Source: Pelagibacterium nitratireducens (lineage in GTDB: Bacteria > Pseudomonadota > Alphaproteobacteria > Rhizobiales > Devosiaceae). Taken from it: a stretch of DNA of 64,000 nucleotides. The position numbers were made by a program, and so were the translations under genes. The stretch spans positions 2,212,501 to 2,276,500 of the forward strand of contig NZ_CP146275.1 of assembly GCF_037044555.1 (NCBI RefSeq), read 5' to 3'. The notes beneath the pieces are model-generated. The model was not told where the DNA came from and ran no database searches. It was given only the letters and a program-made list of their open reading frames with translations. Shown here in pieces: positions 1 to 64,000 of the stretch. The number at the start of each line of letters is the position of its first letter. The first letter of the stretch is position 1.

Positions 1-629
1 AGATTATAGGCATGGGTGCCGATATCGCCGATGGCGCCGCCGGCACCAGATTTGGAGGGATCGGTGCGCCAGGCGGCCTGCTTGTTGTCATCTCCCGCTT
101 CAACGGCCAGCCAATCCTGGGGATATTCGACCTGGACGACGCGGAGTTTTCCCAAGGCACCGGATTCGACAAGCGCACGGGCCTGACGGATCAGCGGGTA
201 GCCGGTATAGTTGTGGGTCAGAAGGAATTTGGCACCGTTTTTCGGCTGGACCTTCTGCAGGGCACGGGCGTCTTCGATTGAAGAGGTCAGCGGCTTGTCG
301 CAGATGACGTGGATGCCGGCTTCGAGAAACGCCTTGGCCGGGGCGAAGTGCATGTGATTGGGCGTGACGATGGCGACCGCCTCGATGCCGTCCTCGCGCG
401 CGGCTTCGGCGCGGGCCATCTCGGCGAAATCGGTATAGATTCGATCCTCGGCCAGCCCGAGATTTTTGCCGCTTTCCCGGGCGACTTCAGCGCGCGAGGA
501 CAGCGCACCGGCGACCAGTTGATAATCGCCATCGATACGTGAAGCGATACGGTGGACATAGCCGATGAAGGCCCCCGTGCCGCCGCCCACCATGCCGAGG
601 CGGATGGGGCGTTTTCCGTTTTCTGCCAT
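1..629 (-). CDS. Gfo/Idh/MocA family oxidoreductase (partial, runs off left edge)
   Basis: NAD(P)-dependent sugar or cyclitol dehydrogenase family. The start at 629 gives MAENGKRPIRLGMVGGG, and the reading frame stays open to the window edge, so the C-terminus is missing. The N-terminal Rossmann motif is GMVGGGTGAF (residues ~12-21). The family EKP-like signature appears as CDKPLTSS, and GAIGDIGTHAYN near the cut is the start of the substrate-domain D-x-G-x-H motif. It lies 3' of a sugar-phosphate-isomerase-like gene and probably shares its transcript, because the second promoter/operator is upstream of that gene. Substrate unknown; the context suggests oxidation of an imported sugar or polyol. 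Confidence 0.9.
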   Translation of the reverse strand, partial: MAENGKRPIRLGMVGGGTGAFIGYVHRIASRIDGDYQLVAGALSSRAEVARESGKNLGLAEDRIYTDFAEMARAEAAREDGIEAVAIVTPNHMHFAPAKAFLEAGIHVICDKPLTSSIEDARALQKVQPKNGAKFLLTHNYTGYPLIRQARALVESGALGKLRVVQVEYPQDWLAVEAGDDNKQAAWRTDPSKSGAGGAIGDIGTHAYN

Positions 630-650
630 TGAAATTCTCCTAATCTTTTC

Positions 651-726
651 GGTCGCGCTTCCGAACCGCAAAAGTGGTGTCCATCCGCGATCAGGTCCAG
701 GACATGCTTTTGCCGGAAGCCTCTAG
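651..726 (-). repeat. Dispersed intergenic repeat, copy 1 (RIME-like)
   Basis: This 76-bp stretch closely resembles 11352-11426, and its first ~30 bases resemble 60351-60380. Positions 661-726 and 11361-11426 align without gaps and are roughly three-quarters identical by eye. Complementary segments (CAAAAG with CTTTTG, GTGTCC with GGACAT) allow a hairpin. Short palindromic elements of this kind are common between genes in Hyphomicrobiales. The CTCTAG end supplies the TAG stop codon of the upstream minus-strand gene. Confidence 0.75.
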
Positions 727-1778
727 TCGAGACCGAGCATCTTGCGGTTGGCTGCACGATCGGTACCAGCACCGGCGAAATCATCGAAGGCTTTTTCGGT
801 GACGCGGATGATGTGGCTGGCGATGAATTCGGCGCCTTCGCGCGCGCCGTCCTCGGGATGCTTGAGGGCGCATTCCCATTCGAGCACGGCCCAGCCGGCG
901 AAATCATAGGCGGTCAGCTTGGAGAAGATGGCGGCAAAATCGACCTGGCCATCGCCGAGCGACCGGAAGCGCCCTGCCCGATCCACCCAGGACTGGAACC
1001 CGCCATAAACGCCCTGACGGCCCGTCGGGTTGAACTCGGCGTCCTTGACGTGGAACATTTTGATCCGCTCGTGATAGATGTCGATGTAGTCGAGATAATC
1101 GAGCTGCTGGAGCACGAAGTGGCTCGGATCGTAGAGCAGGTTGGCGCGGGGGTGATTGTTCACGCGATCGAGGAACATTTCGTAAGAAATGCCATCGTGC
1201 AGATCCTCACCCGGATGGATTTCATAGCAAAGATCGACCCCGGCCTCGTCGAACTTGTCGAGGATCGGCGTCCAGCGGCGGGCCAATTCGTCAAAGGCTT
1301 CTTCGACGAGCCCGGCGGGGCGCTGGGGCCAGGGGTAGATATAGGGCCAGGCCAGAGCGCCCGAGAAGGTGCCGTGCTCGGTCAGCCCCATATTCTGTGA
1401 GGCCCTGGCCGCCCAGAGCAATTGCTGGACTGCCCATTGCTGGCGTGCTTTGGGATTGCCCCTGACCTCGGGGGCGGCAAAACCGTCGAAGGCGGTATCG
1501 TAGGCAGGGTGAACCGCGACCAGCTGGCCCTGCAGATGGGTGGAGAGTTCAGTGATCTCGACGCCGTGGCTGGCGGCGATGCCCTTGAGTTCGTCGCAGT
1601 AATCTTTTGATTCGGCTGCTTTTTGCAGGTCGATGAAGCCGGAAACCCAGGTCGGGATTTGCACGCCCTTGTAGCCCAGGCTCGCAGCCCATTTGCAGAT
1701 GTTGTCGAGCGTATCGAACGGCGCCGCGTCTGCGGCGAATTGGGCGAGAAATATCGCCGGGCCCTTCAAAGTGCGCAT
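723..1778 (-). CDS. Sugar phosphate isomerase/epimerase family TIM-barrel protein
   Basis: 351-residue protein of the xylose-isomerase-like TIM-barrel superfamily (IolE/IolI/YcjR-like). I chose the ATG at 1778 (MRTLKGPAIFLAQF) because GAGGA lies 6 bases upstream; longer starts would run through the promoter/operator. Metal and substrate motifs visible are CYEIHPGEDLHDG, YDPSHFVLQQ and FHVKDAEFNP, typical of the family. Together with the downstream Gfo/Idh gene it forms the second transcription unit of the sugar locus, after the terminator at 1902-1941. The reaction is inferred only as far as isomerisation or epimerisation of a keto-sugar or inositol derivative. The stop codon lies inside a dispersed repeat. 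Confidence 0.88.
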   Translation of the reverse strand: MRTLKGPAIFLAQFAADAAPFDTLDNICKWAASLGYKGVQIPTWVSGFIDLQKAAESKDYCDELKGIAASHGVEITELSTHLQGQLVAVHPAYDTAFDGFAAPEVRGNPKARQQWAVQQLLWAARASQNMGLTEHGTFSGALAWPYIYPWPQRPAGLVEEAFDELARRWTPILDKFDEAGVDLCYEIHPGEDLHDGISYEMFLDRVNNHPRANLLYDPSHFVLQQLDYLDYIDIYHERIKMFHVKDAEFNPTGRQGVYGGFQSWVDRAGRFRSLGDGQVDFAAIFSKLTAYDFAGWAVLEWECALKHPEDGAREGAEFIASHIIRVTEKAFDDFAGAGTDRAANRKMLGLD

Positions 1779-1818
1779 TGAAATGTCCTCCTCGGTTGGC
1801 AGCGGCTTTTCCGCTCTT

Positions 1819-1851
1819 TGACGTACGTGCGTCAGGTGAAAACGTTTACAC
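1819..1851. promoter_or_regulatory. Tandem palindromic operators before the epimerase gene
   Basis: Two 16-bp near-palindromes lie one base apart: TGACGTACGTGCGTCA (1819-1834) and GTGAAAACGTTTACAC (1836-1851). The second has the central CG and A/T-rich arms typical of LacI-family operators and overlaps the -10 element of the promoter at 1850-1877. The centres are 17 bp apart. No regulator gene for them is seen in the window. Confidence 0.6.
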
Positions 1852-1877
1852 GATAGATGCCCTGCTCGGACAGTCAA
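1850..1877 (-). promoter_or_regulatory. Promoter of the second sugar transcription unit
   Basis: On the minus strand a TTGACT -35 box (1872-1877) is followed by 16 bases and a TATCGT -10 box (1850-1855). The start codon of the epimerase-like gene is about 70 bases downstream. It lies just past the terminator at 1902-1941, so this gene pair can be transcribed separately from the transporter genes. Confidence 0.55.
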
Positions 1878-1901
1878 GCGAGGCAAGGCACAGCGTTCAA
1901 T

Positions 1902-1941
1902 AAAAAATCGCGGCGCATGGTCCCCCCACCATGCGCCGCGA
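1902..1941 (-). terminator. Intrinsic terminator after the Gfo/Idh gene
   Basis: A perfect 14-bp stem (TCGCGGCGCATGGT at 1908-1921 with 1928-1941) closes a CCCCCC loop. On the minus strand it is followed directly by six T residues (1902-1907). It lies about 40 bases after the stop codon of the gene ending at 1983. Confidence 0.92.
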
Positions 1942-1982
1942 CCGGGAGGAGCCCGTGAAAGGAAGGTCCCGGCGGTTTCCCG

Positions 1983-3119
1983 TCAGACCAGAAGCGCCTG
2001 TGCCTCCACCGGTCCGAGGGCGTCGGGGCGCTCACACGTGGTGGTGAGCGTAATAGCCTCTCCGATCTCGCCCGACTTAAGGATCGAGGTCATGACGTCG
2101 ACGCCGTGCAGCGTGGTTTCGAGCGAACAGCGCGGTTTGCGGCCGGCGTCGATGGCCAGCATCATGTCGGCAAGACCCGCGGTGCGGTAGTTGGCGAAGG
2201 GCGGGCCATTCGGACGCTCCCAATTGGCGACACCGAGCGGGTGCTTCCAAGGCTCGACGACGTCGCGCGCGCCATCGCGGCGGGCCAGGGTCAGCTCGCC
2301 ACCGAAGAAATTGGGATCGGGCACATAGAGCGAGCCGTCGGTGCCGTAGATTTCCATGTTGGAGTGCTGGTGCGCCTCGACGTCCCAGGACGCTCCAAGC
2401 GTTACGAGCGCGCCATTGTGAAATTCGAGCACGGCGTGAATGGTCGTCGGTGTTTCGACGGTAACGTACTGGCCCTTGCGCGGCTCGCTGGTGATTTCGC
2501 GGCGCTCGCGCGGGGTCGACGAAAAGGCCGTCACCCGTTTGACTGGTCCGATCAGATTGATGAGATTGGCGACGTAATAGGGTCCGATATCGAGGATCGG
2601 CCCCGCGCCCGGCTTGAAGAAGAAGTCGGGATTGGGGTGCCAGTGCTCAAGGCCGAAGCTCATGACGTGGCATGTCCCCGACGTCACCCGGCCAATGGCC
2701 CCTTCATCGATCAGGGCGCGGGCCTGCTGATGGGCACCGCCGAGGAACGTGTCCGGCGCGCAGCCGATCTGCTTTCCGGCCTTCTGTGCAGCTTTGCGCA
2801 AATCCTCGCCTTCCTCGAGGGAAAGGACCAGAGGCTTTTCGGAATAGGCGTGCTTGCCGGCCGAGACGATCTCTTTCGATATTGTGTAGTGCACATCGGG
2901 AATCGTCAGATTGACGATAACGTCGAGTTCGGAATTGGCCATGAGTTGATCGGGCGTCTGGGCCGCGACGTTGAACTCATCGGCGCGCGCCTTTGCAGCC
3001 TCGGGAATTATGTCTGCAACCGCCCTCACCTCGATGCCCTTGAACAGGGGCGCGAGCTTGAGATAGGCCGCTGAAATATTGCCGGCACCCAGAATACCGA
3101 CGCCGTATGTCTTGCTCAT
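1983..3119 (-). CDS. Gfo/Idh/MocA family oxidoreductase
   Basis: 378-residue NAD(P)-dependent dehydrogenase. The N-terminal Rossmann motif is GILGAGNISAAY (residues 8-19), the catalytic-lysine region reads YSEKPLVLS, and GPILDIGPYYVANLI matches the D-x-G-x-Y/H catalytic motif of the C-terminal domain. The start ATG at 3119 follows the stop of the preceding gene by 9 bases. It is the last gene before a strong terminator, so it closes the transporter operon. It is clearly distinct in sequence from the partial Gfo/Idh gene at the left edge. Exact sugar substrate not known; a role in degrading the sugar imported by the adjacent ABC system is inferred from context. Confidence 0.9.
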   Translation of the reverse strand: MSKTYGVGILGAGNISAAYLKLAPLFKGIEVRAVADIIPEAAKARADEFNVAAQTPDQLMANSELDVIVNLTIPDVHYTISKEIVSAGKHAYSEKPLVLSLEEGEDLRKAAQKAGKQIGCAPDTFLGGAHQQARALIDEGAIGRVTSGTCHVMSFGLEHWHPNPDFFFKPGAGPILDIGPYYVANLINLIGPVKRVTAFSSTPRERREITSEPRKGQYVTVETPTTIHAVLEFHNGALVTLGASWDVEAHQHSNMEIYGTDGSLYVPDPNFFGGELTLARRDGARDVVEPWKHPLGVANWERPNGPPFANYRTAGLADMMLAIDAGRKPRCSLETTLHGVDVMTSILKSGEIGEAITLTTTCERPDALGPVEAQALLV

Positions 3120-3128
3120 TTTCTGGTC

Positions 3129-3875
3129 CTAGAGAGCTTTTGCCGTCGCAATGGAGCGCGCGGCAAAGCGTTCGAGATCATTGGGATTGTCGTGTTCCAT
3201 GACGAAGTATTTCGCCTTGGACTTGGCTTTGAGATCGGCAAACAGGCCCTTCCACGGCACGGTGCCATGGCCGAGATCGGCCCAGCCATCCTCATCGGCG
3301 GCCTCACCCTCGGGCGCAATGTCCTTTAAGTGGACGGCGACGATGCGATCGGCATATTTGTCAATCCAGCTCTTGGGATCGTCCTCGCCGCGCACCACCC
3401 AGGCCACATCCATTTCCCAATCGAGTTCGGGCGCTTCGGTGAGCAGGATTTCCATGGGCGTGCGTCCGCTGTCGAGCGGCCAGAATTCGAAATGGTGGTT
3501 GTGCCAGCCGAAACCAAAACCCTGGTCGCGGTAATATTTGGCGAGTTCGCCGAGTTCGCGGGCCAGTTCGGTCCACTTCTCGTCGGACTGTTTCCAATAT
3601 TCCTGTCCGATGAACGGGCAGAAGATGGTCTCCAGGCCCAGCGTTTGGGCGAGTTCGGTGGCTTTGGGCTTGTCGCGCAACTGGTCGAGCCCGATATGAC
3701 CGGTTGGCATGGTCAACCCGCTGGCGTCGAGGTCGCGGCGCAGCCCGGTCGGATCGGTATAGAGCGCGCCAAACCCTTCAACGCTGGCGTAGCCAAGACG
3801 TGAAAGCAGCGCGAAAACGTCGCTGAACGGGGGAAAATTGCGCGCGCTGTAGAGCTGAAACGAAAAATCGGTCAC
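3129..3875 (-). CDS. Sugar phosphate isomerase/epimerase family TIM-barrel protein
   Basis: 248-residue TIM-barrel protein of the xylose-isomerase-like family. I chose the GTG at 3875 (MTDFSFQLYSARNFPP) because GGGAG lies 6 bases upstream and it starts just after the ATPase stop at 3886-3888; a longer in-frame start would overlap the ATPase gene. Visible family motifs are GWHNHHFEFWP, MDVAWVVRGEDDP, AVHLKDIAPEG and MEHDNPND, which supply the metal ligands and the general base. It belongs to the sugar operon, between the ATPase and the Gfo/Idh gene. Probably isomerises the oxidised sugar; the specific reaction cannot be read from the sequence. Confidence 0.88.
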   Translation of the reverse strand: MTDFSFQLYSARNFPPFSDVFALLSRLGYASVEGFGALYTDPTGLRRDLDASGLTMPTGHIGLDQLRDKPKATELAQTLGLETIFCPFIGQEYWKQSDEKWTELARELGELAKYYRDQGFGFGWHNHHFEFWPLDSGRTPMEILLTEAPELDWEMDVAWVVRGEDDPKSWIDKYADRIVAVHLKDIAPEGEAADEDGWADLGHGTVPWKGLFADLKAKSKAKYFVMEHDNPNDLERFAARSIATAKAL

Positions 3876-3885
3876 TGGATACTCC

Positions 3886-4973
<1,088 letters not shown>

Positions 4974-4977
<4 letters not shown>

Positions 4978-5918
4978 CCTTTCACCGCACCAGCGGCAAC
5001 GCCTCGCACGAACAATCTGCCGGAGACGAAATAGACGATCAGCGGCACCAGGCCCGTAAGCATCGTGGCCGCCATGTTGACGTTGTATTCGGGGCTGCCC
5101 TGCGCCGAATTGACGATATTGTTGAGCTGCACCGTCATGGGGTAATTCTGCGTTCCCGCGAAGACAACGCCGAACAGGAAGTCGTTCCAGATGCCGGTCA
5201 CCTGCAGGATCAGGGCCACCACGATGATGGGAAGACTCATGGGCAGCATGATCTCGAAAAATATCCGCCAGAACCCTGCCCCGTCGACGCGGGCTGCCTT
5301 GAACAACTCCACCGGTAGCGAGGCGAAATAGTTGCGGAACAGCAGGGTCAGGATGGGCATCCCGAATACGGTGTGAACAAGCACGACTGCCGGTATCGTT
5401 CCGAATATGCCGAGATCGCGCGTGATCATGACCAGGGGATAGAGCATCACCTGATAAGGGATGAACGACCCAAAGATCAGGATGGCAAAGAATATTTCGG
5501 AGCCTTTGAACTTCCAGTTTACCAGCGCATATCCATTCACGGCTGCAACGCTCGTTGAAATGATCACGCTGGGGATCAGGATTTTCACAGAGTTCCAGAA
5601 GCCAGGGCTAAGCCCTTGGCAGGTCAGCCCCGTACACGCCGTGGACCAGGCCTTCACCCATCCATCGCCGGAAAACTCCAGCGGTGGCGCGAAAATATTG
5701 CCGAACCGGATTTCCGGCATCGTCTTGAACGAGGTCATGATCATGACGTAGAGCGGAAAAAGGTAGTAGAGACACGCAACGAACAGGATCGAATACATTA
5801 TGATCCGGCGGGGCGTGAAAAACGGCTTGGGTCGCGGGCCATGGGGCGCTGAGGTATCGAGCTGACGCCCGACGGCGTCCGTCGCAACAGTGCCGGAAAG
5901 CGCGGCTGGATTGCTCAT
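4974..5918 (-). CDS. Carbohydrate ABC transporter permease (MalG type)
   Basis: 314-residue inner-membrane permease, second of the pair. Start at 5918 (MSNPAALSGT) overlaps the previous stop as ATGA, so I preferred it over a longer in-frame start. After a ~40-residue cytoplasmic tail there is a first membrane segment (IIMYSILFVACLYYLFPLYV), followed by the conserved binding-protein-dependent transport domain. The EAA loop that contacts the ATPase reads FKAARVDGAGFWRIFFEIMLP. The C-terminus VRGVAAGAVKG is typical of MalG/UgpE proteins. Part of the LacI-operator-controlled sugar operon; substrate unknown. Confidence 0.94.
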
Positions 5919-6850
5919 GATTTCTTCCCCCCGCCGAATTCGAGATAGGCCCATGGAATGATGATGATCATGACGGTCAAAAGCATCATGGTCGATGCGG
6001 CGAGGCCCTGGCCGATGTTGCCCGCTGTGAACATGTAGTCATAGACGTATTTGGCAGGGACTTCCGATGCGATACCGGGGCCACCTTTGGTGAGCGCCAC
6101 CACAAGATCATAAAGGCGCACGATACCCGATCCGATAATCACGACCGCCGTGACCATAACGCCGCGCATCATCGGCAAGACAACGAAGAGGTAGGTTTTC
6201 CAGGTCGGAATGCCGTCGACGCGCGACGCCTTCCAGATTTCTTCGTCGATGCCGCGCAGACCGGCGAGCATCAGGATCATGACAAACCCTGTTCCCTGCC
6301 ACAGACCTGCGATCAGGAGCGCATAGATCACCATGTCGGATTGCGCGATCCAGTCGAACCGGAAACTTTCCCACCCCAGATTGCGCATGGTGCCCTGCAG
6401 GCCGAGCGTGGGGTTCATGATCCACTGCCAGACCAGGCCCGTCACAATGAACGAGAGGGCAAAGGGGTAGAGCATGATGGTGCGGAAGGCGCTCTCGAAG
6501 CGGATTTTCTGGTCCATCAGAACCGCCAGCAGAAAGCCGATCACCATGGTAAAAACCAGCGAGAAACTGCCATAGATCAGCAAGTTGCGAATGGAAATGT
6601 TCCACCGCGACGTCGCGAAAAGACGCTGATATTGTTCCAGCCCGACAAACGTGTTGTTTGGCAGTAGCCGTGATGCGGTGAACGAGTACCAGATCGTCCA
6701 GGCCGTGCAGCCCACGAACACGACCAGCACAGTCACGACCATGGGCGTCGCGGCGATTTTCGCGGGGATATTGCGCGTGAGCGCCCGAAGCAGTCGGCGC
6801 AGAGGGCCTGAGCCCTCGCCAGGGGATGTATTTGCCGTTGTATCAGTCAA
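5915..6850 (-). CDS. Carbohydrate ABC transporter permease (MalF type)
   Basis: 311-residue inner-membrane permease, first of the pair. A ~30-residue N-terminal tail precedes the first hydrophobic segment (MVVTVLVVFVGCTAWTIWYS). The EAA loop for ATPase contact reads IWKASRVDGIPTWKTYLFVVLP. It overlaps the next permease by 4 bases. It is separated from the binding-protein gene by 81 bases holding a strong hairpin (6875-6905), which may set lower permease than binding-protein levels. Length is normal for the family. The transported carbohydrate is unknown. Confidence 0.94.
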   Translation of the reverse strand: MTDTTANTSPGEGSGPLRRLLRALTRNIPAKIAATPMVVTVLVVFVGCTAWTIWYSFTASRLLPNNTFVGLEQYQRLFATSRWNISIRNLLIYGSFSLVFTMVIGFLLAVLMDQKIRFESAFRTIMLYPFALSFIVTGLVWQWIMNPTLGLQGTMRNLGWESFRFDWIAQSDMVIYALLIAGLWQGTGFVMILMLAGLRGIDEEIWKASRVDGIPTWKTYLFVVLPMMRGVMVTAVVIIGSGIVRLYDLVVALTKGGPGIASEVPAKYVYDYMFTAGNIGQGLAASTMMLLTVMIIIIPWAYLEFGGGKKS

Positions 6851-6874
6851 AACGATATGCCTCCGATGCGAGGT

Positions 6875-6905
6875 CTGCGGCCGGTCCTTGTCCGACCGGC
6901 CGCAG
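6875..6905 (-). other. Intercistronic stem-loop between binding-protein and permease genes
   Basis: Perfect 11-bp stem CTGCGGCCGGT/ACCGGCCGCAG with a 9-base loop, between the binding-protein stop (6932) and the permease start (6850). No T run follows on the minus strand, so it is more likely an mRNA-stabilising or processing hairpin than a full terminator. Confidence 0.7.
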
Positions 6906-6931
6906 GCTCAGACTATGAAGAGAACTTCAGC

Positions 6932-8173
6932 TTAGTCCGCACTCTCGATCAGGCTGGCATAGCGCTCGATGTAGTCATCGACGGTGATCGAGTCGTTGTC
7001 GATGAACTCTTTGGTCAGGTCGTTGAGCTGAGCCATTGTATCGCTGGTCAACGTGGCTTCACCGGAGGGCAGCAAACCATTGTCGAGCAATTCGATGGCC
7101 TTGGTCATGCAGGCATTGGCCTGGCTCAGGTCGATATCCGTACGGATCGGCATCGAACCCTTCTTGAGGTTGAAGGCAAGCTGGGCCTCCTGGGACACGA
7201 TGATCCGCGCAAGTTCGGTCTGTGCCTCGATCACTTCAGGGTCAGTGCCTTCAGGCAGGACAGGGAAGTAGAAGGAGTCGCCACCACCCGACAGCTGGTC
7301 GTTCAGACCGAGGCCGGGAATGCACTCATAGTCTTCACCAGGAACACCGCCGGCAATCTGCAGATCGCCCTGCAGCCAGTCACCATGGATGTTGCCGGCA
7401 GCTTCGCCAGCAAGCAGCTGGTTGCCCACGTCGCCGAATGTCGGGACCATCGTATCGGCCGAGATCACGCTACGCAGATTGTCGAGCGCTTCAGCAACTT
7501 CCCGGAATTCCGGGCCACGAACGGCGTCAGCATTCTTGTCGCGATTGATTGCGAGAACCAGATCCGTCCCGCCAATACCGGCCATCAGCACACCGGGGAC
7601 ACCATCGATCGGCCAACCGGTACCGAGGCCGAATGGCAGAATTCCAGCTTCCTCGAGGGCTGGCCAGCTCTCCACATACTCGTTCCAATTGGTCGGAACG
7701 GGCTGGCCGATCTCTTCGTAGGCAGCCGTGGAAAGCCACAGCCAGTCCCAGGAGTGAATGTTGATCGGGAAGCAGTAGATGCGGCCCTCGTAGGTGCACG
7801 GCTCGAGCAGCGTTTCATCCACGAAAAACTCCCGCAGCCCGACTTCGTCCGCGATGTCGGTCAAATCGCGCATCAGGCCAGCCGCGATCAGCTCCTCGGC
7901 TTCGCGACCGGTGTTGAGCTGGGTTGCACCCATGGGGTCGCCACCAATGATGCGGCTGAGAATAACGGGGTTGGCACCGGTTCCCGAACCACCCAGTGCG
8001 CTGTCGACCCAGGTGTGGCCGGTTTCTTCCTCGAAAATGCGCGCAAACTCGGCGATCGATGCCGCTTCACCAGCGGACGTCCACCAATGGGTAACTTCAA
8101 GTTCGGCCGCCGATACGGCGGTCGTCGACATCAGGGCGACCGCAATGGATGCGGCCACTGTGAAATTCTTCAT
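6932..8173 (-). CDS. Carbohydrate ABC transporter substrate-binding protein
   Basis: 413-residue periplasmic binding protein of the family-1 extracellular solute-binding group. I chose the ATG at 8173 (MKNFTVAASIAVALMSTTAVSAAEL) because GGGAGGA lies about 7 bases upstream. Residues 1-22 form a cleavable signal peptide with an AxA-type end (SAA). The mature start ELEVTHWWTSAGEAASIAEFARIFEEETGHTW is typical of CUT1 binding proteins. First gene of the sugar operon: binding protein, permease, permease, ATPase, isomerase, dehydrogenase. Three LacI-type operators lie 100-180 bases upstream, so induction by the sugar or a derivative is likely. A strong hairpin follows its stop codon. Confidence 0.94.
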   Translation of the reverse strand: MKNFTVAASIAVALMSTTAVSAAELEVTHWWTSAGEAASIAEFARIFEEETGHTWVDSALGGSGTGANPVILSRIIGGDPMGATQLNTGREAEELIAAGLMRDLTDIADEVGLREFFVDETLLEPCTYEGRIYCFPINIHSWDWLWLSTAAYEEIGQPVPTNWNEYVESWPALEEAGILPFGLGTGWPIDGVPGVLMAGIGGTDLVLAINRDKNADAVRGPEFREVAEALDNLRSVISADTMVPTFGDVGNQLLAGEAAGNIHGDWLQGDLQIAGGVPGEDYECIPGLGLNDQLSGGGDSFYFPVLPEGTDPEVIEAQTELARIIVSQEAQLAFNLKKGSMPIRTDIDLSQANACMTKAIELLDNGLLPSGEATLTSDTMAQLNDLTKEFIDNDSITVDDYIERYASLIESAD

Positions 8174-8271
8174 CGGGTAATCCTCCCAGGGTTTCCTCAA
8201 GGCGATTGTCTCGCCCCTCCTCCATCAACCGTACCGTGGCTCCTCAACACACGGCCTCCGCGACACGGAGA

Positions 8272-8351
8272 TGTAATCGATTACAAATGCACAGGCTGCG
8301 CGGGTTGCAATCGATTACAGACATCACATTCCATAATGTAATCGATGTCAA
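8272..8351 (-). promoter_or_regulatory. Promoter region with three LacI-type operators
   Basis: Three copies of a TGTAATCGATTACA-type palindrome. The copy at 8272-8285 is perfect, 8306-8319 (TGCAATCGATTACA) has one change, and 8337-8350 (TGTAATCGATGTCA) is degenerate on one arm. Centres are 34 and 31 bp apart, near three helical turns. A minus-strand TTGACA -35 box (8346-8351) overlaps the outermost copy, with a weak TGTGAT -10 box 17 bases further on. This is a classic layout for repression with looping. The regulator gene is not in the window. Confidence 0.8.
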
Positions 8352-8433
8352 GGGGGCGTAATACCAAAGTCGCATATGTGGAAAATCGCCCGGATCGGCG
8401 GCGTTTCGCATAAGATTGCCAGCTGGCCGCAGC

Positions 8434-8466
8434 AAAAAAGGCAGCCGCCGAAGCGACTGCCTTTTT
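8434..8466 (-). terminator. Intrinsic terminator after the RNA helicase gene
   Basis: AAAAAGGCAG (8435-8444) pairs with CTGCCTTTTT (8457-8466), and an inner CGC-cgaa-GCG hairpin extends the stem. On the minus strand the stem is followed by a T run. It lies about 25 bases after the helicase stop. Confidence 0.85.
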
Positions 8467-8491
8467 CATCATTGGTCGTATTTTGTCGTGC

Positions 8492-9781
8492 TTACGCTGC
8501 CTGGCGCGCGCGCTTGTTGCGCTGCTTGTTGCGGTTGCGCTGGGTCGCGGCTTTCGCGGGGTCGAAGGGCTTGGGTGCACCCTGCCCCTTGGACTGGGGC
8601 TTGCCGTTACGGCCCTGCGTGCGCTTTTTGGCCGGAGCTGCCGTTTTGCGCAGCGGACGTTCGCCGCCTGCGGTCGAGATCGAAAGTCCGGTCAGGCGCT
8701 CGATATCCAGCAGCAGGCCGTATTCTTCACCCGACACCAGAGCCACCGCCTCGCCCTCGGCGCCGGCGCGGGCCGTACGGCCGATGCGATGGACGTAGTT
8801 TTCGGCGACCTGGGGCAGCTCGTAATTATAGACGTGGCTGACACCGGGAATGTCGATGCCGCGCGCGGCGACGTCGGTCGCCACCAGCACACGGATTTCT
8901 CCGCCGCGGAACGATTTGAGCGTGCGATCACGCTGGCCCTGGCTCTTGTTGCCGTGGATCGAGCCCGAGGCAAAGCCGGCCGCAGCCAGAGTTTTCGAGA
9001 GCTTTTCGGCACCGTGCTTGGTGCGGGCAAAAACCAGCGAAAGCGCATCCTTGTCTGCCGAAAGCAATTGCTTGAGCAGCGAAAGCTTGGCACCCGGCTC
9101 AACGAAATGAGCGCTCTGGTTCACCTTGTCGGCGGTCTTGCCCGGGGTGGTCACCTGAACGCGGACCGGGTCCTTGAGATAGACGGCGGCGATTTCGTTC
9201 ATCTGCTTGGGCATGGTCGCCGAGAACAGAAGCGTCTGACGCGGCTGACCGACAAGGCGCGAAATTTCGCGCAGCGCATGAATGAAGCCCAGATCGAGCA
9301 TCTGGTCGGCTTCGTCGAGGACGAGATGGCGAGCCGAATCGAGACGAAGCGCCTGACGCTTGACGAGATCGAGCAGCCGGCCGGGCGTTGCGACGACGAT
9401 GTCGCTGCCCAGCGCCAGCGCCTTGATCTGGGTTCCGATGGACATGCCGCCGACGACGGAATTGACCTTGATGGGCGAGCCCTTGGTGAAGGCGCGCAGA
9501 TTGACAGCGATCTGGTTCACCAGTTCACGGGTCGGCGCCAGGATCAGGGCCTTGCAGGTTTTGGGATCGGGCTTTCCGGTCTTGGCCAGAAGCTGCTGAA
9601 TGATGGGGAGACCGAAGGCTGCGGTCTTGCCGGTGCCGGTCTGGGCAAGGCCCATGATATCGCGGCCTTCCAGAACGAGCGGTATTGCGCGTTCCTGGAT
9701 GGGCGTCGGATCGGAAAAGCCGAGCCCTGCGATGGCTTTAAGAAGATGGTCGTCGAGGCCGAGGGCCTGAAACTGAGTCAA
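8492..9781 (-). CDS. rhlE: DEAD-box RNA helicase (RhlE type)
   Basis: 429-residue ATP-dependent RNA helicase acting in RNA remodelling, such as ribosome assembly, RNA decay or cold response. Motifs in order: Q motif PTPIQERAIP, motif I AQTGTGKT (46-53), motif II DEAD (156-159), motif III SAT, motif VI HRIGRTARAG. A basic C-terminal tail (KKRTQGRNGKPQSKGQG, then RNRNKQRNKRARQAA) is typical of RhlE proteins. I chose the TTG at 9781 because AAGGA lies 6 bases before it. A possible -10 box (TATAGT, minus strand, 9821-9826) lies about 40 bases upstream, inside any longer reading frame. RhlE is the closest named type; the symbol is by similarity only. Confidence 0.9.
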   Translation of the reverse strand: MTQFQALGLDDHLLKAIAGLGFSDPTPIQERAIPLVLEGRDIMGLAQTGTGKTAAFGLPIIQQLLAKTGKPDPKTCKALILAPTRELVNQIAVNLRAFTKGSPIKVNSVVGGMSIGTQIKALALGSDIVVATPGRLLDLVKRQALRLDSARHLVLDEADQMLDLGFIHALREISRLVGQPRQTLLFSATMPKQMNEIAAVYLKDPVRVQVTTPGKTADKVNQSAHFVEPGAKLSLLKQLLSADKDALSLVFARTKHGAEKLSKTLAAAGFASGSIHGNKSQGQRDRTLKSFRGGEIRVLVATDVAARGIDIPGVSHVYNYELPQVAENYVHRIGRTARAGAEGEAVALVSGEEYGLLLDIERLTGLSISTAGGERPLRKTAAPAKKRTQGRNGKPQSKGQGAPKPFDPAKAATQRNRNKQRNKRARQAA

Positions 9782-10118
9782 ATTATGTCCTTTTCCGGCA
9801 GCACCATTTGCGCGCCGGACACTATACGGTTTTGCCGCGCCAACTTTTAAAGCTGCGCGTCTGCCGTTGCGGTTGCAGATCCATCCAAACCCACGCGCCA
9901 CATTGCGCACCGAGCGTCGGACCTGTCAGAACCCCGCGTGATCTGGGAACTTGGAAAAACATGCCGGTTCAAGGGGTCACCCGAAGCGGGGACGCGATGG
10001 CTGCTCACGCGGCAGCACCTAGCATGGGTCTCCATATCGGCGCTTGAGCGGGCAAAGTCAAGCGCCGACGATGTCACAGGCTGACAAGCGGCACGATTTG
10101 AGCTAGACGGCACAGGAC
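9782..10118. other. Gene-free divergent region between helicase and tRNA-Arg
   Basis: No convincing coding frame is seen in these 337 bases. They hold the presumed helicase promoter (-10-like TATAGT on the minus strand at 9821-9826), the 10-bp inverted repeat at 10038-10067, and presumably the tRNA-Arg promoter. I could not place that promoter with confidence. Confidence 0.6.
10038..10067. repeat. Perfect 10-bp inverted repeat upstream of tRNA-Arg
   Basis: CGGCGCTTGA (10038-10047) and TCAAGCGCCG (10058-10067) are exact reverse complements with a 10-base loop. No T run adjoins it. It lies about 50 bases before the tRNA and far upstream of the divergent helicase gene. Function unknown. Confidence 0.6.
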
Positions 10119-10195
10119 GGCCCCGTAGCTCAGCTGGATAGAGCAGTAGCCTTCTAAGCTATTGGTCACAGGTTCGAATCCTGTCGGGGTCGCCA
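10119..10195 (+). tRNA. tRNA-Arg (anticodon TCT)
   Basis: 77-nt cloverleaf with the CCA end encoded. Acceptor GGCCCCG pairs with CGGGGTC (one G-U). The anticodon stem GTAGC/GCTAT closes the loop CTTCTAA, giving anticodon TCT, which reads AGA. The T arm has GGTTCGAATCC. It precedes the universal stress protein gene. Confidence 0.96.
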
Positions 10196-10333
10196 CTCGC
10201 CTCTCTGCGCGCCACGGCACCGGATGTCGAAAATAGTGGTGGTACCATCTTGCCCGGCCCGTCGGGTCGCACCACATCAGGACGCAACGGATCGAGCTCG
10301 GTTCGCGTTGTTTCAGCAACAAGGAGACGCGTT

Positions 10334-10768
10334 ATGTATAAGCACATTCTTATCGCAACCGATGGCTCTGAACTGTCCACCAAAGGCCTCGATCAGGGCC
10401 TCAAGCTGGCCAAGCAACTGGGCTCGAAGGTTACCGTCGTCACCGTCACCGATATGTGGGCGTCAGGCGCACTGGCCGTCGCCGGGCCGGCAACCATCGC
10501 CGAATATGATGAGTCGATGCAGGCGGCGGTGAAGGACATACTGGAGGAAGCGGCCCGGTTTGCATCGGAAAGCGGCGTCGATTGCGAGACACGACATATC
10601 GCGAACCGCTATCCCGCCGATGCCATCGTGGAAACCGCCCAGGAGACAGGGGCGGATCTGATCGTCATGGCCTCCCATGGCCGGCGCGGCTTTCGCAAGA
10701 TGCTGCTGGGCAGCCAGACCACCGAGGTGCTTACGGCAAGCACGGTGCCGGTTCTGGTCGTGCGCTGA
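10334..10768 (+). CDS. Universal stress protein (UspA family)
   Basis: 144-residue single-domain Usp protein, cytoplasmic, with a Rossmann-like fold that binds ATP in one subgroup. The start MYKHILIATDGSELS is preceded by AAGGAGA. The C-terminal nucleotide-binding motif is present as SHG-RRGFRKMLL-GS (SHG, nine residues, GS), with Ala in place of the first Gly of the usual pattern, followed by the strand VPVLVVR. This suggests the ATP-binding subgroup, though binding is inferred. Length is normal. It stands alone between tRNA-Arg and the convergent DUF192 gene, with no operon partner. Confidence 0.92.
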   Translation: MYKHILIATDGSELSTKGLDQGLKLAKQLGSKVTVVTVTDMWASGALAVAGPATIAEYDESMQAAVKDILEEAARFASESGVDCETRHIANRYPADAIVETAQETGADLIVMASHGRRGFRKMLLGSQTTEVLTASTVPVLVVR

Positions 10769-10792
10769 TCGAACGGACGAGGCGGCGACCGC

Positions 10793-11263
10793 TTATTCCG
10801 CCGCTTGGTGCCCGGTTTGGACGCGCGCATGTTCAAGCCGCGCTCCCGCTTCCAGACCCAGTTCGGCCGAGCGGCCACCGGGAATTTCCAGGACGAAGCG
10901 AACCGGCTCACCCGAGGGGATCGGCGTGGTGTCCATGGGGATGGCATTCTCATGGATCCGAACGATTTCGCCGTCCGCCTTGATGAAGAGCATATCGAGC
11001 GGAATAAGGGTGTTCTGCATCCAGAAGCTGGTCGGCCGCTCATCGATGAAATCGAACAGCATACCGGCATCGGGCGCCAGTTCCTCGCGGAACATCAGGC
11101 CCCGCGACGTCTCCTCGGGCGTGTCGGCGATCTCCACGGTAAAGGTGAAGCTTTGGTCGCCTGAGTGAATAACCGCAAGGTCCTCACTATCCTGCGCGAG
11201 GGCCGGAGAAAGCGAGACGAGCAGCATCAGCGCCGACATTATGAGATTTCTGATAGCGCGCAT
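10793..11263 (-). CDS. DUF192 family exported protein
   Basis: 156-residue protein with an N-terminal signal peptide (MRAIRNLIMSALMLLVSLSPALAQ) and one DUF192 domain. Family hallmarks are GLMFREELAPDAGMLFDF, the aromatic FWMQNTLIPLDMLFI core, and EIPGGRSAELGLEAG near the end. DUF192 proteins are widespread and of unknown function; periplasmic location is inferred from the signal sequence. The stop is close to and convergent with the universal stress protein gene. The upstream gap to the cold-shock gene holds a dispersed repeat and no clear promoter. Confidence 0.88.
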   Translation of the reverse strand: MRAIRNLIMSALMLLVSLSPALAQDSEDLAVIHSGDQSFTFTVEIADTPEETSRGLMFREELAPDAGMLFDFIDERPTSFWMQNTLIPLDMLFIKADGEIVRIHENAIPMDTTPIPSGEPVRFVLEIPGGRSAELGLEAGARLEHARVQTGHQAAE

Positions 11264-11351
11264 GAGCCTTGGAACCTGCCGGGAATAAGCCGTCCTAGAG
11301 CCGTTGAGGATTTTTTTCGAAACTAATCCTCGGCCCTAAAACCTTAGTTTT

Positions 11352-11426
11352 GTCGCGTGCCCGAACCGCAAAACCGTTTCCATCCCCGATCGCGTCGAGA
11401 ACATGCTTTTGCTGGACACGCTCTAG
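11352..11426 (-). repeat. Dispersed intergenic repeat, copy 2 (RIME-like)
   Basis: Aligns without gaps to 661-726 over 11361-11426, including the shared CCGAACCGCAAAA, ACATGCTTTTGC and terminal CTCTAG blocks. As in copy 1, the TAG inside CTCTAG serves as stop codon of the adjoining minus-strand gene (11423-11425). Confidence 0.75.
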
Positions 11427-12049
11427 TGAGAAGACGGAGCGTCGCCCCAACCATCGGGGCGAATTTCGGCAACCATAAGGCCTTTTGGGCCATCACCATA
11501 GCGGGCGAGCACAAACTGGCCGGGGCGCAATTCGGTCAGGCCGAACTGGCGCAGGGTTTCCATGTGAATAAAAATATCGGGGTGTCCCTCGCCGGCGGAC
11601 AAAAAGCCGAAGCCGCGTACCCTGTTGAACCATTTGACTTCGAGCCGTTCGAGCTTCGAGGTCGGCTCGACCTGCACATGCGTGCGCGCGGCGGGCATTT
11701 GCGCGGGATGACGGGCTGTCGATTCGTCCATCGAAACAATGCGGAAGGCCTGAAGGCCGCCGGGGCGATTGAGCGCCTCGACCACGATGCGCGCGCCCTC
11801 ATAGGCCGTCTGATAACCGTCGCGCCGCAGGCAGGTCACGTGCAGCAGCACGTCAGAACCGCCGGTGTCGGGCACGATAAAGCCAAAGCCCTTGCCAGCA
11901 TCGAACCACTTGATGGTCCCGACGACTTCTATGACGTCGAAATCAGTGGCCGGATTCTGGAGATCCTGGTCAGTCCCTTCGCGGTGAGCATCGTCGTGGC
12001 CCACACTCCTTGAGTCTGGCCCGGTGCCGGAAATGTTTTTCGCCCCCAT
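11423..12049 (-). CDS. Cold-shock protein with two tandem cold-shock domains
   Basis: 208-residue protein with two CspA-like OB-fold domains, instead of the usual single domain of ~70 residues. Domain 1 (about residues 40-105) has VGTIKWFDAGKGFGFIVPD and SDVLLHV (RNP1/RNP2). Domain 2 (about 135-205) has LEVKWFNRVRGFGFLSAG and DIFIHM. A linker rich in Pro, Ala and Glu joins them. Predicted to bind single-stranded RNA or DNA in the cytoplasm. Double-domain Csps are a known alphaproteobacterial form. I chose the ATG at 12049 (MGAKNIS), with GGAAGG upstream; a TTG further upstream is possible. The stop codon lies in a dispersed repeat. Confidence 0.88.
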   Translation of the reverse strand: MGAKNISGTGPDSRSVGHDDAHREGTDQDLQNPATDFDVIEVVGTIKWFDAGKGFGFIVPDTGGSDVLLHVTCLRRDGYQTAYEGARIVVEALNRPGGLQAFRIVSMDESTARHPAQMPAARTHVQVEPTSKLERLEVKWFNRVRGFGFLSAGEGHPDIFIHMETLRQFGLTELRPGQFVLARYGDGPKGLMVAEIRPDGWGDAPSSH

Positions 12050-12282
12050 GCGCAACGCCTTCCACACACGCCCCTGCAAATCCGCAGGTACTCATAACAA
12101 TTGCGCACAGTCTGGCCGATTCAAGACAAAAAGTTAAGGACCATTCATAAATTTGTTGCCAGCAATTAACCATTGCGCCTTGCAAACCGCCGCTTGGCCA
12201 CAGATGCCACCTTCTGCTAGCCTCGCTTACGCCCTGCCCCGACGGCGCTGGGGCATGACCACAACAGAGCCGGAGCCTTGCT

Positions 12283-12699
12283 TTGAAATATCTTCACACA
12301 ATGGTGCGCGTTTCCAACATCGAGGAAAGCCTTCGCTTTTACGGCGAAGGGCTTGGCCTTGTTGAATCCCATCGCATCGAAAATGAAAAAGGGCGCTTCA
12401 CGCTCGTTTTCCTGCACGCCCCCGGCGACGAGGGCGCCAAGGTCGAGCTGACCTACAACTGGGATCCCGAAGAGTATAGCGGTGGCCGCAATTTCGGGCA
12501 CCTGGCCTATCGGGTCGAAAACATCTATGCGCTCTGCCAGCATCTGGCCGACATGGGATACACAATCCATCGTCCGCCGCGCGACGGCCACATGGCATTC
12601 GTCAAATCCCCCGACGGAATTTCGGTCGAATTGCTCCAGGAGGGCAATCTCGATGCGCAGGAGCCATGGGCTTCGATGCCCAATACCGGAACGTGGTAA
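12283..12699 (+). CDS. gloA: Lactoylglutathione lyase (glyoxalase I)
   Basis: 138-residue vicinal-oxygen-chelate metalloenzyme that converts the hemithioacetal of methylglyoxal and glutathione to S-lactoylglutathione. All four metal ligands expected for GloA are visible: His5, Glu55, His73 and Glu116. The start is a TTG (KYLHTMVRVS), chosen because homologues begin at the same place (M-x-x-LHTM) and His5 would be lost from the next ATG; GGAG lies upstream. Length matches bacterial GloA. Stands alone, followed by a strong terminator. Confidence 0.95.
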   Translation: MKYLHTMVRVSNIEESLRFYGEGLGLVESHRIENEKGRFTLVFLHAPGDEGAKVELTYNWDPEEYSGGRNFGHLAYRVENIYALCQHLADMGYTIHRPPRDGHMAFVKSPDGISVELLQEGNLDAQEPWASMPNTGTW

Positions 12700-12730
12700 A
12701 CGCGTAACGGGAAATTAACCACGCTGATTG

Positions 12731-12760
12731 ACCGGCGGTTAGGCAACCGCCGGTATTTTT
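12731..12760 (+). terminator. Intrinsic terminator after gloA
   Basis: ACCGGCGGTT (12731-12740) pairs perfectly with AACCGCCGGT (12745-12754) around an AGGC loop, followed by ATTTTT. It lies 31 bases after the gloA stop. Confidence 0.93.
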
Positions 12761-12808
12761 GTGTCCGTGGCCTGGGACTCTTTCAACCCCGACACGGAAG
12801 TGGTTTTG

Positions 12809-13273
12809 ATGCGTTTACTGTCTAGTTTGATCGTCATGGTGTGCCTGCTCGGCGCCTGCGCTCCGATGGCGATGTTCGCCTCGGGAAATGGCGCGGGATA
12901 TAGCGGCCTGCGGTCCGACTGGGGAACCTATGTGTCCCATTCCAACGTCAATGCCTTCTGTCTTTCTCCCAAGCTGCGCCTTTTGATCTGGGATGTCGAA
13001 GGGCATTTCGGCAAGAAGGTGGTCATGAATTCGGGCTATCGCACGCCATGGCACAACGCCTCGGTCGGCGGCGCTGAAGCCTCGTTCCACACCAAGTGCA
13101 TGGCTGCCGATTTCTACATTCCCGGCGTCCCCAAATCCCGCATCATCGCTTATGCGCGCAACAACGGACTGGTCGGCGGGCTGGGTTGCTACCCCGGTCA
13201 GAACTTCGTTCATCTCGACGTCCGCGACCGGCCGCGCGGCTATCGTGGACCGGTCACATTCAGCGGCTGTTGA
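12809..13273 (+). CDS. M15-like (YcbK/DUF882-type) peptidase-family lipoprotein
   Basis: 154-residue predicted lipoprotein. Start at 12809 (MRLLSSLIVMVCLLGAC) has GGAAG upstream and gives a lipobox LLGAC with the modified Cys at residue 17. The mature domain shows SGYRTPWHNASVGGAEASFHTKCMAADFYI and FVHLDVRD, which match the Zn-binding H-x6-D and final H-x-D pattern of M15A/YcbK-type D,D-peptidase-like folds. A role in peptidoglycan trimming on the periplasmic side is inferred from the family. Ends about 95 bases before tRNA-Glu. Confidence 0.82.
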   Translation: MRLLSSLIVMVCLLGACAPMAMFASGNGAGYSGLRSDWGTYVSHSNVNAFCLSPKLRLLIWDVEGHFGKKVVMNSGYRTPWHNASVGGAEASFHTKCMAADFYIPGVPKSRIIAYARNNGLVGGLGCYPGQNFVHLDVRDRPRGYRGPVTFSGC

Positions 13274-13299
13274 AATTGAAATAAAATCGATTTTGGGTA

Positions 13300-13328
13300 T
13301 TGCGCAATCGGAAAGCCCCCCCTATACA
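13300..13328 (+). promoter_or_regulatory. Promoter of tRNA-Glu (TTC)
   Basis: TTGCGC (13300-13305), a 17-base spacer and TATACA (13323-13328), 40 bases before the mature tRNA start. The spacer is C-rich near the -10 box. Confidence 0.55.
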
Positions 13329-13368
13329 CCCGCTCACTGGCCGACGCGGTGATCCGCAGACGCCCGCC

Positions 13369-13444
13369 GCGCCCTTCGTCTAGCGGTCTAGGACGCCGCC
13401 CTTTCACGGCGGAAACACGGGTTCGAGTCCCGTAGGGCGCGCCA
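13369..13444 (+). tRNA. tRNA-Glu (anticodon TTC)
   Basis: 76-nt cloverleaf with encoded CCA. The acceptor arm GCGCCCT/AGGGCGC is perfect; the anticodon loop CTTTCAC gives TTC, and the T arm has GGTTCGAGTCC. Nearly identical to the second tRNA-Glu downstream. Confidence 0.97.
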
Positions 13445-13479
13445 ACATTCTTCGTTGAGAAGATTTGGCTGTTTTTGCG

Positions 13480-13508
13480 TTGCATCCGATGGCGCGCAAC
13501 GCTATCTA
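13480..13508 (+). promoter_or_regulatory. Promoter of tRNA-Glu (CTC)
   Basis: TTGCAT (13480-13485), a 17-base spacer and TATCTA (13503-13508), 68 bases before the second tRNA-Glu. It suggests the two tRNA genes can be transcribed separately. Confidence 0.5.
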
Positions 13509-13576
13509 TGCGGGCGACAAACGGTCCCCGAGGCCTTTCCGCTTTTCTTTGATCGCGGGAATGGTTCGGTGTCTAG

Positions 13577-13651
13577 GCGCCCTTCGTCTAGTGGTCAGGA
13601 CGCCGCCCTCTCACGGCGGTAACACGGGTTCGAGTCCCGTAGGGCGCGCCA
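13577..13651 (+). tRNA. tRNA-Glu (anticodon CTC)
   Basis: 75-nt cloverleaf with encoded CCA. Same acceptor, anticodon stem (CCGCC/GGCGG) and T arm as the upstream tRNA-Glu, but the loop CTCTCAC gives anticodon CTC. The D loop is one base shorter. The next gene downstream is the lower-GC DUF2806-like gene. Confidence 0.97.
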
Positions 13652-13876
13652 GACATTTCAATGACTTAGCTGGAATCGTCCCGTTTTGTCTAGTATCCGT
13701 CAAATATATCACCTTTGGACAGCCGCGAAACAGCGGCGGATTCGTCTTGCCCTCCCCTGCCCGGCCGAACATGATCGATGCATTCAAGATGGGGACTGTC
13801 AGATGCTAAGATTTTTTTTCGCAACTTCAGTCTGGATCACGACGAGTGTGGCTCTACCGCGGGTTTGGGGGTAGGC

Positions 13877-14854
13877 ATGTCTAGAGACGACGAAGGATCT
13901 GGCCAAAGCAATTTGCCCGAGCCAGTAGCTAGGCAAGAGGAAAGGAAGTCAGGATGGCTCGCTTCCATCAATCCGCAAAACGCGGCGCGGGTTGTGAGGA
14001 CGATAGGAAAACTTACGGGCATTGCTTCAAGGGTTTCTGATGGACTTTCGCAGAAATTACGCGAGAACAAGGGGCGCGACACCATAACTGCTGCGGTTGC
14101 TGAACGCCTTGCGGCTGGCATAAAGAACTCCGATCCGACGATGGAAAGGATATTCCAACGAGAAGCCGAACGCTTGGTGCGCGAGCAAGAAAATCTTGAA
14201 GAAATCGCTGACATTGCAGCAGAGAACCTTGGAGGTCGCAAAGAGTCGGACTTCCAGAAAGGTGATATTGAGGATGATTGGCTCTATCAATTTGAGAATG
14301 CTGCAAAAGGCTTTTCGTCGGATCGAATGAAGCACACTTTCGCGCGCATTCTTTCCGGAGAAATACTCAGGCCGGGGAGCTATTCACCAGCGACACTGAA
14401 GGCATTGGTTACACTAAGTTCTGAGGATGCGAAACTGATCGCCATATTCATGTCAATGGCGTTCACTACGACCGTAGGGTCGCTCACTCCGCAACTGATT
14501 AGTGCGGACCTAGTTCCAGGGTCGAACGGTTTACGTCCGTTTGGTTTGTCCTACGACAAGTTATCACTGCTGCAGCAGTGCGGCTTCCTATCCCCAGAGC
14601 TCAACACCCACCGAGAGGTTGGAGAGGCTCTATTCACTTTAGTGCCTGGCTTCATAGGCAGTTCGTTTGTCCGGTGGCAGCCATTGGCCGAGCCAAACAA
14701 TGGGCGTCAAATCAAGCTACCAGGTTTATTGCTAACGAAGGTTGGCAGCGAAATTTCGCAAGTCGTGGAAAGGGGGGCTCCGCCACCGGAATATATAGAG
14801 AAGATAAAGGAGTTCTCTGAAAAAAAAATGAAACTCAAGCTGCTTCATACCTAG
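13877..14854 (+). CDS. DUF2806-like protein of unknown function
   Basis: 325-residue soluble protein that I assign tentatively to the DUF2806 family. The hallmark central region is IEDDWLYQFENAAKGFSSDRMKHTFARILSGEILRPGSYSPATLKAL (131-177). It is preceded by a charged, probably coiled-coil segment (RIFQREAERLVREQENLEEIADIAAENL, 91-118) and followed by an alpha-helical C-terminal half. Start at 13877 follows GGGGGTAGG. Base composition (about half GC) and codon use are clearly lower-GC than neighbours, and it sits just after two tRNA-Glu genes, so acquisition by transfer is likely. No integrase or att repeat is visible. Biochemical role unknown. Confidence 0.7.
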   Translation: MSRDDEGSGQSNLPEPVARQEERKSGWLASINPQNAARVVRTIGKLTGIASRVSDGLSQKLRENKGRDTITAAVAERLAAGIKNSDPTMERIFQREAERLVREQENLEEIADIAAENLGGRKESDFQKGDIEDDWLYQFENAAKGFSSDRMKHTFARILSGEILRPGSYSPATLKALVTLSSEDAKLIAIFMSMAFTTTVGSLTPQLISADLVPGSNGLRPFGLSYDKLSLLQQCGFLSPELNTHREVGEALFTLVPGFIGSSFVRWQPLAEPNNGRQIKLPGLLLTKVGSEISQVVERGAPPPEYIEKIKEFSEKKMKLKLLHT

Positions 14855-14980
14855 AACGCAAACGGCCCCGCCGAAACAGAGCCTTCACCTGGTCGATTGG
14901 CTTGCCTTGTCTGTCCACCTGAAACAAACCACCGAACGGCCCTGGCAGGTGATATGGTGTACTCTAACCAGTGAGGCACC

Positions 14981-15214
14981 ATGACCACGACGTTCCTGAT
15001 CCAGTCGTTCCAGCAACGCGGACGCAAGCTCGTTTCCGATCCACTGCAAAAGGCAAAGACCGCCGAAAGTGCCATTGCAACGGCGGAGCGGATTGCTCCG
15101 ACAAAGGCCGGTGTGGTGGCCTTTTCCCAGGAAGTCGATATCGAAACCGACTGCTATGACGAGCCGCTGGTCCTGTTCAAAACAGGGGTGTTGCCCGCTG
15201 AACTTCTTGAGTGA
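14981..15214 (+). CDS. Small conserved-type hypothetical protein
   Basis: 77-residue protein, MTTTFLIQSFQQRGRKLVSDPLQKAK..., with GTGAGG upstream of the ATG. The sequence has the composition of a real alphaproteobacterial protein (EVDIETDCYDEPLVLFKTGVLPAELLE at the end) and no signal peptide or membrane segment. I do not recognise a domain. It lies between the DUF2806-like gene and the M20 peptidase, transcribed in the same direction as both but with no close operon link. Possibly a short regulatory or accessory protein; function not known. Confidence 0.6.
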   Translation: MTTTFLIQSFQQRGRKLVSDPLQKAKTAESAIATAERIAPTKAGVVAFSQEVDIETDCYDEPLVLFKTGVLPAELLE

Positions 15215-15278
15215 GCACGCCGGTAAAATTTCTTTACTGGACCGACTCGGCTGATAAGGTCGCGGCACTTCCAACTCA

Positions 15279-16688
15279 ATGACGGGCCTTTCCGCAATGA
15301 CCGATGCCAACGCTCCGCTCGATGCCGTGCTTTCCCATGTCGATGCCAATGTCGACCAGAGCCTCGAGCGGCTGTTCACGCTTTTGCGGATTGCCTCGAT
15401 TTCCACCGACCCTGCCTATGCCGGAGAATGCCACAAGGCAGCCGAGTGGCTGACCAATGAACTGCAAGGTCTCGATTTCGATTCTGCCGTGCGCCCTACC
15501 CCCGGCCATCCGATGGTGGTGGGTCATCAGCGCAGCGATGTCGGGCCGAATGTCCTTTTCTACGGCCATTACGACGTCCAGCCGGTCGATCCGATCGAAC
15601 TCTGGACCAGCGAGCCGTTCGAGCCGAAAATTGGCGAGGAGAACGGGCGCAAGGTGATCCTTGCCCGCGGCGCGTCCGACGACAAGGGCCAGTTGATGAC
15701 TTTCATCGAGGCCTGCCGGGCCTATAAGGCGGTGCGCGGAACGCTGCCGGTTGGCGTTACCGTATTGCTCGAGGGGGAAGAAGAATCCGGATCGCCGTCG
15801 CTGGACGGTTTTCTCAAGGAGAACGCTGCCGAACTCAAGGCCGACATTGCGCTGGTTTGCGACACGGACATGTGGGACGAGGAAACGCCCTCGATCATCA
15901 CCATGCTGCGCGGGTTGATGGCCGACCAGGTCGAGATCCAGGCGGCGAGCCGCGACCTGCATTCGGGCATGTATGGCAACGCGGCGCGCAATCCCAATCA
16001 GGTGCTGGCCGAAATCATCGCCTCGCTGCGCAATCCCGATGGCTCGGTTGCCGTCGAGGGCTTTTACGACGACGTGCCCGAACTTCCCGCCGAGGTGGCC
16101 GAGCAGTGGAAGCGGCTGCCGTTCGACGAAAAGGCCTATCTGAGCGCTGTGGGCCTTTCCGAGCCCGCCGGCGAGAAAAACCGCTCAGTGCTCGAACAGA
16201 TCACCTCACGCCCGACCTGCGAGATCAACGGTATGTGGGGCGGCTATACGGGCGATGGGTTCAAGACGGTGATCCCGGCCAAGGCGGGAGCCAAGATATC
16301 GTTCCGGCTGGTGGGCAATCAGGACCCGCACAAGATCCGCAAGGCCTTTCGCGCCCATGTCGAAGCGCGGGTGCCGGCAGATTGCACTGTGACCTTCCAC
16401 GAACATGGTGCGAGCCCGGCATCGGTGGTGCCTTCGGACGGCGCCATGCTGCAAAAGGCGCTCGGGGCGCTGACCGACGAGTGGGGCCGTGAGGCCGCTA
16501 TTGCGGGTTCGGGCGGCTCCATACCGATCGTGGGCGATTTCAAGCGCAAGCTGGGCATGGATTCGCTGCTGATCGGGTATGCCCAGACCGACGACCGTAT
16601 CCACTCGCCCAATGAAAAGTACAATCTCGAGAGCTACCACAAGGGAATCCGGTCCTGGGTTCGGGTGCTCGACGCGCTGTCGAAATAA
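15279..16688 (+). CDS. M20/M25/M40 family metallo-hydrolase (dipeptidase type)
   Basis: 469-residue zinc peptidase of the M20 family (CNDP/ArgE-like dipeptidase group). Metal-site motifs are visible: FYGHYDVQPVDP (first His-x-Asp), ARGASDDKGQ (bridging Asp), LLEGEEESGSP (catalytic Glu pair) and VCDTDMW. A dimerisation (lid) domain follows, with the conserved RDLHSGMYGN. The C-terminal part has GSGGSIPIV and the last metal ligand in DDRIHSPNEKYN. Two ATGs, 15279 and 15297, are possible; neither has a good ribosome site, and MTDANAPLD at 15297 may be the true start. Cytoplasmic, probably cleaves dipeptides or N-acyl amino acids. Confidence 0.92.
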   Translation: MTGLSAMTDANAPLDAVLSHVDANVDQSLERLFTLLRIASISTDPAYAGECHKAAEWLTNELQGLDFDSAVRPTPGHPMVVGHQRSDVGPNVLFYGHYDVQPVDPIELWTSEPFEPKIGEENGRKVILARGASDDKGQLMTFIEACRAYKAVRGTLPVGVTVLLEGEEESGSPSLDGFLKENAAELKADIALVCDTDMWDEETPSIITMLRGLMADQVEIQAASRDLHSGMYGNAARNPNQVLAEIIASLRNPDGSVAVEGFYDDVPELPAEVAEQWKRLPFDEKAYLSAVGLSEPAGEKNRSVLEQITSRPTCEINGMWGGYTGDGFKTVIPAKAGAKISFRLVGNQDPHKIRKAFRAHVEARVPADCTVTFHEHGASPASVVPSDGAMLQKALGALTDEWGREAAIAGSGGSIPIVGDFKRKLGMDSLLIGYAQTDDRIHSPNEKYNLESYHKGIRSWVRVLDALSK

Positions 16689-16754
16689 CGGCGCAACCTG
16701 ATCCAGAGCGAACCCGTTTCGTACTGATTGTCAGATCGATCGAAAGGGCAAGCG

Positions 16755-17507
16755 ATGGCTAAGGTTGCATGGGTGCTTGGCGGTGGTTCGGGAATCGGCG
16801 CCGAGACGGTGAAACAGCTTTGCCAGCGCGGTTGGACCGTCGCCATTTCGGGACGACGCGAACAGCCGCTCAATGCGCTGTCGGTCAGCCATGGCGCGCG
16901 CCCCTACCCGCTCGACGTGACCGATTTCGATGCGGTCAAGACCACCCTCGCAAGCATCGCCGAGGAATTGGGCAAGATCGATCTCGTTGTGTTTTCAGTC
17001 GCTGCCTGGGAGGTTACCGAGCCGGGGCGGTACGATTACGAGAGCTACGCCAAAATCATAGACACAAACCTGTTGGGCGCCATGCGGATCATCGACCCGG
17101 TCGTCGCTCAGATGCGCAAGCAGGGGTTTGGCGAGATCGCGCTGGTGGCCTCGGTCGCGGGCTATTTCGGGCTACCGCGCTCGGCGGCCTACTCGTCGGG
17201 AAAATCGGCAATGATTACGCTGGCCGAGACCATGCGGACAGAGCTTGCGGCCGACAATATATCGGTGCGGGTTATCTGCCCGGGCTTCGTCAAGACCGAC
17301 CTCACGGCCAAGAACGATTTTCCGATGCCGTTTCTCATGGAAGCCGACGATGCGGGCAAGCGGATAGCCGATGGCCTGCTCAACTCGAAAAAATTCGAGA
17401 TTGCATTCCCCCTGCCGTTCGTCCTGATCCTGAAGACGATCCGGCTGTTGCCCTACCCGGTGTTTTTTGCCCTGATGTCGCGGCTGATTTCGCAGCCGTC
17501 GAAATGA
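16755..17507 (+). CDS. Short-chain dehydrogenase/reductase (SDR)
   Basis: 250-residue classical SDR. Start at 16755 (MAKVAWVLGGGSGIG) follows GAAAGGG. The cofactor motif GGGSGIG is near the N-terminus. The catalytic set is readable as Ser in VASVAGYFGLP and Tyr-x3-Lys in AAYSSGKSA, with VRVICPGFVKTD following as in the family. A hydrophobic C-terminal stretch (FPLPFVLILKTIRLLPYPVFFALM) suggests membrane association and a lipid-like substrate; this is inferred. It follows the peptidase by 66 bases and faces the siderophore operon across a bidirectional terminator. Confidence 0.9.
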   Translation: MAKVAWVLGGGSGIGAETVKQLCQRGWTVAISGRREQPLNALSVSHGARPYPLDVTDFDAVKTTLASIAEELGKIDLVVFSVAAWEVTEPGRYDYESYAKIIDTNLLGAMRIIDPVVAQMRKQGFGEIALVASVAGYFGLPRSAAYSSGKSAMITLAETMRTELAADNISVRVICPGFVKTDLTAKNDFPMPFLMEADDAGKRIADGLLNSKKFEIAFPLPFVLILKTIRLLPYPVFFALMSRLISQPSK

Positions 17508-17508
17508 G

Positions 17509-17534
17509 AACGGGCGGCGCAATGGCCGCCCGTT
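17509..17534. terminator. Bidirectional terminator between SDR and siderophore operon
   Basis: AACGGGCGGC (17509-17518) pairs perfectly with GCCGCCCGTT (17525-17534) around a 6-base loop, between two convergent genes. Flanking T-rich bases (TCCTTATT on plus, TTCTCATTTC on minus) are modest. Confidence 0.7.
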
Positions 17535-17537
17535 TCC

Positions 17538-18488
17538 TTATTGGGTCACCACTTCGGAGCGCTCGATCAGTGCGGTCAGTTCCTCGAGCTCAGCCGCATA
17601 GGAGCCGTAGGTCCGGATCCACCAGGCTGGCCAATCGCCAACCTGACCGGCCCGCACGGCGTCGATGATTTCCGCAAGCGGCTGATTTTCAACAGCAGTG
17701 CGGACGTCATCTCCGCTGCGGTCATCCAGGAGCAAAACATCGGCAGGATAGGTGTCGGCGTTTTCCCAGCTCAGGATGCCCCAGTATTCCCCTTCGGGAG
17801 CGTCCGGCACGACGACATCGAGCCCCCAGTTGGTGAAATCCTGCAATTCGGCCGCCCCGGCGGGAGCCGCTACCATCAGGCTCTCGTCGCTCGCATAGGC
17901 GGCCATGACCTGGAGCCCGGGCTTCTCGCTTGCCGCAGCGGTCAGTTCGGTACGAGCCTGCTCGAAAGCTTCGCGCTGGCTGGCGATTTCGGGTGCATCC
18001 AGATCGGCCCCGAGCGCCTCGGCGAGTTCGCCATAAGCCTCGATCAAACCGAGAATGGAAGCGCCCTGTTCAATGCCGATGATGGGCGCAACGCCGGAAA
18101 ATTGGCCTTGCGGACTCATCTGGTCACCCCCGCTGTATGATTGGGTGCGCGGCCAGTATTCGGTAACGATCAGGTTGGGGTCCAGGGCCAGGAGGCTCTC
18201 GGGCTGCAGTTCGTTCCAGGCCGTGCGAATGACTTCGATCCCCGACAGGTCGAACTCGGCATAGCTTTTCCCCGAGGCGCTCTCGTCGATGAAAATTCCG
18301 ACCGGGTTCACCCCGAACTGCATCAGCCCGGCTGCCGAGGACGAGAAGGCCACGATCCGTTCGGGCGGGTTGTCGAGGGTAACCGTGTTTCCCGCGCCGT
18401 CGGTGAAGCTCCAGTCCTGAGCCATGGCCATGGATGCCGTTGCCGCCATGAGGACGGCAAGGGCAGATGTGATCGTCAGGCGTTTCAT
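17538..18488 (-). CDS. Siderophore-type ABC transporter substrate-binding protein (second copy)
   Basis: 316-residue periplasmic binding protein of the FecB/FepB class (cluster with two alpha/beta lobes). Signal peptide MKRLTITSALAVLMAATASMAMA, then WSFTDGAGNTVTLDNPPERIVAFSSSAAGLMQFG, the standard start of this class. Last gene of the operon 22439 to 17538, 22 bases after another binding protein gene. The two binding proteins differ strongly in sequence, so they probably bind different ferric chelates or the same chelate with different affinity and share one permease set. The exact ligand cannot be read. Confidence 0.88.
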   Translation of the reverse strand: MKRLTITSALAVLMAATASMAMAQDWSFTDGAGNTVTLDNPPERIVAFSSSAAGLMQFGVNPVGIFIDESASGKSYAEFDLSGIEVIRTAWNELQPESLLALDPNLIVTEYWPRTQSYSGGDQMSPQGQFSGVAPIIGIEQGASILGLIEAYGELAEALGADLDAPEIASQREAFEQARTELTAAASEKPGLQVMAAYASDESLMVAAPAGAAELQDFTNWGLDVVVPDAPEGEYWGILSWENADTYPADVLLLDDRSGDDVRTAVENQPLAEIIDAVRAGQVGDWPAWWIRTYGSYAAELEELTALIERSEVVTQ

Positions 18489-18510
18489 GAAACGCTCCCT
18501 TATGCTTGGG

Positions 18511-19470
18511 TTACTGTTCGAGGGTCTCGGCGAGCATCGGCACGAAACGGTCCATCATCCAGGGGATCGACAGCGGCGAGGGAGCCGACAGCGCCATGAC
18601 GAAGGCCCGATCGATCAGCGGAACGAAACGGTCGTTGGCAATGGGCTTCCAGCGCGCAAAAAGCGGGTTTGCCATGAGGGTGTCGAGATCGTCCTGGCTG
18701 GAGTACCAGGCAATGAAAATTTCAGCGTCGACGGTGTCGAGCTGCTCGAAGCTGACCTGCTGGACATAATTGTCGGTCGGCAGATCGTTTAGCGCCTCTG
18801 CCGGTACCAGCCCCAGGTCCTCCATCAAATGCACGCGGGGGTCCGAAGGGATATAGAACCCCACATTGCCCGCGTCCGAACCGCCGCCAAAGGCAAAGGT
18901 GCGGCCGGCAAACTGGGGATTGTCCGCCGCATACCGAGCGATGCCGTCCTGAGTGCTCGCGACAAGTCCGGCGGCCTCCTCGCTCCGCCCCATGGCAGCC
19001 CCGACAGTTTCGACCACATACTGCCAGCTGCCGGTCCAGGGTGCTTCCTTGAAGGCGACGGTTGGTGCGATGGCGGAGAGGCGGTCATAGTCGTCCTGGC
19101 TCAAACCGCTATAGGGGGCCAGGATCAGATCGGGCTCAAGTTCGAGAATCTGTTCGAACGGCAGGCCGTTGGCCGTGTCGAGGGCCAGGGGAAGGTCCGC
19201 GCCCAGATCCTCCACCGCTTCCTTTACCCAAGGCAGATAGCCGTTTTCATCGCCGCCCCATGTCTGGCTCTGGATGGCGATCGGAACCTCACCCAGCGCC
19301 AGGACTGTATCCTGAGCCATCCAGCTGAGCGTGACGATGCGTTCGGCTTCGGCGTCGATGACCGTCTCGCCATAGAAATGATCGAGGGTTACGGGAAAGG
19401 CATCCTGTCCGGTGGCAGGCATGGCAACGAGTGCGGCGGCGGATGCCGCTGCCAAGGCGATATGTCTCAT
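18511..19470 (-). CDS. Siderophore-type ABC transporter substrate-binding protein (first copy)
   Basis: 319-residue FecB-like periplasmic binding protein. Start at 19470 (MRHIALAAASAAALVAMPATGQ) with GAGGA upstream; residues 1-22 form a signal peptide. Mature start FPVTLDHFYGETVIDAEAERIVTLSWMAQDTVLALGEVPI and later LELEPDLILAPYSGLSQDDYDRLSAIAPTVAF are typical of iron-siderophore binding proteins. It starts 7 bases after the ATPase stop, so it is in the same transcript. Expected to deliver a ferric chelate to the FecCD-type permease pair encoded upstream. Regulation by iron is inferred from the operator at 22492-22506. Confidence 0.9.
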   Translation of the reverse strand: MRHIALAAASAAALVAMPATGQDAFPVTLDHFYGETVIDAEAERIVTLSWMAQDTVLALGEVPIAIQSQTWGGDENGYLPWVKEAVEDLGADLPLALDTANGLPFEQILELEPDLILAPYSGLSQDDYDRLSAIAPTVAFKEAPWTGSWQYVVETVGAAMGRSEEAAGLVASTQDGIARYAADNPQFAGRTFAFGGGSDAGNVGFYIPSDPRVHLMEDLGLVPAEALNDLPTDNYVQQVSFEQLDTVDAEIFIAWYSSQDDLDTLMANPLFARWKPIANDRFVPLIDRAFVMALSAPSPLSIPWMMDRFVPMLAETLEQ

Positions 19471-19477
19471 GATGTCC

Positions 19478-20326
19478 TCATGTTTGAGCCGGTTGGGGTT
19501 CGGCGTGAGGAATCGAACCGCGGGGAATGACCATGGGCGTTTTGGCCAATGGATCTTCGATGATGATGCAGGGCAGTCCGAAGGCCTCTTCGACAAGGTC
19601 TGCGGTGATGATCTCGGCCGGAGCGCCTTCGGCGAGAATCTGGCCGTCCCGCATCGCGATGATGTGGCTTGCATAGCGGCAGGCATGGTTGAGATCGTGC
19701 AGGACGGCGACAACGGTGTGGCCGTCGCGCGCGTTGAGCGCGCTCAACAGCTCGAGCAGCTCGATCTGGTGGGCAATGTCGAGATAGGTGGTCGGCTCGT
19801 CGAGCAGCAGCATCGGGGTCTGCTGGGCCAGAACCATGGCCACCCAGACGCGCTGGCGCTGGCCACCCGAGAGTTCGTCGACCAGCCGGTGTGACAGCGG
19901 CGTGATCTTTGTGGCTTCCATGGCGCCCACGACCGCCGCTTCATCTTCCACCGACCATTGGCGGATGAATTTCTGATGCGGATACCGGCCGCGCGCCACA
20001 AGGTCGGCGACGGTTATGCCCTCGGGGGCAATCGAGGTCTGCGGCAGCAGGCCCAGACGGCGGGCGACCTCCTTGGCCGGGTAGTGCGAAATTGCCTTGC
20101 CGTCGAGCATGACCTGGCCCTGGCTGGGCTGGATGAGGCGCGACAGAGCCCGCAGCAACGTCGATTTTCCGCACGCATTGGCGCCCACGATAACCGTAAA
20201 GCCGGCGTCGGGGATCTGGACCGAAAGTTCGCGCGAGATCACCCGGTTGTCGTATCCGATGGTCGCCTTGTCCGCGGAAAGCCGCGACATGCCGGCCGGT
20301 CCGGCGGGATCGACATGCTTGTTCAT
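19478..20326 (-). CDS. Siderophore ABC transporter ATP-binding protein (FepC/FecE type)
   Basis: 282-residue ATPase. Walker A is GANACGKST, the signature LSGGQRQRVWVAM, Walker B PMLLLDEPTTYLD and the switch His is in VLHDLNHA, all typical of FepC/FhuC. The Q-loop region reads LGLLPQ. I chose the ATG at 20326 (MNKHVDPAG), with AGGGGA upstream; an ATG at 20344 overlaps the permease stop and is an alternative. A short C-terminal tail (PMVIPRGSIPHAEPQPAQT) is longer than in FepC. Energises the permease pair 20341-22439. Confidence 0.94.
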   Translation of the reverse strand: MNKHVDPAGPAGMSRLSADKATIGYDNRVISRELSVQIPDAGFTVIVGANACGKSTLLRALSRLIQPSQGQVMLDGKAISHYPAKEVARRLGLLPQTSIAPEGITVADLVARGRYPHQKFIRQWSVEDEAAVVGAMEATKITPLSHRLVDELSGGQRQRVWVAMVLAQQTPMLLLDEPTTYLDIAHQIELLELLSALNARDGHTVVAVLHDLNHACRYASHIIAMRDGQILAEGAPAEIITADLVEEAFGLPCIIIEDPLAKTPMVIPRGSIPHAEPQPAQT

Positions 20327-20340
20327 TTTCAAATCCCCTG

Positions 20341-21393
20341 TCATTGCCGCCTGGCTTCCCGCATCAGCAGCCAGACGAAATACAGCCCCCCGATGGAGAC
20401 GGTGACCACGCCCACCGGCAGCTGGGTTGGCGCAAAGACGCGCTGTGCCAGAAAATCCGCTACAGCGAGCAGCAGCGCGCCCATTGCCGCAGACGGAAGC
20501 AGCGCCACCCCGGCGGCTCCGGTCACCCGGCGGGCGATCTGCGGGGCGGCCAGCGCAACAAACGAAATCGGTCCGGCCACGGCGGTCGCGGTCGCCGTCA
20601 GCGCCACCCCGAGAACCAGCAGGGCCAGCCGCACAGGCTCGGCGCGAATACCGAGGGCGCGCGCTGCGTCGTCGCCCATTTCGAGCTGTTTCATGGGACG
20701 TCCCAGGATCAGCACCAGCGGCATCAGAACGCCGAGCACCACGAGCGTCGGCCAGAGCTTGTCCAGGCCGAGCCCGTTGAGAGAGCCAGCGCCCCATACG
20801 GCCGCGGCCATCGCCACCTCGAGCTTGGCGCGCAGCATCAGCCATGTGTTGAGCGAGGAGAGCATGGCGCTCATGCCGATGCCGACGATGATGAGCCGGA
20901 AGCCCTGCACGCCGCGCCGCCAGGCCAGCGCATAGACGGCGAGCGCGGTCAGCACGCCACCGAGCAAAGCTCCGCCTGCGATCTGATAATAATTGCCCGA
21001 AAAGACGATGATGGCGATCAGCGCGCCAGTGTAGGCGCCCGAATTGAAGCCGATCACGTCGGGACTGCCGAGCGGATTGCGGGTGAGCGACTGGAACACG
21101 GCGCCGCTCATCCCCAGGGCGGCGCCAAGGATGACCGCCAGCAGGGAGCGCGGCAGGCGCCATTCGACGACCACCATGTGGATTCGGCCATCGGCCTGCC
21201 CGATCAGCGCCGCGATGACATCGGGCAGCGCGACGGGATATTCACCACTCGCCAGCGCCAGCAAGGTAACACCGAGGGCGGCTGCGAACATGATGGCGAC
21301 CAGCGCCATGACGCGCATATCGAGCCGCATGGTGACCCGGCCATCGAACAGGCGCAGAATTTTCGTGGGCCGGCCGAAATCGATGGCGCTCAT
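20341..21393 (-). CDS. FecCD-type siderophore ABC transporter permease
   Basis: 350-residue inner-membrane permease with about nine hydrophobic helices. Family hallmarks: LPRSLLAVILGAALGMSGAVFQSLTRNPLGSPDVIGFNSGA and VAGPISFVALAAPQIARRVTG (the loop that contacts the ATPase). Start overlaps the stop of the first permease as ATGA (21390-21393), so the two are translationally coupled and probably form the heterodimeric channel. Length fits FepD/FepG. The ~30-residue N-terminal tail before the first helix is slightly long. Confidence 0.94.
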   Translation of the reverse strand: MSAIDFGRPTKILRLFDGRVTMRLDMRVMALVAIMFAAALGVTLLALASGEYPVALPDVIAALIGQADGRIHMVVVEWRLPRSLLAVILGAALGMSGAVFQSLTRNPLGSPDVIGFNSGAYTGALIAIIVFSGNYYQIAGGALLGGVLTALAVYALAWRRGVQGFRLIIVGIGMSAMLSSLNTWLMLRAKLEVAMAAAVWGAGSLNGLGLDKLWPTLVVLGVLMPLVLILGRPMKQLEMGDDAARALGIRAEPVRLALLVLGVALTATATAVAGPISFVALAAPQIARRVTGAAGVALLPSAAMGALLLAVADFLAQRVFAPTQLPVGVVTVSIGGLYFVWLLMREARRQ

Positions 21394-22439
21394 AGTCCGC
21401 TTACCTTGCGCCTGCGGGCCAGAAGGATCAGCACCGGCGCGCCGATGAAGGCGGTGACGATGGCAACCTGGATTTCGCCGGGCCGCATGACAATGCGCCC
21501 GATGATGTCGGAGATCAAAAGCAGCACCGGCGCCAGAACAACGGTATAGGCCATGATCCAGCGTTGGTCGGGCCCTACGATCCAGCGCGCGACGTGCGGT
21601 ACCATCAGGCCCACAAACCCTATGGGGCCGACGGCAGCGGTCGCACCGCCGGCAAGCAGTGTGACCGCGATCACGACCACCGTGCGAACGCGCACGATGT
21701 TGGCGCCCAGCGATTTTGCCAGGTCGTCGCCCAGCGCGACCGCATTGAGCGGACGGGCCATCAGGGCGGCCAGCAGCAGGCCGACAATGAGGAAGGGCGC
21801 CACTGTCGTCACCGCCTCATAGGTGCCGCCGCTCAGCGCACCGGCAGCCCAGAAACGCATGCGATCGAATGCCGTGGGGTTGAGGAGCGTGAGGGCCGTG
21901 GACACACCACCGAGGATCGCCCCGATGGCGACGCCGGCAAGGGTCAGCGTGACCGGGGTGGCCCCGTTGCGCCCCGATGAGCCCACGACATAGACCATAA
22001 CCGTGGTGATGATGGCGCCGAGAAAGGCGAACCAGATGTAAGACTGCAGTGAGGTCATGCCGAGATAGCCCACGGCGATCAAAACGAAAAAGCTCGCGCC
22101 CGCATTGACGCCGAGAATGCCCGGATCGGCCAGGGGATTGCGGGTCAGAGCCTGAATGAGCGCACCGGACGTTCCAAGCGCTGCGCCGATCAAGAGCCCG
22201 AGCATCGTGCGCGGCAGGCGCAGGGTCCGGACGATGGCGTGGTCGTTGGAATCGTCATAGGCGAACAGCGCATCGATGACAGTGGGCACAGGGATGTCGC
22301 GGGAGCCGACGGCGATACTGGCGAGCACCGCCACGAGCAGCACTGCAAGGCAGATCATCAGCCCCAAAAAGCGCCGGGCATTGTTTGCGGCGACGCCGGG
22401 CCGGCGTGCAGCCTGAGCTTGTTCGGCAATAGCAGTCAC
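21390..22439 (-). CDS. FecCD-type siderophore ABC transporter permease (first gene of operon)
   Basis: 349-residue inner-membrane permease. Hallmarks: LPRTMLGLLIGAALGTSGALIQALTRNPLADPGILGVNAGA and AAVGPIGFVGLMVPHVARWIVG. It is the first gene of the five-gene iron operon (permease, permease, ATPase, binding protein, binding protein). This order is unusual because the binding proteins come last. A TGA-N9-TCA operator 53-67 bases upstream of the start overlaps the -35 region, pointing to repression by RirA when iron is sufficient. Substrate inferred as a ferric siderophore. Confidence 0.94.
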   Translation of the reverse strand: MTAIAEQAQAARRPGVAANNARRFLGLMICLAVLLVAVLASIAVGSRDIPVPTVIDALFAYDDSNDHAIVRTLRLPRTMLGLLIGAALGTSGALIQALTRNPLADPGILGVNAGASFFVLIAVGYLGMTSLQSYIWFAFLGAIITTVMVYVVGSSGRNGATPVTLTLAGVAIGAILGGVSTALTLLNPTAFDRMRFWAAGALSGGTYEAVTTVAPFLIVGLLLAALMARPLNAVALGDDLAKSLGANIVRVRTVVVIAVTLLAGGATAAVGPIGFVGLMVPHVARWIVGPDQRWIMAYTVVLAPVLLLISDIIGRIVMRPGEIQVAIVTAFIGAPVLILLARRRKVSGL

Positions 22440-22491
22440 GTGGCCAATCGCTCCGGCGATAGTCAGCGGAATTGGGCCTAGCTATATTTTA

Positions 22492-22506
22492 TGATTTAGA
22501 CAGTCA
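22492..22506 (-). promoter_or_regulatory. RirA-type iron-responsive operator before siderophore operon
   Basis: TGATTTAGACAGTCA fits TGA-N9-TCA, the known iron-responsive operator of rhizobial RirA. On the minus strand it overlaps a TTGACT -35 box (22502-22507); the -10 box is uncertain (TAGCTA at 17 bases or TATAGC at 15). It is 53-67 bases upstream of the permease start. Confidence 0.7.
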
Positions 22507-22531
22507 AGTTAAATGCGCCCGCGCGCCTGCG

Positions 22532-23764
22532 CTATTGCTGGCGCCGATATTGATAAATGCCGACGTCGATCGTGCCTTCGGTGAATCCGGCTTCGCAATA
22601 GGCCAGGTAGTAGAGCCATTTGCGCTTGAAAGCCTCGTCATAGCCGAGCTTTGCTATGGTATCCCAACGCTCGATAAACCGCTTGCTCCAAGCGCGCAGG
22701 GTGCGGGCATAATCGAGCCGGAAACAATCGGTCGCCTCGAGCACGAGCCCGACCCTGGATGCAGCCTCTTTCATCACCGTCTTGGTGAGCAGCATGCCGC
22801 CAGGGAAGATGTAGCGCTGGATGAAGTCGGGATAGGCCTTGTAGGTTTCAAAGTCACGCTCGGCGATGGTGATGGCCTGAATGGCGGCGGTGCCGCCCGG
22901 CTTGAGCCTGTCGTGGACGGTCTTGAAATAGTCGGGCCAGTTTTCCTCGCCGACCGCCTCGATCATTTCGATGGAAGCGACGTGATCGAAGGCGCCCCTG
23001 GTGTCGCGATAATCTTCGAAAACCAGTTCTCCGAAATCGGAGAGCCCCTGGCTCTCGAGCCGGTCGACACCGTATTTGAGCTGCTCACGCGACAGCGTGA
23101 TCCCCCGCAAGTGCGCACCGGTCCGCGCGGCGGTCTCGGCAAAGCCGCCCCAGCCGCAGCCGATTTCGAGCACATGATGGCCCGGCCTTATGCCGGCCAT
23201 TACCATGATGCGCTGATATTTGGCGCGCTGAGCCTCTTCGAGAGAAATGTCCTGACCGGCAAAATAGGCCGAAGAATAGGTCATGGAGGGATCAAGCCAT
23301 TCGGCGTAGAAATCATTGCCGAGGTCATAGTGCTCGGCGATGTTTTTCTGACTGCCCTCTCGGGTGTTTGGCCGGGACATGTGGTAGGCCAGATCCTGGG
23401 CCGTGCGGCGAAAAATGCCGGGATTGGCCTTGTCGAAAATGTCGCGGTTCTGGAGAAAAAACCGGAAAAGAGCCGTAAGATCCTTAATCTCGATGTCGCC
23501 ACGCATATAGGCTTCGGCAAAGCCGAGCGTACCGCGCCGCATTGCGGCCTTGAGCACCTTGAAATTATTGAGCTTGAGAAAGGCGTGCTCGCCGGTAGTG
23601 GCGTCACCCAGCGTGCGGCAGCGTCCGCTAGGGAACGTTACGGTTATGGCGCCCTTGTGCGGAATGCCCATCAGCGCTGCGCCGATTTTTTCGAGCAACA
23701 CCGACTTGATCCGCGTACCCAAGCCGGGCCGCGGCTGCTCCCGATCAAACGTTGCCTGACTCAT
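22532..23764 (-). CDS. cfa: Cyclopropane-fatty-acyl-phospholipid synthase
   Basis: 410-residue SAM-dependent enzyme that adds a methylene bridge to unsaturated fatty-acyl chains of membrane phospholipids. The SAM-binding motif I is LEIGCGWGG (199-207). Other CFA signatures visible are EHYDLGNDFYAEWLDPSMTYSSAYF, SIEMIEAVGEENW and FIQRYIFPGGMLL. The N-terminal ~120 residues are the usual CFA N-terminal lipid-interaction domain. It is transcribed toward the iron operon but ends before that operon's operator. Full length. Confidence 0.94.
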   Translation of the reverse strand: MSQATFDREQPRPGLGTRIKSVLLEKIGAALMGIPHKGAITVTFPSGRCRTLGDATTGEHAFLKLNNFKVLKAAMRRGTLGFAEAYMRGDIEIKDLTALFRFFLQNRDIFDKANPGIFRRTAQDLAYHMSRPNTREGSQKNIAEHYDLGNDFYAEWLDPSMTYSSAYFAGQDISLEEAQRAKYQRIMVMAGIRPGHHVLEIGCGWGGFAETAARTGAHLRGITLSREQLKYGVDRLESQGLSDFGELVFEDYRDTRGAFDHVASIEMIEAVGEENWPDYFKTVHDRLKPGGTAAIQAITIAERDFETYKAYPDFIQRYIFPGGMLLTKTVMKEAASRVGLVLEATDCFRLDYARTLRAWSKRFIERWDTIAKLGYDEAFKRKWLYYLAYCEAGFTEGTIDVGIYQYRRQQ

Positions 23765-23890
23765 TGATTCTCATCCCCTGCCTACGGGCAACTGAAGCTG
23801 CTGTGTTTGTCCCTATACGAACCGGAAGCGGCTCCAGATTAGTGCGCCGACAGACGATCTTAACCGCCATGCCGGGCGATGCAAGTCTGG

Positions 23891-25681
23891 CTAACCCGGT
23901 ATGGCTGCATCGATAATCCGCAATTGCACGGTTTCGCGGCCCTGCCAGTGATCAATATTGAGTGTACCGGCCACGTGCAGACGTTGGCCGTCGCGGGCCT
24001 TGAGCAGGGCTTCGCCCAAAGGTGTTCCGGCAGCGCGGAAGGCGATGGCCTTGAGGTTGGCACCGTCGCCTGAATTGACCGTGCAGCGCACATGCCCCCC
24101 GGCCCCGACAATGTCGGCAAAGCGGATCTGATGGGCGGGAAGCGCAAAGATGGGGGTGGGATTGCCGGAGCCGAACGGGCCGGCCCGCTCGATCTGGTGG
24201 ATGAACTCTGGATTGGCGCCCCTGGCGGTGAGCGCCGCGTCGATTTTCAGCCCGTCTTCGGCGCGGGCCGCCAAAACATCGTCAGCAAGGGTATCGTTGA
24301 GGTATTGGCGGAAGGGTCCGAGTTGGCCCGGCGTCAGCGTCACCCCTGCCGCCATGGCGTGGCCGCCACCTTTGGCGATGATGCCGCCGCGTACGGCGTC
24401 GACGACGGCGGCGCCCAGATCAACCCTGGGTATCGAGCGGCCCGAGCCGGTGCCGCCACCATCGGCGCCCAGGGCAATGGCAAAGGCGGGGCGTCCGAAG
24501 CGTTCCTTCAAACGTGCCGCCACCAGCCCGACGATGCCCTGATGCCAGTCCGAGGAGCCGGTCACCAGCACCGACGGTCCGGGGCCGTCACCGATTTCCA
24601 TTTCCGCGGTGGCCATGGCCTGTTCGACGGCAGCGACCTCAATGCGCTGGCGTTCGGCATTGAGCTCGTCCAGGCGCTGGGCCAAGGCGAGCGCTTCGTA
24701 CTCGTCATCGGTGGACAAAAGTCGGGCTCCGAGCCCGGCATCTCCAATGCGCCCACCGGCATTGATGCGGGGCCCGAGTACGAAGCCCAGGTGATACGCA
24801 TTGGCCGGGCCAGAGACGCGAGCCGCGATAGCCAGGCTCGAGAGCCCGACATTTTTCCCGGCCCGCATGACGTCGAGGCCCCGCAGCACGAAGGCGCGGT
24901 TGAGTCCCTTGAGCGGAACCACGTCGCATACCGTGGCCAGGGCCACCAGATCGAGCCATCCCATGAGGTCGGGCAGGCCCGCCCTGCCCGCTTCGCGAAG
25001 GACCCGGTTGGTGGCAACCAGCACCATGAACGCTACGCCGGTGGCGCACAGGTAACCGAGCCCGGAAATGTCGTCACGACGGTTGGGATTGACCAGCGCG
25101 TCGGCATCGGGAAGCGTATCGGGCGCCAGGTGGTGGTCGATGACCAGAACATCGGCGCCAAGCGATTTGGCATGTGCAATGGGCGCGTGGCTGGCGGTAC
25201 CGCAATCGAGGGTCACGATCAGTGAGACGCCCTGTTCGACAAGGCTTTCCATGGCCGCGTTGTTGGGCCCGTAGCCCTCGAATATGCGGTCGGGGATATG
25301 GGTGGGCGGATTGAGCCCGAAATGGCGCAGATATCGGACCATAAGCGCCACGGCGCTGGCGCCATCCACGTCATAGTCTCCAAACAGCCCGATGGGTTCG
25401 TTGTCGATAATGGCGCGGGCCAGGCGCTGGGCCAATGCGTCCATGCCGGCCAGCGTCGACGGGTCGGGCATCAACGCGCGAATGGTCGGTGCAATAAAGG
25501 TCTGGGCGTCCTCGACCGCGACACCGCGCGCGGCGATGATGCGGGCCAAAATTTCCGAGAGGTCGGTCTGCTGGGCGATGGCGCCCGCCATGCGGCCAGC
25601 TGCAAGGTCGAGCCGATCGATCCAGCGCTTGCCACAGACCGATCTTTCAACGTTGAGAAAGGCTTGGGGCTCTGGCTTCAT
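23891..25681 (-). CDS. recJ: Single-stranded-DNA-specific exonuclease RecJ
   Basis: 596-residue 5'-3' ssDNA exonuclease used in recombination and mismatch repair. DHH-family motifs: GDYDVDG (101-107), TLDCGTASH and VIDHH (DHH at 182-184), then the DHHA1 domain with KGGGHAMAAGVTL and a C-terminal OB domain. Start at 25681 (MKPEPQAFLNVERSV), chosen because RecJ homologues begin at about this point and the upstream extension looks non-coding. Full length. Ends about 125 bases before the cfa start region on the same strand. Confidence 0.95.
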   Translation of the reverse strand: MKPEPQAFLNVERSVCGKRWIDRLDLAAGRMAGAIAQQTDLSEILARIIAARGVAVEDAQTFIAPTIRALMPDPSTLAGMDALAQRLARAIIDNEPIGLFGDYDVDGASAVALMVRYLRHFGLNPPTHIPDRIFEGYGPNNAAMESLVEQGVSLIVTLDCGTASHAPIAHAKSLGADVLVIDHHLAPDTLPDADALVNPNRRDDISGLGYLCATGVAFMVLVATNRVLREAGRAGLPDLMGWLDLVALATVCDVVPLKGLNRAFVLRGLDVMRAGKNVGLSSLAIAARVSGPANAYHLGFVLGPRINAGGRIGDAGLGARLLSTDDEYEALALAQRLDELNAERQRIEVAAVEQAMATAEMEIGDGPGPSVLVTGSSDWHQGIVGLVAARLKERFGRPAFAIALGADGGGTGSGRSIPRVDLGAAVVDAVRGGIIAKGGGHAMAAGVTLTPGQLGPFRQYLNDTLADDVLAARAEDGLKIDAALTARGANPEFIHQIERAGPFGSGNPTPIFALPAHQIRFADIVGAGGHVRCTVNSGDGANLKAIAFRAAGTPLGEALLKARDGQRLHVAGTLNIDHWQGRETVQLRIIDAAIPG

Positions 25682-25861
25682 GGGGTATCTATAGACGGTG
25701 ATGCGGTTTGATCGATAGCCCGATAGCGGTTTTTTTGCACCGAATTTGCATCGGGCCGGCAACAAGCGCACGCGGCGAGGGAACATCCGCCGCCTTATCG
25801 CCGTTTTTCTCGCGGACGGGTTGCCGATCGCCCCATTACTGGTTCTTTCGAGGGATTACCA

Positions 25862-26395
25862 ATGAACACCAAGCTCATTTTGCCATTTGTATTGATTTCC
25901 ACGCTGGCGCTGGCGGCCTGCGAAAACAGCAGCGACGCGCCCGAGACTCCCGATCCCGACGCTGGAAATCCCGAAGCTTTCGCAGAGCCTTTCGAGGAGA
26001 CCGATACGCCGAGCGAAACGATGTCGGCCGAGGAAATGCAGCAGCGCCGCGAGGAAATCGAAGAGGATGCCCAGCAGACCTTCGAATCCATCATGGAGGA
26101 GACAGAGGAAACCGGGGACAATCTGGTGCAGATGGGCGACGATGCGATGAGCGCGCTGAGCGAACAGATGACATCGGCCTCGGACGCCATCGCAGTTCAG
26201 ATTGACGGGCTCGTGGCCAATGCCGCCGAGGTCCGCGACGACAATATGACCGACGAGCAAAAACTGCAGGTCGTGGCCAATGTGCGCAATGCCGCCGAGG
26301 AGGCGGCGCGCGCGCTGGGACAATCGCCGCAGGAAGTGATTGCTGCAGGCGATACCGCTGAGGAACGCACACGAGAGGTTCTGGGACTGGAGTAA
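25862..26395 (+). CDS. Acidic predicted lipoprotein of unknown function
   Basis: 177 residues. Signal peptide with lipobox (MNTKLILPFVLISTLALAAC, Cys20), then a strongly acidic, low-complexity region (DAPETPDPDAGNPEAFAEPFEETD, about 25-50) and a long helical, coiled-coil-like part (about 55-170: EEMQQRREEIEEDAQQTFESIMEETEE...). No catalytic motif is visible. Membrane-anchored on the periplasmic side by prediction. Divergent from recJ, alone on its transcript. Related acidic helical lipoproteins occur in Hyphomicrobiales, but I cannot name the family. Confidence 0.75.
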   Translation: MNTKLILPFVLISTLALAACENSSDAPETPDPDAGNPEAFAEPFEETDTPSETMSAEEMQQRREEIEEDAQQTFESIMEETEETGDNLVQMGDDAMSALSEQMTSASDAIAVQIDGLVANAAEVRDDNMTDEQKLQVVANVRNAAEEAARALGQSPQEVIAAGDTAEERTREVLGLE

Positions 26396-26521
26396 ACGCC
26401 CTGGCGGCGAGGCGACGATCACTGCCTTGCTGTGCGGTTCCTGGGACAACAAATCTGCTTGCGCCGCGTTAAAAATGCGGCGTAGGCACTTGGGAATATG
26501 CGGAACCGACCCCTTTAGCTC

Positions 26522-27493
26522 CTATCCCGACCGGCCGTGCTCGGCGGTGATCCAGCGGATGGTATGAGACCAGGAGCGCATGACCACGCTGGAGGTGACG
26601 ATCTTGCGCGGCATGAGCTTTACGCCGCGAAGCAGGCTGCCGTCGGTCACGCCGGTGGCCGCAAACAACACATCGCCTTTTGCCATGTCCAGGGCTGAAA
26701 ATTTCGTGGTGGGGTCGGAATGGCCCATCTCGCGGGCCTGGGCGCGCTTGTCGGGCGTGTCGAGAATCAAGCGGCCCTGCATCTGACCACCCATGCAGCG
26801 CATGGCGGCGGCGGCCAGCACACCTTCTTGTGCGCCGCCCGAGCCCAGATAGATGTCGATGCCGGTGTCGTCGCTGTTTGCCGCGTGAATGACGGCGGCA
26901 ATATCGCCGTCCGGCAGCAGTTTGACGGCCACGCCCAGATCACGCAGTTCGGCGATCAGTGCAGCGTGGCGCGGACGGTCGAGCACGCAGGTGACGATAT
27001 CGGCCGTGGCGACGCCCTTGGCCTTTGCCAGCGCCGCGACATTTTCGGTGGCGGTCTTGTCGAGATCAACGATGCCGTCGGGATAGCCCGGGCCGATGGC
27101 GATCTTTTCCATATAGGCATCGGGCACCCGCAGCAGGGCGCCGCGCTCGGCAAAGGCCATGACGGAAAGGGAGTCCGAGAGGTTCTTGGCGCACCCGGTC
27201 ACGCCCTCGAGCGGGTCGACGGCGACCTCGATATCGGGACCCTTACCAGTGCCGACGGCTTCCTCGAAACCGAGCAGGGGGGCATTCCGGCCCTCCCCTA
27301 TCACGACCGTGCCGGCGATATCGATGTGGCTGAGTGCCAGATGCATGGCCTCGACGGCGGCCTGATCGGCGCGCATCTCGTCGCCGCGCCCACGCCAACC
27401 GGCCGCCGCGATGGCGGCGCGTTCGGTGATGCGGGCGATCTCAAGGGTGAGATTGCCATCGACCTTGGCTTGGACTGGGGCGGACTGGGCCAC
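26522..27493 (-). CDS. glpX: Class II fructose-1,6-bisphosphatase
   Basis: 323-residue GlpX-type phosphatase that hydrolyses fructose-1,6-bisphosphate in gluconeogenesis. The metal/substrate motifs of the family are visible: GEGRNAPLLGFEEAVGTGKGPDIEVAVDPLEGVTGCAKN (about 65-105) and GSGGAQEGVLAAAAMRCMGG. Length is normal. It follows hom by 3 bases and probably shares a transcript with hom and perhaps the aminotransferase gene. This gene order recurs in Hyphomicrobiales (known from related genomes). Confidence 0.94.
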   Translation of the reverse strand: MAQSAPVQAKVDGNLTLEIARITERAAIAAAGWRGRGDEMRADQAAVEAMHLALSHIDIAGTVVIGEGRNAPLLGFEEAVGTGKGPDIEVAVDPLEGVTGCAKNLSDSLSVMAFAERGALLRVPDAYMEKIAIGPGYPDGIVDLDKTATENVAALAKAKGVATADIVTCVLDRPRHAALIAELRDLGVAVKLLPDGDIAAVIHAANSDDTGIDIYLGSGGAQEGVLAAAAMRCMGGQMQGRLILDTPDKRAQAREMGHSDPTTKFSALDMAKGDVLFAATGVTDGSLLRGVKLMPRKIVTSSVVMRSWSHTIRWITAEHGRSG

Positions 27494-27496
27494 GGG

Positions 27497-29011
27497 TCAG
27501 AACTCCTCGATACGGATCAATTGAGGCTGTCCCACGATAAACCCGTCCCTGGCAATCCGTTCAAGCGCTTCGCGCACAGCACTTTCGATCGTTTCATGGG
27601 TGATGAGCACCACCGTGCGCGAGGTTTCCTCCTCGACGCCGGGCTCGCTGGCGCGCAGATCGGGGCGCTGAATGACGCTTTCGAGCGAGATGTTGCCCTC
27701 GCCCATACGGGTGGCGATGGCGGCGAGAGCGCCGGGAACATCCCTTGCATTCAGTCTTATATAATAGCCGCCTTCATGAATGCGCATGGGCGCGCGTTCG
27801 CAGGGCTTGAGCTCTGAACTGGGCACGCCGAGGGGCGGAACCTGGGTGCCGCGGGCGATGTCGAGAATGTCGGACAGCACCGAAGCCGCTGTCGCCTCGC
27901 CGCCGGCACCTGGTCCGGCCAGAAGCAGCTCCTGGACGTGGTTGGTTTCCAGCGCCACGGCATTGAGAACACCATCCACGCCGGCGATGGCGCTCGATTT
28001 TCTGACTAGCGTTGGATGCACGCGCTGCTCGATCCCGTTTTCGACCTTGCGGGCCATGCCCAGCAGCTTGATCTTGTATCCGAGGTCTGCGGCAACTTTT
28101 ATGTCAGCCTGGGTGATGCGCGAAATGCCCTCCACAAGCACCTGATCCGCCGAAATTTCAGTTTCAAAGCAGAGGCTCGCAAGGATGGCCAGCTTGTGGG
28201 CCGTATCGAATCCTTCCACGTCGAATGTCGGATCGGCCTCGGCATAGCCAAGGGTCTGAGCGTCCTTGAGGCATTCCTCAAAGCCGATTCCCTCGTTGCC
28301 CATGCGGGTGAGGATATAATTGCAGGTGCCGTTCATGATGCCGTAAACGCGCGTGATGGCAGCCGAGCCGAGCCCCTCGCGCAGCGTCTTGATGACCGGT
28401 ATGCCGCCCGCCACGGCCGCTTCAAATCCCAGCTGGGCATGGGCGGCCTCGGCTGCTGCGGCAAGCGCCACGCCGTGCCGCGCCAGAAGAGCCTTGTTGG
28501 CCGTGACGACAGGACAGCCGTTTTCGAGCGCGGCTGTAACCGAAGCAAGGGCGGGACCGTCCTCACCGCCGATCAGTTCGACATAAAGGTCGATTTCGCC
28601 CGAACGGGCCAGGGCGACGGGATCGTCGAACCATTTGAAAGGCGAGATGTCCACACCCCGGTCGCGCGAGCGCGAGCGGGCGGAGACCGCCGATACGATG
28701 AGCCGACGCCCAAGCTTGCGGGCGATGGCATCGCCATCTTCAGTGAGAATGCGGATGAGTGCGGCGCCGACAGTGCCCAGGCCGGCAATGCCGATGCGCA
28801 GCGGGCGCATTTCCTCGCCTTCGCCACTGGCATAGACCTGCATGGCGCGCGCGATGCGCTGGCGGGTTTCGCTGCGCGGCTCGCGGCCTTCGCGCAGATC
28901 GAAAACAAAGAGCGGGTCTCCGGCGATCTCCCGGCCGAACCGGGTCGGTGTCCAGCCGCGTTCGGAGATGAAGGTCTCTATGGAGGATTTGAAACTGTCG
29001 ATATCACTCAT
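27497..29011 (-). CDS. hom: Homoserine dehydrogenase with N-terminal HTH-like extension
   Basis: Reduces aspartate semialdehyde to homoserine for threonine, methionine and isoleucine synthesis. The catalytic enzyme starts at residue 68 (MRPLRIGIAGLGTVGAAL). Family motifs include GLGTVG, VTANKALLARHG, GGIPVIKTLREGL and GTCNYILTRM, plus a C-terminal ACT domain (about 415-504) for feedback control. Residues 1-67 form an in-frame extension, GWTPTRFGREIAGDPLFVFDLREGREP, resembling small XRE-like helix-turn-helix proteins. No stop intervenes. GGCGAGGAA lies directly before the internal ATG at 28810, which may be the normal start of the 437-residue enzyme. Separate products are possible. Confidence 0.88.
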   Translation of the reverse strand: MSDIDSFKSSIETFISERGWTPTRFGREIAGDPLFVFDLREGREPRSETRQRIARAMQVYASGEGEEMRPLRIGIAGLGTVGAALIRILTEDGDAIARKLGRRLIVSAVSARSRSRDRGVDISPFKWFDDPVALARSGEIDLYVELIGGEDGPALASVTAALENGCPVVTANKALLARHGVALAAAAEAAHAQLGFEAAVAGGIPVIKTLREGLGSAAITRVYGIMNGTCNYILTRMGNEGIGFEECLKDAQTLGYAEADPTFDVEGFDTAHKLAILASLCFETEISADQVLVEGISRITQADIKVAADLGYKIKLLGMARKVENGIEQRVHPTLVRKSSAIAGVDGVLNAVALETNHVQELLLAGPGAGGEATAASVLSDILDIARGTQVPPLGVPSSELKPCERAPMRIHEGGYYIRLNARDVPGALAAIATRMGEGNISLESVIQRPDLRASEPGVEEETSRTVVLITHETIESAVREALERIARDGFIVGQPQLIRIEEF

Positions 29012-29089
29012 GGTCGCACGCAGGTTTGAGATTGCGCGCGACCATGAATAGGAATTTGCCTACACGTCAACCCTTGTGAGGGTGAAACC

Positions 29090-30304
29090 TCAGCCTTTGG
29101 CCAGCGGAACGACGTTTCCGTTGCTGGCCTGGCCGCCAAGGAACTTCTTGATGGCCCGTGCAGCCTGACGAATGCGCTGCTCGTTTTCGACAAAGGCCAG
29201 GCGCACATATTGGTCGCCATATTCACCGAAGCCAACGCCTGGCGCCACCGCAACGCCGGTCTCCCGGATCAGCAGCTTGGCAAATTCGAGGCTACCCAGA
29301 TCGGCGAACTGGTCGGGGATCGGGGCCCAGGCAAACATGGTGGCTGCCGGGCTCGGGATGTGCCAGCCGGCGCGGCCAAAGCTTTCGACCATAACGTCAC
29401 GGCGATGGCGGTAGATGCCGCGCACCTCCTCGATGCAGGAATCATCGCCATTGAGCGCGGAGGCGGCCGCCACCTGAATGGGGGTGAACGCGCCATAATC
29501 GAGATAGGATTTAACGCGCGCCAGGGCCGCGATCAGCCGCTCGTTGCCCACGGCAAAGCCCATGCGCCAACCGGGCATGGAAAAGGTTTTCGACATGGAC
29601 GTGAATTCGACCGTCACGTCCATTGCGCCGGGCACTTCGAGCACCGAATGGGGCGGTTCGTCCTCGAAATAGATCTCGGAATAGGCGAGATCGGAGAGGA
29701 TGAAAATCTCGTTGCGGCGGCAGTAATCCACCACTTCCTTGTAGAAATCGAACGAGGCGACATAGGCCGTGGGGTTGGCCGGGTAGTTGAGAATCAGCGC
29801 GATCGGCTTGGGGATCGAATGGCGCACGGCCCGGTCGAGCGAGCGCATGAAATCCTCGTTGGGATCGGCCGGCATTGACCGCACGACGCCACCCGACATG
29901 ATGAAGCCGAACGAGTGGATGGGATAGGTCGGGTTGGGCACCAGCACCACGTCGCCCGGCGCGGTGATCGCCTGGGCCATATTGGCAAAGCCTTCCTTGG
30001 AGCCCAGCGTTGCAACGACCTGGGTGTTGGGATCGAGCTTTACGCCGAACCGGCGGCCATAATAGGAAGCCTGGGCCTTGCGCAGGCCGGGAATGCCGCG
30101 CGAGGTCGAATAGCGATGGGTGCGCGGATTGGCGACCGTTTCCTTGAGCTTTTCGACGATATGGGTGGGCGTCGGCAAATCGGGATTGCCCATGCCCAGG
30201 TCGATGATGTCGACGCCTTCGGCGCGCGCCTTGGCCTTGATCGGGTTGATGTGCTCGAACACATAGGGTGGCAGGCGGCGGATGCGATGGAATTCTTCGC
30301 TCAT
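29090..30304 (-). CDS. Pyridoxal-phosphate aminotransferase (LL-diaminopimelate/alanine aminotransferase type)
   Basis: 404-residue class I/II aminotransferase, cytoplasmic. PLP-lysine motif is SMSKTFSMPGWRMGFAVG; other signatures are LGMGNPDLPTP, LNYPANPTAYVASFDFYKEVV and SDLAYSEIYF. Alphaproteobacterial proteins of this type are annotated as LL-diaminopimelate aminotransferase or alanine transaminase (AlaC), and sequence alone does not separate them. Gene order upstream of hom supports a link with aspartate-family amino acids, either lysine or alanine formation. Full length. About 80 bases separate it from hom, so shared transcription is possible. Confidence 0.9.
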   Translation of the reverse strand: MSEEFHRIRRLPPYVFEHINPIKAKARAEGVDIIDLGMGNPDLPTPTHIVEKLKETVANPRTHRYSTSRGIPGLRKAQASYYGRRFGVKLDPNTQVVATLGSKEGFANMAQAITAPGDVVLVPNPTYPIHSFGFIMSGGVVRSMPADPNEDFMRSLDRAVRHSIPKPIALILNYPANPTAYVASFDFYKEVVDYCRRNEIFILSDLAYSEIYFEDEPPHSVLEVPGAMDVTVEFTSMSKTFSMPGWRMGFAVGNERLIAALARVKSYLDYGAFTPIQVAAASALNGDDSCIEEVRGIYRHRRDVMVESFGRAGWHIPSPAATMFAWAPIPDQFADLGSLEFAKLLIRETGVAVAPGVGFGEYGDQYVRLAFVENEQRIRQAARAIKKFLGGQASNGNVVPLAKG

Positions 30305-30437
30305 TTTGTCCTCGATGGGATCGGGTGCGATCCCGTTATGTCCCGGCGTCGCGGCGCGAATGGGACGCGCGGCGAACAGAGACGCAGTATCTGGCTATCA
30401 TGGTGTTCAAAGTGTGAACGGGGCGTCCGCATCAGAC

Positions 30438-30464
30438 AAAAAGACCGGCCGCGCCGTGGTCTTT
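30438..30464 (-). terminator. Probable intrinsic terminator after argC
   Basis: AAAGACC (30440-30446) pairs with GGTCTTT (30458-30464), with GC-rich inner pairing. On the minus strand the stem is followed by T residues. It lies about 20 bases after the argC stop. Confidence 0.6.
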
Positions 30465-30482
30465 ACCGGCCCTGTCGCTCCT

Positions 30483-31535
30483 TTAAGGAAAGAGCGGCAG
30501 AGCCTCGATAGCGGTCGCCTCGGGATAGCCGAAGGCCACGTTGAAGTTCTGGATCGCCTGCCCGGCGCTCCCCTTCACCAGATTGTCGATGGCGGCGATG
30601 ACGATGACCCGGCCGGGAATGCGGTCGTCAAACACATTGATGACGCAATAGTTCGAGCCGCGCACATGGCCGGTCGACGGGATGAGGCCCTTTTCGGCCA
30701 CGCGGATGAACGGTTCGCCGGCATAGGCATCGGCGAGGACCTTGCGCACTTCGTCGGCATTTTTGGCGCTGTCGAGCTTCACATGCGCGGTAATCAGTTC
30801 GCCACGGCTCATGGGGATGAGGTGGGGGGTGAAGTTTACGGCAACCTTCTTTCCCGCGGCCAGGCCGATTTCCTGTTCGATTTCGGGCGCGTGACGGTGC
30901 ACGCCGACGCCATAAGGCGTCAGGCTTTCGCCGGCTTCGGCCAGAAGCGTATTCTGCTTGGGTGCCCTGCCCGCTCCGGTGACGCCCGATTTGGCGTCGA
31001 TGATGAGATCGTCGGTCGAAATCGCACCAGACTTGACCAGCGGCAGCAGCGCCAGCAGCGTTGCCGTGGGGTAGCAGCCGGGACACGCGATGATCTTGGC
31101 GTTTTGGATCGCATCGCGATTGTGCTCGGTCAGCCCGTAAGCGGCCATGTCCTGCAAATGGGGCGCAACGTGATCTGCGCCATAGACCGGACCGTAGTCC
31201 TCGGCATTGCGGAACCGGAAGTCGGCCCCCATATCGATGACACGCAGGGAGGAATTTTCTTGGGCGATTTCGGCAACCAGTTTCTGGCTCGTCCCGTGTG
31301 GAAGCCCGCAGAACACCACGTCGATATCGGAGAAATCCACGTCCTCGTTGGCCACCAGGTCGGGCAGTTCGGCCACGGCCAGATGCGGAAACACCGAAGC
31401 CATCGGCTTGCCAGCATGGGTGTTGGCGGTCAGTGCCACAAATTTGAGGCCCGGATGACGCACGCCAAGTCGCAAAAGATCAGCTCCGGTGTACCCGGAA
31501 GCACCAAGAAGTGCGGCTGTCTTAGGCGACTGCAT
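30483..31535 (-). CDS. argC: N-acetyl-gamma-glutamyl-phosphate reductase
   Basis: 350-residue NADPH-dependent enzyme of arginine synthesis that reduces N-acetylglutamyl phosphate to the semialdehyde. Dinucleotide motif GASGYTGADL (11-20), active-site Cys154 in ACPGCYPTATL, and the substrate-site HRHAPEIEQE and NFTPHLIPMSRGE are all present. Start at 31535 (MQSPKTAALLGASGYTG) fits homologues. Divergent from the family 1 glycosyltransferase gene, with about 130 bases between. Full length; stands alone with its own terminator. Confidence 0.95.
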   Translation of the reverse strand: MQSPKTAALLGASGYTGADLLRLGVRHPGLKFVALTANTHAGKPMASVFPHLAVAELPDLVANEDVDFSDIDVVFCGLPHGTSQKLVAEIAQENSSLRVIDMGADFRFRNAEDYGPVYGADHVAPHLQDMAAYGLTEHNRDAIQNAKIIACPGCYPTATLLALLPLVKSGAISTDDLIIDAKSGVTGAGRAPKQNTLLAEAGESLTPYGVGVHRHAPEIEQEIGLAAGKKVAVNFTPHLIPMSRGELITAHVKLDSAKNADEVRKVLADAYAGEPFIRVAEKGLIPSTGHVRGSNYCVINVFDDRIPGRVIVIAAIDNLVKGSAGQAIQNFNVAFGYPEATAIEALPLFP

Positions 31536-31664
31536 CTGACTTGCCCTCGTTGTCCGATTGTGTAAATGAAACACGCGAGGGGTCGTCATAATGCTCTGTA
31601 ACGACAATGTAAATGACCCACGCGCCATGAGCGCACCCGCCGCGGCAGGGGTTTTGAGGTGAAG

Positions 31665-32951
31665 ATGACAAAGCGCATTGCGATGGCCACCCTGGGCACG
31701 CAAGGTGACGTTCAGCCTTATGTTGCCCTGGCGCGAGCGATGATCGCTCAAGGCTATTCGGTCGTCATCGGCACCACCGATGATTTCGAACCCATGGTCA
31801 CCGGATATGGCATCGAGTTCTGGAGCCTTGGCCCCTCGATGCAGGAGTTCGTCAAACAGAGCCAGTTCGAGCGGGCCATGAACCAGAACCTTCTGGTCAA
31901 CGCCCCCGCCCTGCTCCGGCAGGGCCAGAAGATCGTGGATCGCGCCGCGCGCTCCGCCTGGGACATGGCCCAGGGCGCCGACTGCATCATGCTCAACATG
32001 AACACGAGCTTTTCGATCGATATCGCCGAAGCGCTCGATATTCCCGCCATCGTTGCCGCGCTGCAGCCGCTCAATTCGACGAGCGAATTTCCGCTCTGCA
32101 TCTATTACGGGCCGACATTCGGGAAAACCATCAACCGGCTGACCTATTCGACGATGACCGTGCAGCAGATCTATTACAATCTGCCGCGCAACAAGCTGCG
32201 TCGGGAGCTGATGGGGCTGGGACCGCGCAAGAACGGGGGGTTCTTCAAGGACACTGACGGCACCCCGCTGTGGACGCTGAACGCCTATTCCGAAACCATT
32301 TCACCGCGTCCGCGCGACTGGCCGAAAACCTCGATCGTCACCGGCTACTGGATGCTGCCAGACAATTCGGGCTGGCAGCCTTCCGAAGAGTTCAAGACGT
32401 TCCTCGATGAGGGGCCACTCCCGATCTATGTGGGGTTCGGGTCCATGCCGTGGGGTGCGGATCGCAATACCGATATATTGCGCGAGGCGCTGACCATGTG
32501 GGATGGCCGCGTGGTCGTGGGACGCGGCTGGGGGGGCATCAAGCCCGACGATCTGCCTTCGGACCGGGTCTATGTTATCGACCGGGCACCGCACGACCAG
32601 CTTTTCAAATATGTGAAAGCGGTGGTCCATCATGGGGGCGCGGGGACCACGGCCTCGGGTCTCATTCTTGGCAAGCCGACCTTCATCGTGCCCCAAATGG
32701 TCGATCAGCCCTACTGGGGTGGGCGCGTGCATGAATTGGGCTGCGGGCCAAAACCCGTGCGCCGCCGCAAGCTGACGGCGGAGGCGCTGGCCGATGCGCT
32801 CAGCCAGCTCGATTCCAACCCGGGCTTTGCCCGCAACGCCGAAAAGATCGGCGCGCAATTGCGGGCCGAAGACGGGACCGGCAAGGCAATCAAGGTTATC
32901 GAGCGGGTCATGGCCAATTACCATCCGCGCAGCGCGCGCCAGCTGGCATAA
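31665..32951 (+). CDS. Family 1 glycosyltransferase (UDP-sugar:lipid/sterol type)
   Basis: 428-residue GT-B glycosyltransferase resembling macrolide and sterol/diacylglycerol glucosyltransferases. Start at 31665 (MTKRIAMATLGTQGDVQPY) with GAGG five bases upstream; the GTG six bases earlier is less likely. The N-terminal nucleotide-fold motif GTQGDVQPYVALARAM and the C-terminal donor motif VVHHGGAGTTASGLILGKPTFIVPQMVDQPYWG are typical. Probably transfers a hexose to a lipid or secondary metabolite at the cytoplasmic face of the membrane; the acceptor is unknown. Ends next to a terminator that belongs to the facing ABC exporter genes. Confidence 0.88.
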   Translation: MTKRIAMATLGTQGDVQPYVALARAMIAQGYSVVIGTTDDFEPMVTGYGIEFWSLGPSMQEFVKQSQFERAMNQNLLVNAPALLRQGQKIVDRAARSAWDMAQGADCIMLNMNTSFSIDIAEALDIPAIVAALQPLNSTSEFPLCIYYGPTFGKTINRLTYSTMTVQQIYYNLPRNKLRRELMGLGPRKNGGFFKDTDGTPLWTLNAYSETISPRPRDWPKTSIVTGYWMLPDNSGWQPSEEFKTFLDEGPLPIYVGFGSMPWGADRNTDILREALTMWDGRVVVGRGWGGIKPDDLPSDRVYVIDRAPHDQLFKYVKAVVHHGGAGTTASGLILGKPTFIVPQMVDQPYWGGRVHELGCGPKPVRRRKLTAEALADALSQLDSNPGFARNAEKIGAQLRAEDGTGKAIKVIERVMANYHPRSARQLA

Positions 32952-32981
32952 AAAAAACCGGCGACTGTCTCCAGTCGCCGG
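32951..32981 (-). terminator. Intrinsic terminator after the ABC-2 exporter operon
   Basis: CCGGCGACTG (32958-32967) pairs perfectly with CAGTCGCCGG (32972-32981) around a TCTC loop, followed on the minus strand by seven T residues (32951-32957). It overlaps the end of the convergent glycosyltransferase gene. Confidence 0.95.
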
Positions 32982-32997
32982 GTTCTGCTTTGTGTGA

Positions 32998-33759
32998 TCA
33001 GGCCCGAAGCTTGTAGCCTGTCCTGAAAATCCAGGTGATGATGGCCAACGCGGCGGCCATGAAGACCAGCGTCATGCCCAGACTGATCCACACATCGACA
33101 TCGGCCACCCCGTAAAAGCTCCAGCGGAAACCGCTCACGAGATAAACCACGGGATTGAGCAACGCGATGTTCTGCCAGGTCTCGGGCAGCATGGTGATCG
33201 AATAGAAAGTGCCGCCCAGGAACGCCAGGGGCGTAACGATGAGCAGCGGAATGAGCTGGAGTTTTTCGAACCCGTCCGCCCAGATGCCGATGATGAAGCC
33301 GATCAGCGAGAAGGTGACGGCGGTCAACACCATGAACGCCATCATCCAGATCGGATGCTGGATATGGAGATCCACAAAGAAACTGGCCGTCAGAAGGATG
33401 ATCAGCGCCAGAATGACCGATTTGGTTGCCGCCGCGCCGACAAAGGCGATCACCGTCTCCACATGGGAAATCGGCGCGGTCAGGATTTCATAGACCGTAC
33501 CGGCGAATTTGGGAAAGTAAATGCCGAAGGATGCGTTCGACAGCGATTGCTGCAGCAACGAGAGCATGATGAGCCCGGGCACGATAAACGCCGCATAGCT
33601 GACGCCTTCAACCGATTCGATGCGCGAGCCGATGGCCGCGCCGAACACCACGAAATAAAGCGAAGTCGAAACGACCGGGGAAATGATCGACTGGGTGACA
33701 GTGCGCCACCAGCGCGCCATTTCAAATACATATATGGCCTTGATCGCGTAGTAGTTCAT
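32998..33759 (-). CDS. ABC-2 type transporter permease
   Basis: 253-residue inner-membrane permease of the ABC-2 export class (DrrB/NodJ-like). About six hydrophobic segments are visible; the first is [20 protein letters not shown]. The central [22 protein letters not shown] and late [36 protein letters not shown] are the family signatures. Start overlaps the ATPase stop as ATGA (33756-33759). It partners that ATPase; substrate unknown (drugs, lipids or polysaccharide in this class). Full length. Confidence 0.93.
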
Positions 33760-34703
33760 GTCCGGTCCCTCAAAAGGCCAATGAAGATTTCCTCGAGCGA
33801 CGACTGGTGGGTCGACAAATCCTTGATCCTGATGCCTTCGGCATTGAGGGCTCCGATCAGGGTCGCGATGCCGGTCCGGTCGGCCTGGCTGTCATAGCTG
33901 TAGCGCAGTTCCTCACCATCATCGGAGAGTTTGAGCCCGAGATCTGTCAGCGATTGCGGCAGGGTCTTGAGCGGTTCCTGCAACTGAACGGCAAGATCCT
34001 TCTTGCCAAGCTTGCGCATCAGCTCGGCTTTTTCCTCCACCAGAATGATTTCGCCATTCGAGATGACCCCGATCCGGTCGGCCATCTCCTCGGCTTCTTC
34101 GATGTAGTGGGTGGTGAGAATGATCGTGACGCCGTTTTCCCGCAGTTCGCGGACCACATTCCACATGTCGCGCCGGAGTTCGACGTCGACGCCGGCCGTC
34201 GGCTCATCGAGAAACAGGATTTCCGGTTCGTGGCTGAGCGCCTTGGCGATCAACACCCGCCGCTTCATGCCGCCCGAAAGCGTGATCAGCTTGTCGTTGC
34301 GTTTGTCCCAGAGCGAGAGGTCACGCAGGATCTTTTCGATGACCTTGTCATTGCGCGGTTTGCCGAACAGGCCGCGGGTGAACGATACGGTCGCCCAAAC
34401 CGTCTCGAACCGATCCGAACTCAATTCCTGCGGCACCAGGCCAATCATGGCGCGGGTCTTGCGAAATTCGGTGACGACATCATGCCCGCCGACCAGAATC
34501 TGCCCGTCCGAGGGGCGAACCATGCCGCAGATCGTGCCGATCAGCGTGGTCTTTCCCGCGCCATTGGGCCCGAGCAGCGCGAAAATTTCGCCCACCCTGA
34601 TGTCGAGATTGATATTTTTGAGGGCGTGAAAGCCCGTGTCATAGGTCTTGTTGAGACCCAGAACCGCTACCGCAGGTTCAGCAGTCGTTATTTGCATATT
34701 CAT
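33756..34703 (-). CDS. ABC-2 type transporter ATP-binding protein
   Basis: 315-residue export ATPase of the DrrA/CcmA class. Walker [10 protein letters not shown], signature LSGGMKRRV, Walker [13 protein letters not shown] and switch His in LTTHY. A C-terminal extension of ~90 residues ([27 protein letters not shown]...) is usual for this class. First gene of a two-gene operon with the permease. Its start follows about 75 bases downstream of the rpsI terminator. Substrate unknown. Confidence 0.94.
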
Positions 34704-34774
34704 GGAAATCCGCCCTCTGGCCAGAGGTGCCTATATAAGATGCAAACGGTCGATGACCACCCCCTAAAGCAAAC

Positions 34775-34799
34775 AAAAAAGGCCCGCCAGAAGCGGGCC
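34775..34799 (-). terminator. Intrinsic terminator after rplM-rpsI
   Basis: GGCCCGC (34781-34787) pairs with GCGGGCC (34793-34799) around CAGAA, followed on the minus strand by six T residues (34775-34780). It lies about 25 bases after the rpsI stop. Confidence 0.93.
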
Positions 34800-34824
34800 T
34801 TTCCAAAAATCGGGAAGCGATGGA

Positions 34825-35304
34825 TTAACGCTTGGAGAACTGGAACGAACGACGGGCCTTGGCCTTGCCGTACTTCTTGCGTTCAACCACACGGCTGTCG
34901 CGGGTCAGGAAGCCACCCTTCTTGAGCGTCGGGCGAAGCTCGGGCTCATAAAGGGTCAGTGCCTGGGACAGACCGTGGCGAATGGCACCGGCCTGGCCGG
35001 ACAGGCCGCCGCCGGCGACCGTTGCGATCACGTCGTACTGGTCGACGCGCTCGGCGGTCACGATCGGCTGCTGCAGAATCATCTGGAGAACCGGGCGGGC
35101 GAAATAGGCTGTGAATTCCTTGCCGTTGACGGTGATCTTGCCCGAACCGGGCTTGATCCATACGCGGGCAACGGCATCCTTGCGCTTGCCGGTGGCATAG
35201 GCGCGGCCATAGCTGTCGAGCTTCTGGGTATAAACCGGCGCGTCATTGACAGCGGTATCGGTGGCCGTGCCGAGATCTTCGAGGGAGTTGATGGTCTCGG
35301 ACAT
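34825..35304 (-). CDS. rpsI: 30S ribosomal protein S9 (uS9)
   Basis: 159-residue small-subunit protein whose C-terminal tail reaches the P-site tRNA. The conserved core starts at [31 protein letters not shown] (about 32-62); the last residues [17 protein letters not shown] carry the invariant SKR end. The N-terminal ~30 residues are an acidic extension common in alphaproteobacteria. Directly follows rplM (one base between genes), the universal rplM-rpsI pair. Confidence 0.98.
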
Positions 35305-35305
35305 A

Positions 35306-35770
35306 TTACTTCACCCTCACATTCTTGGTGTTGAGCGCGGCAACATCGAGCGTTTCGGGCTGCTGGGCTTCATGGGGATGCTCGGCACCGGCGTAAACGC
35401 GCAGGTTCTTGAGCTGGGCACGGGTCAGCGGGCCACCCGGCATCATGCGGCGCACGGCGTTTTCAACAACGCGCTCGGGGAAACGACCCTCGAGCAGTTC
35501 GCGCATGGTGCGGTCCTTGATGCCACCGGGGTAGCCGGTGTGCCAGTAAAAGCGCTTGTCGTCGAGCTTCTTGCCGGTGAACTTCACCTTGTCGGCATTG
35601 ATGACAATAACATTGTCGCCCATGTCCTGGTTGGGGGTGAAGGTCGGAAGGTGCTTGCCGCGCAGGCGAGTGGCGATGACCGCAGCGAGACGGCCTACAA
35701 CGAGGCCTTCCGCGTCGATCAAAACCCACTTCTTATCGATCTCGCCAGCCTTGGCCGAGTAGGTTTTCAT
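35306..35770 (-). CDS. rplM: 50S ribosomal protein L13 (uL13)
   Basis: 154-residue large-subunit protein, an early assembly factor. Start at 35770 ([29 protein letters not shown]). Signatures are [38 protein letters not shown] and [23 protein letters not shown]. First gene of the rplM-rpsI operon; a consensus-like promoter lies about 100 bases upstream (35866-35894). Confidence 0.98.
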
Positions 35771-35865
35771 TGTTCTTGATCCTTTTGGATATCTCTTACG
35801 AGACAAGGCCGCCAAAGCGGGAGGCCCATCCCCGGCCAGACTTGCGAATGGCCATTTCGACGCGG

Positions 35866-35894
35866 GTGATACAGGCCACCCGATGCGCCGTCAA
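35866..35894 (-). promoter_or_regulatory. Promoter of rplM-rpsI
   Basis: On the minus strand TTGACG (35889-35894), 17 bases, TATCAC (35866-35871). The leader to the rplM ATG is about 90 bases. No L13-binding structure is obvious. Confidence 0.65.
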
Positions 35895-35945
35895 GCACAA
35901 AGTAATTTCTGTTATATTACAACAGTTTAACGGCGCGGTATAATA

Positions 35946-37007
35946 CTACCGCGAAGAAAGCCTATGCATATCAGAGAGATAGGCCACCACCATCGCCACC
36001 AGTGTGAACGCCAGCGCCTGATGGACGAGCGCGACGGGAATATTGACCACCGACAGCAGCGTCGTGATCCCTACGGCGACCTGCAGCACGATGAGCACCG
36101 CGATACGCGGCAGCCATGCGTGAACGCCCGCAAAACCGGGACCCTTGCGACCGCGCCACCACAGGACCAGCGCGTAGATCGTGATGAGGTAGGCCAGGCT
36201 CCGATGGTTGAACTGCACGGTGAGAATGTTTTCAAATATGTTGCGCCAGGCCGGGTCGATGGTGAACAGACCGCCCGGCACGATCGCGCCGTCGATCAGG
36301 GGCCAGGTGTTGTAGATGAAGCCGGCGTCCAGTCCAGCGACAAGTGCCCCTGCCCCGATCTGGATAAACAGCAGTGCGACCAGGACCCAATTGGCGATCG
36401 TCCATCCGCGTGAGGGCACAACGCCGCTGACGGGGGGTTCGAGCGTTCTGGCCACCCAGACGAGCGCCATCATCAATATGCTCGCGGCGCACAGATGGGC
36501 AGCGAGGCGATATTGAGAGACCGAAGTGAGTTCGGAAAGGCCCGACGAGACCATCCACCAGCCCAGAAACCCCTGGAAGGCGCCTGCGACAAACAGCCCC
36601 GTCATCGGCCAGACGAGGCTTTTGGGGATACGGCGCTGGATAAGGAAGATCACAAAGGGGATGGCGAAGGCAAAGCCGAGCATGCGCGCCAGAAAGCGAT
36701 GGCCCCATTCCCACCAGAAGATCGATTTGAACTCATCGACGCCCATCCAGCTTTCGACAAGCCGGTACTGCGGAATCTGCTGGTAGGCCTCGAATTCGGC
36801 TTGCCAGTCGGCGGCGGACAGCGGCGGGATAATGCCCGAAATCGGCTTCCAGCTGGTGATCGAAAGGCCGGACTCGGTCAGCCGCGTACCGCCACCCACC
36901 ACGACGATCAGCAACACGAACGCGGCAAGGCAGTAGAGCCAGATGCGGACGGGCCGGATGCGGTCGTAATCGAGCGATGCGGAACCAGCGGAGACGATGG
37001 CAGACAC
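35946..37007 (-). CDS. ctaA: Heme A synthase (COX15/CtaA family)
   Basis: 353-residue integral membrane enzyme that oxidises the C8 methyl of heme O to give heme A for cytochrome aa3 oxidase. About eight membrane helices in two four-helix halves. Conserved His regions are WWEWGHRFLARMLG and RLAAHLCA in the first half, VQFNHRSLAYLI and PVALVHQALAFT in the second. Also diagnostic are GGGTRLTESGLSITSWKPISG and TWPLIDGAIVPGGLF. I chose the GTG at 37007; upstream sequence reads as the divergent promoter region. The stop codon lies in a small inverted repeat (35934-35953). Confidence 0.92.
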   Translation of the reverse strand: MSAIVSAGSASLDYDRIRPVRIWLYCLAAFVLLIVVVGGGTRLTESGLSITSWKPISGIIPPLSAADWQAEFEAYQQIPQYRLVESWMGVDEFKSIFWWEWGHRFLARMLGFAFAIPFVIFLIQRRIPKSLVWPMTGLFVAGAFQGFLGWWMVSSGLSELTSVSQYRLAAHLCAASILMMALVWVARTLEPPVSGVVPSRGWTIANWVLVALLFIQIGAGALVAGLDAGFIYNTWPLIDGAIVPGGLFTIDPAWRNIFENILTVQFNHRSLAYLITIYALVLWWRGRKGPGFAGVHAWLPRIAVLIVLQVAVGITTLLSVVNIPVALVHQALAFTLVAMVVAYLSDMHRLSSR

Positions 37008-37101
37008 AGTAAGCGTACCGGAGTTGTCAATATTGACCGAAGTGCTAATGGGATGCCCGGCAAATGGCAATGATAACAAACGCCGCAGCATGGAGACAGC
37101 A

Positions 37102-37308
37102 ATGACCCAGCGCCAGCGCAAGGCCGTCGGCATCGGACTGACCCTTTTGACGCTTGTGATGTGGACGGCTTTGGGCCTCTGGATCTACGAGTTGTGGCTG
37201 GTCGGAGCGCACAATCTCGTTCACCTGGCCTTTTTCGTACTGTTCGGGCTGGGCTGGGTGTTTCCGGCCATGGTGGTGATCCGGTGGATGCAGAAGCCCG
37301 ACGCCTGA
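37102..37308 (+). CDS. DUF2842 family small membrane protein
   Basis: 68-residue protein with two predicted membrane helices (GIGLTLLTLVMWTALGLWIYELW and LVHLAFFVLFGLGWVFPAMVVI) and the end RWMQKPDA, the DUF2842 pattern of alphaproteobacteria. I chose the ATG at 37102 (MTQRQRKAVG), with GGAGA five bases upstream; ATG 37090 is an alternative. Divergent from the heme A synthase gene, which fits a link to cytochrome oxidase biogenesis, but this is only context. Function unknown. Confidence 0.85.
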   Translation: MTQRQRKAVGIGLTLLTLVMWTALGLWIYELWLVGAHNLVHLAFFVLFGLGWVFPAMVVIRWMQKPDA

Positions 37309-37311
37309 GGT

Positions 37312-38358
37312 TTACTCCACGTCGAGCCGCTTGCCCCGACGCATCAGGGTGAACACTTCGGCGGTCAGGAAAACGTCGATAAAGCGCTTTTCCTGGAACA
37401 ATCCGTTGAGCGAGACCCGGGGCAGCGCATTGAGATGGGCGCGGTGTTCGGCATAAAGACCGCCCGGGCGCGTGGTCACGGCGGTGGCAAATCCCAGATC
37501 CCGCGCGGCGGCAAATTCGCGCGGGCCTGCAGCGGCGACTCCACCGATGGGATAGGACAAATGCCGCGGGCGCTTGCCGAACTGGGCTCCAAGCACATTG
37601 GCCGATTGTTCGATCTCGGCCCGCATCTGGTCTTGAGGCAGTTTTGACAGTTCGTAGTGATAGACCGTGTGCGCGCCGATGGTGCACAGCGGCTCGCCGG
37701 CAAAAGTCTTGAGTTCGGACCAGTCCATGATCAGTTCGCGACAGTGCGCGGCAAGGTCAAATCCATAGCGTTGGGCCAGTGTCCTGATCGACGCCTCGCG
37801 TTCGGGCTCGGCCATTTTGCGGTAACGCTCATAGACAAGAGCGAAGGTCGCGTTTTTCTGGTCCAGCGTCCCGGCGTCACCGTAGTGCGGGCCCTCGGGC
37901 ATGTCGAATGCCACCACGTCATTGGCGGCGATGATATCCTCGAGCGCCTGCCACCAGACAATCCCCACTCCGTCAATCAAGCCGGTCGGGATATAGAGCG
38001 TGAAGGGTGCGGCGTGCCTGCGCAGGATGGGCAAGGCGTGAACGAGATTGTCGCGATAGCCGTCATCGAAGGTCAAAACGATAAAGGGCTTGGCGTCCTC
38101 TGCGCCAATCCGGCTTATGGCTTCATCGAGATCGACGATATCGAACCCGGCCTCACGCGCCCGCACAATCACCGCTTCGAGGAAATCGGGCCGGACCTGG
38201 AGGATTGAATTGGGCGAGAACTCTGCCGGAGCGTCAGGGACAACCCTGTGCAGCGTAAAAATGAGACCGCGCGCTGCGGAGAACCTGCGCAGACCGGCCG
38301 TCACCCCTGGTAGCGCCAGTGCTTCGAAGGCGGCCCTGTAAACTGAGTAAGGCGGCAT
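37312..38358 (-). CDS. Polysaccharide deacetylase (NodB/CE4 family)
   Basis: 348-residue protein of the CE4 deacetylase family. The NodB-domain motif 1 is FIVLTFDDGYRDN and motif 2 is GAHTVYHYELSKL (H-x3-H), giving the Asp-His-His metal site; later GKRPRHLSYPIGG matches motif 3. Residues 1-60 have no signal peptide, so a cytoplasmic or membrane-face action on a sugar substrate is likely, for example removing N-acetyl groups from exopolysaccharide precursors. Start at 38358 follows GAGGG and lies 10 bases after the stop of the Wzz-like gene, so the two form a transcript in the exopolysaccharide locus. Confidence 0.86.
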   Translation of the reverse strand: MPPYSVYRAAFEALALPGVTAGLRRFSAARGLIFTLHRVVPDAPAEFSPNSILQVRPDFLEAVIVRAREAGFDIVDLDEAISRIGAEDAKPFIVLTFDDGYRDNLVHALPILRRHAAPFTLYIPTGLIDGVGIVWWQALEDIIAANDVVAFDMPEGPHYGDAGTLDQKNATFALVYERYRKMAEPEREASIRTLAQRYGFDLAAHCRELIMDWSELKTFAGEPLCTIGAHTVYHYELSKLPQDQMRAEIEQSANVLGAQFGKRPRHLSYPIGGVAAAGPREFAAARDLGFATAVTTRPGGLYAEHRAHLNALPRVSLNGLFQEKRFIDVFLTAEVFTLMRRGKRLDVE

Positions 38359-38368
38359 CGGGACGCCC

Positions 38369-40384
38369 TCAGGCGACTTCGGACTGCGGTTCGGCGGTCG
38401 CAATGACACGGATATCGGAGAATCCGAGTGCGGCGATTTCTCTGGCTTCGGCGCTGTTGCTCGTGCCCGCGGACGAGAGCAGAACGCACTTGCCCTCAAT
38501 GCCGGTAAAGAGAGGCAGGCTCGAGGTCATGCCGACCCGGCCGGTCACGATAACAATGGCCTCGTAGATATCGGAGAGCGCTTCGACCAGCGTCGCCACG
38601 CGCTCGGTGTTGCGGTTGAGGCGGGTGCCCTGCCCCCACGGCACGAAGGCAAACCGGTCGTCGGCGCCCCTGTGCACGACGTCGCCGAATTCTGCACCTT
38701 CCGCGCAAAGGTCGGTGAGACCCAACTCGATGCCCTGCTGGCCGCTGGCCGCGTCGATTTCAGCCACGCTCTGGCCGTTATCGACGAATGCAGCCGTGAG
38801 GCGCTCGGCAAAATCGAGGCTTTCCTGCGCGTTGTGGTCAGACGCAACCAGGATCACCCGATCGAGCCGCGCCAGCACGCTGGCAGCGAGGGCCTCGATT
38901 TCGGTATCGATCGGGGTGGCCGGGGGCCGGTGACCGGTGATCGCAAGGGGTTGAGGCGCTTCTGGTGCCGCGGTGGCCCCGGCATCATCGAGCACCGCTG
39001 CACCAGTGTCTTCCTGATCGAGATCGGGCTGCTCCGGACGGGCGGGGCGTTCAACGAGAGCCCGGCCCGACAACAGCTCGGAAAAAATGACGGCGCCGAC
39101 CTGCAAAAGCACTGCGGCGATGCCGACAGCGAGCAGGACAAGGCTTGTTTTGGGCGAAGCTGGAGAACTGGAGGGCACAGCTTCGCTCACGACACGCACG
39201 TCGGGCAGCGCAGAGCCCATGTCCGAGCGCGCCGAGGCTTCAGTGAACCGCAAGAGATAGGCATTGAGCAATTCCCGCTGAGCCGCCGCCTCGCGCTCGA
39301 GTTCGGCAAGGGTTACCCCCTCAATGGTATCGGACCCCGCGGTCACCTTGACCCGTTCAAGCTCGGCCTGCAGGGATTGCTCAAGGTCGGCCTCGATCTG
39401 GGCCTGCGCCTCGAGGGCCTGGGCGACACGGCGGCCTTCATTGGAGATCTGGGTGTCGATTTCGGCAATCTGGGCATCGAGTGCCCGGATCGTGGGGTGG
39501 CTGGGCAGGAAGGTTGCTGCCTGCTGGGCACGTTCACCCTGCAGCCGCGCCATTTCCTGGCTCAATTGCTGGACGATGGCCGATGACTGAACGTCGGAAA
39601 CGCCACCGACCGACTGCCCCGATTCGAGCAGGCTGCGGATCAGCTGCGCGCGCGACTGGGCAGCGTTGCGCCGCTCATTGGCAGCTGTGATCTGGGCCGA
39701 GAAATTCGAGAGCTGCTGATTGGTCAGGCTCTCGTTGTTGGAGCCGGTAAACAGGTCGTTCTGGACACGAAAATCGGCAATGGCGCGCTCTGCACCGACA
39801 ACGTCCTGGCGCAGCCGGGTTATTTCCTGCTGCAACCAGGCCGTGGCATCGACTGTATCGGAAATCTGCTGGCCGGCCCGACGCTGGACATGGGCCTGAA
39901 CGACTGCGTTGGCAACTTTTGCCGCCAGATCGGGATCGGTATGGCGATAGGCCACCGAAATCAACCGCGAGGCGCGCTCCTGGGTCACCACAAGATTGTC
40001 ACCGATTTCGCCGACGATTTCGCTGTCGCTCCAGCCCTCGAACGCGGGCTCGTCGCGCAGCGCCGCGGTTTCGATGGCCGCCAGGATGGTGTCGCGCGAC
40101 TTGATGAGTTCGATCTGGCTCGAAACGGTCGCGATGTCGATATAATAGGTTTCGGCGTTCTGGTTGCTTGCCGCGCTTGTATAGGCGGTGCTGCGCGGCT
40201 CGACGAGCAATTCGGCCCGAGATTCGTAAAGCCGGGGGACAAAGAGCAGAACCGCATAGGCCGCCGCCAGCAGCAGGACCGTCACCAGACCGATGCGGAA
40301 CAGCCTGGAAACCACGGCTCTCAAAATGACGCTGGCGTCGATGCTTTCCTCGGACTTTTCTGCCCCGGATGCGGATTGGTTCAT
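38369..40384 (-). CDS. Exopolysaccharide chain-length (Wzz/GumC-like) protein with kinase-like domain lacking P-loop
   Basis: 671-residue inner-membrane polysaccharide co-polymerase. Wzz domain: TM1 about 31-51 (IGLVTVLLLAAAYAVLLFVP), a large periplasmic coiled-coil region, and TM2 about 420-445. The cytoplasmic C-terminal part (about 500-671) has the layout of a BY-kinase domain as in ExoP, but the Walker A segment reads VILVASDHNAQESLDFAERLTAAF with no GKT/S. The A' Asp cluster is absent (AEIDAASGQQ), and no tyrosine cluster ends the protein. It is therefore predicted to be catalytically dead. Divergent from the Wza-like gene; together they control export and length of the polymer. Confidence 0.88.
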   Translation of the reverse strand: MNQSASGAEKSEESIDASVILRAVVSRLFRIGLVTVLLLAAAYAVLLFVPRLYESRAELLVEPRSTAYTSAASNQNAETYYIDIATVSSQIELIKSRDTILAAIETAALRDEPAFEGWSDSEIVGEIGDNLVVTQERASRLISVAYRHTDPDLAAKVANAVVQAHVQRRAGQQISDTVDATAWLQQEITRLRQDVVGAERAIADFRVQNDLFTGSNNESLTNQQLSNFSAQITAANERRNAAQSRAQLIRSLLESGQSVGGVSDVQSSAIVQQLSQEMARLQGERAQQAATFLPSHPTIRALDAQIAEIDTQISNEGRRVAQALEAQAQIEADLEQSLQAELERVKVTAGSDTIEGVTLAELEREAAAQRELLNAYLLRFTEASARSDMGSALPDVRVVSEAVPSSSPASPKTSLVLLAVGIAAVLLQVGAVIFSELLSGRALVERPARPEQPDLDQEDTGAAVLDDAGATAAPEAPQPLAITGHRPPATPIDTEIEALAASVLARLDRVILVASDHNAQESLDFAERLTAAFVDNGQSVAEIDAASGQQGIELGLTDLCAEGAEFGDVVHRGADDRFAFVPWGQGTRLNRNTERVATLVEALSDIYEAIVIVTGRVGMTSSLPLFTGIEGKCVLLSSAGTSNSAEAREIAALGFSDIRVIATAEPQSEVA

Positions 40385-40523
40385 TTCGTCGCCTCTTCGT
40401 CGTCAAGCGCTTATCGCCCCGTCATGGTAAGCATTCGGTTAAGCGCGCACGGTTCTGTTTCCGATAAGGGCTTTTTAACCATGACGTGGGAGACCTAACG
40501 TCACTGCATGAAACGGGACGAAT

Positions 40524-41081
40524 ATGATGGGTCGGCTGCGCCTTGCCTTGCTATTGTTGCCGCTCTTTTTGGGAGCATGCGCGCACAGCGGACGCCCCGC
40601 CACCTATCTGGTGGAACAGAGCGGTCCCTATCTTCTGGACAGCGGCGATGTCTTGCGCATCAGTGTCTATGGGGATCCCAACCTCACCAACACCTATAGA
40701 GTCGACGATTCCGGCGCGATTTCGATGCCGCTCGTCGGTGCCGTGGCGGCGCGCGGCGGAACCACCGACGGACTGTCGCTCAAAGTGGCATCGGCGCTGG
40801 CCGCCGGGTACATGCGAAACCCGAACGTCGCCGTCGAAGTTGCTGAATACAGGCCCTTTTTCATCCAGGGCGCTATAGGGTCTTCAGGGCAATATCCCTA
40901 TTCCTACGGCATGACGGTGCGTGCGGCGATCAGCGCTGCTGGCGGCTTTAGCGATACCGCCAACCGCAACACGGCAACAATCTATCGCCGGCAGGGCAAT
41001 GAAATGGTCAAAGGCAGCGTGGAACTTGACTTCCCCATTCTGCCTGGCGACACCATCGTCATCGCAGAGCGCTGGATCTGA
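40524..41081 (+). CDS. Polysaccharide export lipoprotein (Wza/GumB type)
   Basis: 185-residue outer-membrane export protein, shorter than E. coli Wza. Signal peptide with lipobox (MMGRLRLALLLLPLFLGAC). It carries the Poly_export domain (YLLDSGDVLRISVYGDPNLTNTYRVDDSGAISMPLVGAVAARG) and one SLBB-like repeat (FIQGAIGSSGQYPYSYGMTVRAAISAAGGFSDTA). This matches the shorter ExoF/GumB form that pairs with a Wzz-like partner. It is the first of four plus-strand polysaccharide genes; the next gene starts 3 bases after it. Confidence 0.9.
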   Translation: MMGRLRLALLLLPLFLGACAHSGRPATYLVEQSGPYLLDSGDVLRISVYGDPNLTNTYRVDDSGAISMPLVGAVAARGGTTDGLSLKVASALAAGYMRNPNVAVEVAEYRPFFIQGAIGSSGQYPYSYGMTVRAAISAAGGFSDTANRNTATIYRRQGNEMVKGSVELDFPILPGDTIVIAERWI

Positions 41082-41084
41082 TCT

Positions 41085-42206
41085 GTGGCCAGGGACAAAC
41101 TCCGGGTTCTCCAGGTCATGCGGGCACCCGTCGGCGGGCTGTTCCGCCATGTCGCCGACCTGACGCGAACGCTGGCCGAACGCGGCCATGAGGTGGGGAT
41201 CGTCGTCGATGAGAGCGGCGACGCGCAATCCGATTTAAAACTCGCGGGGCTAGAGCCGTTCGCCGCGCTGGGCATCCACCGGTTTCCGATCCCGCGCCTT
41301 CTGGGTCCCGACGATATCACCACACCGGCCAGGATTCGCGCACTGGCGAAGTCGACCGGTGCCGATATCCTCCATGGACACGGGGCGAAGGGCGGGTTCG
41401 GAGCACGGCTGGCGCGCATCGGGCGAAAGCGTGCGGGCGCGGTTTATACGCCCCATGGCGGCGCGCTGCATTTCGATCCCCGGTCGCTGTCGGGCGGGCT
41501 CTTCATGACCATCGAGCGCTCGCTCTTGCGGCTGACCGATGCGCTGATCTTTGAAAGCCGCTACGCCCAAAAGACATTTGCTTCCCATGTCGCCCAGCCT
41601 CAGGGCCGTCAGGAGGTTATTCACAACGGGTTGGCCACGGCCGAGTTCGTTCCCATAACCCCCGGCCCCGACGCCGCCGACTTCGCCTTTGTGGGCGAAT
41701 TGCGGACGCTCAAGGGGATCGATCTGATCGTCGAGGCGCTGGCCCCGCTGCGCGCGCCCGACGGCCGACCCGCCACCATCATCATGGCCGGAGATGGCCC
41801 GGATGCGGCTGCCCTGCGTGAGCGGATCGCGCAGTTGGGGCTTGGTGAGCGCATCACCCTGGCCGGCATACGGCCCGCGCGGGACATTTTTGCCAGCGGC
41901 CGGTGCGTTCTGGTGCCTTCCCGCGCCGAGTCCCTGCCCTATGTGGTCATGGAAGCCGCCGCCGCCGGCCGGCCGATCATCGCCACCAATGTGGGGGGGA
42001 TTGGGGAAATCTTCGGGCCGACCGCCCAAAGCCTTATCGCGCCCAACGACGTGAGCCCGCTTGGTGAGGCGATGGCGGCGTTTCTCGCCGCACCCGAGTT
42101 GCTGCAGAGAGAGGCCGAAGCACGGCGCGATTTCGTCCAGTCGCGCTTCTCGCTCGTCCACATGGTCGATGAGATCGAGGCTCTCTACCAGTCGCTAACC
42201 ATTTGA
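41085..42206 (+). CDS. Glycosyltransferase family 4
   Basis: 373-residue GT-B glycosyltransferase. The N-terminal acceptor domain starts VLQVMRAPVGGLFRHVADLTRTLAERGHEVGIVVD. The C-terminal donor domain has FVGELRTLKGIDLIVEAL, GDGPDAAALRERIAQLGLGERITLAG and the GT4 E-x7-E motif in VPSRAESLPYVVMEAAAAGRPIIATNVGG. Starts with GTG 3 bases after the Wza-like gene, so translation is coupled. Adds one sugar to the lipid-linked exopolysaccharide repeat unit; donor not known. It is the only sugar-adding transferase in this locus besides the priming enzyme. Confidence 0.92.
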   Translation: MARDKLRVLQVMRAPVGGLFRHVADLTRTLAERGHEVGIVVDESGDAQSDLKLAGLEPFAALGIHRFPIPRLLGPDDITTPARIRALAKSTGADILHGHGAKGGFGARLARIGRKRAGAVYTPHGGALHFDPRSLSGGLFMTIERSLLRLTDALIFESRYAQKTFASHVAQPQGRQEVIHNGLATAEFVPITPGPDAADFAFVGELRTLKGIDLIVEALAPLRAPDGRPATIIMAGDGPDAAALRERIAQLGLGERITLAGIRPARDIFASGRCVLVPSRAESLPYVVMEAAAAGRPIIATNVGGIGEIFGPTAQSLIAPNDVSPLGEAMAAFLAAPELLQREAEARRDFVQSRFSLVHMVDEIEALYQSLTI

Positions 42207-42298
42207 CCAATTGAAGGGGATAGATTTAACCCCTCTTCACCCTGAACACCCCATAGTCCCGCGCACGAAATCCATGACGATCAGTGCGAGGCCAGCCC

Positions 42299-43816
42299 GT
42301 GTTCAGGGTCGATCCCAAACAAGCCGTGCTCACCCACATTTCCGCAAACGCAGACGGGGCAGGTGCCACCCTTGGCGTGGATGCGGAAACGGCCGCCCGG
42401 GCGCCCATTGCCCCGACGCTATCGCACAAACTGATCTCGGGCTTTGCGCAACTGATCGAAGCGGTGCTGCTTATGGCCCTCGGGCTGGGCATTTATCTTT
42501 TCTATCTGGGCGGCGTCGATGCGGTGCTTTATGTGCCGCTTTCGCTCGGCATCGTAGCGGCCGCAAATATCGCCTTCAATATCGCCCGCACCCACAGGAT
42601 CGCGGCCTACAGGACGCTTTTCAAGCAGATCCTTCAGGTTCTCGGGGGCTGGATCGCGGTCCTCCTCGTGGTCGTCGCCGGGCTGTTTCTGTTCAAGGCG
42701 GGCGATCTGGTGTCGCGGGTCTGGCTGGGCAGTTGGGCGCTGTCGGGCGGTGCCGTGCTCATCGCCTACCGGCTGGCGCTGCGGGCCCTGGTGCTGGACT
42801 GGTCGGCGAGGGGCCGGCTGCGGCGGCGCACGGTGATCGTCGGTGGTGGAGCGGGCGCCGAAGCGCTCGTGACGGCCATCGAAAAAAGTGCGACCAGCGA
42901 CATCGAACTGATCGGCCTTTTTGACGACAGGGACGACGAGCGCTCCCCCGAGGCCGTCGCCGGGCTGAAAAAACTCGGCAAGGTGGCCGATCTTGTCGAG
43001 TTCGCCCGCCGGGCGCGAATCGACCTGGTTATCGTCTCGATGCCGCTTTCGGCCGAATCACGCCTGCTCGAAATGTTGCGCCAGCTCTGGGTGCTGCCGG
43101 TCGATATCCGGCTAAGCGCGCATATGAGCAAGCTGCGTTTTACCGACAAGACCTATTCCTATGTCGGAGACCTGCCGGTGTTCGAGATGGCCGACCGGCC
43201 CATATCGGACTGGAATCTCGTTTTCAAATGGGTGTTCGACAAACTGGTGGCCGTGTTTGCGCTCATCGCGCTCTCGCCGGTGATGCTGGCGACGGCCGTT
43301 GCGGTCAAGGCAACGAGCAAGGGGCCGATCCTGTTCAAGCAGGACCGGCACGGTTTCAACAACAAGCTGATCGCTGTCTATAAATTCCGTTCCATGTATA
43401 CCGGCATGAGCGATGTCAGGGCCGCACGGCTCGTCACACGGGACGATCCGCGCGTAACCCCTGTCGGGCGCTTCATCCGCAGGACGTCGATCGACGAATT
43501 GCCGCAGCTCTTCAATGTGCTCAAGGGCGAATTGTCCATCGTGGGACCGCGCCCGCATGCGCTGGAAGCCAAAGCGGCCAATCGGCTTTATCACGATGCC
43601 GTCGATGGATATTTCGCCCGCCACAAGGTCAAGCCGGGTATCACCGGGTGGGCACAGATCAATGGCTGGCGCGGCGAGACCGACACCGTCGAGAAACTGA
43701 TGGCCCGGGTCGATCACGATCTTTACTACATCGAAAACTGGTCGATCCTGCTCGATCTCTACATTCTGATCATGACGCCCGTTTCTCTGTTCACCAAGAG
43801 CGAGAACGCGTTTTGA
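42299..43816 (+). CDS. Undecaprenyl-phosphate sugar-1-phosphate transferase (WcaJ/WbaP type)
   Basis: 505-residue membrane enzyme that primes exopolysaccharide synthesis by moving hexose-1-phosphate onto undecaprenyl phosphate. Four N-terminal membrane helices (within ~50-165), a central CoA-binding-like Rossmann region (RRTVIVGGGAGAEAL), a fifth hydrophobic segment (VFDKLVAVFALIALSPVMLATAVAV), then the catalytic domain with KQDRHGFNNKLIAVYKFRSM, RDDPRVTPVGRFIRRTSIDELPQLFNVLKGELSIVGPRPHA and KPGITGWAQINGWRGETDT. I chose the GTG at 42299 because GAGG lies 7 bases upstream; GTG 42284 is an alternative. The next gene overlaps its stop. Confidence 0.93.
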   Translation: MFRVDPKQAVLTHISANADGAGATLGVDAETAARAPIAPTLSHKLISGFAQLIEAVLLMALGLGIYLFYLGGVDAVLYVPLSLGIVAAANIAFNIARTHRIAAYRTLFKQILQVLGGWIAVLLVVVAGLFLFKAGDLVSRVWLGSWALSGGAVLIAYRLALRALVLDWSARGRLRRRTVIVGGGAGAEALVTAIEKSATSDIELIGLFDDRDDERSPEAVAGLKKLGKVADLVEFARRARIDLVIVSMPLSAESRLLEMLRQLWVLPVDIRLSAHMSKLRFTDKTYSYVGDLPVFEMADRPISDWNLVFKWVFDKLVAVFALIALSPVMLATAVAVKATSKGPILFKQDRHGFNNKLIAVYKFRSMYTGMSDVRAARLVTRDDPRVTPVGRFIRRTSIDELPQLFNVLKGELSIVGPRPHALEAKAANRLYHDAVDGYFARHKVKPGITGWAQINGWRGETDTVEKLMARVDHDLYYIENWSILLDLYILIMTPVSLFTKSENAF

Positions 43817-45078
43817 CCCTCACCCTGCCCGCTTCGAGAGGTCTTGCACCGTCCGACCGCGGCAGGGCGTGGTTCGGCGCGAGCGCCAAACAGGTGCTCG
43901 GGCTGATCGTTGGCATCTGGATTTTTTCGGGCGGGTTCGTCATCGTCGAGCCATCGCCCTATGAGGTGATGTTCCTTTTGGCCTTCGCCGTGGCGCTGGC
44001 CGGCGGCCTGCAATTGCGGCGCGAGACGCTGCCGCTGTTGCTGATCGTCATCGCGTTTACGCCCTTTGCGCTGATATCGCCGTTTTTCATGCAGTATCAG
44101 CCCGTGATTGACGGGCTGATCTTCAACCTCGTCACGATCTTCTTGCTCGTTACCAGCTATTTTGCCGCCAATTTCGTGGCGCAGGCACCCCACACCCATA
44201 TGCGCGTGATCGCCCATGCCTATATCGCCATCGCCATTATAACGTCCGTGGTCGGCACGCTGGCCTATATGGGTATTCTGCCGGGCGAAGACGTTTTCCT
44301 GCGGTTTGGCCGCGCCAAGGCCTTTTTCAACGATCCCAATGTTTACGGGCCGTTTCTTATCCTGCCGGCCATGTTTGCCCTGCAGCGCGTTCTTTTGGGA
44401 AAGGGACGTTCGGCGCTTTGGAACGGTATTGCCTATCTGGTGATATTCGTGGGCGTTTTCGTGAGTTTTTCGCGCGGTGCCTGGGGTCATCTGGCCGCGT
44501 CGTCACTACTGGTCCTTGTCATGGTGTTTTTTCTCGAGGCATCGGCGCGGGAAAAGGTGCGCCTGCTGCTGATCGCGCTGGGTGGGCTGATGCTACTGGC
44601 GGCCGCCATGGCCGTTCTGCTGTCGATTCCCGTTGTCGCCGAGCTGTTCACCCAGCGCTTTTCCCTCACCCAGAGCTATGACACTGGCGAATTGGGCCGC
44701 TTCGGTCGCATCTGGTACACGCTCGACGTGGTGTTGACCAATCCCTGGGGCATCGGGCCGCTGGAATATGGCTTTCTGCGCATCACCGAACAGCCCCACA
44801 ACACGTATCTCAATGTCGCGCTCACTTATGGCTGGGGCGGTGCGCTTGTTTATTATCTGCTTGTCGGTTCGACATTGGCCGCGGGCGGCAGGGCCCTGAT
44901 CCGCGCCTCGAGCCGTCCGTTGCTGATTCCGGTTTTTGCCACCTTCGTGCCCATGATTGCCCTTTCGGCCATCATCGACACCGATCACTGGCGCCACTGG
45001 TTTCTGGTAACGGGGCTTGTCTGGGGCGTCTGCGCCGCGCCGCGTCCGGCCAAGGCTCAGGGCCGCCTGCTCCCCTAA
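43813..45078 (+). CDS. O-antigen polymerase/ligase family membrane protein (Wzy-like)
   Basis: 421-residue protein with about ten to twelve hydrophobic segments and the O-antigen ligase (Wzy_C) signature region FFNDPNVYGPFLILPAMFALQ, FVSFSRGAWGHLAASSLLVL and ITEQPHNTYLNVALTYGWGGALVYYLLVG. Such proteins polymerise or ligate polysaccharide units in the periplasm. It starts with TTG in a TTGA overlap with the transferase stop (43813-43816). In an exopolysaccharide locus without a lipid-A ligase context it is most likely the Wzy polymerase; this is inference. Confidence 0.85.
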   Translation: MTLTLPASRGLAPSDRGRAWFGASAKQVLGLIVGIWIFSGGFVIVEPSPYEVMFLLAFAVALAGGLQLRRETLPLLLIVIAFTPFALISPFFMQYQPVIDGLIFNLVTIFLLVTSYFAANFVAQAPHTHMRVIAHAYIAIAIITSVVGTLAYMGILPGEDVFLRFGRAKAFFNDPNVYGPFLILPAMFALQRVLLGKGRSALWNGIAYLVIFVGVFVSFSRGAWGHLAASSLLVLVMVFFLEASAREKVRLLLIALGGLMLLAAAMAVLLSIPVVAELFTQRFSLTQSYDTGELGRFGRIWYTLDVVLTNPWGIGPLEYGFLRITEQPHNTYLNVALTYGWGGALVYYLLVGSTLAAGGRALIRASSRPLLIPVFATFVPMIALSAIIDTDHWRHWFLVTGLVWGVCAAPRPAKAQGRLLP

Positions 45079-45245
45079 AAGACCTTCCGGATGAGCCAGA
45101 GGACCGCGATCACCGCGGTTATGGCCACGAGCGCCCAGAACAGGGCCAGAAGGGCCACGGCGCCAAGCAATGCACCCAGCGCATCCCAGAAACCGATGGC
45201 CCCGATCAGCAGGGCAACCAGAACGATCAAAAGTATCGGCATCAT
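45075..45245 (-). CDS. Small hydrophobic membrane protein
   Basis: 56 residues, MMPILLIVLVALLIGAIGFWDALGALLGAVALLALFWALVAI... with two likely membrane helices and a basic end (WLIRKVF). AAGG lies about 5 bases before the ATG. The composition and the ATG context support a real small gene, but I know no family name. Its stop overlaps the convergent Wzy-like gene by 4 bases. Function unknown; could equally be a shadow of non-coding sequence, hence the lower confidence. Confidence 0.5.
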   Translation of the reverse strand: MMPILLIVLVALLIGAIGFWDALGALLGAVALLALFWALVAITAVIAVLWLIRKVF

Positions 45246-45364
45246 ACAACCCTTCAATGAACTGAGCAGAAACGGGACAAGCGCGAACATGTTCCCGCAT
45301 CACCGCTTTTTGGCCATCGAACCCCTTGCGCTATGGAGCGCTATTATATAGGTGAGAGGCCAAT

Positions 45365-45441
45365 CGGGGCGTAGCGCAGCCTGGTAGCGCATTTGTCTGG
45401 GGGACAAAGGGTCGTCGGTTCAAATCCGGCCGCTCCGACCA
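45365..45441 (+). tRNA. tRNA-Pro (anticodon GGG)
   Basis: 77-nt cloverleaf with CCA end. Acceptor CGGGGCG/CGCTCCG (one G-U), anticodon stem TTTGT/ACAAA with loop CTGGGGG giving GGG, T arm GGTTCAAATCC. A TATAGG -10 box ends 12 bases upstream (45347-45352), fitting a short leader. A terminator follows. Confidence 0.96.
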
Positions 45442-45448
45442 TTTTTTC

Positions 45449-45484
45449 AAGGGCCCGTGCACTGGTGTTGCGCGGGCCCTTTTT
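45449..45484 (+). terminator. Intrinsic terminator after tRNA-Pro
   Basis: GGGCCCG (45451-45457) pairs with CGGGCCC (45473-45479), preceded by AA and followed by TTTTT. It begins 8 bases past the tRNA CCA end. Confidence 0.9.
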
Positions 45485-45677
45485 GTTACCTGCCCTGCCC
45501 CATGTGTGGCAAAGTAAGGCGCCGCCTGTTCGACTGGAGGGCGCTTTCAGCCCGGAAATCGGGCCCCTTGTTCCTGAAAGCCCCATAACAAGGCGGTTCA
45601 GAGGGCGTTCAGCCGTCAAGCGATACCGATGTGGAATGTGGCGCCAAAGTGGCGCTCACCGCACTCAGGAGGCTACC

Positions 45678-46745
45678 GTGACGACTTTCAAGACGATTAT
45701 CTCAGTGGCAATCGGTCTGACGAGTATTGTTTCGTCGGCGACTGCAGTATTGGCCGCGCCAGCGGCATCCACAACCACCCTCAACGTTCGCTCCGGCCCC
45801 GGGACCGGTTTTGGCGTCCTCGACACGCTCGCACCCGGAGAGGTCGTCGACGTTACCGAATGCGTGCCCAGCGGCTGGTGCCATGTGACCCACTCCGGCC
45901 CCAATGGCTGGGTTAGCGGCAGCTACCTGGCGCCCGTTACCCCTCCGCCGACGCCGCCAAGCCCCGATTGCAGCTTCGGGATCACCATCGGCCCGTCCGG
46001 CCCCGATTTTTCGATCAATTGCGGCGGGACACCAACGCCAACTCCGACGCCGCCCACTCCGACGCCGCCCACTCCCACTCCGCCAGCTGGCGATGAAGCC
46101 TGCTTTTACACCGGCATCAATTATGGCGGAGACGAGTTCTGCTATGGCGTTGGCACCCGCAACACGCTGAACGCGACCTTCAACGACGAAATCTCATCGG
46201 TCCGGCTGTTCGGCGCGGCAAAAGCCCGGTTGTGCACCAATGTCAATCTGACCGGCTCTTGCGTCAACGTGACGGCCAACGCGCCGATTCTCGAACCGGC
46301 GATTGCCAATCAGGCATCGTCATTGCGGGTCTATACGGGGCTGCTTCCCGTTCCGTTGCCTTTGCCGATTCCCCTGCCGACACCGGTTCCCTCGTTCTCG
46401 ACCTATTCGACCGGCCCGATCGAGCTGCCCCAGACGTTTCGGGCCGATCTCGATTCCGGTGCGGTTGGCGGCTCGGGAACCGACATCTGGTTCCGTGCCG
46501 CAACGCCCTCGAGCCGGTTCATCACCCCAGTCAATGGCGCCAGCCTCGCGCTTGGCGATGGCAGCAACCGCGGCTTTGCCGGATGCTTTACGGAAAGCTT
46601 TGACGCCGATCCAGTGCCGCTCGAAGCGGTTTCGGTTGGCACCTATGTCTGCGCCAAGACCGGTGCGGGCCGCATCAGCCAGTTCCGGATCAACGCCATA
46701 GCGCCGTCCTCGCTCTCGATCGGGTACACGACCTGGTCGCACTGA
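45678..46745 (+). CDS. Secreted SH3b-domain protein with crystallin-like domain
   Basis: 355-residue exported protein. Start is GTG at 45678 with GGAGG upstream; residues 1-~29 form a signal peptide (MTTFKTIISVAIGLTSIVSSATAVLAAPA). A bacterial SH3 domain follows (about 31-87: TTTLNVRSGPGTGFGVLDTLAPGEVVDVTE...WVSGSYLAPV). Then come a Pro/Thr-rich linker, a peptidase-inhibitor-I36/crystallin-like segment (ACFYTGINYGGDEFCYG, about 147-215), a second Pro-rich linker (VPLPLPIPLPTPVP) and a C-terminal domain I do not recognise (about 245-355). Role in cell-wall binding or envelope stress is inferred from SH3b. Its own terminator follows. Confidence 0.82.
   Translation: MTTFKTIISVAIGLTSIVSSATAVLAAPAASTTTLNVRSGPGTGFGVLDTLAPGEVVDVTECVPSGWCHVTHSGPNGWVSGSYLAPVTPPPTPPSPDCSFGITIGPSGPDFSINCGGTPTPTPTPPTPTPPTPTPPAGDEACFYTGINYGGDEFCYGVGTRNTLNATFNDEISSVRLFGAAKARLCTNVNLTGSCVNVTANAPILEPAIANQASSLRVYTGLLPVPLPLPIPLPTPVPSFSTYSTGPIELPQTFRADLDSGAVGGSGTDIWFRAATPSSRFITPVNGASLALGDGSNRGFAGCFTESFDADPVPLEAVSVGTYVCAKTGAGRISQFRINAIAPSSLSIGYTTWSH
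46046..46075 (+). repeat. 15-bp tandem repeat in Pro/Thr linker
   Basis: Two exact copies of GACGCCGCCCACTCC (46046-46060 and 46061-46075) encode part of the PPTPTPPTPT linker of the SH3b protein. Copy number may vary between strains. Confidence 0.8.
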
Positions 46746-46753
46746 CCTCGCAA

Positions 46754-46786
46754 AGCCCGGCAGCATTTGCCATGCCGGGCTTTTTT
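46754..46786 (+). terminator. Intrinsic terminator after the SH3b protein gene
   Basis: AGCCCGGCA (46754-46762) pairs perfectly with TGCCGGGCT (46773-46781), followed by a T run (46781-46786). It lies 8 bases after the stop codon. Confidence 0.95.
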
Positions 46787-46850
46787 CTCATTCTTGCGTG
46801 GACAATTCCCCTCACCGTGGCCGATAAGGCGGTCATGCAGGGGGATATGC

Positions 46851-47825
46851 ATGACTGACGACTGGATGGGGCTCGCCGAAGCCCTTTTGCTCTGGCCCGG
46901 TTTTGAGCAGGGCGCGGCAACGCTCATCAACCTTTCGGAAAACCATACGTTTCGCATCGACTGTCCCGATGGCGGCAAGGCCATTGTGCGGGTACACCGG
47001 CCCGGATACCATTCCCGCCTTGCCATCGAGAGCGAATTGGCGTGGATGCAGGCGCTGCGGCGCGATGCCGGGCTTTTCACCCCGCAACCCCTCCCCGGAA
47101 AGGATGGCGGGTTTGTTCAGGAGGCGCCGTTCCTTGGCGGCACAAGGCACATGGTGGCCTTCGCTTTCGAAGCGGGTACAGAACCGCAGGCCGATGAAGA
47201 CTTGTCGGCGGTGTTCCGACAGCTCGGCTCGCTTGCGGCGCAATGCCATTCCCATGTGATGGGGTGGACGCCGCCGCGCCAATTTGCGCGACAGGTCTGG
47301 ACTGACCGGGCAATTCTCGATCCCGACGCCATCTGGGGCGACTGGCGGGCCGCGCCGGGGGTTATCGGCACCGTGCGCGCGACGCTGGATCGTCTCGACG
47401 CCCATCTGCGCTCCGAGCTTACCGACTACGGCATGGGACGGGACCGGTTCGGGCTCATCCACGCCGACATGCGGTTGGCCAATCTGCTGGTGTCCGATGG
47501 CGTCACGCGACTGATCGATTTCGACGATTGCGGGTTTTGCTGGTTCGGCTACGACTTTGGGGCGGCGGTCTCGTTTTTCGAGGACAGCGACACGGTCCCT
47601 GCCCTGCGCGCCGCATGGCTCGAAGGTTATCGCCAATATCGCCCTTATGGGGCCGAGCATGAGGTGATGCTGGACGCGATGGTCATGCTGCGCCGCATGG
47701 CGCTTCTGGCGTGGACAGGATCGCACGCCGAAACCGAGCTGGCCCAGAGCCTGCACGCCAGTTTCGCAAAGGGAACCGCTGAGATGGCGGAGCGCTATCT
47801 CACCACCGGTACCATCGACCGATAG
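46851..47825 (+). CDS. Phosphotransferase (APH/aminoglycoside-kinase-like fold)
   Basis: 324-residue kinase-like protein. Start at 46851 (MTDDWMGLAEALLL) with GGGGGAT upstream. Residues ~30-110 have the ATP-lobe pattern (NLSENHTFRIDCPDGGKAIVRVHRPG). The catalytic loop is FGLIHADMRLANLL (H-x-D-x4-N), and the metal motif is LIDFDDCGF. This is the pattern of homoserine kinase II/APH proteins (small-molecule kinases); the substrate cannot be told. Convergent with the siderophore ATPase gene, stops 3 bases apart. Confidence 0.87.
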   Translation: MTDDWMGLAEALLLWPGFEQGAATLINLSENHTFRIDCPDGGKAIVRVHRPGYHSRLAIESELAWMQALRRDAGLFTPQPLPGKDGGFVQEAPFLGGTRHMVAFAFEAGTEPQADEDLSAVFRQLGSLAAQCHSHVMGWTPPRQFARQVWTDRAILDPDAIWGDWRAAPGVIGTVRATLDRLDAHLRSELTDYGMGRDRFGLIHADMRLANLLVSDGVTRLIDFDDCGFCWFGYDFGAAVSFFEDSDTVPALRAAWLEGYRQYRPYGAEHEVMLDAMVMLRRMALLAWTGSHAETELAQSLHASFAKGTAEMAERYLTTGTIDR

Positions 47826-47828
47826 GGC

Positions 47829-48587
47829 TCAATCGTAGAACAGCGAGACCCGGTGCCCGCCGATCTCGTGGACATTGATGTCCATATCGTAGATGTCCTT
47901 GAGCGCCTCGGGGGTGATGATGTCGTCCCTTCCGCCGTGGCGGATCACCCTGCCGTTTTTCATGGCAATGATGTAGTCTGAATACCAGGACGCGAAGTTG
48001 ATGTCGTGCAGGACCAGAACGACCGTCTTGCCCAGTTCGTGACAGGCGCGCTGCATGAGTTTCATCATGCCCATAGCGTGCTTCATGTCGAGATTGTTGA
48101 GCGGTTCGTCGAGCAGGACATAATCTGTATCCTGACAGAGCACCATGGCGACAAAGGCCCGTTGGCGCTGCCCGCCCGAGAGTTCGTCGAGAAACCTGTC
48201 CCGCAGATCCTCGAGATTGAGATAGGCGATGGACTGGTCGATGTGGCCCTTGTCCTCGATGGTCAGCCGCCCCTTGGAATAGGGATAGCGTCCGAAGGCC
48301 ACCAGATCTGCCACCGTCAGGCGTGCCGTCATGTGGTTGTCCTGGCGCAGGATCGACATGCGCCGGGCCAGAACGTCGCTGGGCGTATCGGACACATCGA
48401 GACCATCGACGGTCACCGAGCCCGCATCCATGCCCAGAAGTCGCGAAATGATGGAAAGCATGGTGGATTTGCCCGCGCCGTTCGGCCCGATGATCGAGGT
48501 GATGCCACGGGAGGGCAGTTCGATCGACACGTCGTCGACCACGGCGGTTTCGCCGTAATATTTCTTGATGCCGGACGTGATGATCAT
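47829..48587 (-). CDS. Siderophore ABC transporter ATP-binding protein (CeuD/YclP type)
   Basis: 252-residue ATPase. Walker A GPNGAGKST, signature LSGGQRQRAFVAM, Walker B YVLLDEPLNNLD and switch His VLHDINFA. The sequence resembles petrobactin/enterochelin-type ATPases of the YclP/CeuD/VctC group, which pair with two separate permease genes, as here. Start overlaps the preceding permease stop as ATGA (48584-48587). Last gene of the operon. Confidence 0.94.
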   Translation of the reverse strand: MIITSGIKKYYGETAVVDDVSIELPSRGITSIIGPNGAGKSTMLSIISRLLGMDAGSVTVDGLDVSDTPSDVLARRMSILRQDNHMTARLTVADLVAFGRYPYSKGRLTIEDKGHIDQSIAYLNLEDLRDRFLDELSGGQRQRAFVAMVLCQDTDYVLLDEPLNNLDMKHAMGMMKLMQRACHELGKTVVLVLHDINFASWYSDYIIAMKNGRVIRHGGRDDIITPEALKDIYDMDINVHEIGGHRVSLFYD

Positions 48588-49549
48588 CGCGCCGCTCCCC
48601 GTAGAATGAGAATGATGAAGACGAGGCCGCCGGCAAATTCGATGATCACCGATATTGCGGTGGTGAAATTGAAGACACGCTCGAGAATCAACTGCCCGCC
48701 CAGCAAACAGATGACGCCGAGCATGATGGTCGCCGGCAGCACGTAGCGATGCTTGGAGGTTCCCATCATCAGGTAACCGAGATTGGCCACCAGCAGCCCG
48801 AAGAACGTCACGGGCCCAACCAGCGCCGTGGACACCGAAACAAGCAGCGTCACCAGCAGAAGAATGATCAGGACCGTCCGCTTGTAGGGGACGCCCAGAT
48901 TTATCGCCGTTTCCCTGCCGAGCGAGAGGACGTCGAATGTATGCCCTATCCGCCAGGCGACCACGGTCGCCAACCCGATTATCACCATGGAAACCGTAAG
49001 CAGATCGGTGTTGAGCGAATTGAAACTGGCAAACAGGCTGTCCTGGATGCGGGCGAATTCATTGGGGTCGATGATCCGCACCATGAAATTGGACATGGAG
49101 CGAAACAGCGTGCCGATGACAATCCCCACCAGTACCATCAGATGCAGGCTGCGGTGGCGACCGGAAAACATCCACAGACACAGCAGCCCCGAGAACACGA
49201 GCATGGCGCCCAGTTCGATGGAGAACTTGATGTAGGGGTGAACCGTCGCCGCGGCGAGCCCGCCGAACAGAAAGACCGTTGCGGTCTGGATGAGCACGTA
49301 AAGGGAATCGAATCCCATGATCGATGGGGTGAGGATGCGGTTCTGCATCACGGTCTGGAACATGACCGTGGAAAGCCCGATCGCGTAGGCGACCAGCACC
49401 ATTGTGAGTACCTTGGTGCCCCTGAAACTGAGAACGAACCCCCAGCTTCCACGCGCCCCGACGGTCATGAACAACACGATGGTGATCACCGTCAGGACTG
49501 CGAGACCGGCAAGAATGTATTCGGGCGCTATGCGGCGGCGCGCCATCAT
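48584..49549 (-). CDS. Siderophore ABC transporter permease (YclO/CeuC type)
   Basis: 321-residue FecCD-type inner-membrane permease with about nine helices. Hallmarks: VAYAIGLSTVMFQTVMQNRILTPSIMGFDSLYVLIQT and ALVGPVTFFGLLVANLGYLMMG. I chose ATG 49549 (MMARRRIAPEY), 8 bases after the other permease's stop; ATG 49546 is also possible. Second permease of the CeuB/CeuC-type heterodimer. Sequence distant from the permeases of the first iron locus, so a different ferric siderophore is likely. Confidence 0.92.
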   Translation of the reverse strand: MMARRRIAPEYILAGLAVLTVITIVLFMTVGARGSWGFVLSFRGTKVLTMVLVAYAIGLSTVMFQTVMQNRILTPSIMGFDSLYVLIQTATVFLFGGLAAATVHPYIKFSIELGAMLVFSGLLCLWMFSGRHRSLHLMVLVGIVIGTLFRSMSNFMVRIIDPNEFARIQDSLFASFNSLNTDLLTVSMVIIGLATVVAWRIGHTFDVLSLGRETAINLGVPYKRTVLIILLLVTLLVSVSTALVGPVTFFGLLVANLGYLMMGTSKHRYVLPATIMLGVICLLGGQLILERVFNFTTAISVIIEFAGGLVFIILILRGAAR

Positions 49550-49556
49550 GATGACA

Positions 49557-50552
49557 TCAGCCAAGGCGGGCCTCCCGGCGCAACAGAAGATACAGGAACA
49601 GCACGGCCCCGACGATGCCGACGACGACACCGACCGGTATCTCATAGGGGTAGCGCACGAGACGCCCCACGATGTCGCAGGCCAGAACGAAACCCGCGCC
49701 GAACAGCGCAATCCATGGAACCGAGCGTCGCAGATTGTCACCCATCATCATCGAGACCAGATTGGGCACGATCAGCCCCAAAAAGGGGATGGCCCCGACC
49801 GTCACCACCACCGTTGCACTGATGAGCGAAATGATGACGAGCCCCAGGGTCATGACGTTGCGATGGTTGAGGCCGAGATTGGTCGTAAAGTCCTCCCCCA
49901 TCCCTGCCACCGTAAACCGGTCTGCCGCGAGCCAGGCGATAAGCGTCAGGGCGGCGGCAATCCACAGCAGCTCATAGCGTCCGCTCAGAACAGTCGAGAA
50001 ATCTCCCGACTGCCAGTTGCCGAGCGATTGCAGCAGCTCGAAGCGATAGGCGAAAAAGGTGGTGATCGAGGAGATGATGCCGCCGAGCATGATGCCGACA
50101 AGCGGAACCAGCAGCACCGAGCGCAGCGGAATTTCGCGCAGGATACGCAGGAACAGCGCCGTCCCGGCCAGCGCGAACACCGAGGCGATGAGCATCTTGC
50201 CGATCAGCGGAATGTTGGGAAAAAACAGCAGGACGACCAGCATGCCCAATCCGGCCGACTCTGTGGTGCCGGCGGTCGAGGGCTCGACAAACCGGTTTCG
50301 CGCCAGCATCTGCATGATCATGCCGGCAATGGCCAGCCCCATTCCAGAAAGGATGAGGGCCAGCGTGCGCGGAATGCGGCTGACGAGAAGGATCATCAGC
50401 GCCCGGCCATCCTCGCTTCCCGACATCAGGGTGGCGAGCGAGACGTTCGAGACACCGATGAACAGGCTGACGACGGCGAGGGCCAGAACGAAGGCTGCAG
50501 CGAGGAATAGGCGTGTCACCGGCGGTGTGGTCTCCGATATCGTGCGGCGCAC
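49557..50552 (-). CDS. Siderophore ABC transporter permease (YclN/CeuB type)
   Basis: 331-residue FecCD-type inner-membrane permease. Hallmarks: IPRTLALILSGMGLAIAGMIMQMLARNRFVEPSTAGTTESAGLGML, in which EPSTAGTTE is typical of CeuB/YclN, and VTVGAIPFLGLIVPNLVSMMMGDNLR. Start is an uncertain GTG at 50552 that lies within the arm of a 13-bp hairpin (50545-50577); GTG 50519 (MTRLFLAAAF) is an alternative. First permease after the binding-protein gene, which lies 48 bases upstream. Confidence 0.9.
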   Translation of the reverse strand: MRRTISETTPPVTRLFLAAAFVLALAVVSLFIGVSNVSLATLMSGSEDGRALMILLVSRIPRTLALILSGMGLAIAGMIMQMLARNRFVEPSTAGTTESAGLGMLVVLLFFPNIPLIGKMLIASVFALAGTALFLRILREIPLRSVLLVPLVGIMLGGIISSITTFFAYRFELLQSLGNWQSGDFSTVLSGRYELLWIAAALTLIAWLAADRFTVAGMGEDFTTNLGLNHRNVMTLGLVIISLISATVVVTVGAIPFLGLIVPNLVSMMMGDNLRRSVPWIALFGAGFVLACDIVGRLVRYPYEIPVGVVVGIVGAVLFLYLLLRREARLG

Positions 50553-50577
50553 ACCCCAGGCGAAGGGGTGTGCGCCG
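50545..50577 (-). other. Intercistronic hairpin covering a permease start codon
   Basis: Perfect 13-bp stem CGGCGCACACCCC (50545-50557) with GGGGTGTGCGCCG (50565-50577), 7-base loop. It lies 24-56 bases after the binding-protein stop and includes the GTG at 50550-50552 used for the permease. No T run follows, so it is not a clean terminator. Probably stabilises the binding-protein mRNA and limits permease translation. Confidence 0.75.
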
Positions 50578-50600
50578 ATCAGTTCAGCGGGTTTTTGCTG

Positions 50601-51539
50601 TTATTGGACGTCGGCGCCGATGGCTTCGCCGACTTCGACGACCATCTGATTGAGCGTATAGAGACCGCCATTGACGATGTAGAAGTTCACCGGATTGACA
50701 TAGACCACCCGGTCGTTCTGCCAGGCCTTCATCTGATGGACCAGATCGTTGTCGAGCACCTGCTGGGCCGGCTGGCCCCCATCGGCGGCACCGACAGCGG
50801 CGTCACGGTCGAGCACGAACAGCCAGTCGGGATCGGTTTCGAGCAGGAATTCGAAGGAGACAGCCTCACCATGGGTGGCTTCTTCGACGTCCTCGATGAC
50901 CGGCACGACGCCAAGATCGTCATGGATCCAGCCAAAGCGCGATCCCGGTCCGAACGCGGAAATGCGGCCGCCGCTGACGCTGATGAACAGCGCATTGCCG
51001 ACGGTGGGCGCGGTTTCCTGCACGGCCGCCATATTGGCATCGACCTGGGCGATCAGTTCGGCCACTTCGGCCTGTTTGCCAAAGATTTCCCCGAGCGTTT
51101 CGGAGCGCTGCTTGATTGTGGCCGGGAAATCGGTCCAGTCGACCGACAGGTCCAGGGTGGGCGCGATTTCGGAAAGCTGGGGATAGACCGCCGAGGAGCG
51201 GCCGGCGACAAAGATCGCGTCGGGCTGTTCGGCATTGACGAGTTCGTAATCAGGCTCGAACAGCGAGCCGATCTTGAGCGCGTCGCGATACTGGCTCAGA
51301 TGGTCGGGAAAGCTGGCATCGGGTACGCCGTCGACTTCAACGCCGATGGCGGCAAGTGTGTCGATGGTCCCAAGATCATAGGCAAAGATTTTTTCGGGAA
51401 TGCCCGGCAGTACCGTTTCGCCCTGGGCGTGTTGCGCCGTGATTTCCTGCGCGGACGCTCCAGCGGTGAGGGCGAGCGAAGCCGCAAGGGCAAGGGCCGC
51501 GGTGGCGGTCCGGAAATGGTTTGAAGAATGCACGATCAC
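50601..51539 (-). CDS. Siderophore ABC transporter substrate-binding protein (YclQ/CeuE type)
   Basis: 312-residue periplasmic binding protein for ferric siderophores. The N-terminus is a signal peptide (HSSNHFRTATAALALAASLALTAGASA). Mature part: GETVLPGIPEKIFAYDLGTIDTLAAIGVEVDGVPDASFPDHLSQY... and LVNAEQPDAIFVAGRSSAVYPQLSEIAPTLDLSVDW, as in YclQ/CeuE/VctP. Starts with GTG; 51539 or 51533 are both possible and neither has a strong ribosome site. First gene of the operon binding protein, permease, permease, ATPase. Two RirA-type operators bracket its promoter. Confidence 0.91.
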   Translation of the reverse strand: MIVHSSNHFRTATAALALAASLALTAGASAQEITAQHAQGETVLPGIPEKIFAYDLGTIDTLAAIGVEVDGVPDASFPDHLSQYRDALKIGSLFEPDYELVNAEQPDAIFVAGRSSAVYPQLSEIAPTLDLSVDWTDFPATIKQRSETLGEIFGKQAEVAELIAQVDANMAAVQETAPTVGNALFISVSGGRISAFGPGSRFGWIHDDLGVVPVIEDVEEATHGEAVSFEFLLETDPDWLFVLDRDAAVGAADGGQPAQQVLDNDLVHQMKAWQNDRVVYVNPVNFYIVNGGLYTLNQMVVEVGEAIGADVQ

Positions 51540-51579
51540 AATCCAATCGTTGGCTAAGGGTCGGATGTGCAGCCAATGC

Positions 51580-51646
51580 TGACTGCAAACATCAGGTTAT
51601 TAGCCAGCATGCCGACCCGCGTCAACATAGTTGATCGCTATAATCA
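51580..51646 (-). promoter_or_regulatory. Promoter flanked by two RirA-type iron operators
   Basis: On the minus strand: TGA-N9-TCA (51632-51646), 6 bases, TTGACG -35 (51620-51625), 17 bases, TAATAA -10 (51597-51602), 2 bases, a second TGA-N9-TCA (51580-51594). The predicted transcription start falls inside the second operator, about 50 bases before the binding-protein start. The two operators are 52 bp apart, centre to centre, about five helical turns. Confidence 0.82.
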
Positions 51647-51666
51647 GGTTTTGATTTTTCGGAACG

Positions 51667-52167
51667 TTAAGTGCGCGCCTTGTCGAGCAGAACGCGGCAT
51701 TGCTCAAGAGATTCAAGCGCCGAGGCAAGGGTTTCGCGCTGCGTGTCGGATAACCCTGTCGCCTTGGGGCCTCGCTGTTCTCCGTTGTCGACCGGTGCCG
51801 CCAGGGTATGGCCGGCCTCGATTTCCACGAACTCGACGGCGTCGGCGGTTTCGGCCGGCTCCACATGAGGCTGGGGTGCGATGGGACGGATGGACCCTGT
51901 CTCGCCGATGGCCACGACATGTCTGGCGCCCTGCTCCTTGAGGATGCGCTGGACGCCCTTGATCGTGAAACCCTGGTCGTAGAGAAGGTGGCGGATACCC
52001 TTGAGCAGCTGAACGTCATCAGGGCGATAATAGCGCCGCCCACCGCCACGCTTGAGTGGCTTGATCTGCGTGAACCGCGTTTCCCAGAAACGCAGCACAT
52101 GCTGAGGTAGGTCGAGTTCGTCTGCCGCTTCGGATATCGTCCGGAAGGCGTCTGGCGATTTGTCCAA
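51667..52167 (-). CDS. MerR family transcriptional regulator
   Basis: 166 residues. An N-terminal MerR winged-helix domain reads [71 protein letters not shown]. It has no C-terminal effector domain of the metal or drug type; the remainder is a Pro/Glu-rich linker and a short helix. Start is TTG at 52167. This gene follows ihfA in many alphaproteobacteria (known context), so it belongs with the fabH-ihfA region and is not a specific regulator of the siderophore operon. Target unknown. Confidence 0.9.
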
Positions 52168-52190
52168 CGCAAGTGCCCCGGTAAAAGTTG

Positions 52191-52502
52191 TTATTTTCCA
52201 GATCGAACCATAGATTTGTTGATCTTGGATTTCAAGACATTGGATGGTTTGAACACAAGAACCTGCCGGGGCAGGATCGGAACCTCCTCGCCAGTCTTGG
52301 GATTCCGGCCAATTCGCTCGTTTTTCGAGCGGACCTGAAACGATCCAAAGGACGACAATTTCACATTATCGCCCGATGCCAGAGCGTCGCTGACGATCTG
52401 AAGGACGCGCTCTACAAGTTCCGCCGATTCGGTGCGCGACAAGCCGACGGACTGATAGACTGACTCGGCCAGATCGGCGCGAGTCACGGTTTTTCCCGAC
52501 AT
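52191..52502 (-). CDS. ihfA: Integration host factor alpha subunit
   Basis: 103-residue DNA-bending protein, heterodimer partner of IhfB. Sequence: [55 protein letters not shown], then the DNA-binding arm [29 protein letters not shown], which has the IHF/HU signature (GRNPKTGE). The start at 52502 is preceded by an unconserved stretch. It lies between fabH and merR, the standard alphaproteobacterial order. The shorter HU genes are distinguishable by length and the IHF-alpha style end. Confidence 0.96.
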
Positions 52503-52586
52503 GGTGTTCCCCTCAATCTCATTGAGACCCGCAACAGCCCCCAAGATTTCAACCACTTAACGCCCAAATTGGATCGGGGTCAACGC

Positions 52587-53564
52587 CTACCACACAATGA
52601 GCGCGGCGCCCCAGGTGAACCCGCCGCCCATCGCTTCGATCATCACCAGATCGCCTTTCTTGATTCGTCCGTCCTCGCTGGCCACCCACAGAGCCAGTGG
52701 CACGGAGGCAGCCGAGGTGTTGGCGTGCTTGTCCACGGTCACGATGGTCTTGGCTTCGGGAATGCCGAGCTTGCGGCCCGCGCCATCGATAATGCGCTTG
52801 TTGGCCTGATGGGGAACAAACCAGTCGAGATCTTCGGTCGTCTTGCCGGTCTTGGCCAGAACCTCTTCTATAACGTCGGAGATCATGCCCACGGCGTGCT
52901 TGAACACTTCGCGGCCCTCCATGCGCAGATGCCCGATCGACTGGGTGGTCGAAACACCGCCATCGACATAAAGCTTGTCCCAATGACTGCCATCGGTGCG
53001 CAGGCTCGAGACCAGGATGCCGTTTTCCGGGGCGTCATCGGCCACCTCCTGCGCTTCGAGAATTATGGCCCCGGCCCCGTCGCCGAACAGCACGCAGGTG
53101 GTTCTGTCGTTCCAGTCGAGGATGCGCGAGGCGGTTTCGGCGCCGATCACCAGCGCCCGCTTGGCCATGCCTGTCTTGAGGTAGCTGTCGGCCGTCGCCA
53201 CGCCGAACACGAAGCCCGAGCACACGGCCTGCACGTCGAAGGCCGAGCCTTTGGTAATGCCGAGCTTTTGCTGCAGGATGGCCGCCGTCGCCGGAAAGGT
53301 GCGATCGGGGGTCGTTGTACCCACGACGATCAGATCGATCTCGCTGGCGTCCATCCCGGCATTTTCGAGCGCACGCTGCGCGGCAACCAGGGCAAGATCG
53401 GAGGTGTATTCGCCTTCCGCGGCGATGTGACGCTGCCGGATGCCAGTGCGCTGCACGATCCACTCGTCCGAGGTATCGACGATTTTGGCCAGGTCGTCAT
53501 TGGACATAACGCGTTGCGGCAGATAGCCACCAACGCCACGCACAACAGATTGGATTTTGGTCAC
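52587..53564 (-). CDS. fabH: 3-oxoacyl-ACP synthase III (beta-ketoacyl-ACP synthase III)
   Basis: 325-residue condensing enzyme that starts fatty-acid synthesis from acetyl-CoA and malonyl-ACP. Catalytic triad is visible: Cys115 in [11 protein letters not shown], His252 in VPHQANKRI and Asn282 in [23 protein letters not shown] closes the protein as in FabH. Starts with GTG overlapping the plsX stop (GTGA, 53561-53564), so translation is coupled. Standard plsX-fabH-ihfA-merR group. Confidence 0.97.
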
Positions 53565-54628
53565 GCGGAAGGTGCCTCCAGATTGGACGGTTCTGCCGGC
53601 AGGGCCAGCGCGGGGAAGCGTTTCATGCCTTCCCCGATCTTTGCGAGGAGATCGTTGCGGGCCATTTCATAGGCGACGCTGAGTGCGCTTTTGTAGCCGA
53701 TCTCGTCAGTTCCACCATGGCTCTTGATAACGACACCATTGAGGCCGAGAAAAACCCCCCCGTTTACGGTGCGCGGGTCCATCTTTGAGCGGATGGCATT
53801 GAGCGCGCCGCGCGCGAACACCGCGCCGATCTTGCTCATCAGCGAAGAGGTCATGGCGTTGCGCAGATAGGTGCCGACCTGCCGGGCGGTGCCTTCGGCC
53901 GTCTTGAGCGCGATATTGCCGGTAAACCCTTCGGTGACCACCACATCGACGGTGCCCTTGCCCAGATCGTCGCCCTCGACGAACCCCTTGTAGGTAAATC
54001 CTGCACCCGAGGTCTCGGCAAGGATCTTGCCGGCATCCTTGACCCATTCATTGCCCTTGGCCTCCTCGACGCCGACGTTGAGGAGACCGATGGTGGGGCT
54101 TTCGATATCGAACAGGGCGCGGGCCAGCGCCGAGCCCAGGATCGAGAAATCGACCAGTTGCTGGGCGTCGGCCCCGATGGTCGCGCCCACGTCGAGCACG
54201 ACGATGTCGGAGCGAAGTGTCGGCCAGATCGCCGAAATCGCCGGGCGGGAAATGCCTTCCATGGTGCGCAGGCAGAAGGTCGCCATGGCCATCAGCGCGC
54301 CGGTATTGCCGCCTGAGATCGCCACGTCGGCCTCTCCGTCCTTGACCGACTGGATGGTCGCCCACATCGAGGAGGTGCCCCTGCCCTTGCGCAGCGCCTG
54401 GCTGGGCTTGTCATCCATGGTGATGACGTTTTCGCTGTGCCGGATCTGCGAGACGGCCTTGAGTTCTGAAAATTCTTCGAGCAGAGGGGTCAGCACCTCC
54501 TCGCGCCCGTGAAAAATAAACCGTGCATCGGGATGTTCGCGAAGCAGCAATTTGGCGCCATGCAGCGGAGCACGCGGCGCGTTGTCCCCGCCCATTGCGT
54601 CGACGGAGATCGTTATGGTTTCAGTCAT
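53561..54628 (-). CDS. plsX: Phosphate acyltransferase PlsX
   Basis: 355-residue enzyme that makes acyl-phosphate from acyl-ACP for phospholipid synthesis (peripheral membrane, PlsX/PlsY pathway). Signatures: [25 protein letters not shown] at the N-terminus, [38 protein letters not shown] and [26 protein letters not shown]. Length normal. Shares a transcript with yceD upstream and fabH downstream. Confidence 0.97.
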
Positions 54629-54696
54629 TGCCTGCCTTGAAACGTTCCCGAAAATCGGCGCTCACCATAGTCATTGGAGCCCGCCATGCAAGCCCG

Positions 54697-55236
54697 TCAA
54701 TCCTTCTTGAGCGCCTTGAGCGCGGCAAACGGAGAGAGTTCGGCCGGATCGTCGCCCGTCAGATCGTCGGTCAGTTCGGCGCCGGGCTTGCGCGGGTAGA
54801 GGTCGATAGCAAGCGCGAAGACTTCAAGGACCAGATCGGCCAGATCGATTTCATCGCCCTCGAAATAATCAGGGAGATCGTCGTCCTCGAGATTGACGAA
54901 GATTTCGGCACCAGCGGTCGCTTCGCTCGCCTCATCGTGACCGGGCAGAAAAACCCGATCGATCGGCTCGCTGATCTGTTGGGTCACCGGATCGCCGCTC
55001 ACAACGCAAGGCTGGACCACAGTGCCATTGACATGGCCCTTGGCCTGGATGCCGCCGCGAAACCGGGTCGCTGTGACCTCGGCGGAAAATGCCGTGACCT
55101 CGCTCACCTTGAGCCGGTCGGCCAGCACCGCCCGCTGTTCGGCATCGGTCTGGATGGAAACGATCCGGCCGGCTGCCGGGATCTTGTCGATCCTGACCTT
55201 GGCATCGAGATCGAATTCATCGGGGCGTTGGCTCAT
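54697..55236 (-). CDS. YceD family (DUF177) protein
   Basis: 179 residues. Start at 55236 (MSQRPDEFDLDAKVRIDKIP) overlaps the preceding stop as ATGA (55233-55236). The DUF177 pattern is VTQQISEPIDRVFLPG and VNLEDDDLPDYFEGDEIDLADLVLEVFALAIDLYPRKPGAE. YceD proteins are often found beside rpmF and the fatty-acid genes and are linked to 23S rRNA or L32 metabolism. Here rpmF is absent from the window and plsX follows. Exact role not established. Confidence 0.9.
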   Translation of the reverse strand: MSQRPDEFDLDAKVRIDKIPAAGRIVSIQTDAEQRAVLADRLKVSEVTAFSAEVTATRFRGGIQAKGHVNGTVVQPCVVSGDPVTQQISEPIDRVFLPGHDEASEATAGAEIFVNLEDDDLPDYFEGDEIDLADLVLEVFALAIDLYPRKPGAELTDDLTGDDPAELSPFAALKALKKD

Positions 55237-55760
55237 TTGGGATCTCCGAACGTCACGCTGCCGGCCATGATCTGCCCGACAGGTTGGGATTTGAGCGTCT
55301 GGTCGCACTCCAGAATATAATCGGCAAACCGCTCGGTCTGCGGATGGGTTGCACCGTCGTGAAAATTCCGGGACACAAAATCGATGAGCCGCGCCCGATC
55401 CCCCGAATCCAGAATCGAGGAGAGATTGGACAACATGCCGTAAAACAGGCTCCCCATCTTTTCGATCCGCTTGCCGACGGAAAGATCGCCCACCCCCATT
55501 TCACGCAGCGAACGATCCATGTCATGGAAAAAGCAGTCGAACACGTTCTGGGAAAAATCCCTGCTTTGCCGTTCGCTCGAGCGCAAACGCCGGAAAACGA
55601 GGGCCGCGTGCAGGCTGATCATGTCGAACCGGCCGGTCAGCGTGTCGGCCACGCCCCATTGTGCATAGAAAATCTCGCGCCGGGATTGCGCCACAATGGC
55701 ATTATAGACGGCATAGACGGGCTCGGAGAGCTTGGGCTTGCGAAATAAGGACAGGATCAT
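55233..55760 (-). CDS. Ubiquinol-cytochrome c chaperone family protein
   Basis: 175-residue protein of the Ubiq_cyt_C_chap family (CBP3/UQCC1-like), which helps assembly of cytochrome b in the bc1 complex. Start at 55760 (MILSLFRKPKLSEPVYAVYNAIVAQSRREIFYAQWGVADTLTGRFDMISLHAALVF) is chosen as the family N-terminus; GTG 55775 is upstream. FFHDMDRSLREMGVGDLSVGKRIEKMG is characteristic. The gene precedes yceD in the same direction, a frequent alphaproteobacterial order. Inner-membrane or cytoplasmic role. Confidence 0.9.
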   Translation of the reverse strand: MILSLFRKPKLSEPVYAVYNAIVAQSRREIFYAQWGVADTLTGRFDMISLHAALVFRRLRSSERQSRDFSQNVFDCFFHDMDRSLREMGVGDLSVGKRIEKMGSLFYGMLSNLSSILDSGDRARLIDFVSRNFHDGATHPQTERFADYILECDQTLKSQPVGQIMAGSVTFGDPK

Positions 55761-55912
55761 TTCTTGGGGTCTCACAACGAGAAAAGCTGGCCGGTCGCAT
55801 GCTCAATTCGATTGGCGGCTTGCCAGAGTCGTGCCCGGACGGCTAAACAACACCAAAATCCCTGGCGCTTTGTCGCGAGGCTATAGTCGAGAGAGCTGAG
55901 GAAAGTCAATTC

Positions 55913-56359
55913 ATGACCCTGCGTCCCGCCCTTGTCCGCCTGTCCCCTATTGCCGCGGCAATTGCCCTTGGCCTGACCCTGTCGGCCTGTTCGGGAACCG
56001 GATTGGTTTCCCAACGTACCCAGGGCTATGTGCTGCCCGACGATGCCATCACCCAGGTCCGACCGGGCTCGAGCCAGGACTTCGTCCGCATCGTTCTCGG
56101 ATCGCCACAGACGACCAGCACCTTTGGTGGCGAAACGGCCTGGTACTATGTCGAGACGAAAGTCACCCAGACGGCGTTCGGCCTGACCAGCATTCAGGAG
56201 CGCACGGTGCTGGCCGTCTATTTCGGTGCCGACGGGCGGGTTACCGACCGCGCGCTCTATTCGCTTGAGGACGGTCGGGCCTTTGCCATCGAGCAGCGCC
56301 GCACCGGATCGTTCGGCGAAGACCGCAACTTCGTGGAATCGCTGCTGGCCTCAATCTGA
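55913..56359 (+). CDS. bamE: Outer membrane protein assembly factor BamE (SmpA/OmlA)
   Basis: 148-residue lipoprotein of the BAM complex, located on the inner face of the outer membrane. Signal peptide and lipobox: LGLTLSAC (Cys26). The BamE fold is seen in LPDDAITQVRPGSSQDFVRIVLGSPQTTSTFGGETAWYYVETKVTQTAFGL and the end RTVLAVYFGADGRVTDRALYSLEDGRAF. Divergent from the bc1 chaperone gene. Convergent with an MFS permease, with a 9-base overlap of the two stops. Confidence 0.93.
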   Translation: MTLRPALVRLSPIAAAIALGLTLSACSGTGLVSQRTQGYVLPDDAITQVRPGSSQDFVRIVLGSPQTTSTFGGETAWYYVETKVTQTAFGLTSIQERTVLAVYFGADGRVTDRALYSLEDGRAFAIEQRRTGSFGEDRNFVESLLASI

Positions 56360-57550
56360 GGCCAGCGCCTGCCGGCCGATGCGGCGGGTGCGCAGATCGT
56401 CCCAGCCCAAAAGCAGAATGGCCGAAACCGCGATCGGCAGCGCTATCAGGTTGACCGCTTCCCAGCCGAAAAAGTTCAGCGCCAGCCCGGCGCCGATCGA
56501 GCCTATGGCGTTCGAGCCGAACACCAGTTGTTCGTTGAGCGCCTGAACCTTGGCCCCCTCTTCAGGCCGGTAGCTTTTGGTCAGCAGCACCGTCGAGCCG
56601 ATAAAACCGAAATTCCAGCCCATCCCGAGCAACACCAGTCCGAGATCGAAATGGAACGTGGTGGTGCCCATGAGCGCCGTGCCCACGCTGAAAATAATCA
56701 GCAGCATGCCGATTGCTACTGTCAGGTGGGTCCCGATGCGCTTGATGATTTCGCCGGTGACAAAGCTGGGCGCAAACATGGCCACGATATGCCACTGAAT
56801 GGCGTTGGCCGCATCGGCGGGCGCGTGCCCGCATAGATGCACCATGGCAAGCGGCGCGGCGACCATGACAAAGGTCATGAGCGAAAAACTCGCCATGCCC
56901 GTCAGCACCGGCACGAACACCGCCGGGGTCCGGATCATGGCTTTGAGCGGGCGCCCCTGCTCGGATACGGGCCGTTTGGCCTCGCCTTTCGGCAAGCGCG
57001 TAAAGCTGAGAAGCAGCATGGATACCAGCGACAGGCCCGCCAGCGCAATGAACGAGCCGGCATAAAGGGCGTCAGGTATGGCTTCGGAGGTTATTGAAGC
57101 CAGCCGTGGGCCGAGGAAGCCCGCCAGCACCCCGCCGAAGAGCACCCAGGACACGGCACGCGCCTTGGCGCTTTCAGGAACGCTGTCGGCGGCCGCGAAG
57201 CGATATTGCTGGCCGAAGGCTCCCGCAGCGCCAATCAGCAGCATCGAGGCCGAAAAGATCAGGAAGCTGTCGAGATAGATGCCAAGGGCAGCCAGAAGAC
57301 CACCACACCCGGCAATTGCGGCCCCGAGCAGGAAGCCGCGCGTGCGGCCCAGCCGATGCAGTGCGAGGGCCGCCGGCCCGGCCATCAATGCAACGCCGAG
57401 AATCATCGCGGTGGTCGGCAGTGTTGCAAAGGCCGGATCGAAAGCGAGATAGGCGCCGGCCAGAGCACCGACCGCCATCACCATGCCCTGTGACGACCCC
57501 GCGATGGCCTGCGCACCGGAAAGAAAGAAGATGTTGCGCATACTGGCCAT
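56351..57550 (-). CDS. Major facilitator superfamily transporter
   Basis: 399-residue inner-membrane protein with about twelve hydrophobic segments in two halves (NIFFLSGAQAIAGSSQGMVMAVGALAGAYLAF at the start; LLGMGWNFGFIGSTVLLTKSYRPEEGAKVQALNEQLVFGSNAIGSIGAGLALNFFG near the end). The central linker KGEAKRPVSEQGRPLKAMIRTP separates the halves. Substrate is not predictable; the sequence is unlike the well-known sugar or drug families. Follows nusB on the same strand, about 15 bases after its stop. Confidence 0.88.
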   Translation of the reverse strand: MASMRNIFFLSGAQAIAGSSQGMVMAVGALAGAYLAFDPAFATLPTTAMILGVALMAGPAALALHRLGRTRGFLLGAAIAGCGGLLAALGIYLDSFLIFSASMLLIGAAGAFGQQYRFAAADSVPESAKARAVSWVLFGGVLAGFLGPRLASITSEAIPDALYAGSFIALAGLSLVSMLLLSFTRLPKGEAKRPVSEQGRPLKAMIRTPAVFVPVLTGMASFSLMTFVMVAAPLAMVHLCGHAPADAANAIQWHIVAMFAPSFVTGEIIKRIGTHLTVAIGMLLIIFSVGTALMGTTTFHFDLGLVLLGMGWNFGFIGSTVLLTKSYRPEEGAKVQALNEQLVFGSNAIGSIGAGLALNFFGWEAVNLIALPIAVSAILLLGWDDLRTRRIGRQALASD

Positions 57551-57567
57551 GGCGATGCTTTCAGGAC

Positions 57568-58059
57568 TCAGGCGTTGGGGTTTTCGCCGCCACCATAGCC
57601 CTCGGAATATTTTCGCGCCACGGCGTCGAGCACGCCATTGACCATGCCGGGCACTTCGTCCTCGTAAAAGGCGTTGGCGACGTCCACATATTCGCGGATC
57701 ACCACCTTGAAGGGGATGTCCTTGCGCATGGTGAGTTCGAACACCCCGGCGCGCAGAAGCGCCCGAAGCGTCGCGTCGATGCGGGTCATGGGCCAGCCCC
57801 TCTGCAGGGCCGTGTTGATGACCGGATCGAGCTTGACCTGATTGGCGACGACCCCGCGCACGATGTGGCGGAAATAATCGGCATCGGCGGGCAGATACTG
57901 CTCACCCTCCAGTTCGCGCCCCAGCCGAAAACTTTCGAACTGGCTGAGCGTCTCTTCCAGCGTCTGTTCGCCCACATCCATCTGATAGAGGGCCTGAACG
58001 GCGGCGAGGCGGGCCGATCCGCGCTGATTTGCAGGCCTAGGCTCGTTCTGGTCGGCCAT
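57568..58059 (-). CDS. nusB: Transcription antitermination factor NusB
   Basis: 163-residue RNA-binding protein that binds boxA with NusE (S10) for rRNA antitermination. Signatures: RGSARLAAVQALYQMDVGEQTLEE at the start, IDATLRALLRAGVFELTMRKDIPFKVVIREYVDVANAFYEDEVPGMVNGVLDAVARKY at the end. The N-terminal 10 residues (MADQNEPRPA) are typical of the family in alphaproteobacteria. It starts 3 bases after ribH, the classic ribH-nusB pair. Confidence 0.97.
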   Translation of the reverse strand: MADQNEPRPANQRGSARLAAVQALYQMDVGEQTLEETLSQFESFRLGRELEGEQYLPADADYFRHIVRGVVANQVKLDPVINTALQRGWPMTRIDATLRALLRAGVFELTMRKDIPFKVVIREYVDVANAFYEDEVPGMVNGVLDAVARKYSEGYGGGENPNA

Positions 58060-58062
58060 CGA

Positions 58063-58548
58063 TCAATCCTCCATCAGCAGCGCACGCAGCGCCGCCATGG
58101 TCATGGCGGCAACAGCCGCGCCGCCGCCCTTGTTCTGATCGGAGACCCTGGCGCGTGCCCAGGCCTGCGCTTCATTTTCGACGGTCAGAATGCCATTGCC
58201 CAGCGCGATCCCGTCGGCGACCGAGAGATCCATCAGCGCCCGCGCGCTTTCTCCCGAGACGATCTCGTAATGGGTTGTCTCGCCCCGGATGACGCAGCCG
58301 AGCGCCACATAGCCATCATATTCGTCACCCTTGAGTTCAGACGCCATGGCAATCGCAGCGGGGATTTCCAGCGCGCCGGGAACGGTCAGCACCTCGTAGG
58401 TCGCGCCGGCCTTCTCAAAGGCCGTCGTCGCGCCTTCAAGCAGGGCGTCGGCGAGTTCGGTATAAAAGCGGGCCTCAACGATGAGGTAATGCTGGCCTTC
58501 GGCCGAGCCGGGCGCAATCGCGAAAATGTCGCCAGAACTGGCCATCAT
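58063..58548 (-). CDS. ribH: 6,7-dimethyl-8-ribityllumazine synthase
   Basis: 161-residue enzyme of riboflavin synthesis that condenses the pyrimidine and the butanone phosphate. Signatures: [33 protein letters not shown], and the catalytic His93 in [25 protein letters not shown]. Full length. Part of the glyA-nrdR-ribD-ribE-ribH-nusB group. No FMN riboswitch was recognised in the upstream gap of 59 bases. Confidence 0.97.
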
Positions 58549-58607
58549 CTAATCCTGTCGGGTTCAAAAATGCGCTGCGCCATCGGTCGTCCGGCGCTAC
58601 GCCAATT

Positions 58608-59213
58608 TTATTGGGATTTCTCCATGAGGCGCGCGGCATAGCGCGCCATCAGGTCAACTTCAAGATTTACCGCGTCGCCCTCGCCATAGTCGGGCCAGTT
58701 TGTCGCGGAAAGGGTGTGCGGGATCAGATGGACCGAAAAACGGTTGCCGTCCACCCAATTGACGGTCAGCGAGGTGCCGTTGAGCGCCACACCGCCCTTT
58801 TTGGCGATGAAATGGGACAGATCGTCCGGCGCCTGCAAGGTAAAGGTGATCTGGTCGCCGGTATCCCTGCGCTCCACGATCGTCGCCAGCCCGTCCACAT
58901 GACCGGAAACGATATGTCCGCCAAGCTCGTCCCCGACCTTGAGCGACCGTTCGAGGTTGATGCGGCGGCCCTCGGCCCAGCCGCCCACACGCGTCACATC
59001 GAGCGTCTCACGGGCCGCGAACACGTCAAACCAGTTCTGGCCGGCTTCGCTCCCTTTGTCGGTCACGGTCAGGCAGATGCCTTCGCACATGATCGAGGCG
59101 CCCAGATCTATGGTTTGCGGGTCATAGCGCGTGCCGATACGCAGCTTGCGCCCGTCATTGCGGTCTTCGACCACCAAAAGCGTGCCGATGTCGGTGATGA
59201 TGCCGGTAAACAT
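58608..59213 (-). CDS. ribE: Riboflavin synthase alpha chain
   Basis: 201-residue enzyme that dismutates two lumazine molecules to riboflavin. Two homologous barrel repeats are visible: MFTGIITDIGTLLVVEDRNDGRKLRIGTRYDP (1-32) and INLERSLKVGDELGGHIVSGHVDGLATIVERRDTGDQ (about 95-130), each followed by an S/T-rich loop (GVALNGTSLTVNWV). Start at 59213 fits the conserved MFTGII. Downstream of ribD by 4 bases. Confidence 0.96.
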   Translation of the reverse strand: MFTGIITDIGTLLVVEDRNDGRKLRIGTRYDPQTIDLGASIMCEGICLTVTDKGSEAGQNWFDVFAARETLDVTRVGGWAEGRRINLERSLKVGDELGGHIVSGHVDGLATIVERRDTGDQITFTLQAPDDLSHFIAKKGGVALNGTSLTVNWVDGNRFSVHLIPHTLSATNWPDYGEGDAVNLEVDLMARYAARLMEKSQ

Positions 59214-59217
59214 GGGA

Positions 59218-60300
59218 TCAGACTTTCTCGAATGTGGTGAGCATATCGCACCCCAGCGGCCGGCTTTCAACCACGCTAAAGCCCAGTTCGGCCAAACGCT
59301 CCGGCAGAGATGCGTGAACAGTGGCCCCGACACCGTTCGCACCGATCTCCACATCGCTTTGGAGCAAATGAAACCGGTCGATCAGCCCGGCATCGAGCAG
59401 AGCATCGTTGAGCCCGGCCCCGCCTTCGACAAGCACGCTGCCGATGCCTCTTCTGGCCAGTGCCTGCAAGCCTTCATCAAGGTCCGGCCTGCCCGCCTTG
59501 CCGGCAACGCCAAGGATTTCCGCATGTTGAGAAAATGATTCAAGGTGCGTGTTTTCTGCAATGATTACAGTTTGTTGGGCCGTAGAGACGGCAAACTGAT
59601 TCAGGCTTTGGGGCAATTGGGATCGCCCCGCGACCAAGACTCGCAGCGGCGCCCTGCCCTCCAACCCGGCCAGCCGGACATTGAGCCTTGGATCGTCCAG
59701 CCGCGCCGTTGCCGCGCCGACCATTATCGCATCGGACACCGCCCTTTGCATATGCGCCCAGCGCCGTGCCTCTTCGCCGGTTATCGCCACATTGCCGCGT
59801 TCGGTGCGCCCGATCATGCCGTCGCGCGACACGGCCAGCTTGGCGGCAACGAATGGCCGCCCGCGTCGGACACGCGAGAAAAAGCCCTCGTGCAGCCTTT
59901 CGATGGATCGCAAATTGTCCCCGACAACGACCTCGATCCCGGCGGCGCGCATTTTGGCGATGCTCTGGCCCCCGGTGCGGGGATCGGGATCGGACGCGCC
60001 GCATACAACCCGTGCGACGCCGGATTCGAGCACGGCATCGACGCAGGGCGGGGTTTTGCCCCAGTGATTGCAGGGTTCGAGTGTGACGTAGAGCGTCGCG
60101 CCCCTTGCCCCCTGCCCGGCCATGGCAAGCGCGGGGGGTTCGGCGTGCGGCCTGCCGCCGGTGGCGGTCACACCACGCCCCAGCACCCTGCCGTCAGGAG
60201 AAACCACGATGGCCCCGACAGTGGGATTTTCCGCCGTGGTTCCGCGATACGGGATCGCGATGCGGGCGGCGGCTTCGAGCCAGCGCAGATCGGCCGGCAT
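59218..60300 (-). CDS. ribD: Bifunctional diaminohydroxyphosphoribosylaminopyrimidine deaminase/5-amino-6-(5-phosphoribosylamino)uracil reductase
   Basis: 360-residue enzyme with an N-terminal cytidine-deaminase-type domain and a C-terminal reductase domain. Deaminase Zn motif: HAEPPALAMAG and LEPCNHWGKTPPC, with PCSHxGRTPPC as the usual form, so three residues differ. Reductase motif: LAVSRDGMIGRTERGNVAITGEEARRWAHMQRAVSDAIMVG and VLVEGGAGLNDALLDAGLIDRF. I chose the ATG at 60300 (MPADLRWLEAAARIA); a GTG at 60327 is possible. Riboflavin pathway, with ribE and ribH downstream. Confidence 0.95.
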   Translation of the reverse strand: MPADLRWLEAAARIAIPYRGTTAENPTVGAIVVSPDGRVLGRGVTATGGRPHAEPPALAMAGQGARGATLYVTLEPCNHWGKTPPCVDAVLESGVARVVCGASDPDPRTGGQSIAKMRAAGIEVVVGDNLRSIERLHEGFFSRVRRGRPFVAAKLAVSRDGMIGRTERGNVAITGEEARRWAHMQRAVSDAIMVGAATARLDDPRLNVRLAGLEGRAPLRVLVAGRSQLPQSLNQFAVSTAQQTVIIAENTHLESFSQHAEILGVAGKAGRPDLDEGLQALARRGIGSVLVEGGAGLNDALLDAGLIDRFHLLQSDVEIGANGVGATVHASLPERLAELGFSVVESRPLGCDMLTTFEKV

Positions 60301-60350
60301 GATCTCATTGCGACGAGTCACGTCCACGACAATGATCTCAATTTTGGTCT

Positions 60351-60405
60351 GGTCGCGCTTTCGAGCCGCAAAAGTGGTGTCCCCTTTTGCCCAAAGCGCT
60401 CCTGG
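60351..60405 (-). repeat. Dispersed intergenic repeat, copy 3 (partial)
   Basis: GGTCGCGCTT at 60351-60360 and GCAAAAGTGGTGTCC at 60368-60382 match copy 1 (651-660 and 668-682). The 3' half differs and forms a compact hairpin (GCAAAAG with CTTTTGC). It lies directly after the nrdR stop, as the other copies lie at stop codons. Confidence 0.6.
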
Positions 60406-60409
60406 TCAC

Positions 60410-60880
60410 TCACCCCTGATCCTCGGGATCGTCACCGCCCATTTCGGTCAGAAAAGACTGGAAATCGTCGGCGCTGGAGAAATTCTTGTAGACCGAGGCA
60501 AAGCGCACAAAGGCCACGTCGTCCAGGCCCTTGAGCCCTTCCATGACGTATTCGCCAATCTGATCGGAGGTCACTTCGACGTCGCCCACGCTTTCGAGCT
60601 GGCGCACGACGCCCGAAATCATCCGCTCGGCGGTCTCAGGGTCGACCTGACGTTTGCGTAAAGCGGTGTTGACCGAACGCGCCAGCTTTTCGCGGTCGAA
60701 AGGAACCTTGCGGCCCGATTTCTTGACCACGATCAGATCGCGCAACTGCACGCGCTCGAATGTGGTGAACCGGCCGCCGCAGCCGTTGCAGACGCGGCGG
60801 CGGCGGATGGCGTTGGAGTCCTCGGTCGGCCGGGAATCCTTGACCTGCGTGTCATCGTTCCCGCAATAGGGGCAGCGCAT
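60410..60880 (-). CDS. nrdR: Transcriptional repressor NrdR
   Basis: 156-residue ATP/dATP-sensing repressor of ribonucleotide reductase genes. Zn ribbon: CPYC (3-6) and CNGC (31-34); ATP-cone domain follows ([48 protein letters not shown]...). Length and domain order normal. Four bases after glyA, so the two are in one operon, a conserved alphaproteobacterial order. The nrd promoters it would control are not in the window. Confidence 0.97.
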
Positions 60881-60884
60881 GGGC

Positions 60885-62183
<1,299 letters not shown>

Positions 62184-62279
62184 GGGCGGGCCCTCGACCT
62201 GTTGCGGAAAGATGCTGGTGGCAAGCAAGCGCGATCCGCATAGCACGGAGGCTCCTGCGATTCCAAGCACAGATCGGGC

Positions 62280-62474
62280 CTAACGCGCCTGCGGGTTCTC
62301 TCGTTCGATCCGGCGGCGCAGCTTGGCGAGCGCGAGGTTCTTCATCTGGGCTTCGGTGGCCGTGGTCGGCGCTATGGCCACGACCTCGATGCCGGTCTCG
62401 ACATCGATGGCGGCGACGCGGATCTGGGGACCGGCCTGACGGAACTCGAAAAGCACCTCGCGGCCTGCCCCCAT
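62280..62474 (-). CDS. DUF6898-like small conserved protein
   Basis: 64 residues from an ATG at 62474 (MGAGREVLFEFRQAGPQIRVAAIDVETGIEVVAIAP...), with GGGGA upstream; a GTG at 62507 would overlap the L,D-transpeptidase stop. REVLFEFRQ...VAAIDVETGIEV...LALAKLRRRI resembles the alphaproteobacterial DUF6898 family. No membrane segment or signal peptide. It is transcribed after the L,D-transpeptidase gene and before glyA, probably in one transcript. Function unknown. Confidence 0.7.
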   Translation of the reverse strand: MGAGREVLFEFRQAGPQIRVAAIDVETGIEVVAIAPTTATEAQMKNLALAKLRRRIERENPQAR

Positions 62475-62499
62475 ATCAAAAATCCCCGCTGTTGCCCGG

Positions 62500-63765
62500 T
62501 CAGGCACTGATTTCGGGGAAATCGACCTTGCCCTGAGCGTCGTACTCGTAAACGTCGTCGCGGAAGCTTACGACGCCGTTCCGGTTCGCCCAAGCGGTAA
62601 AATAGGTCATGAAGATCGGCACGGGATTGGACACGGCGGCATCGATCCGCTCACCGGAGGCGAAGTTGGCGTTCACATCAATGATGTCGTACCCGGAATC
62701 GCGCAGGATCCAGGCAACGAACTCGGCCACATTGGCGACGCGGACGCAGCCCGAGGAATGGAAACGTGCATTTTCCGCGAACAAGCCCTGCTGGGGCGTA
62801 TCGTGAAGATAGACGGCGTGCGGGTTGTGGAAGTTGATCTTGACGTGGCCCATCGAGTTCTGGGCGCCCGGATCCTGCCGGAACGTATAGTTCGTGGCCT
62901 CTTCGGTCGACCAGTCGATGGCGCTCTGGGGCACCTCGTTGCCGCTGCCATCGAGGATGCGGATCGAGTACTCGTCGAGGTAATTGGGGTTGTCGTTGAC
63001 CAGCCCGATGATGTCGCGGCGAATGATCGAGACCGGCACCGTCCAGAAAGGATTGAAATTGATCTGGTGGATGCGGCTGCGCAGGATCGGGGTCTGGCGG
63101 TCGATCTTGCCGACCACGGCCGTATGCCGGCGCGCCACCTGCCCGCCCTCGGTGGCCTCGATGGCGGCGGCGGGAATGTTGACGTTGACGTAACGGTCCT
63201 CGAGCTTGCCTTCCAGGCCGCGCACGCGCTCGATGTTGAGCTTGATCTGGTTGAGGCGGGTCGAGGCCGGAACCTTCATGGCCCAATAGGTGTATTCGTC
63301 GACCATGCCGTTGATCTGCAGGCCGTGCCGTGCCTGAAAGCCGCGAACCGCGCCGTCCAGTTGGGCGTCGAACTCGTCCGACAAAGGCGTGTCGCGCGGC
63401 AGGTCGCCGGTGTGTGCCAGATAGGTCCGCAGATCGCGCACCGGGGCGCGATCCGATCCCAGACCGAGCCGGAAAATCGATTCAGGCATGTCGGGCCAGC
63501 CGCCGATGGCGTTGAGGCGCTCGTAATACTCGGCAACACGCTGCAGATTGTATTCGGTATCGACCGAAATGATCGGATCGGTTCCGCCAATGGCGTTCAT
63601 GGCCGTGCTGGAATTGAGCTCCAGCTGTTCCTGCGTCACCACCTTGCGGCCGCCGCCGAAGAGCGATTGAGACAGAGCGGGCATCGGAAAAGCCGCCGTC
63701 GCCGCAAGGGCGGACAGACCCGTCACGACCGAACGCCGATTGAGTTTTCCTTTTAAGTCGCGCAT
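62500..63765 (-). CDS. Tat-exported L,D-transpeptidase (YcbB-like)
   Basis: 421-residue periplasmic enzyme that makes 3-3 peptidoglycan cross-links. A twin-arginine signal is present (LNRRSVVTGLSALAATAAFPMPALS, 8-32). A peptidoglycan-binding segment follows (DEFDAQLDGAVRGFQARHGLQINGMVDEYTYWAM, about 130-163), then the YkuD/LDT catalytic domain with HSSGCVRV, where His336 and Cys340 are the likely catalytic pair. The extra cap region before the YkuD core resembles E. coli YcbB. No clear promoter is visible. Regulation unknown. Confidence 0.9.
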   Translation of the reverse strand: MRDLKGKLNRRSVVTGLSALAATAAFPMPALSQSLFGGGRKVVTQEQLELNSSTAMNAIGGTDPIISVDTEYNLQRVAEYYERLNAIGGWPDMPESIFRLGLGSDRAPVRDLRTYLAHTGDLPRDTPLSDEFDAQLDGAVRGFQARHGLQINGMVDEYTYWAMKVPASTRLNQIKLNIERVRGLEGKLEDRYVNVNIPAAAIEATEGGQVARRHTAVVGKIDRQTPILRSRIHQINFNPFWTVPVSIIRRDIIGLVNDNPNYLDEYSIRILDGSGNEVPQSAIDWSTEEATNYTFRQDPGAQNSMGHVKINFHNPHAVYLHDTPQQGLFAENARFHSSGCVRVANVAEFVAWILRDSGYDIIDVNANFASGERIDAAVSNPVPIFMTYFTAWANRNGVVSFRDDVYEYDAQGKVDFPEISA

Positions 63766-63951
63766 CGCGTAAGTTCACCTATCGAGAGAGCCGGGAAGCC
63801 GAGCGGTCCTTTTGCCCGATGGCGCGCAAGACCACAACGCCGCTCACCGGACTTTGACCACCTTGCAGCTGGCTAAGCTGTCCAATGGAAAATCCGGAAT
63901 GCGTCATATATCGACAACCGCCAGCTAGAAAGAGTTTGCGGCGCAAATGAG

Positions 63952-63977
63952 AAACGCCGGCCCCGGAGCCGGCGTTT
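63952..63977. other. Strong inverted repeat near right edge
   Basis: AAACGCCGGC (63952-63961) pairs perfectly with GCCGGCGTTT (63968-63977) around CCCGGA. It lies 190 bases upstream of the L,D-transpeptidase gene with no long T run, so it may be the terminator of a gene beyond the window. The rest of 63766-64000 holds no recognisable gene. Confidence 0.6.
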
Positions 63978-64000
63978 GCCATGTCAGTGTGGCGGCAAAG

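Follow-up and report, generated by a model that had tools for sequence, protein, structure and literature searches.

In the stretch of DNA from Pelagibacterium nitratireducens that we analysed (64,000 nt, hereafter the window), a promoter lies between two operators of the RirA type, and very probably RirA represses it and thereby controls an ABC importer of the iron-siderophore type, with both operators serving as redundant blocks. The evidence read from the DNA consists of the layout itself, its conservation in relatives, an extended symmetric operator, the presence of a RirA gene and similar sites at several iron genes. We considered the promoter between its two operators as a real, mostly expected iron-control element, and its description as a RirA promoter that is new and whose two-site layout is conserved appears well supported, both the regulator and the motif being already known.

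Promoter and operon

Read 5′ to 3′ on the minus strand of the window, the promoter is made of an operator, six bases, TTGACG, a 17-bp spacer, TAATAA, two bases and a second operator. The two TGA-N9-TCA 15-mers, the two boxes and the distances of 6, 2 and 17 bp, as given in the preliminary description, are all correct on this strand. The features of the promoter and of the operon behind it are the following:

51632-51646, minus strand: upstream operator TGATTATAGCGATCA (TGA-N9-TCA), from sequence, conserved in relatives
51628-51650, minus strand: upstream operator with flanks (AACC...ACTA)
51620-51625, minus strand: -35 element TTGACG, from sequence
51597-51602, minus strand: -10-like element TAATAA, from sequence
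51580-51594, minus strand: downstream operator TGATGTTTGCAGTCA (TGA-N9-TCA), from sequence, conserved in relatives
51576-51598, minus strand: downstream operator with flanks
50601-51539, minus strand: periplasmic substrate-binding protein of an iron-type ABC importer (Peripla_BP_2)
49557-50552, minus strand: FecCD permease 1
48584-49741, minus strand: FecCD permease 2, Pfam match from residue 96
47829-48587, minus strand: ABC ATPase, best NCBIfam match FecE, under the curated cut-off

TAATAA agrees with TATAAT at three of six positions, and a sigma-70 scan of the region 51580-51646 gave no promoter. The final two A of TAATAA double as the AA that is conserved beside the downstream operator, so that operator and -10 element overlap, and this operator would cover a transcription start near 51590. 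Further upstream, on the same strand, there are a MerR-type gene, FabH and PlsX. No terminator was found between the MerR gene and the promoter, hence read-through could bypass both operators.

Two other kinds of control were rejected for the window promoter. Irr control was discarded because no TTTAGAA-type palindrome (Irr/ICE) was seen by eye in 51540-51667. A known RNA element was discarded because, in a search for Rfam-type elements at four loci (L014 from this genome, and L022-L024), there was no match in L014 and the only matches, in L022 and L024, were both under the gathering score.

The binding-protein gene starts either at the GTG at 51539 or at the GTG at 51533, which is preceded by GATTGGA; a by-eye comparison of the 5′ regions of relatives favours the latter. 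The ORF of FecCD permease 2, as listed, shares 185 bp with the gene before it, and its start is probably placed some tens of codons too early. The four operon proteins matched NCBIfam models of catecholamine-iron, dicitrate, hydroxamate, heme and B12 systems, none of them over its own cut-off among the matches listed (for the ATPase, the best 25 of 192), a spectrum that sets the class of the operon as iron-siderophore-type and fixes no single substrate. By family, the operon is an ABC importer of this type. The name "siderophore promoter" used in the preliminary description is therefore right as to the iron-type importer, whereas the word siderophore goes back to the transporter family. A TonB-receptor partner in the same genome was rejected, since neither PF00593 nor PF07715, the TonB-dependent receptor domains, was found there; across the family, the plug domain (PF07715) was present in just 65 of 136 genomes (E <= 0.001).

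The operators and their conservation in the family

According to passages of published work, the iron-responsive operator (IRO) has the form TGA-N9-TCA and RirA binds in a cluster-dependent way (PMC5863699, PMC6386902, PMC10510648, PMC6748827); the fhuA operator of R. leguminosarum is given as TGACTAAAATAATCA(T) (PMC10510648), and in ChIP-seq of S. fredii the palindrome is reported in 5 of 10 peaks (PMC8822346). The operators of the window have the same form as those at iron-uptake promoters of Rhizobium leguminosarum (fhuA, vbsC, tonB) and Sinorhizobium fredii. Matching the published motif and conserved together with the promoter, they bear out the reading of TGA-N9-TCA as the operator of RirA.

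Homologous promoters were collected by a six-frame search for the binding protein (E <= 1e-40), which gave loci in 71 of 136 genomes of the family Devosiaceae; protein identities went down to 38%, so that some of the 71 may be paralogues. We considered as dual layout a TTGAC preceded by one TGA-N9-TCA, which ends 0-14 bp before the box, and followed by a second one, which starts 27-39 bp after the first base of TTGAC; each operator was allowed no more than one mismatch. Precisely, 52 of the 71 homologous promoters had this layout, compared with 0 of 1400 Markov-shuffled promoters and with 3 of 526 other 430-nt stretches from 30 of the 71 loci, taken on both strands, where the 526 include the true-promoter stretches and the hits of the latter were omitted. 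TTGAC was demanded by the scans and its conservation is therefore not independent evidence. Among the 52 dual promoters the upstream site was exact in 36, the downstream site in 17 and both in 13.

Divided by genus, 70 loci showed the layout in 12/12 cases in g1 (the genus of the window), 38/47 in g5, 1/1 in g2 and 0/10 in six other genera, and the 71st locus (G013, genus g5) was dual-positive too. The exact pattern of two operators and TTGAC was matched 16 times in the 136 genomes, 13 of them at the importer operon, with the window promoter as the one match in its own genome and with 0 matches of the reversed control among the rows listed; outside the operon, two matches (L133 and L142) are inside long open frames and L134 is the third. 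When 25 named homologous loci were inspected, the pair was present at 5 and absent at 20, Rhizobium, Aquibium and Aureimonas included; the five (G127, G119, G130, G126 and G123) were already in the family set and give no independent support.

Nine of the 19 promoters without the pair retain one exact site near the gene, G062 among them. Three genomes with the operon (G002, G105 and G062) have neither a RirA over the cut-off nor the dual layout, a combination with a chance of about 0.017; G062, which is 84% complete, has a partial RirA match (model 55-148). In G110, two RirA genes are over the cut-off, yet there is no operator pair.

Irr-type palindromes were seen upstream of the same binding-protein gene in G093 (L040, with TTTAGAAGAATTCTAAA), G105 (L023) and G110 (L024), judged by the ICE consensus. 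Standing in place of the RirA pair, they look like an apparent swap of regulator. A leader block GATGGCGGGAC...CCCGTTGATCG, common to G002, G105 and G110, had no match in Rfam.

The consensus and the spacing were computed on 43 non-redundant dual promoters. AA at offsets -4/-3 from TGA was found in 36 and 31 upstream and in 42 and 40 downstream operators, and positions 17-19 were rich in T (40, 32 and 29 of 43 upstream; 35, 39 and 35 downstream), with A as the rest. These AT flanks are outside the search pattern and thus support both operators independently. The downstream half-site began with G rather than T in 21 of 42 promoters.

From the first T of TTGAC to the downstream operator the distance was 30-33 bp in the 43 promoters, and from the upstream operator to TTGAC it was 3-10 bp (mode 9; 6-7 in the genus of the window). 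The two operators had been placed on one face of the DNA, five helical turns apart; this suits the window and its closest relatives (52 bp, near five turns), but not the family, in which the spacing is 50-58 bp with a mode of 56, about 120 degrees off. Strict helical phasing is therefore not conserved, a shared face is not what selection keeps, and looping between dimers, like strict phasing, is unsupported. Separate occlusion by each dimer would fit better than a face-dependent contact between dimers.

RirA, its paralogue and other sites in the genome

The genome codes for six Rrf2 proteins. The rirA gene that the preliminary description presupposed is present: the main RirA (C1:1074144-1074578) scored 223-224 bits, over the curated NCBIfam cut-off of 193, and a RirA over this cut-off was found in 117 of the 136 family genomes. 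A second RirA-like Rrf2 protein (C1:3216442-3216882) scored 192.4 bits, just below it. Irr, which is the other iron regulator in these bacteria, is encoded too (206 bits, cut-off 150), whereas by eye no TTTAGAA-type palindrome was seen in the window promoter.

The main RirA has cysteines at 91, 99 and 105, plus Cys 17; by the numbering of other RirAs, the first three correspond to the conserved cluster cysteines. Compared with rhizobial RirA, the Pelagibacterium orthologue likewise has three cysteines, but Ser8 instead of Asn. The second RirA-like protein has Asn at this position, and relatives have Asn in 9 and Ser in 10 of the 19 starts read in frame (G096 being out of frame). In passages of PMC10510648, Asn8 is described as highly conserved among RirA homologues and not as a recognised cluster ligand, and its change to Asp or Cys as stabilising the cluster of R. 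leguminosarum RirA; since it is no recognised ligand, we did not use it to define RirA.

The extended motif AANNTGAN9TCANNWW gave 39 strand matches at 29 places genome-wide, against 3 and 1 for the reversed control; ORFs were inspected at 11 loci, and five further places were otherwise covered. Extended sites are near an iron-type ABC operon (1000977), rirA (1074007) and a candidate RNA (1074651), and also at a Peripla_BP_2 gene (1190439), the second FecCD operon of the window (2234988) and the window pair. Sites before iron genes, as had been anticipated, were thus found for rirA, for the Peripla_BP_2 gene and for two of the four other FecCD operons, but not for the remaining two; for these, at 3120755 and 3253045, the intergenic DNA of the stretches inspected contained no exact copy. 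The places 812857 and 2156306 are inside long frames and, like similar in-frame places, look like chance.

At 22488-22510 of the window, a single RirA-type site overlapping TTGAC precedes this second FecCD operon (20359-22340, minus strand), which would be controlled in the same way but with one operator. RirA-type palindromes were also seen before frames that, from their translation, we read as sdhC (202758) and nuoA (2181850), which suggests an iron control of respiratory Fe-S enzymes.

Of 20 relatives, 19 had an exact site within the 250 bp before rirA, and in 17 of the 20 it stood 6-7 bp before TTGAC; in the genome of the window the site adjoins TTGAC too. The site is followed by TTTAGAA-N3-TTATAA in 15 of 20 relatives and in this genome, a sequence that resembles an Irr box. 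The exceptions were G090 (site downstream instead), G098 (TTGCA) and G001 (no site). An operator at the rirA promoter is usually read as autorepression. While rirA is listed in the RirA regulon in passages of PMC5863699, the fbpA-rirA intergenic region of S. fredii HH103 is described, in part of PMC6386902, as having no IRO box, hence autoregulation of rirA is not universal.

A candidate small RNA is located 3′ of rirA (G000 C1:1074651-1074763; L059:6651-6763), with a palindromic RirA-type operator, a TAGATA -10 element, an invariant GCAGGAGTGAGGCCTGC hairpin and a 14-bp terminator-like stem; no ORF was seen in it by eye, and it had no match in Rfam. It was matched in 13/13 genomes of the same genus and in 15/136 of the family, being close to rirA in 12 of the 13 and about 9 kb off in G125. 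In 11 aligned genomes there were two-sided changes at 6 of 19 pairs, 99% of the cells pair, and the z of the fold was -3.0.

Proposed repression and its alternatives

From these data we infer RirA binding, repression, redundancy of the operators and an iron signal at the window promoter. With plentiful iron, [4Fe-4S] RirA dimers would bind one or both of the operators, about 23-25 bp each, one dimer abutting the -35 box and the other beginning inside the -10 element and extending over the start site. Each of them would be inside the RNA polymerase footprint, and the two would therefore form an OR gate of redundant blocks; together they would increase occupancy and make repression tighter. As iron becomes scarce, the cluster would degrade, RirA would be released and the importer would be made. 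The preliminary interpretation, with two RirA dimers at the two sides of the promoter and tight repression in ample iron, is supported for the most part, its geometry applying more narrowly than was stated. Occupancy also rises where a promoter takes up several repressor dimers, as with tandem Fur boxes; compared with that multi-operator repression, the protein family and the motif differ, and here the core promoter has one dimer site upstream and one downstream.

It is unlikely, in our judgement, that the downstream operator represses alone, with the upstream one as a fine-tuning or activating site and the pair not a redundant lock. The downstream site does keep a nearly fixed distance from TTGAC (30-33 bp), the upstream gap drifts over 3-10 bp, and the sites differ in quality (exact upstream in 36 and downstream in 17 of 52), but a site in the upstream position beside TTGAC recurs at the rirA promoters of 17/20 relatives and the extended flanks are common to both operators. 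We gave less credit to binding by the second RirA-like protein (C1:3216442-3216882), or by both paralogues: it misses the cut-off narrowly (192.4 against 193 bits) and has Asn8, not the Ser8 of the main RirA, whereas its gene is among nickel/cobalt-type transport genes (as read from the ORF sequences), the gaps between the ORFs listed in that region contain no exact TGA-N9-TCA, and in several dual-positive genomes, such as G119, G122, G123 and G130, the single match at E 1e-25 is the main RirA.

The bare motif is common. There are 24 copies of TGA-N9-TCA in the 64-kb window, against 11.8 +/- 3.3 in shuffles, none of which (0/100) reached 24, and 1175 copies in the whole genome (3.85 Mb, 2 contigs). 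TGA-N9-TCA by itself is weak evidence, and the case for RirA control is therefore decided by conservation. That a common 6-base motif fell twice beside a promoter by chance has next to no probability, and chance as sole cause of the pair was rejected on conservation: the density of the motif does predict about 11 pairs 30-60 bp apart genome-wide, but the layout is kept at 52 of 71 homologous promoters, flanking columns outside the search pattern are conserved, and 13 of 16 exact-pattern matches across 136 genomes are at the importer operon.

Repression by RirA through either operator being our preferred reading, the difference from the rhizobial systems is that in Pelagibacterium two operators bracket one promoter. 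No description of two IRO boxes around one promoter was found in the portions of the RirA literature covered; such pairs may be described in the original operator papers. A literature search combining RirA and Pelagibacterium found no paper. Only tentatively do we propose a double lock that Pelagibacterium would share with its family alone, and which would combine unequal operators, the downstream one fixed, with a stepped or steeper iron response, a Ser8 RirA and a circuit with an IRO-headed small RNA beside rirA. If this is true, the response to iron would be stepped or steeper than at single-IRO promoters.

The wider operator AA-N2-TGA-N9-TCA-N2-WW reduces the 1175 genome hits to 29 places and so provides a testable regulon list. 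RirA control, studied in rhizobia, would be extended to Pelagibacterium and its relatives, and this natural promoter with two sites, of which relatives have single-site and Irr-type forms, may tell how the number of operators shapes the response of an Fe-S sensor.
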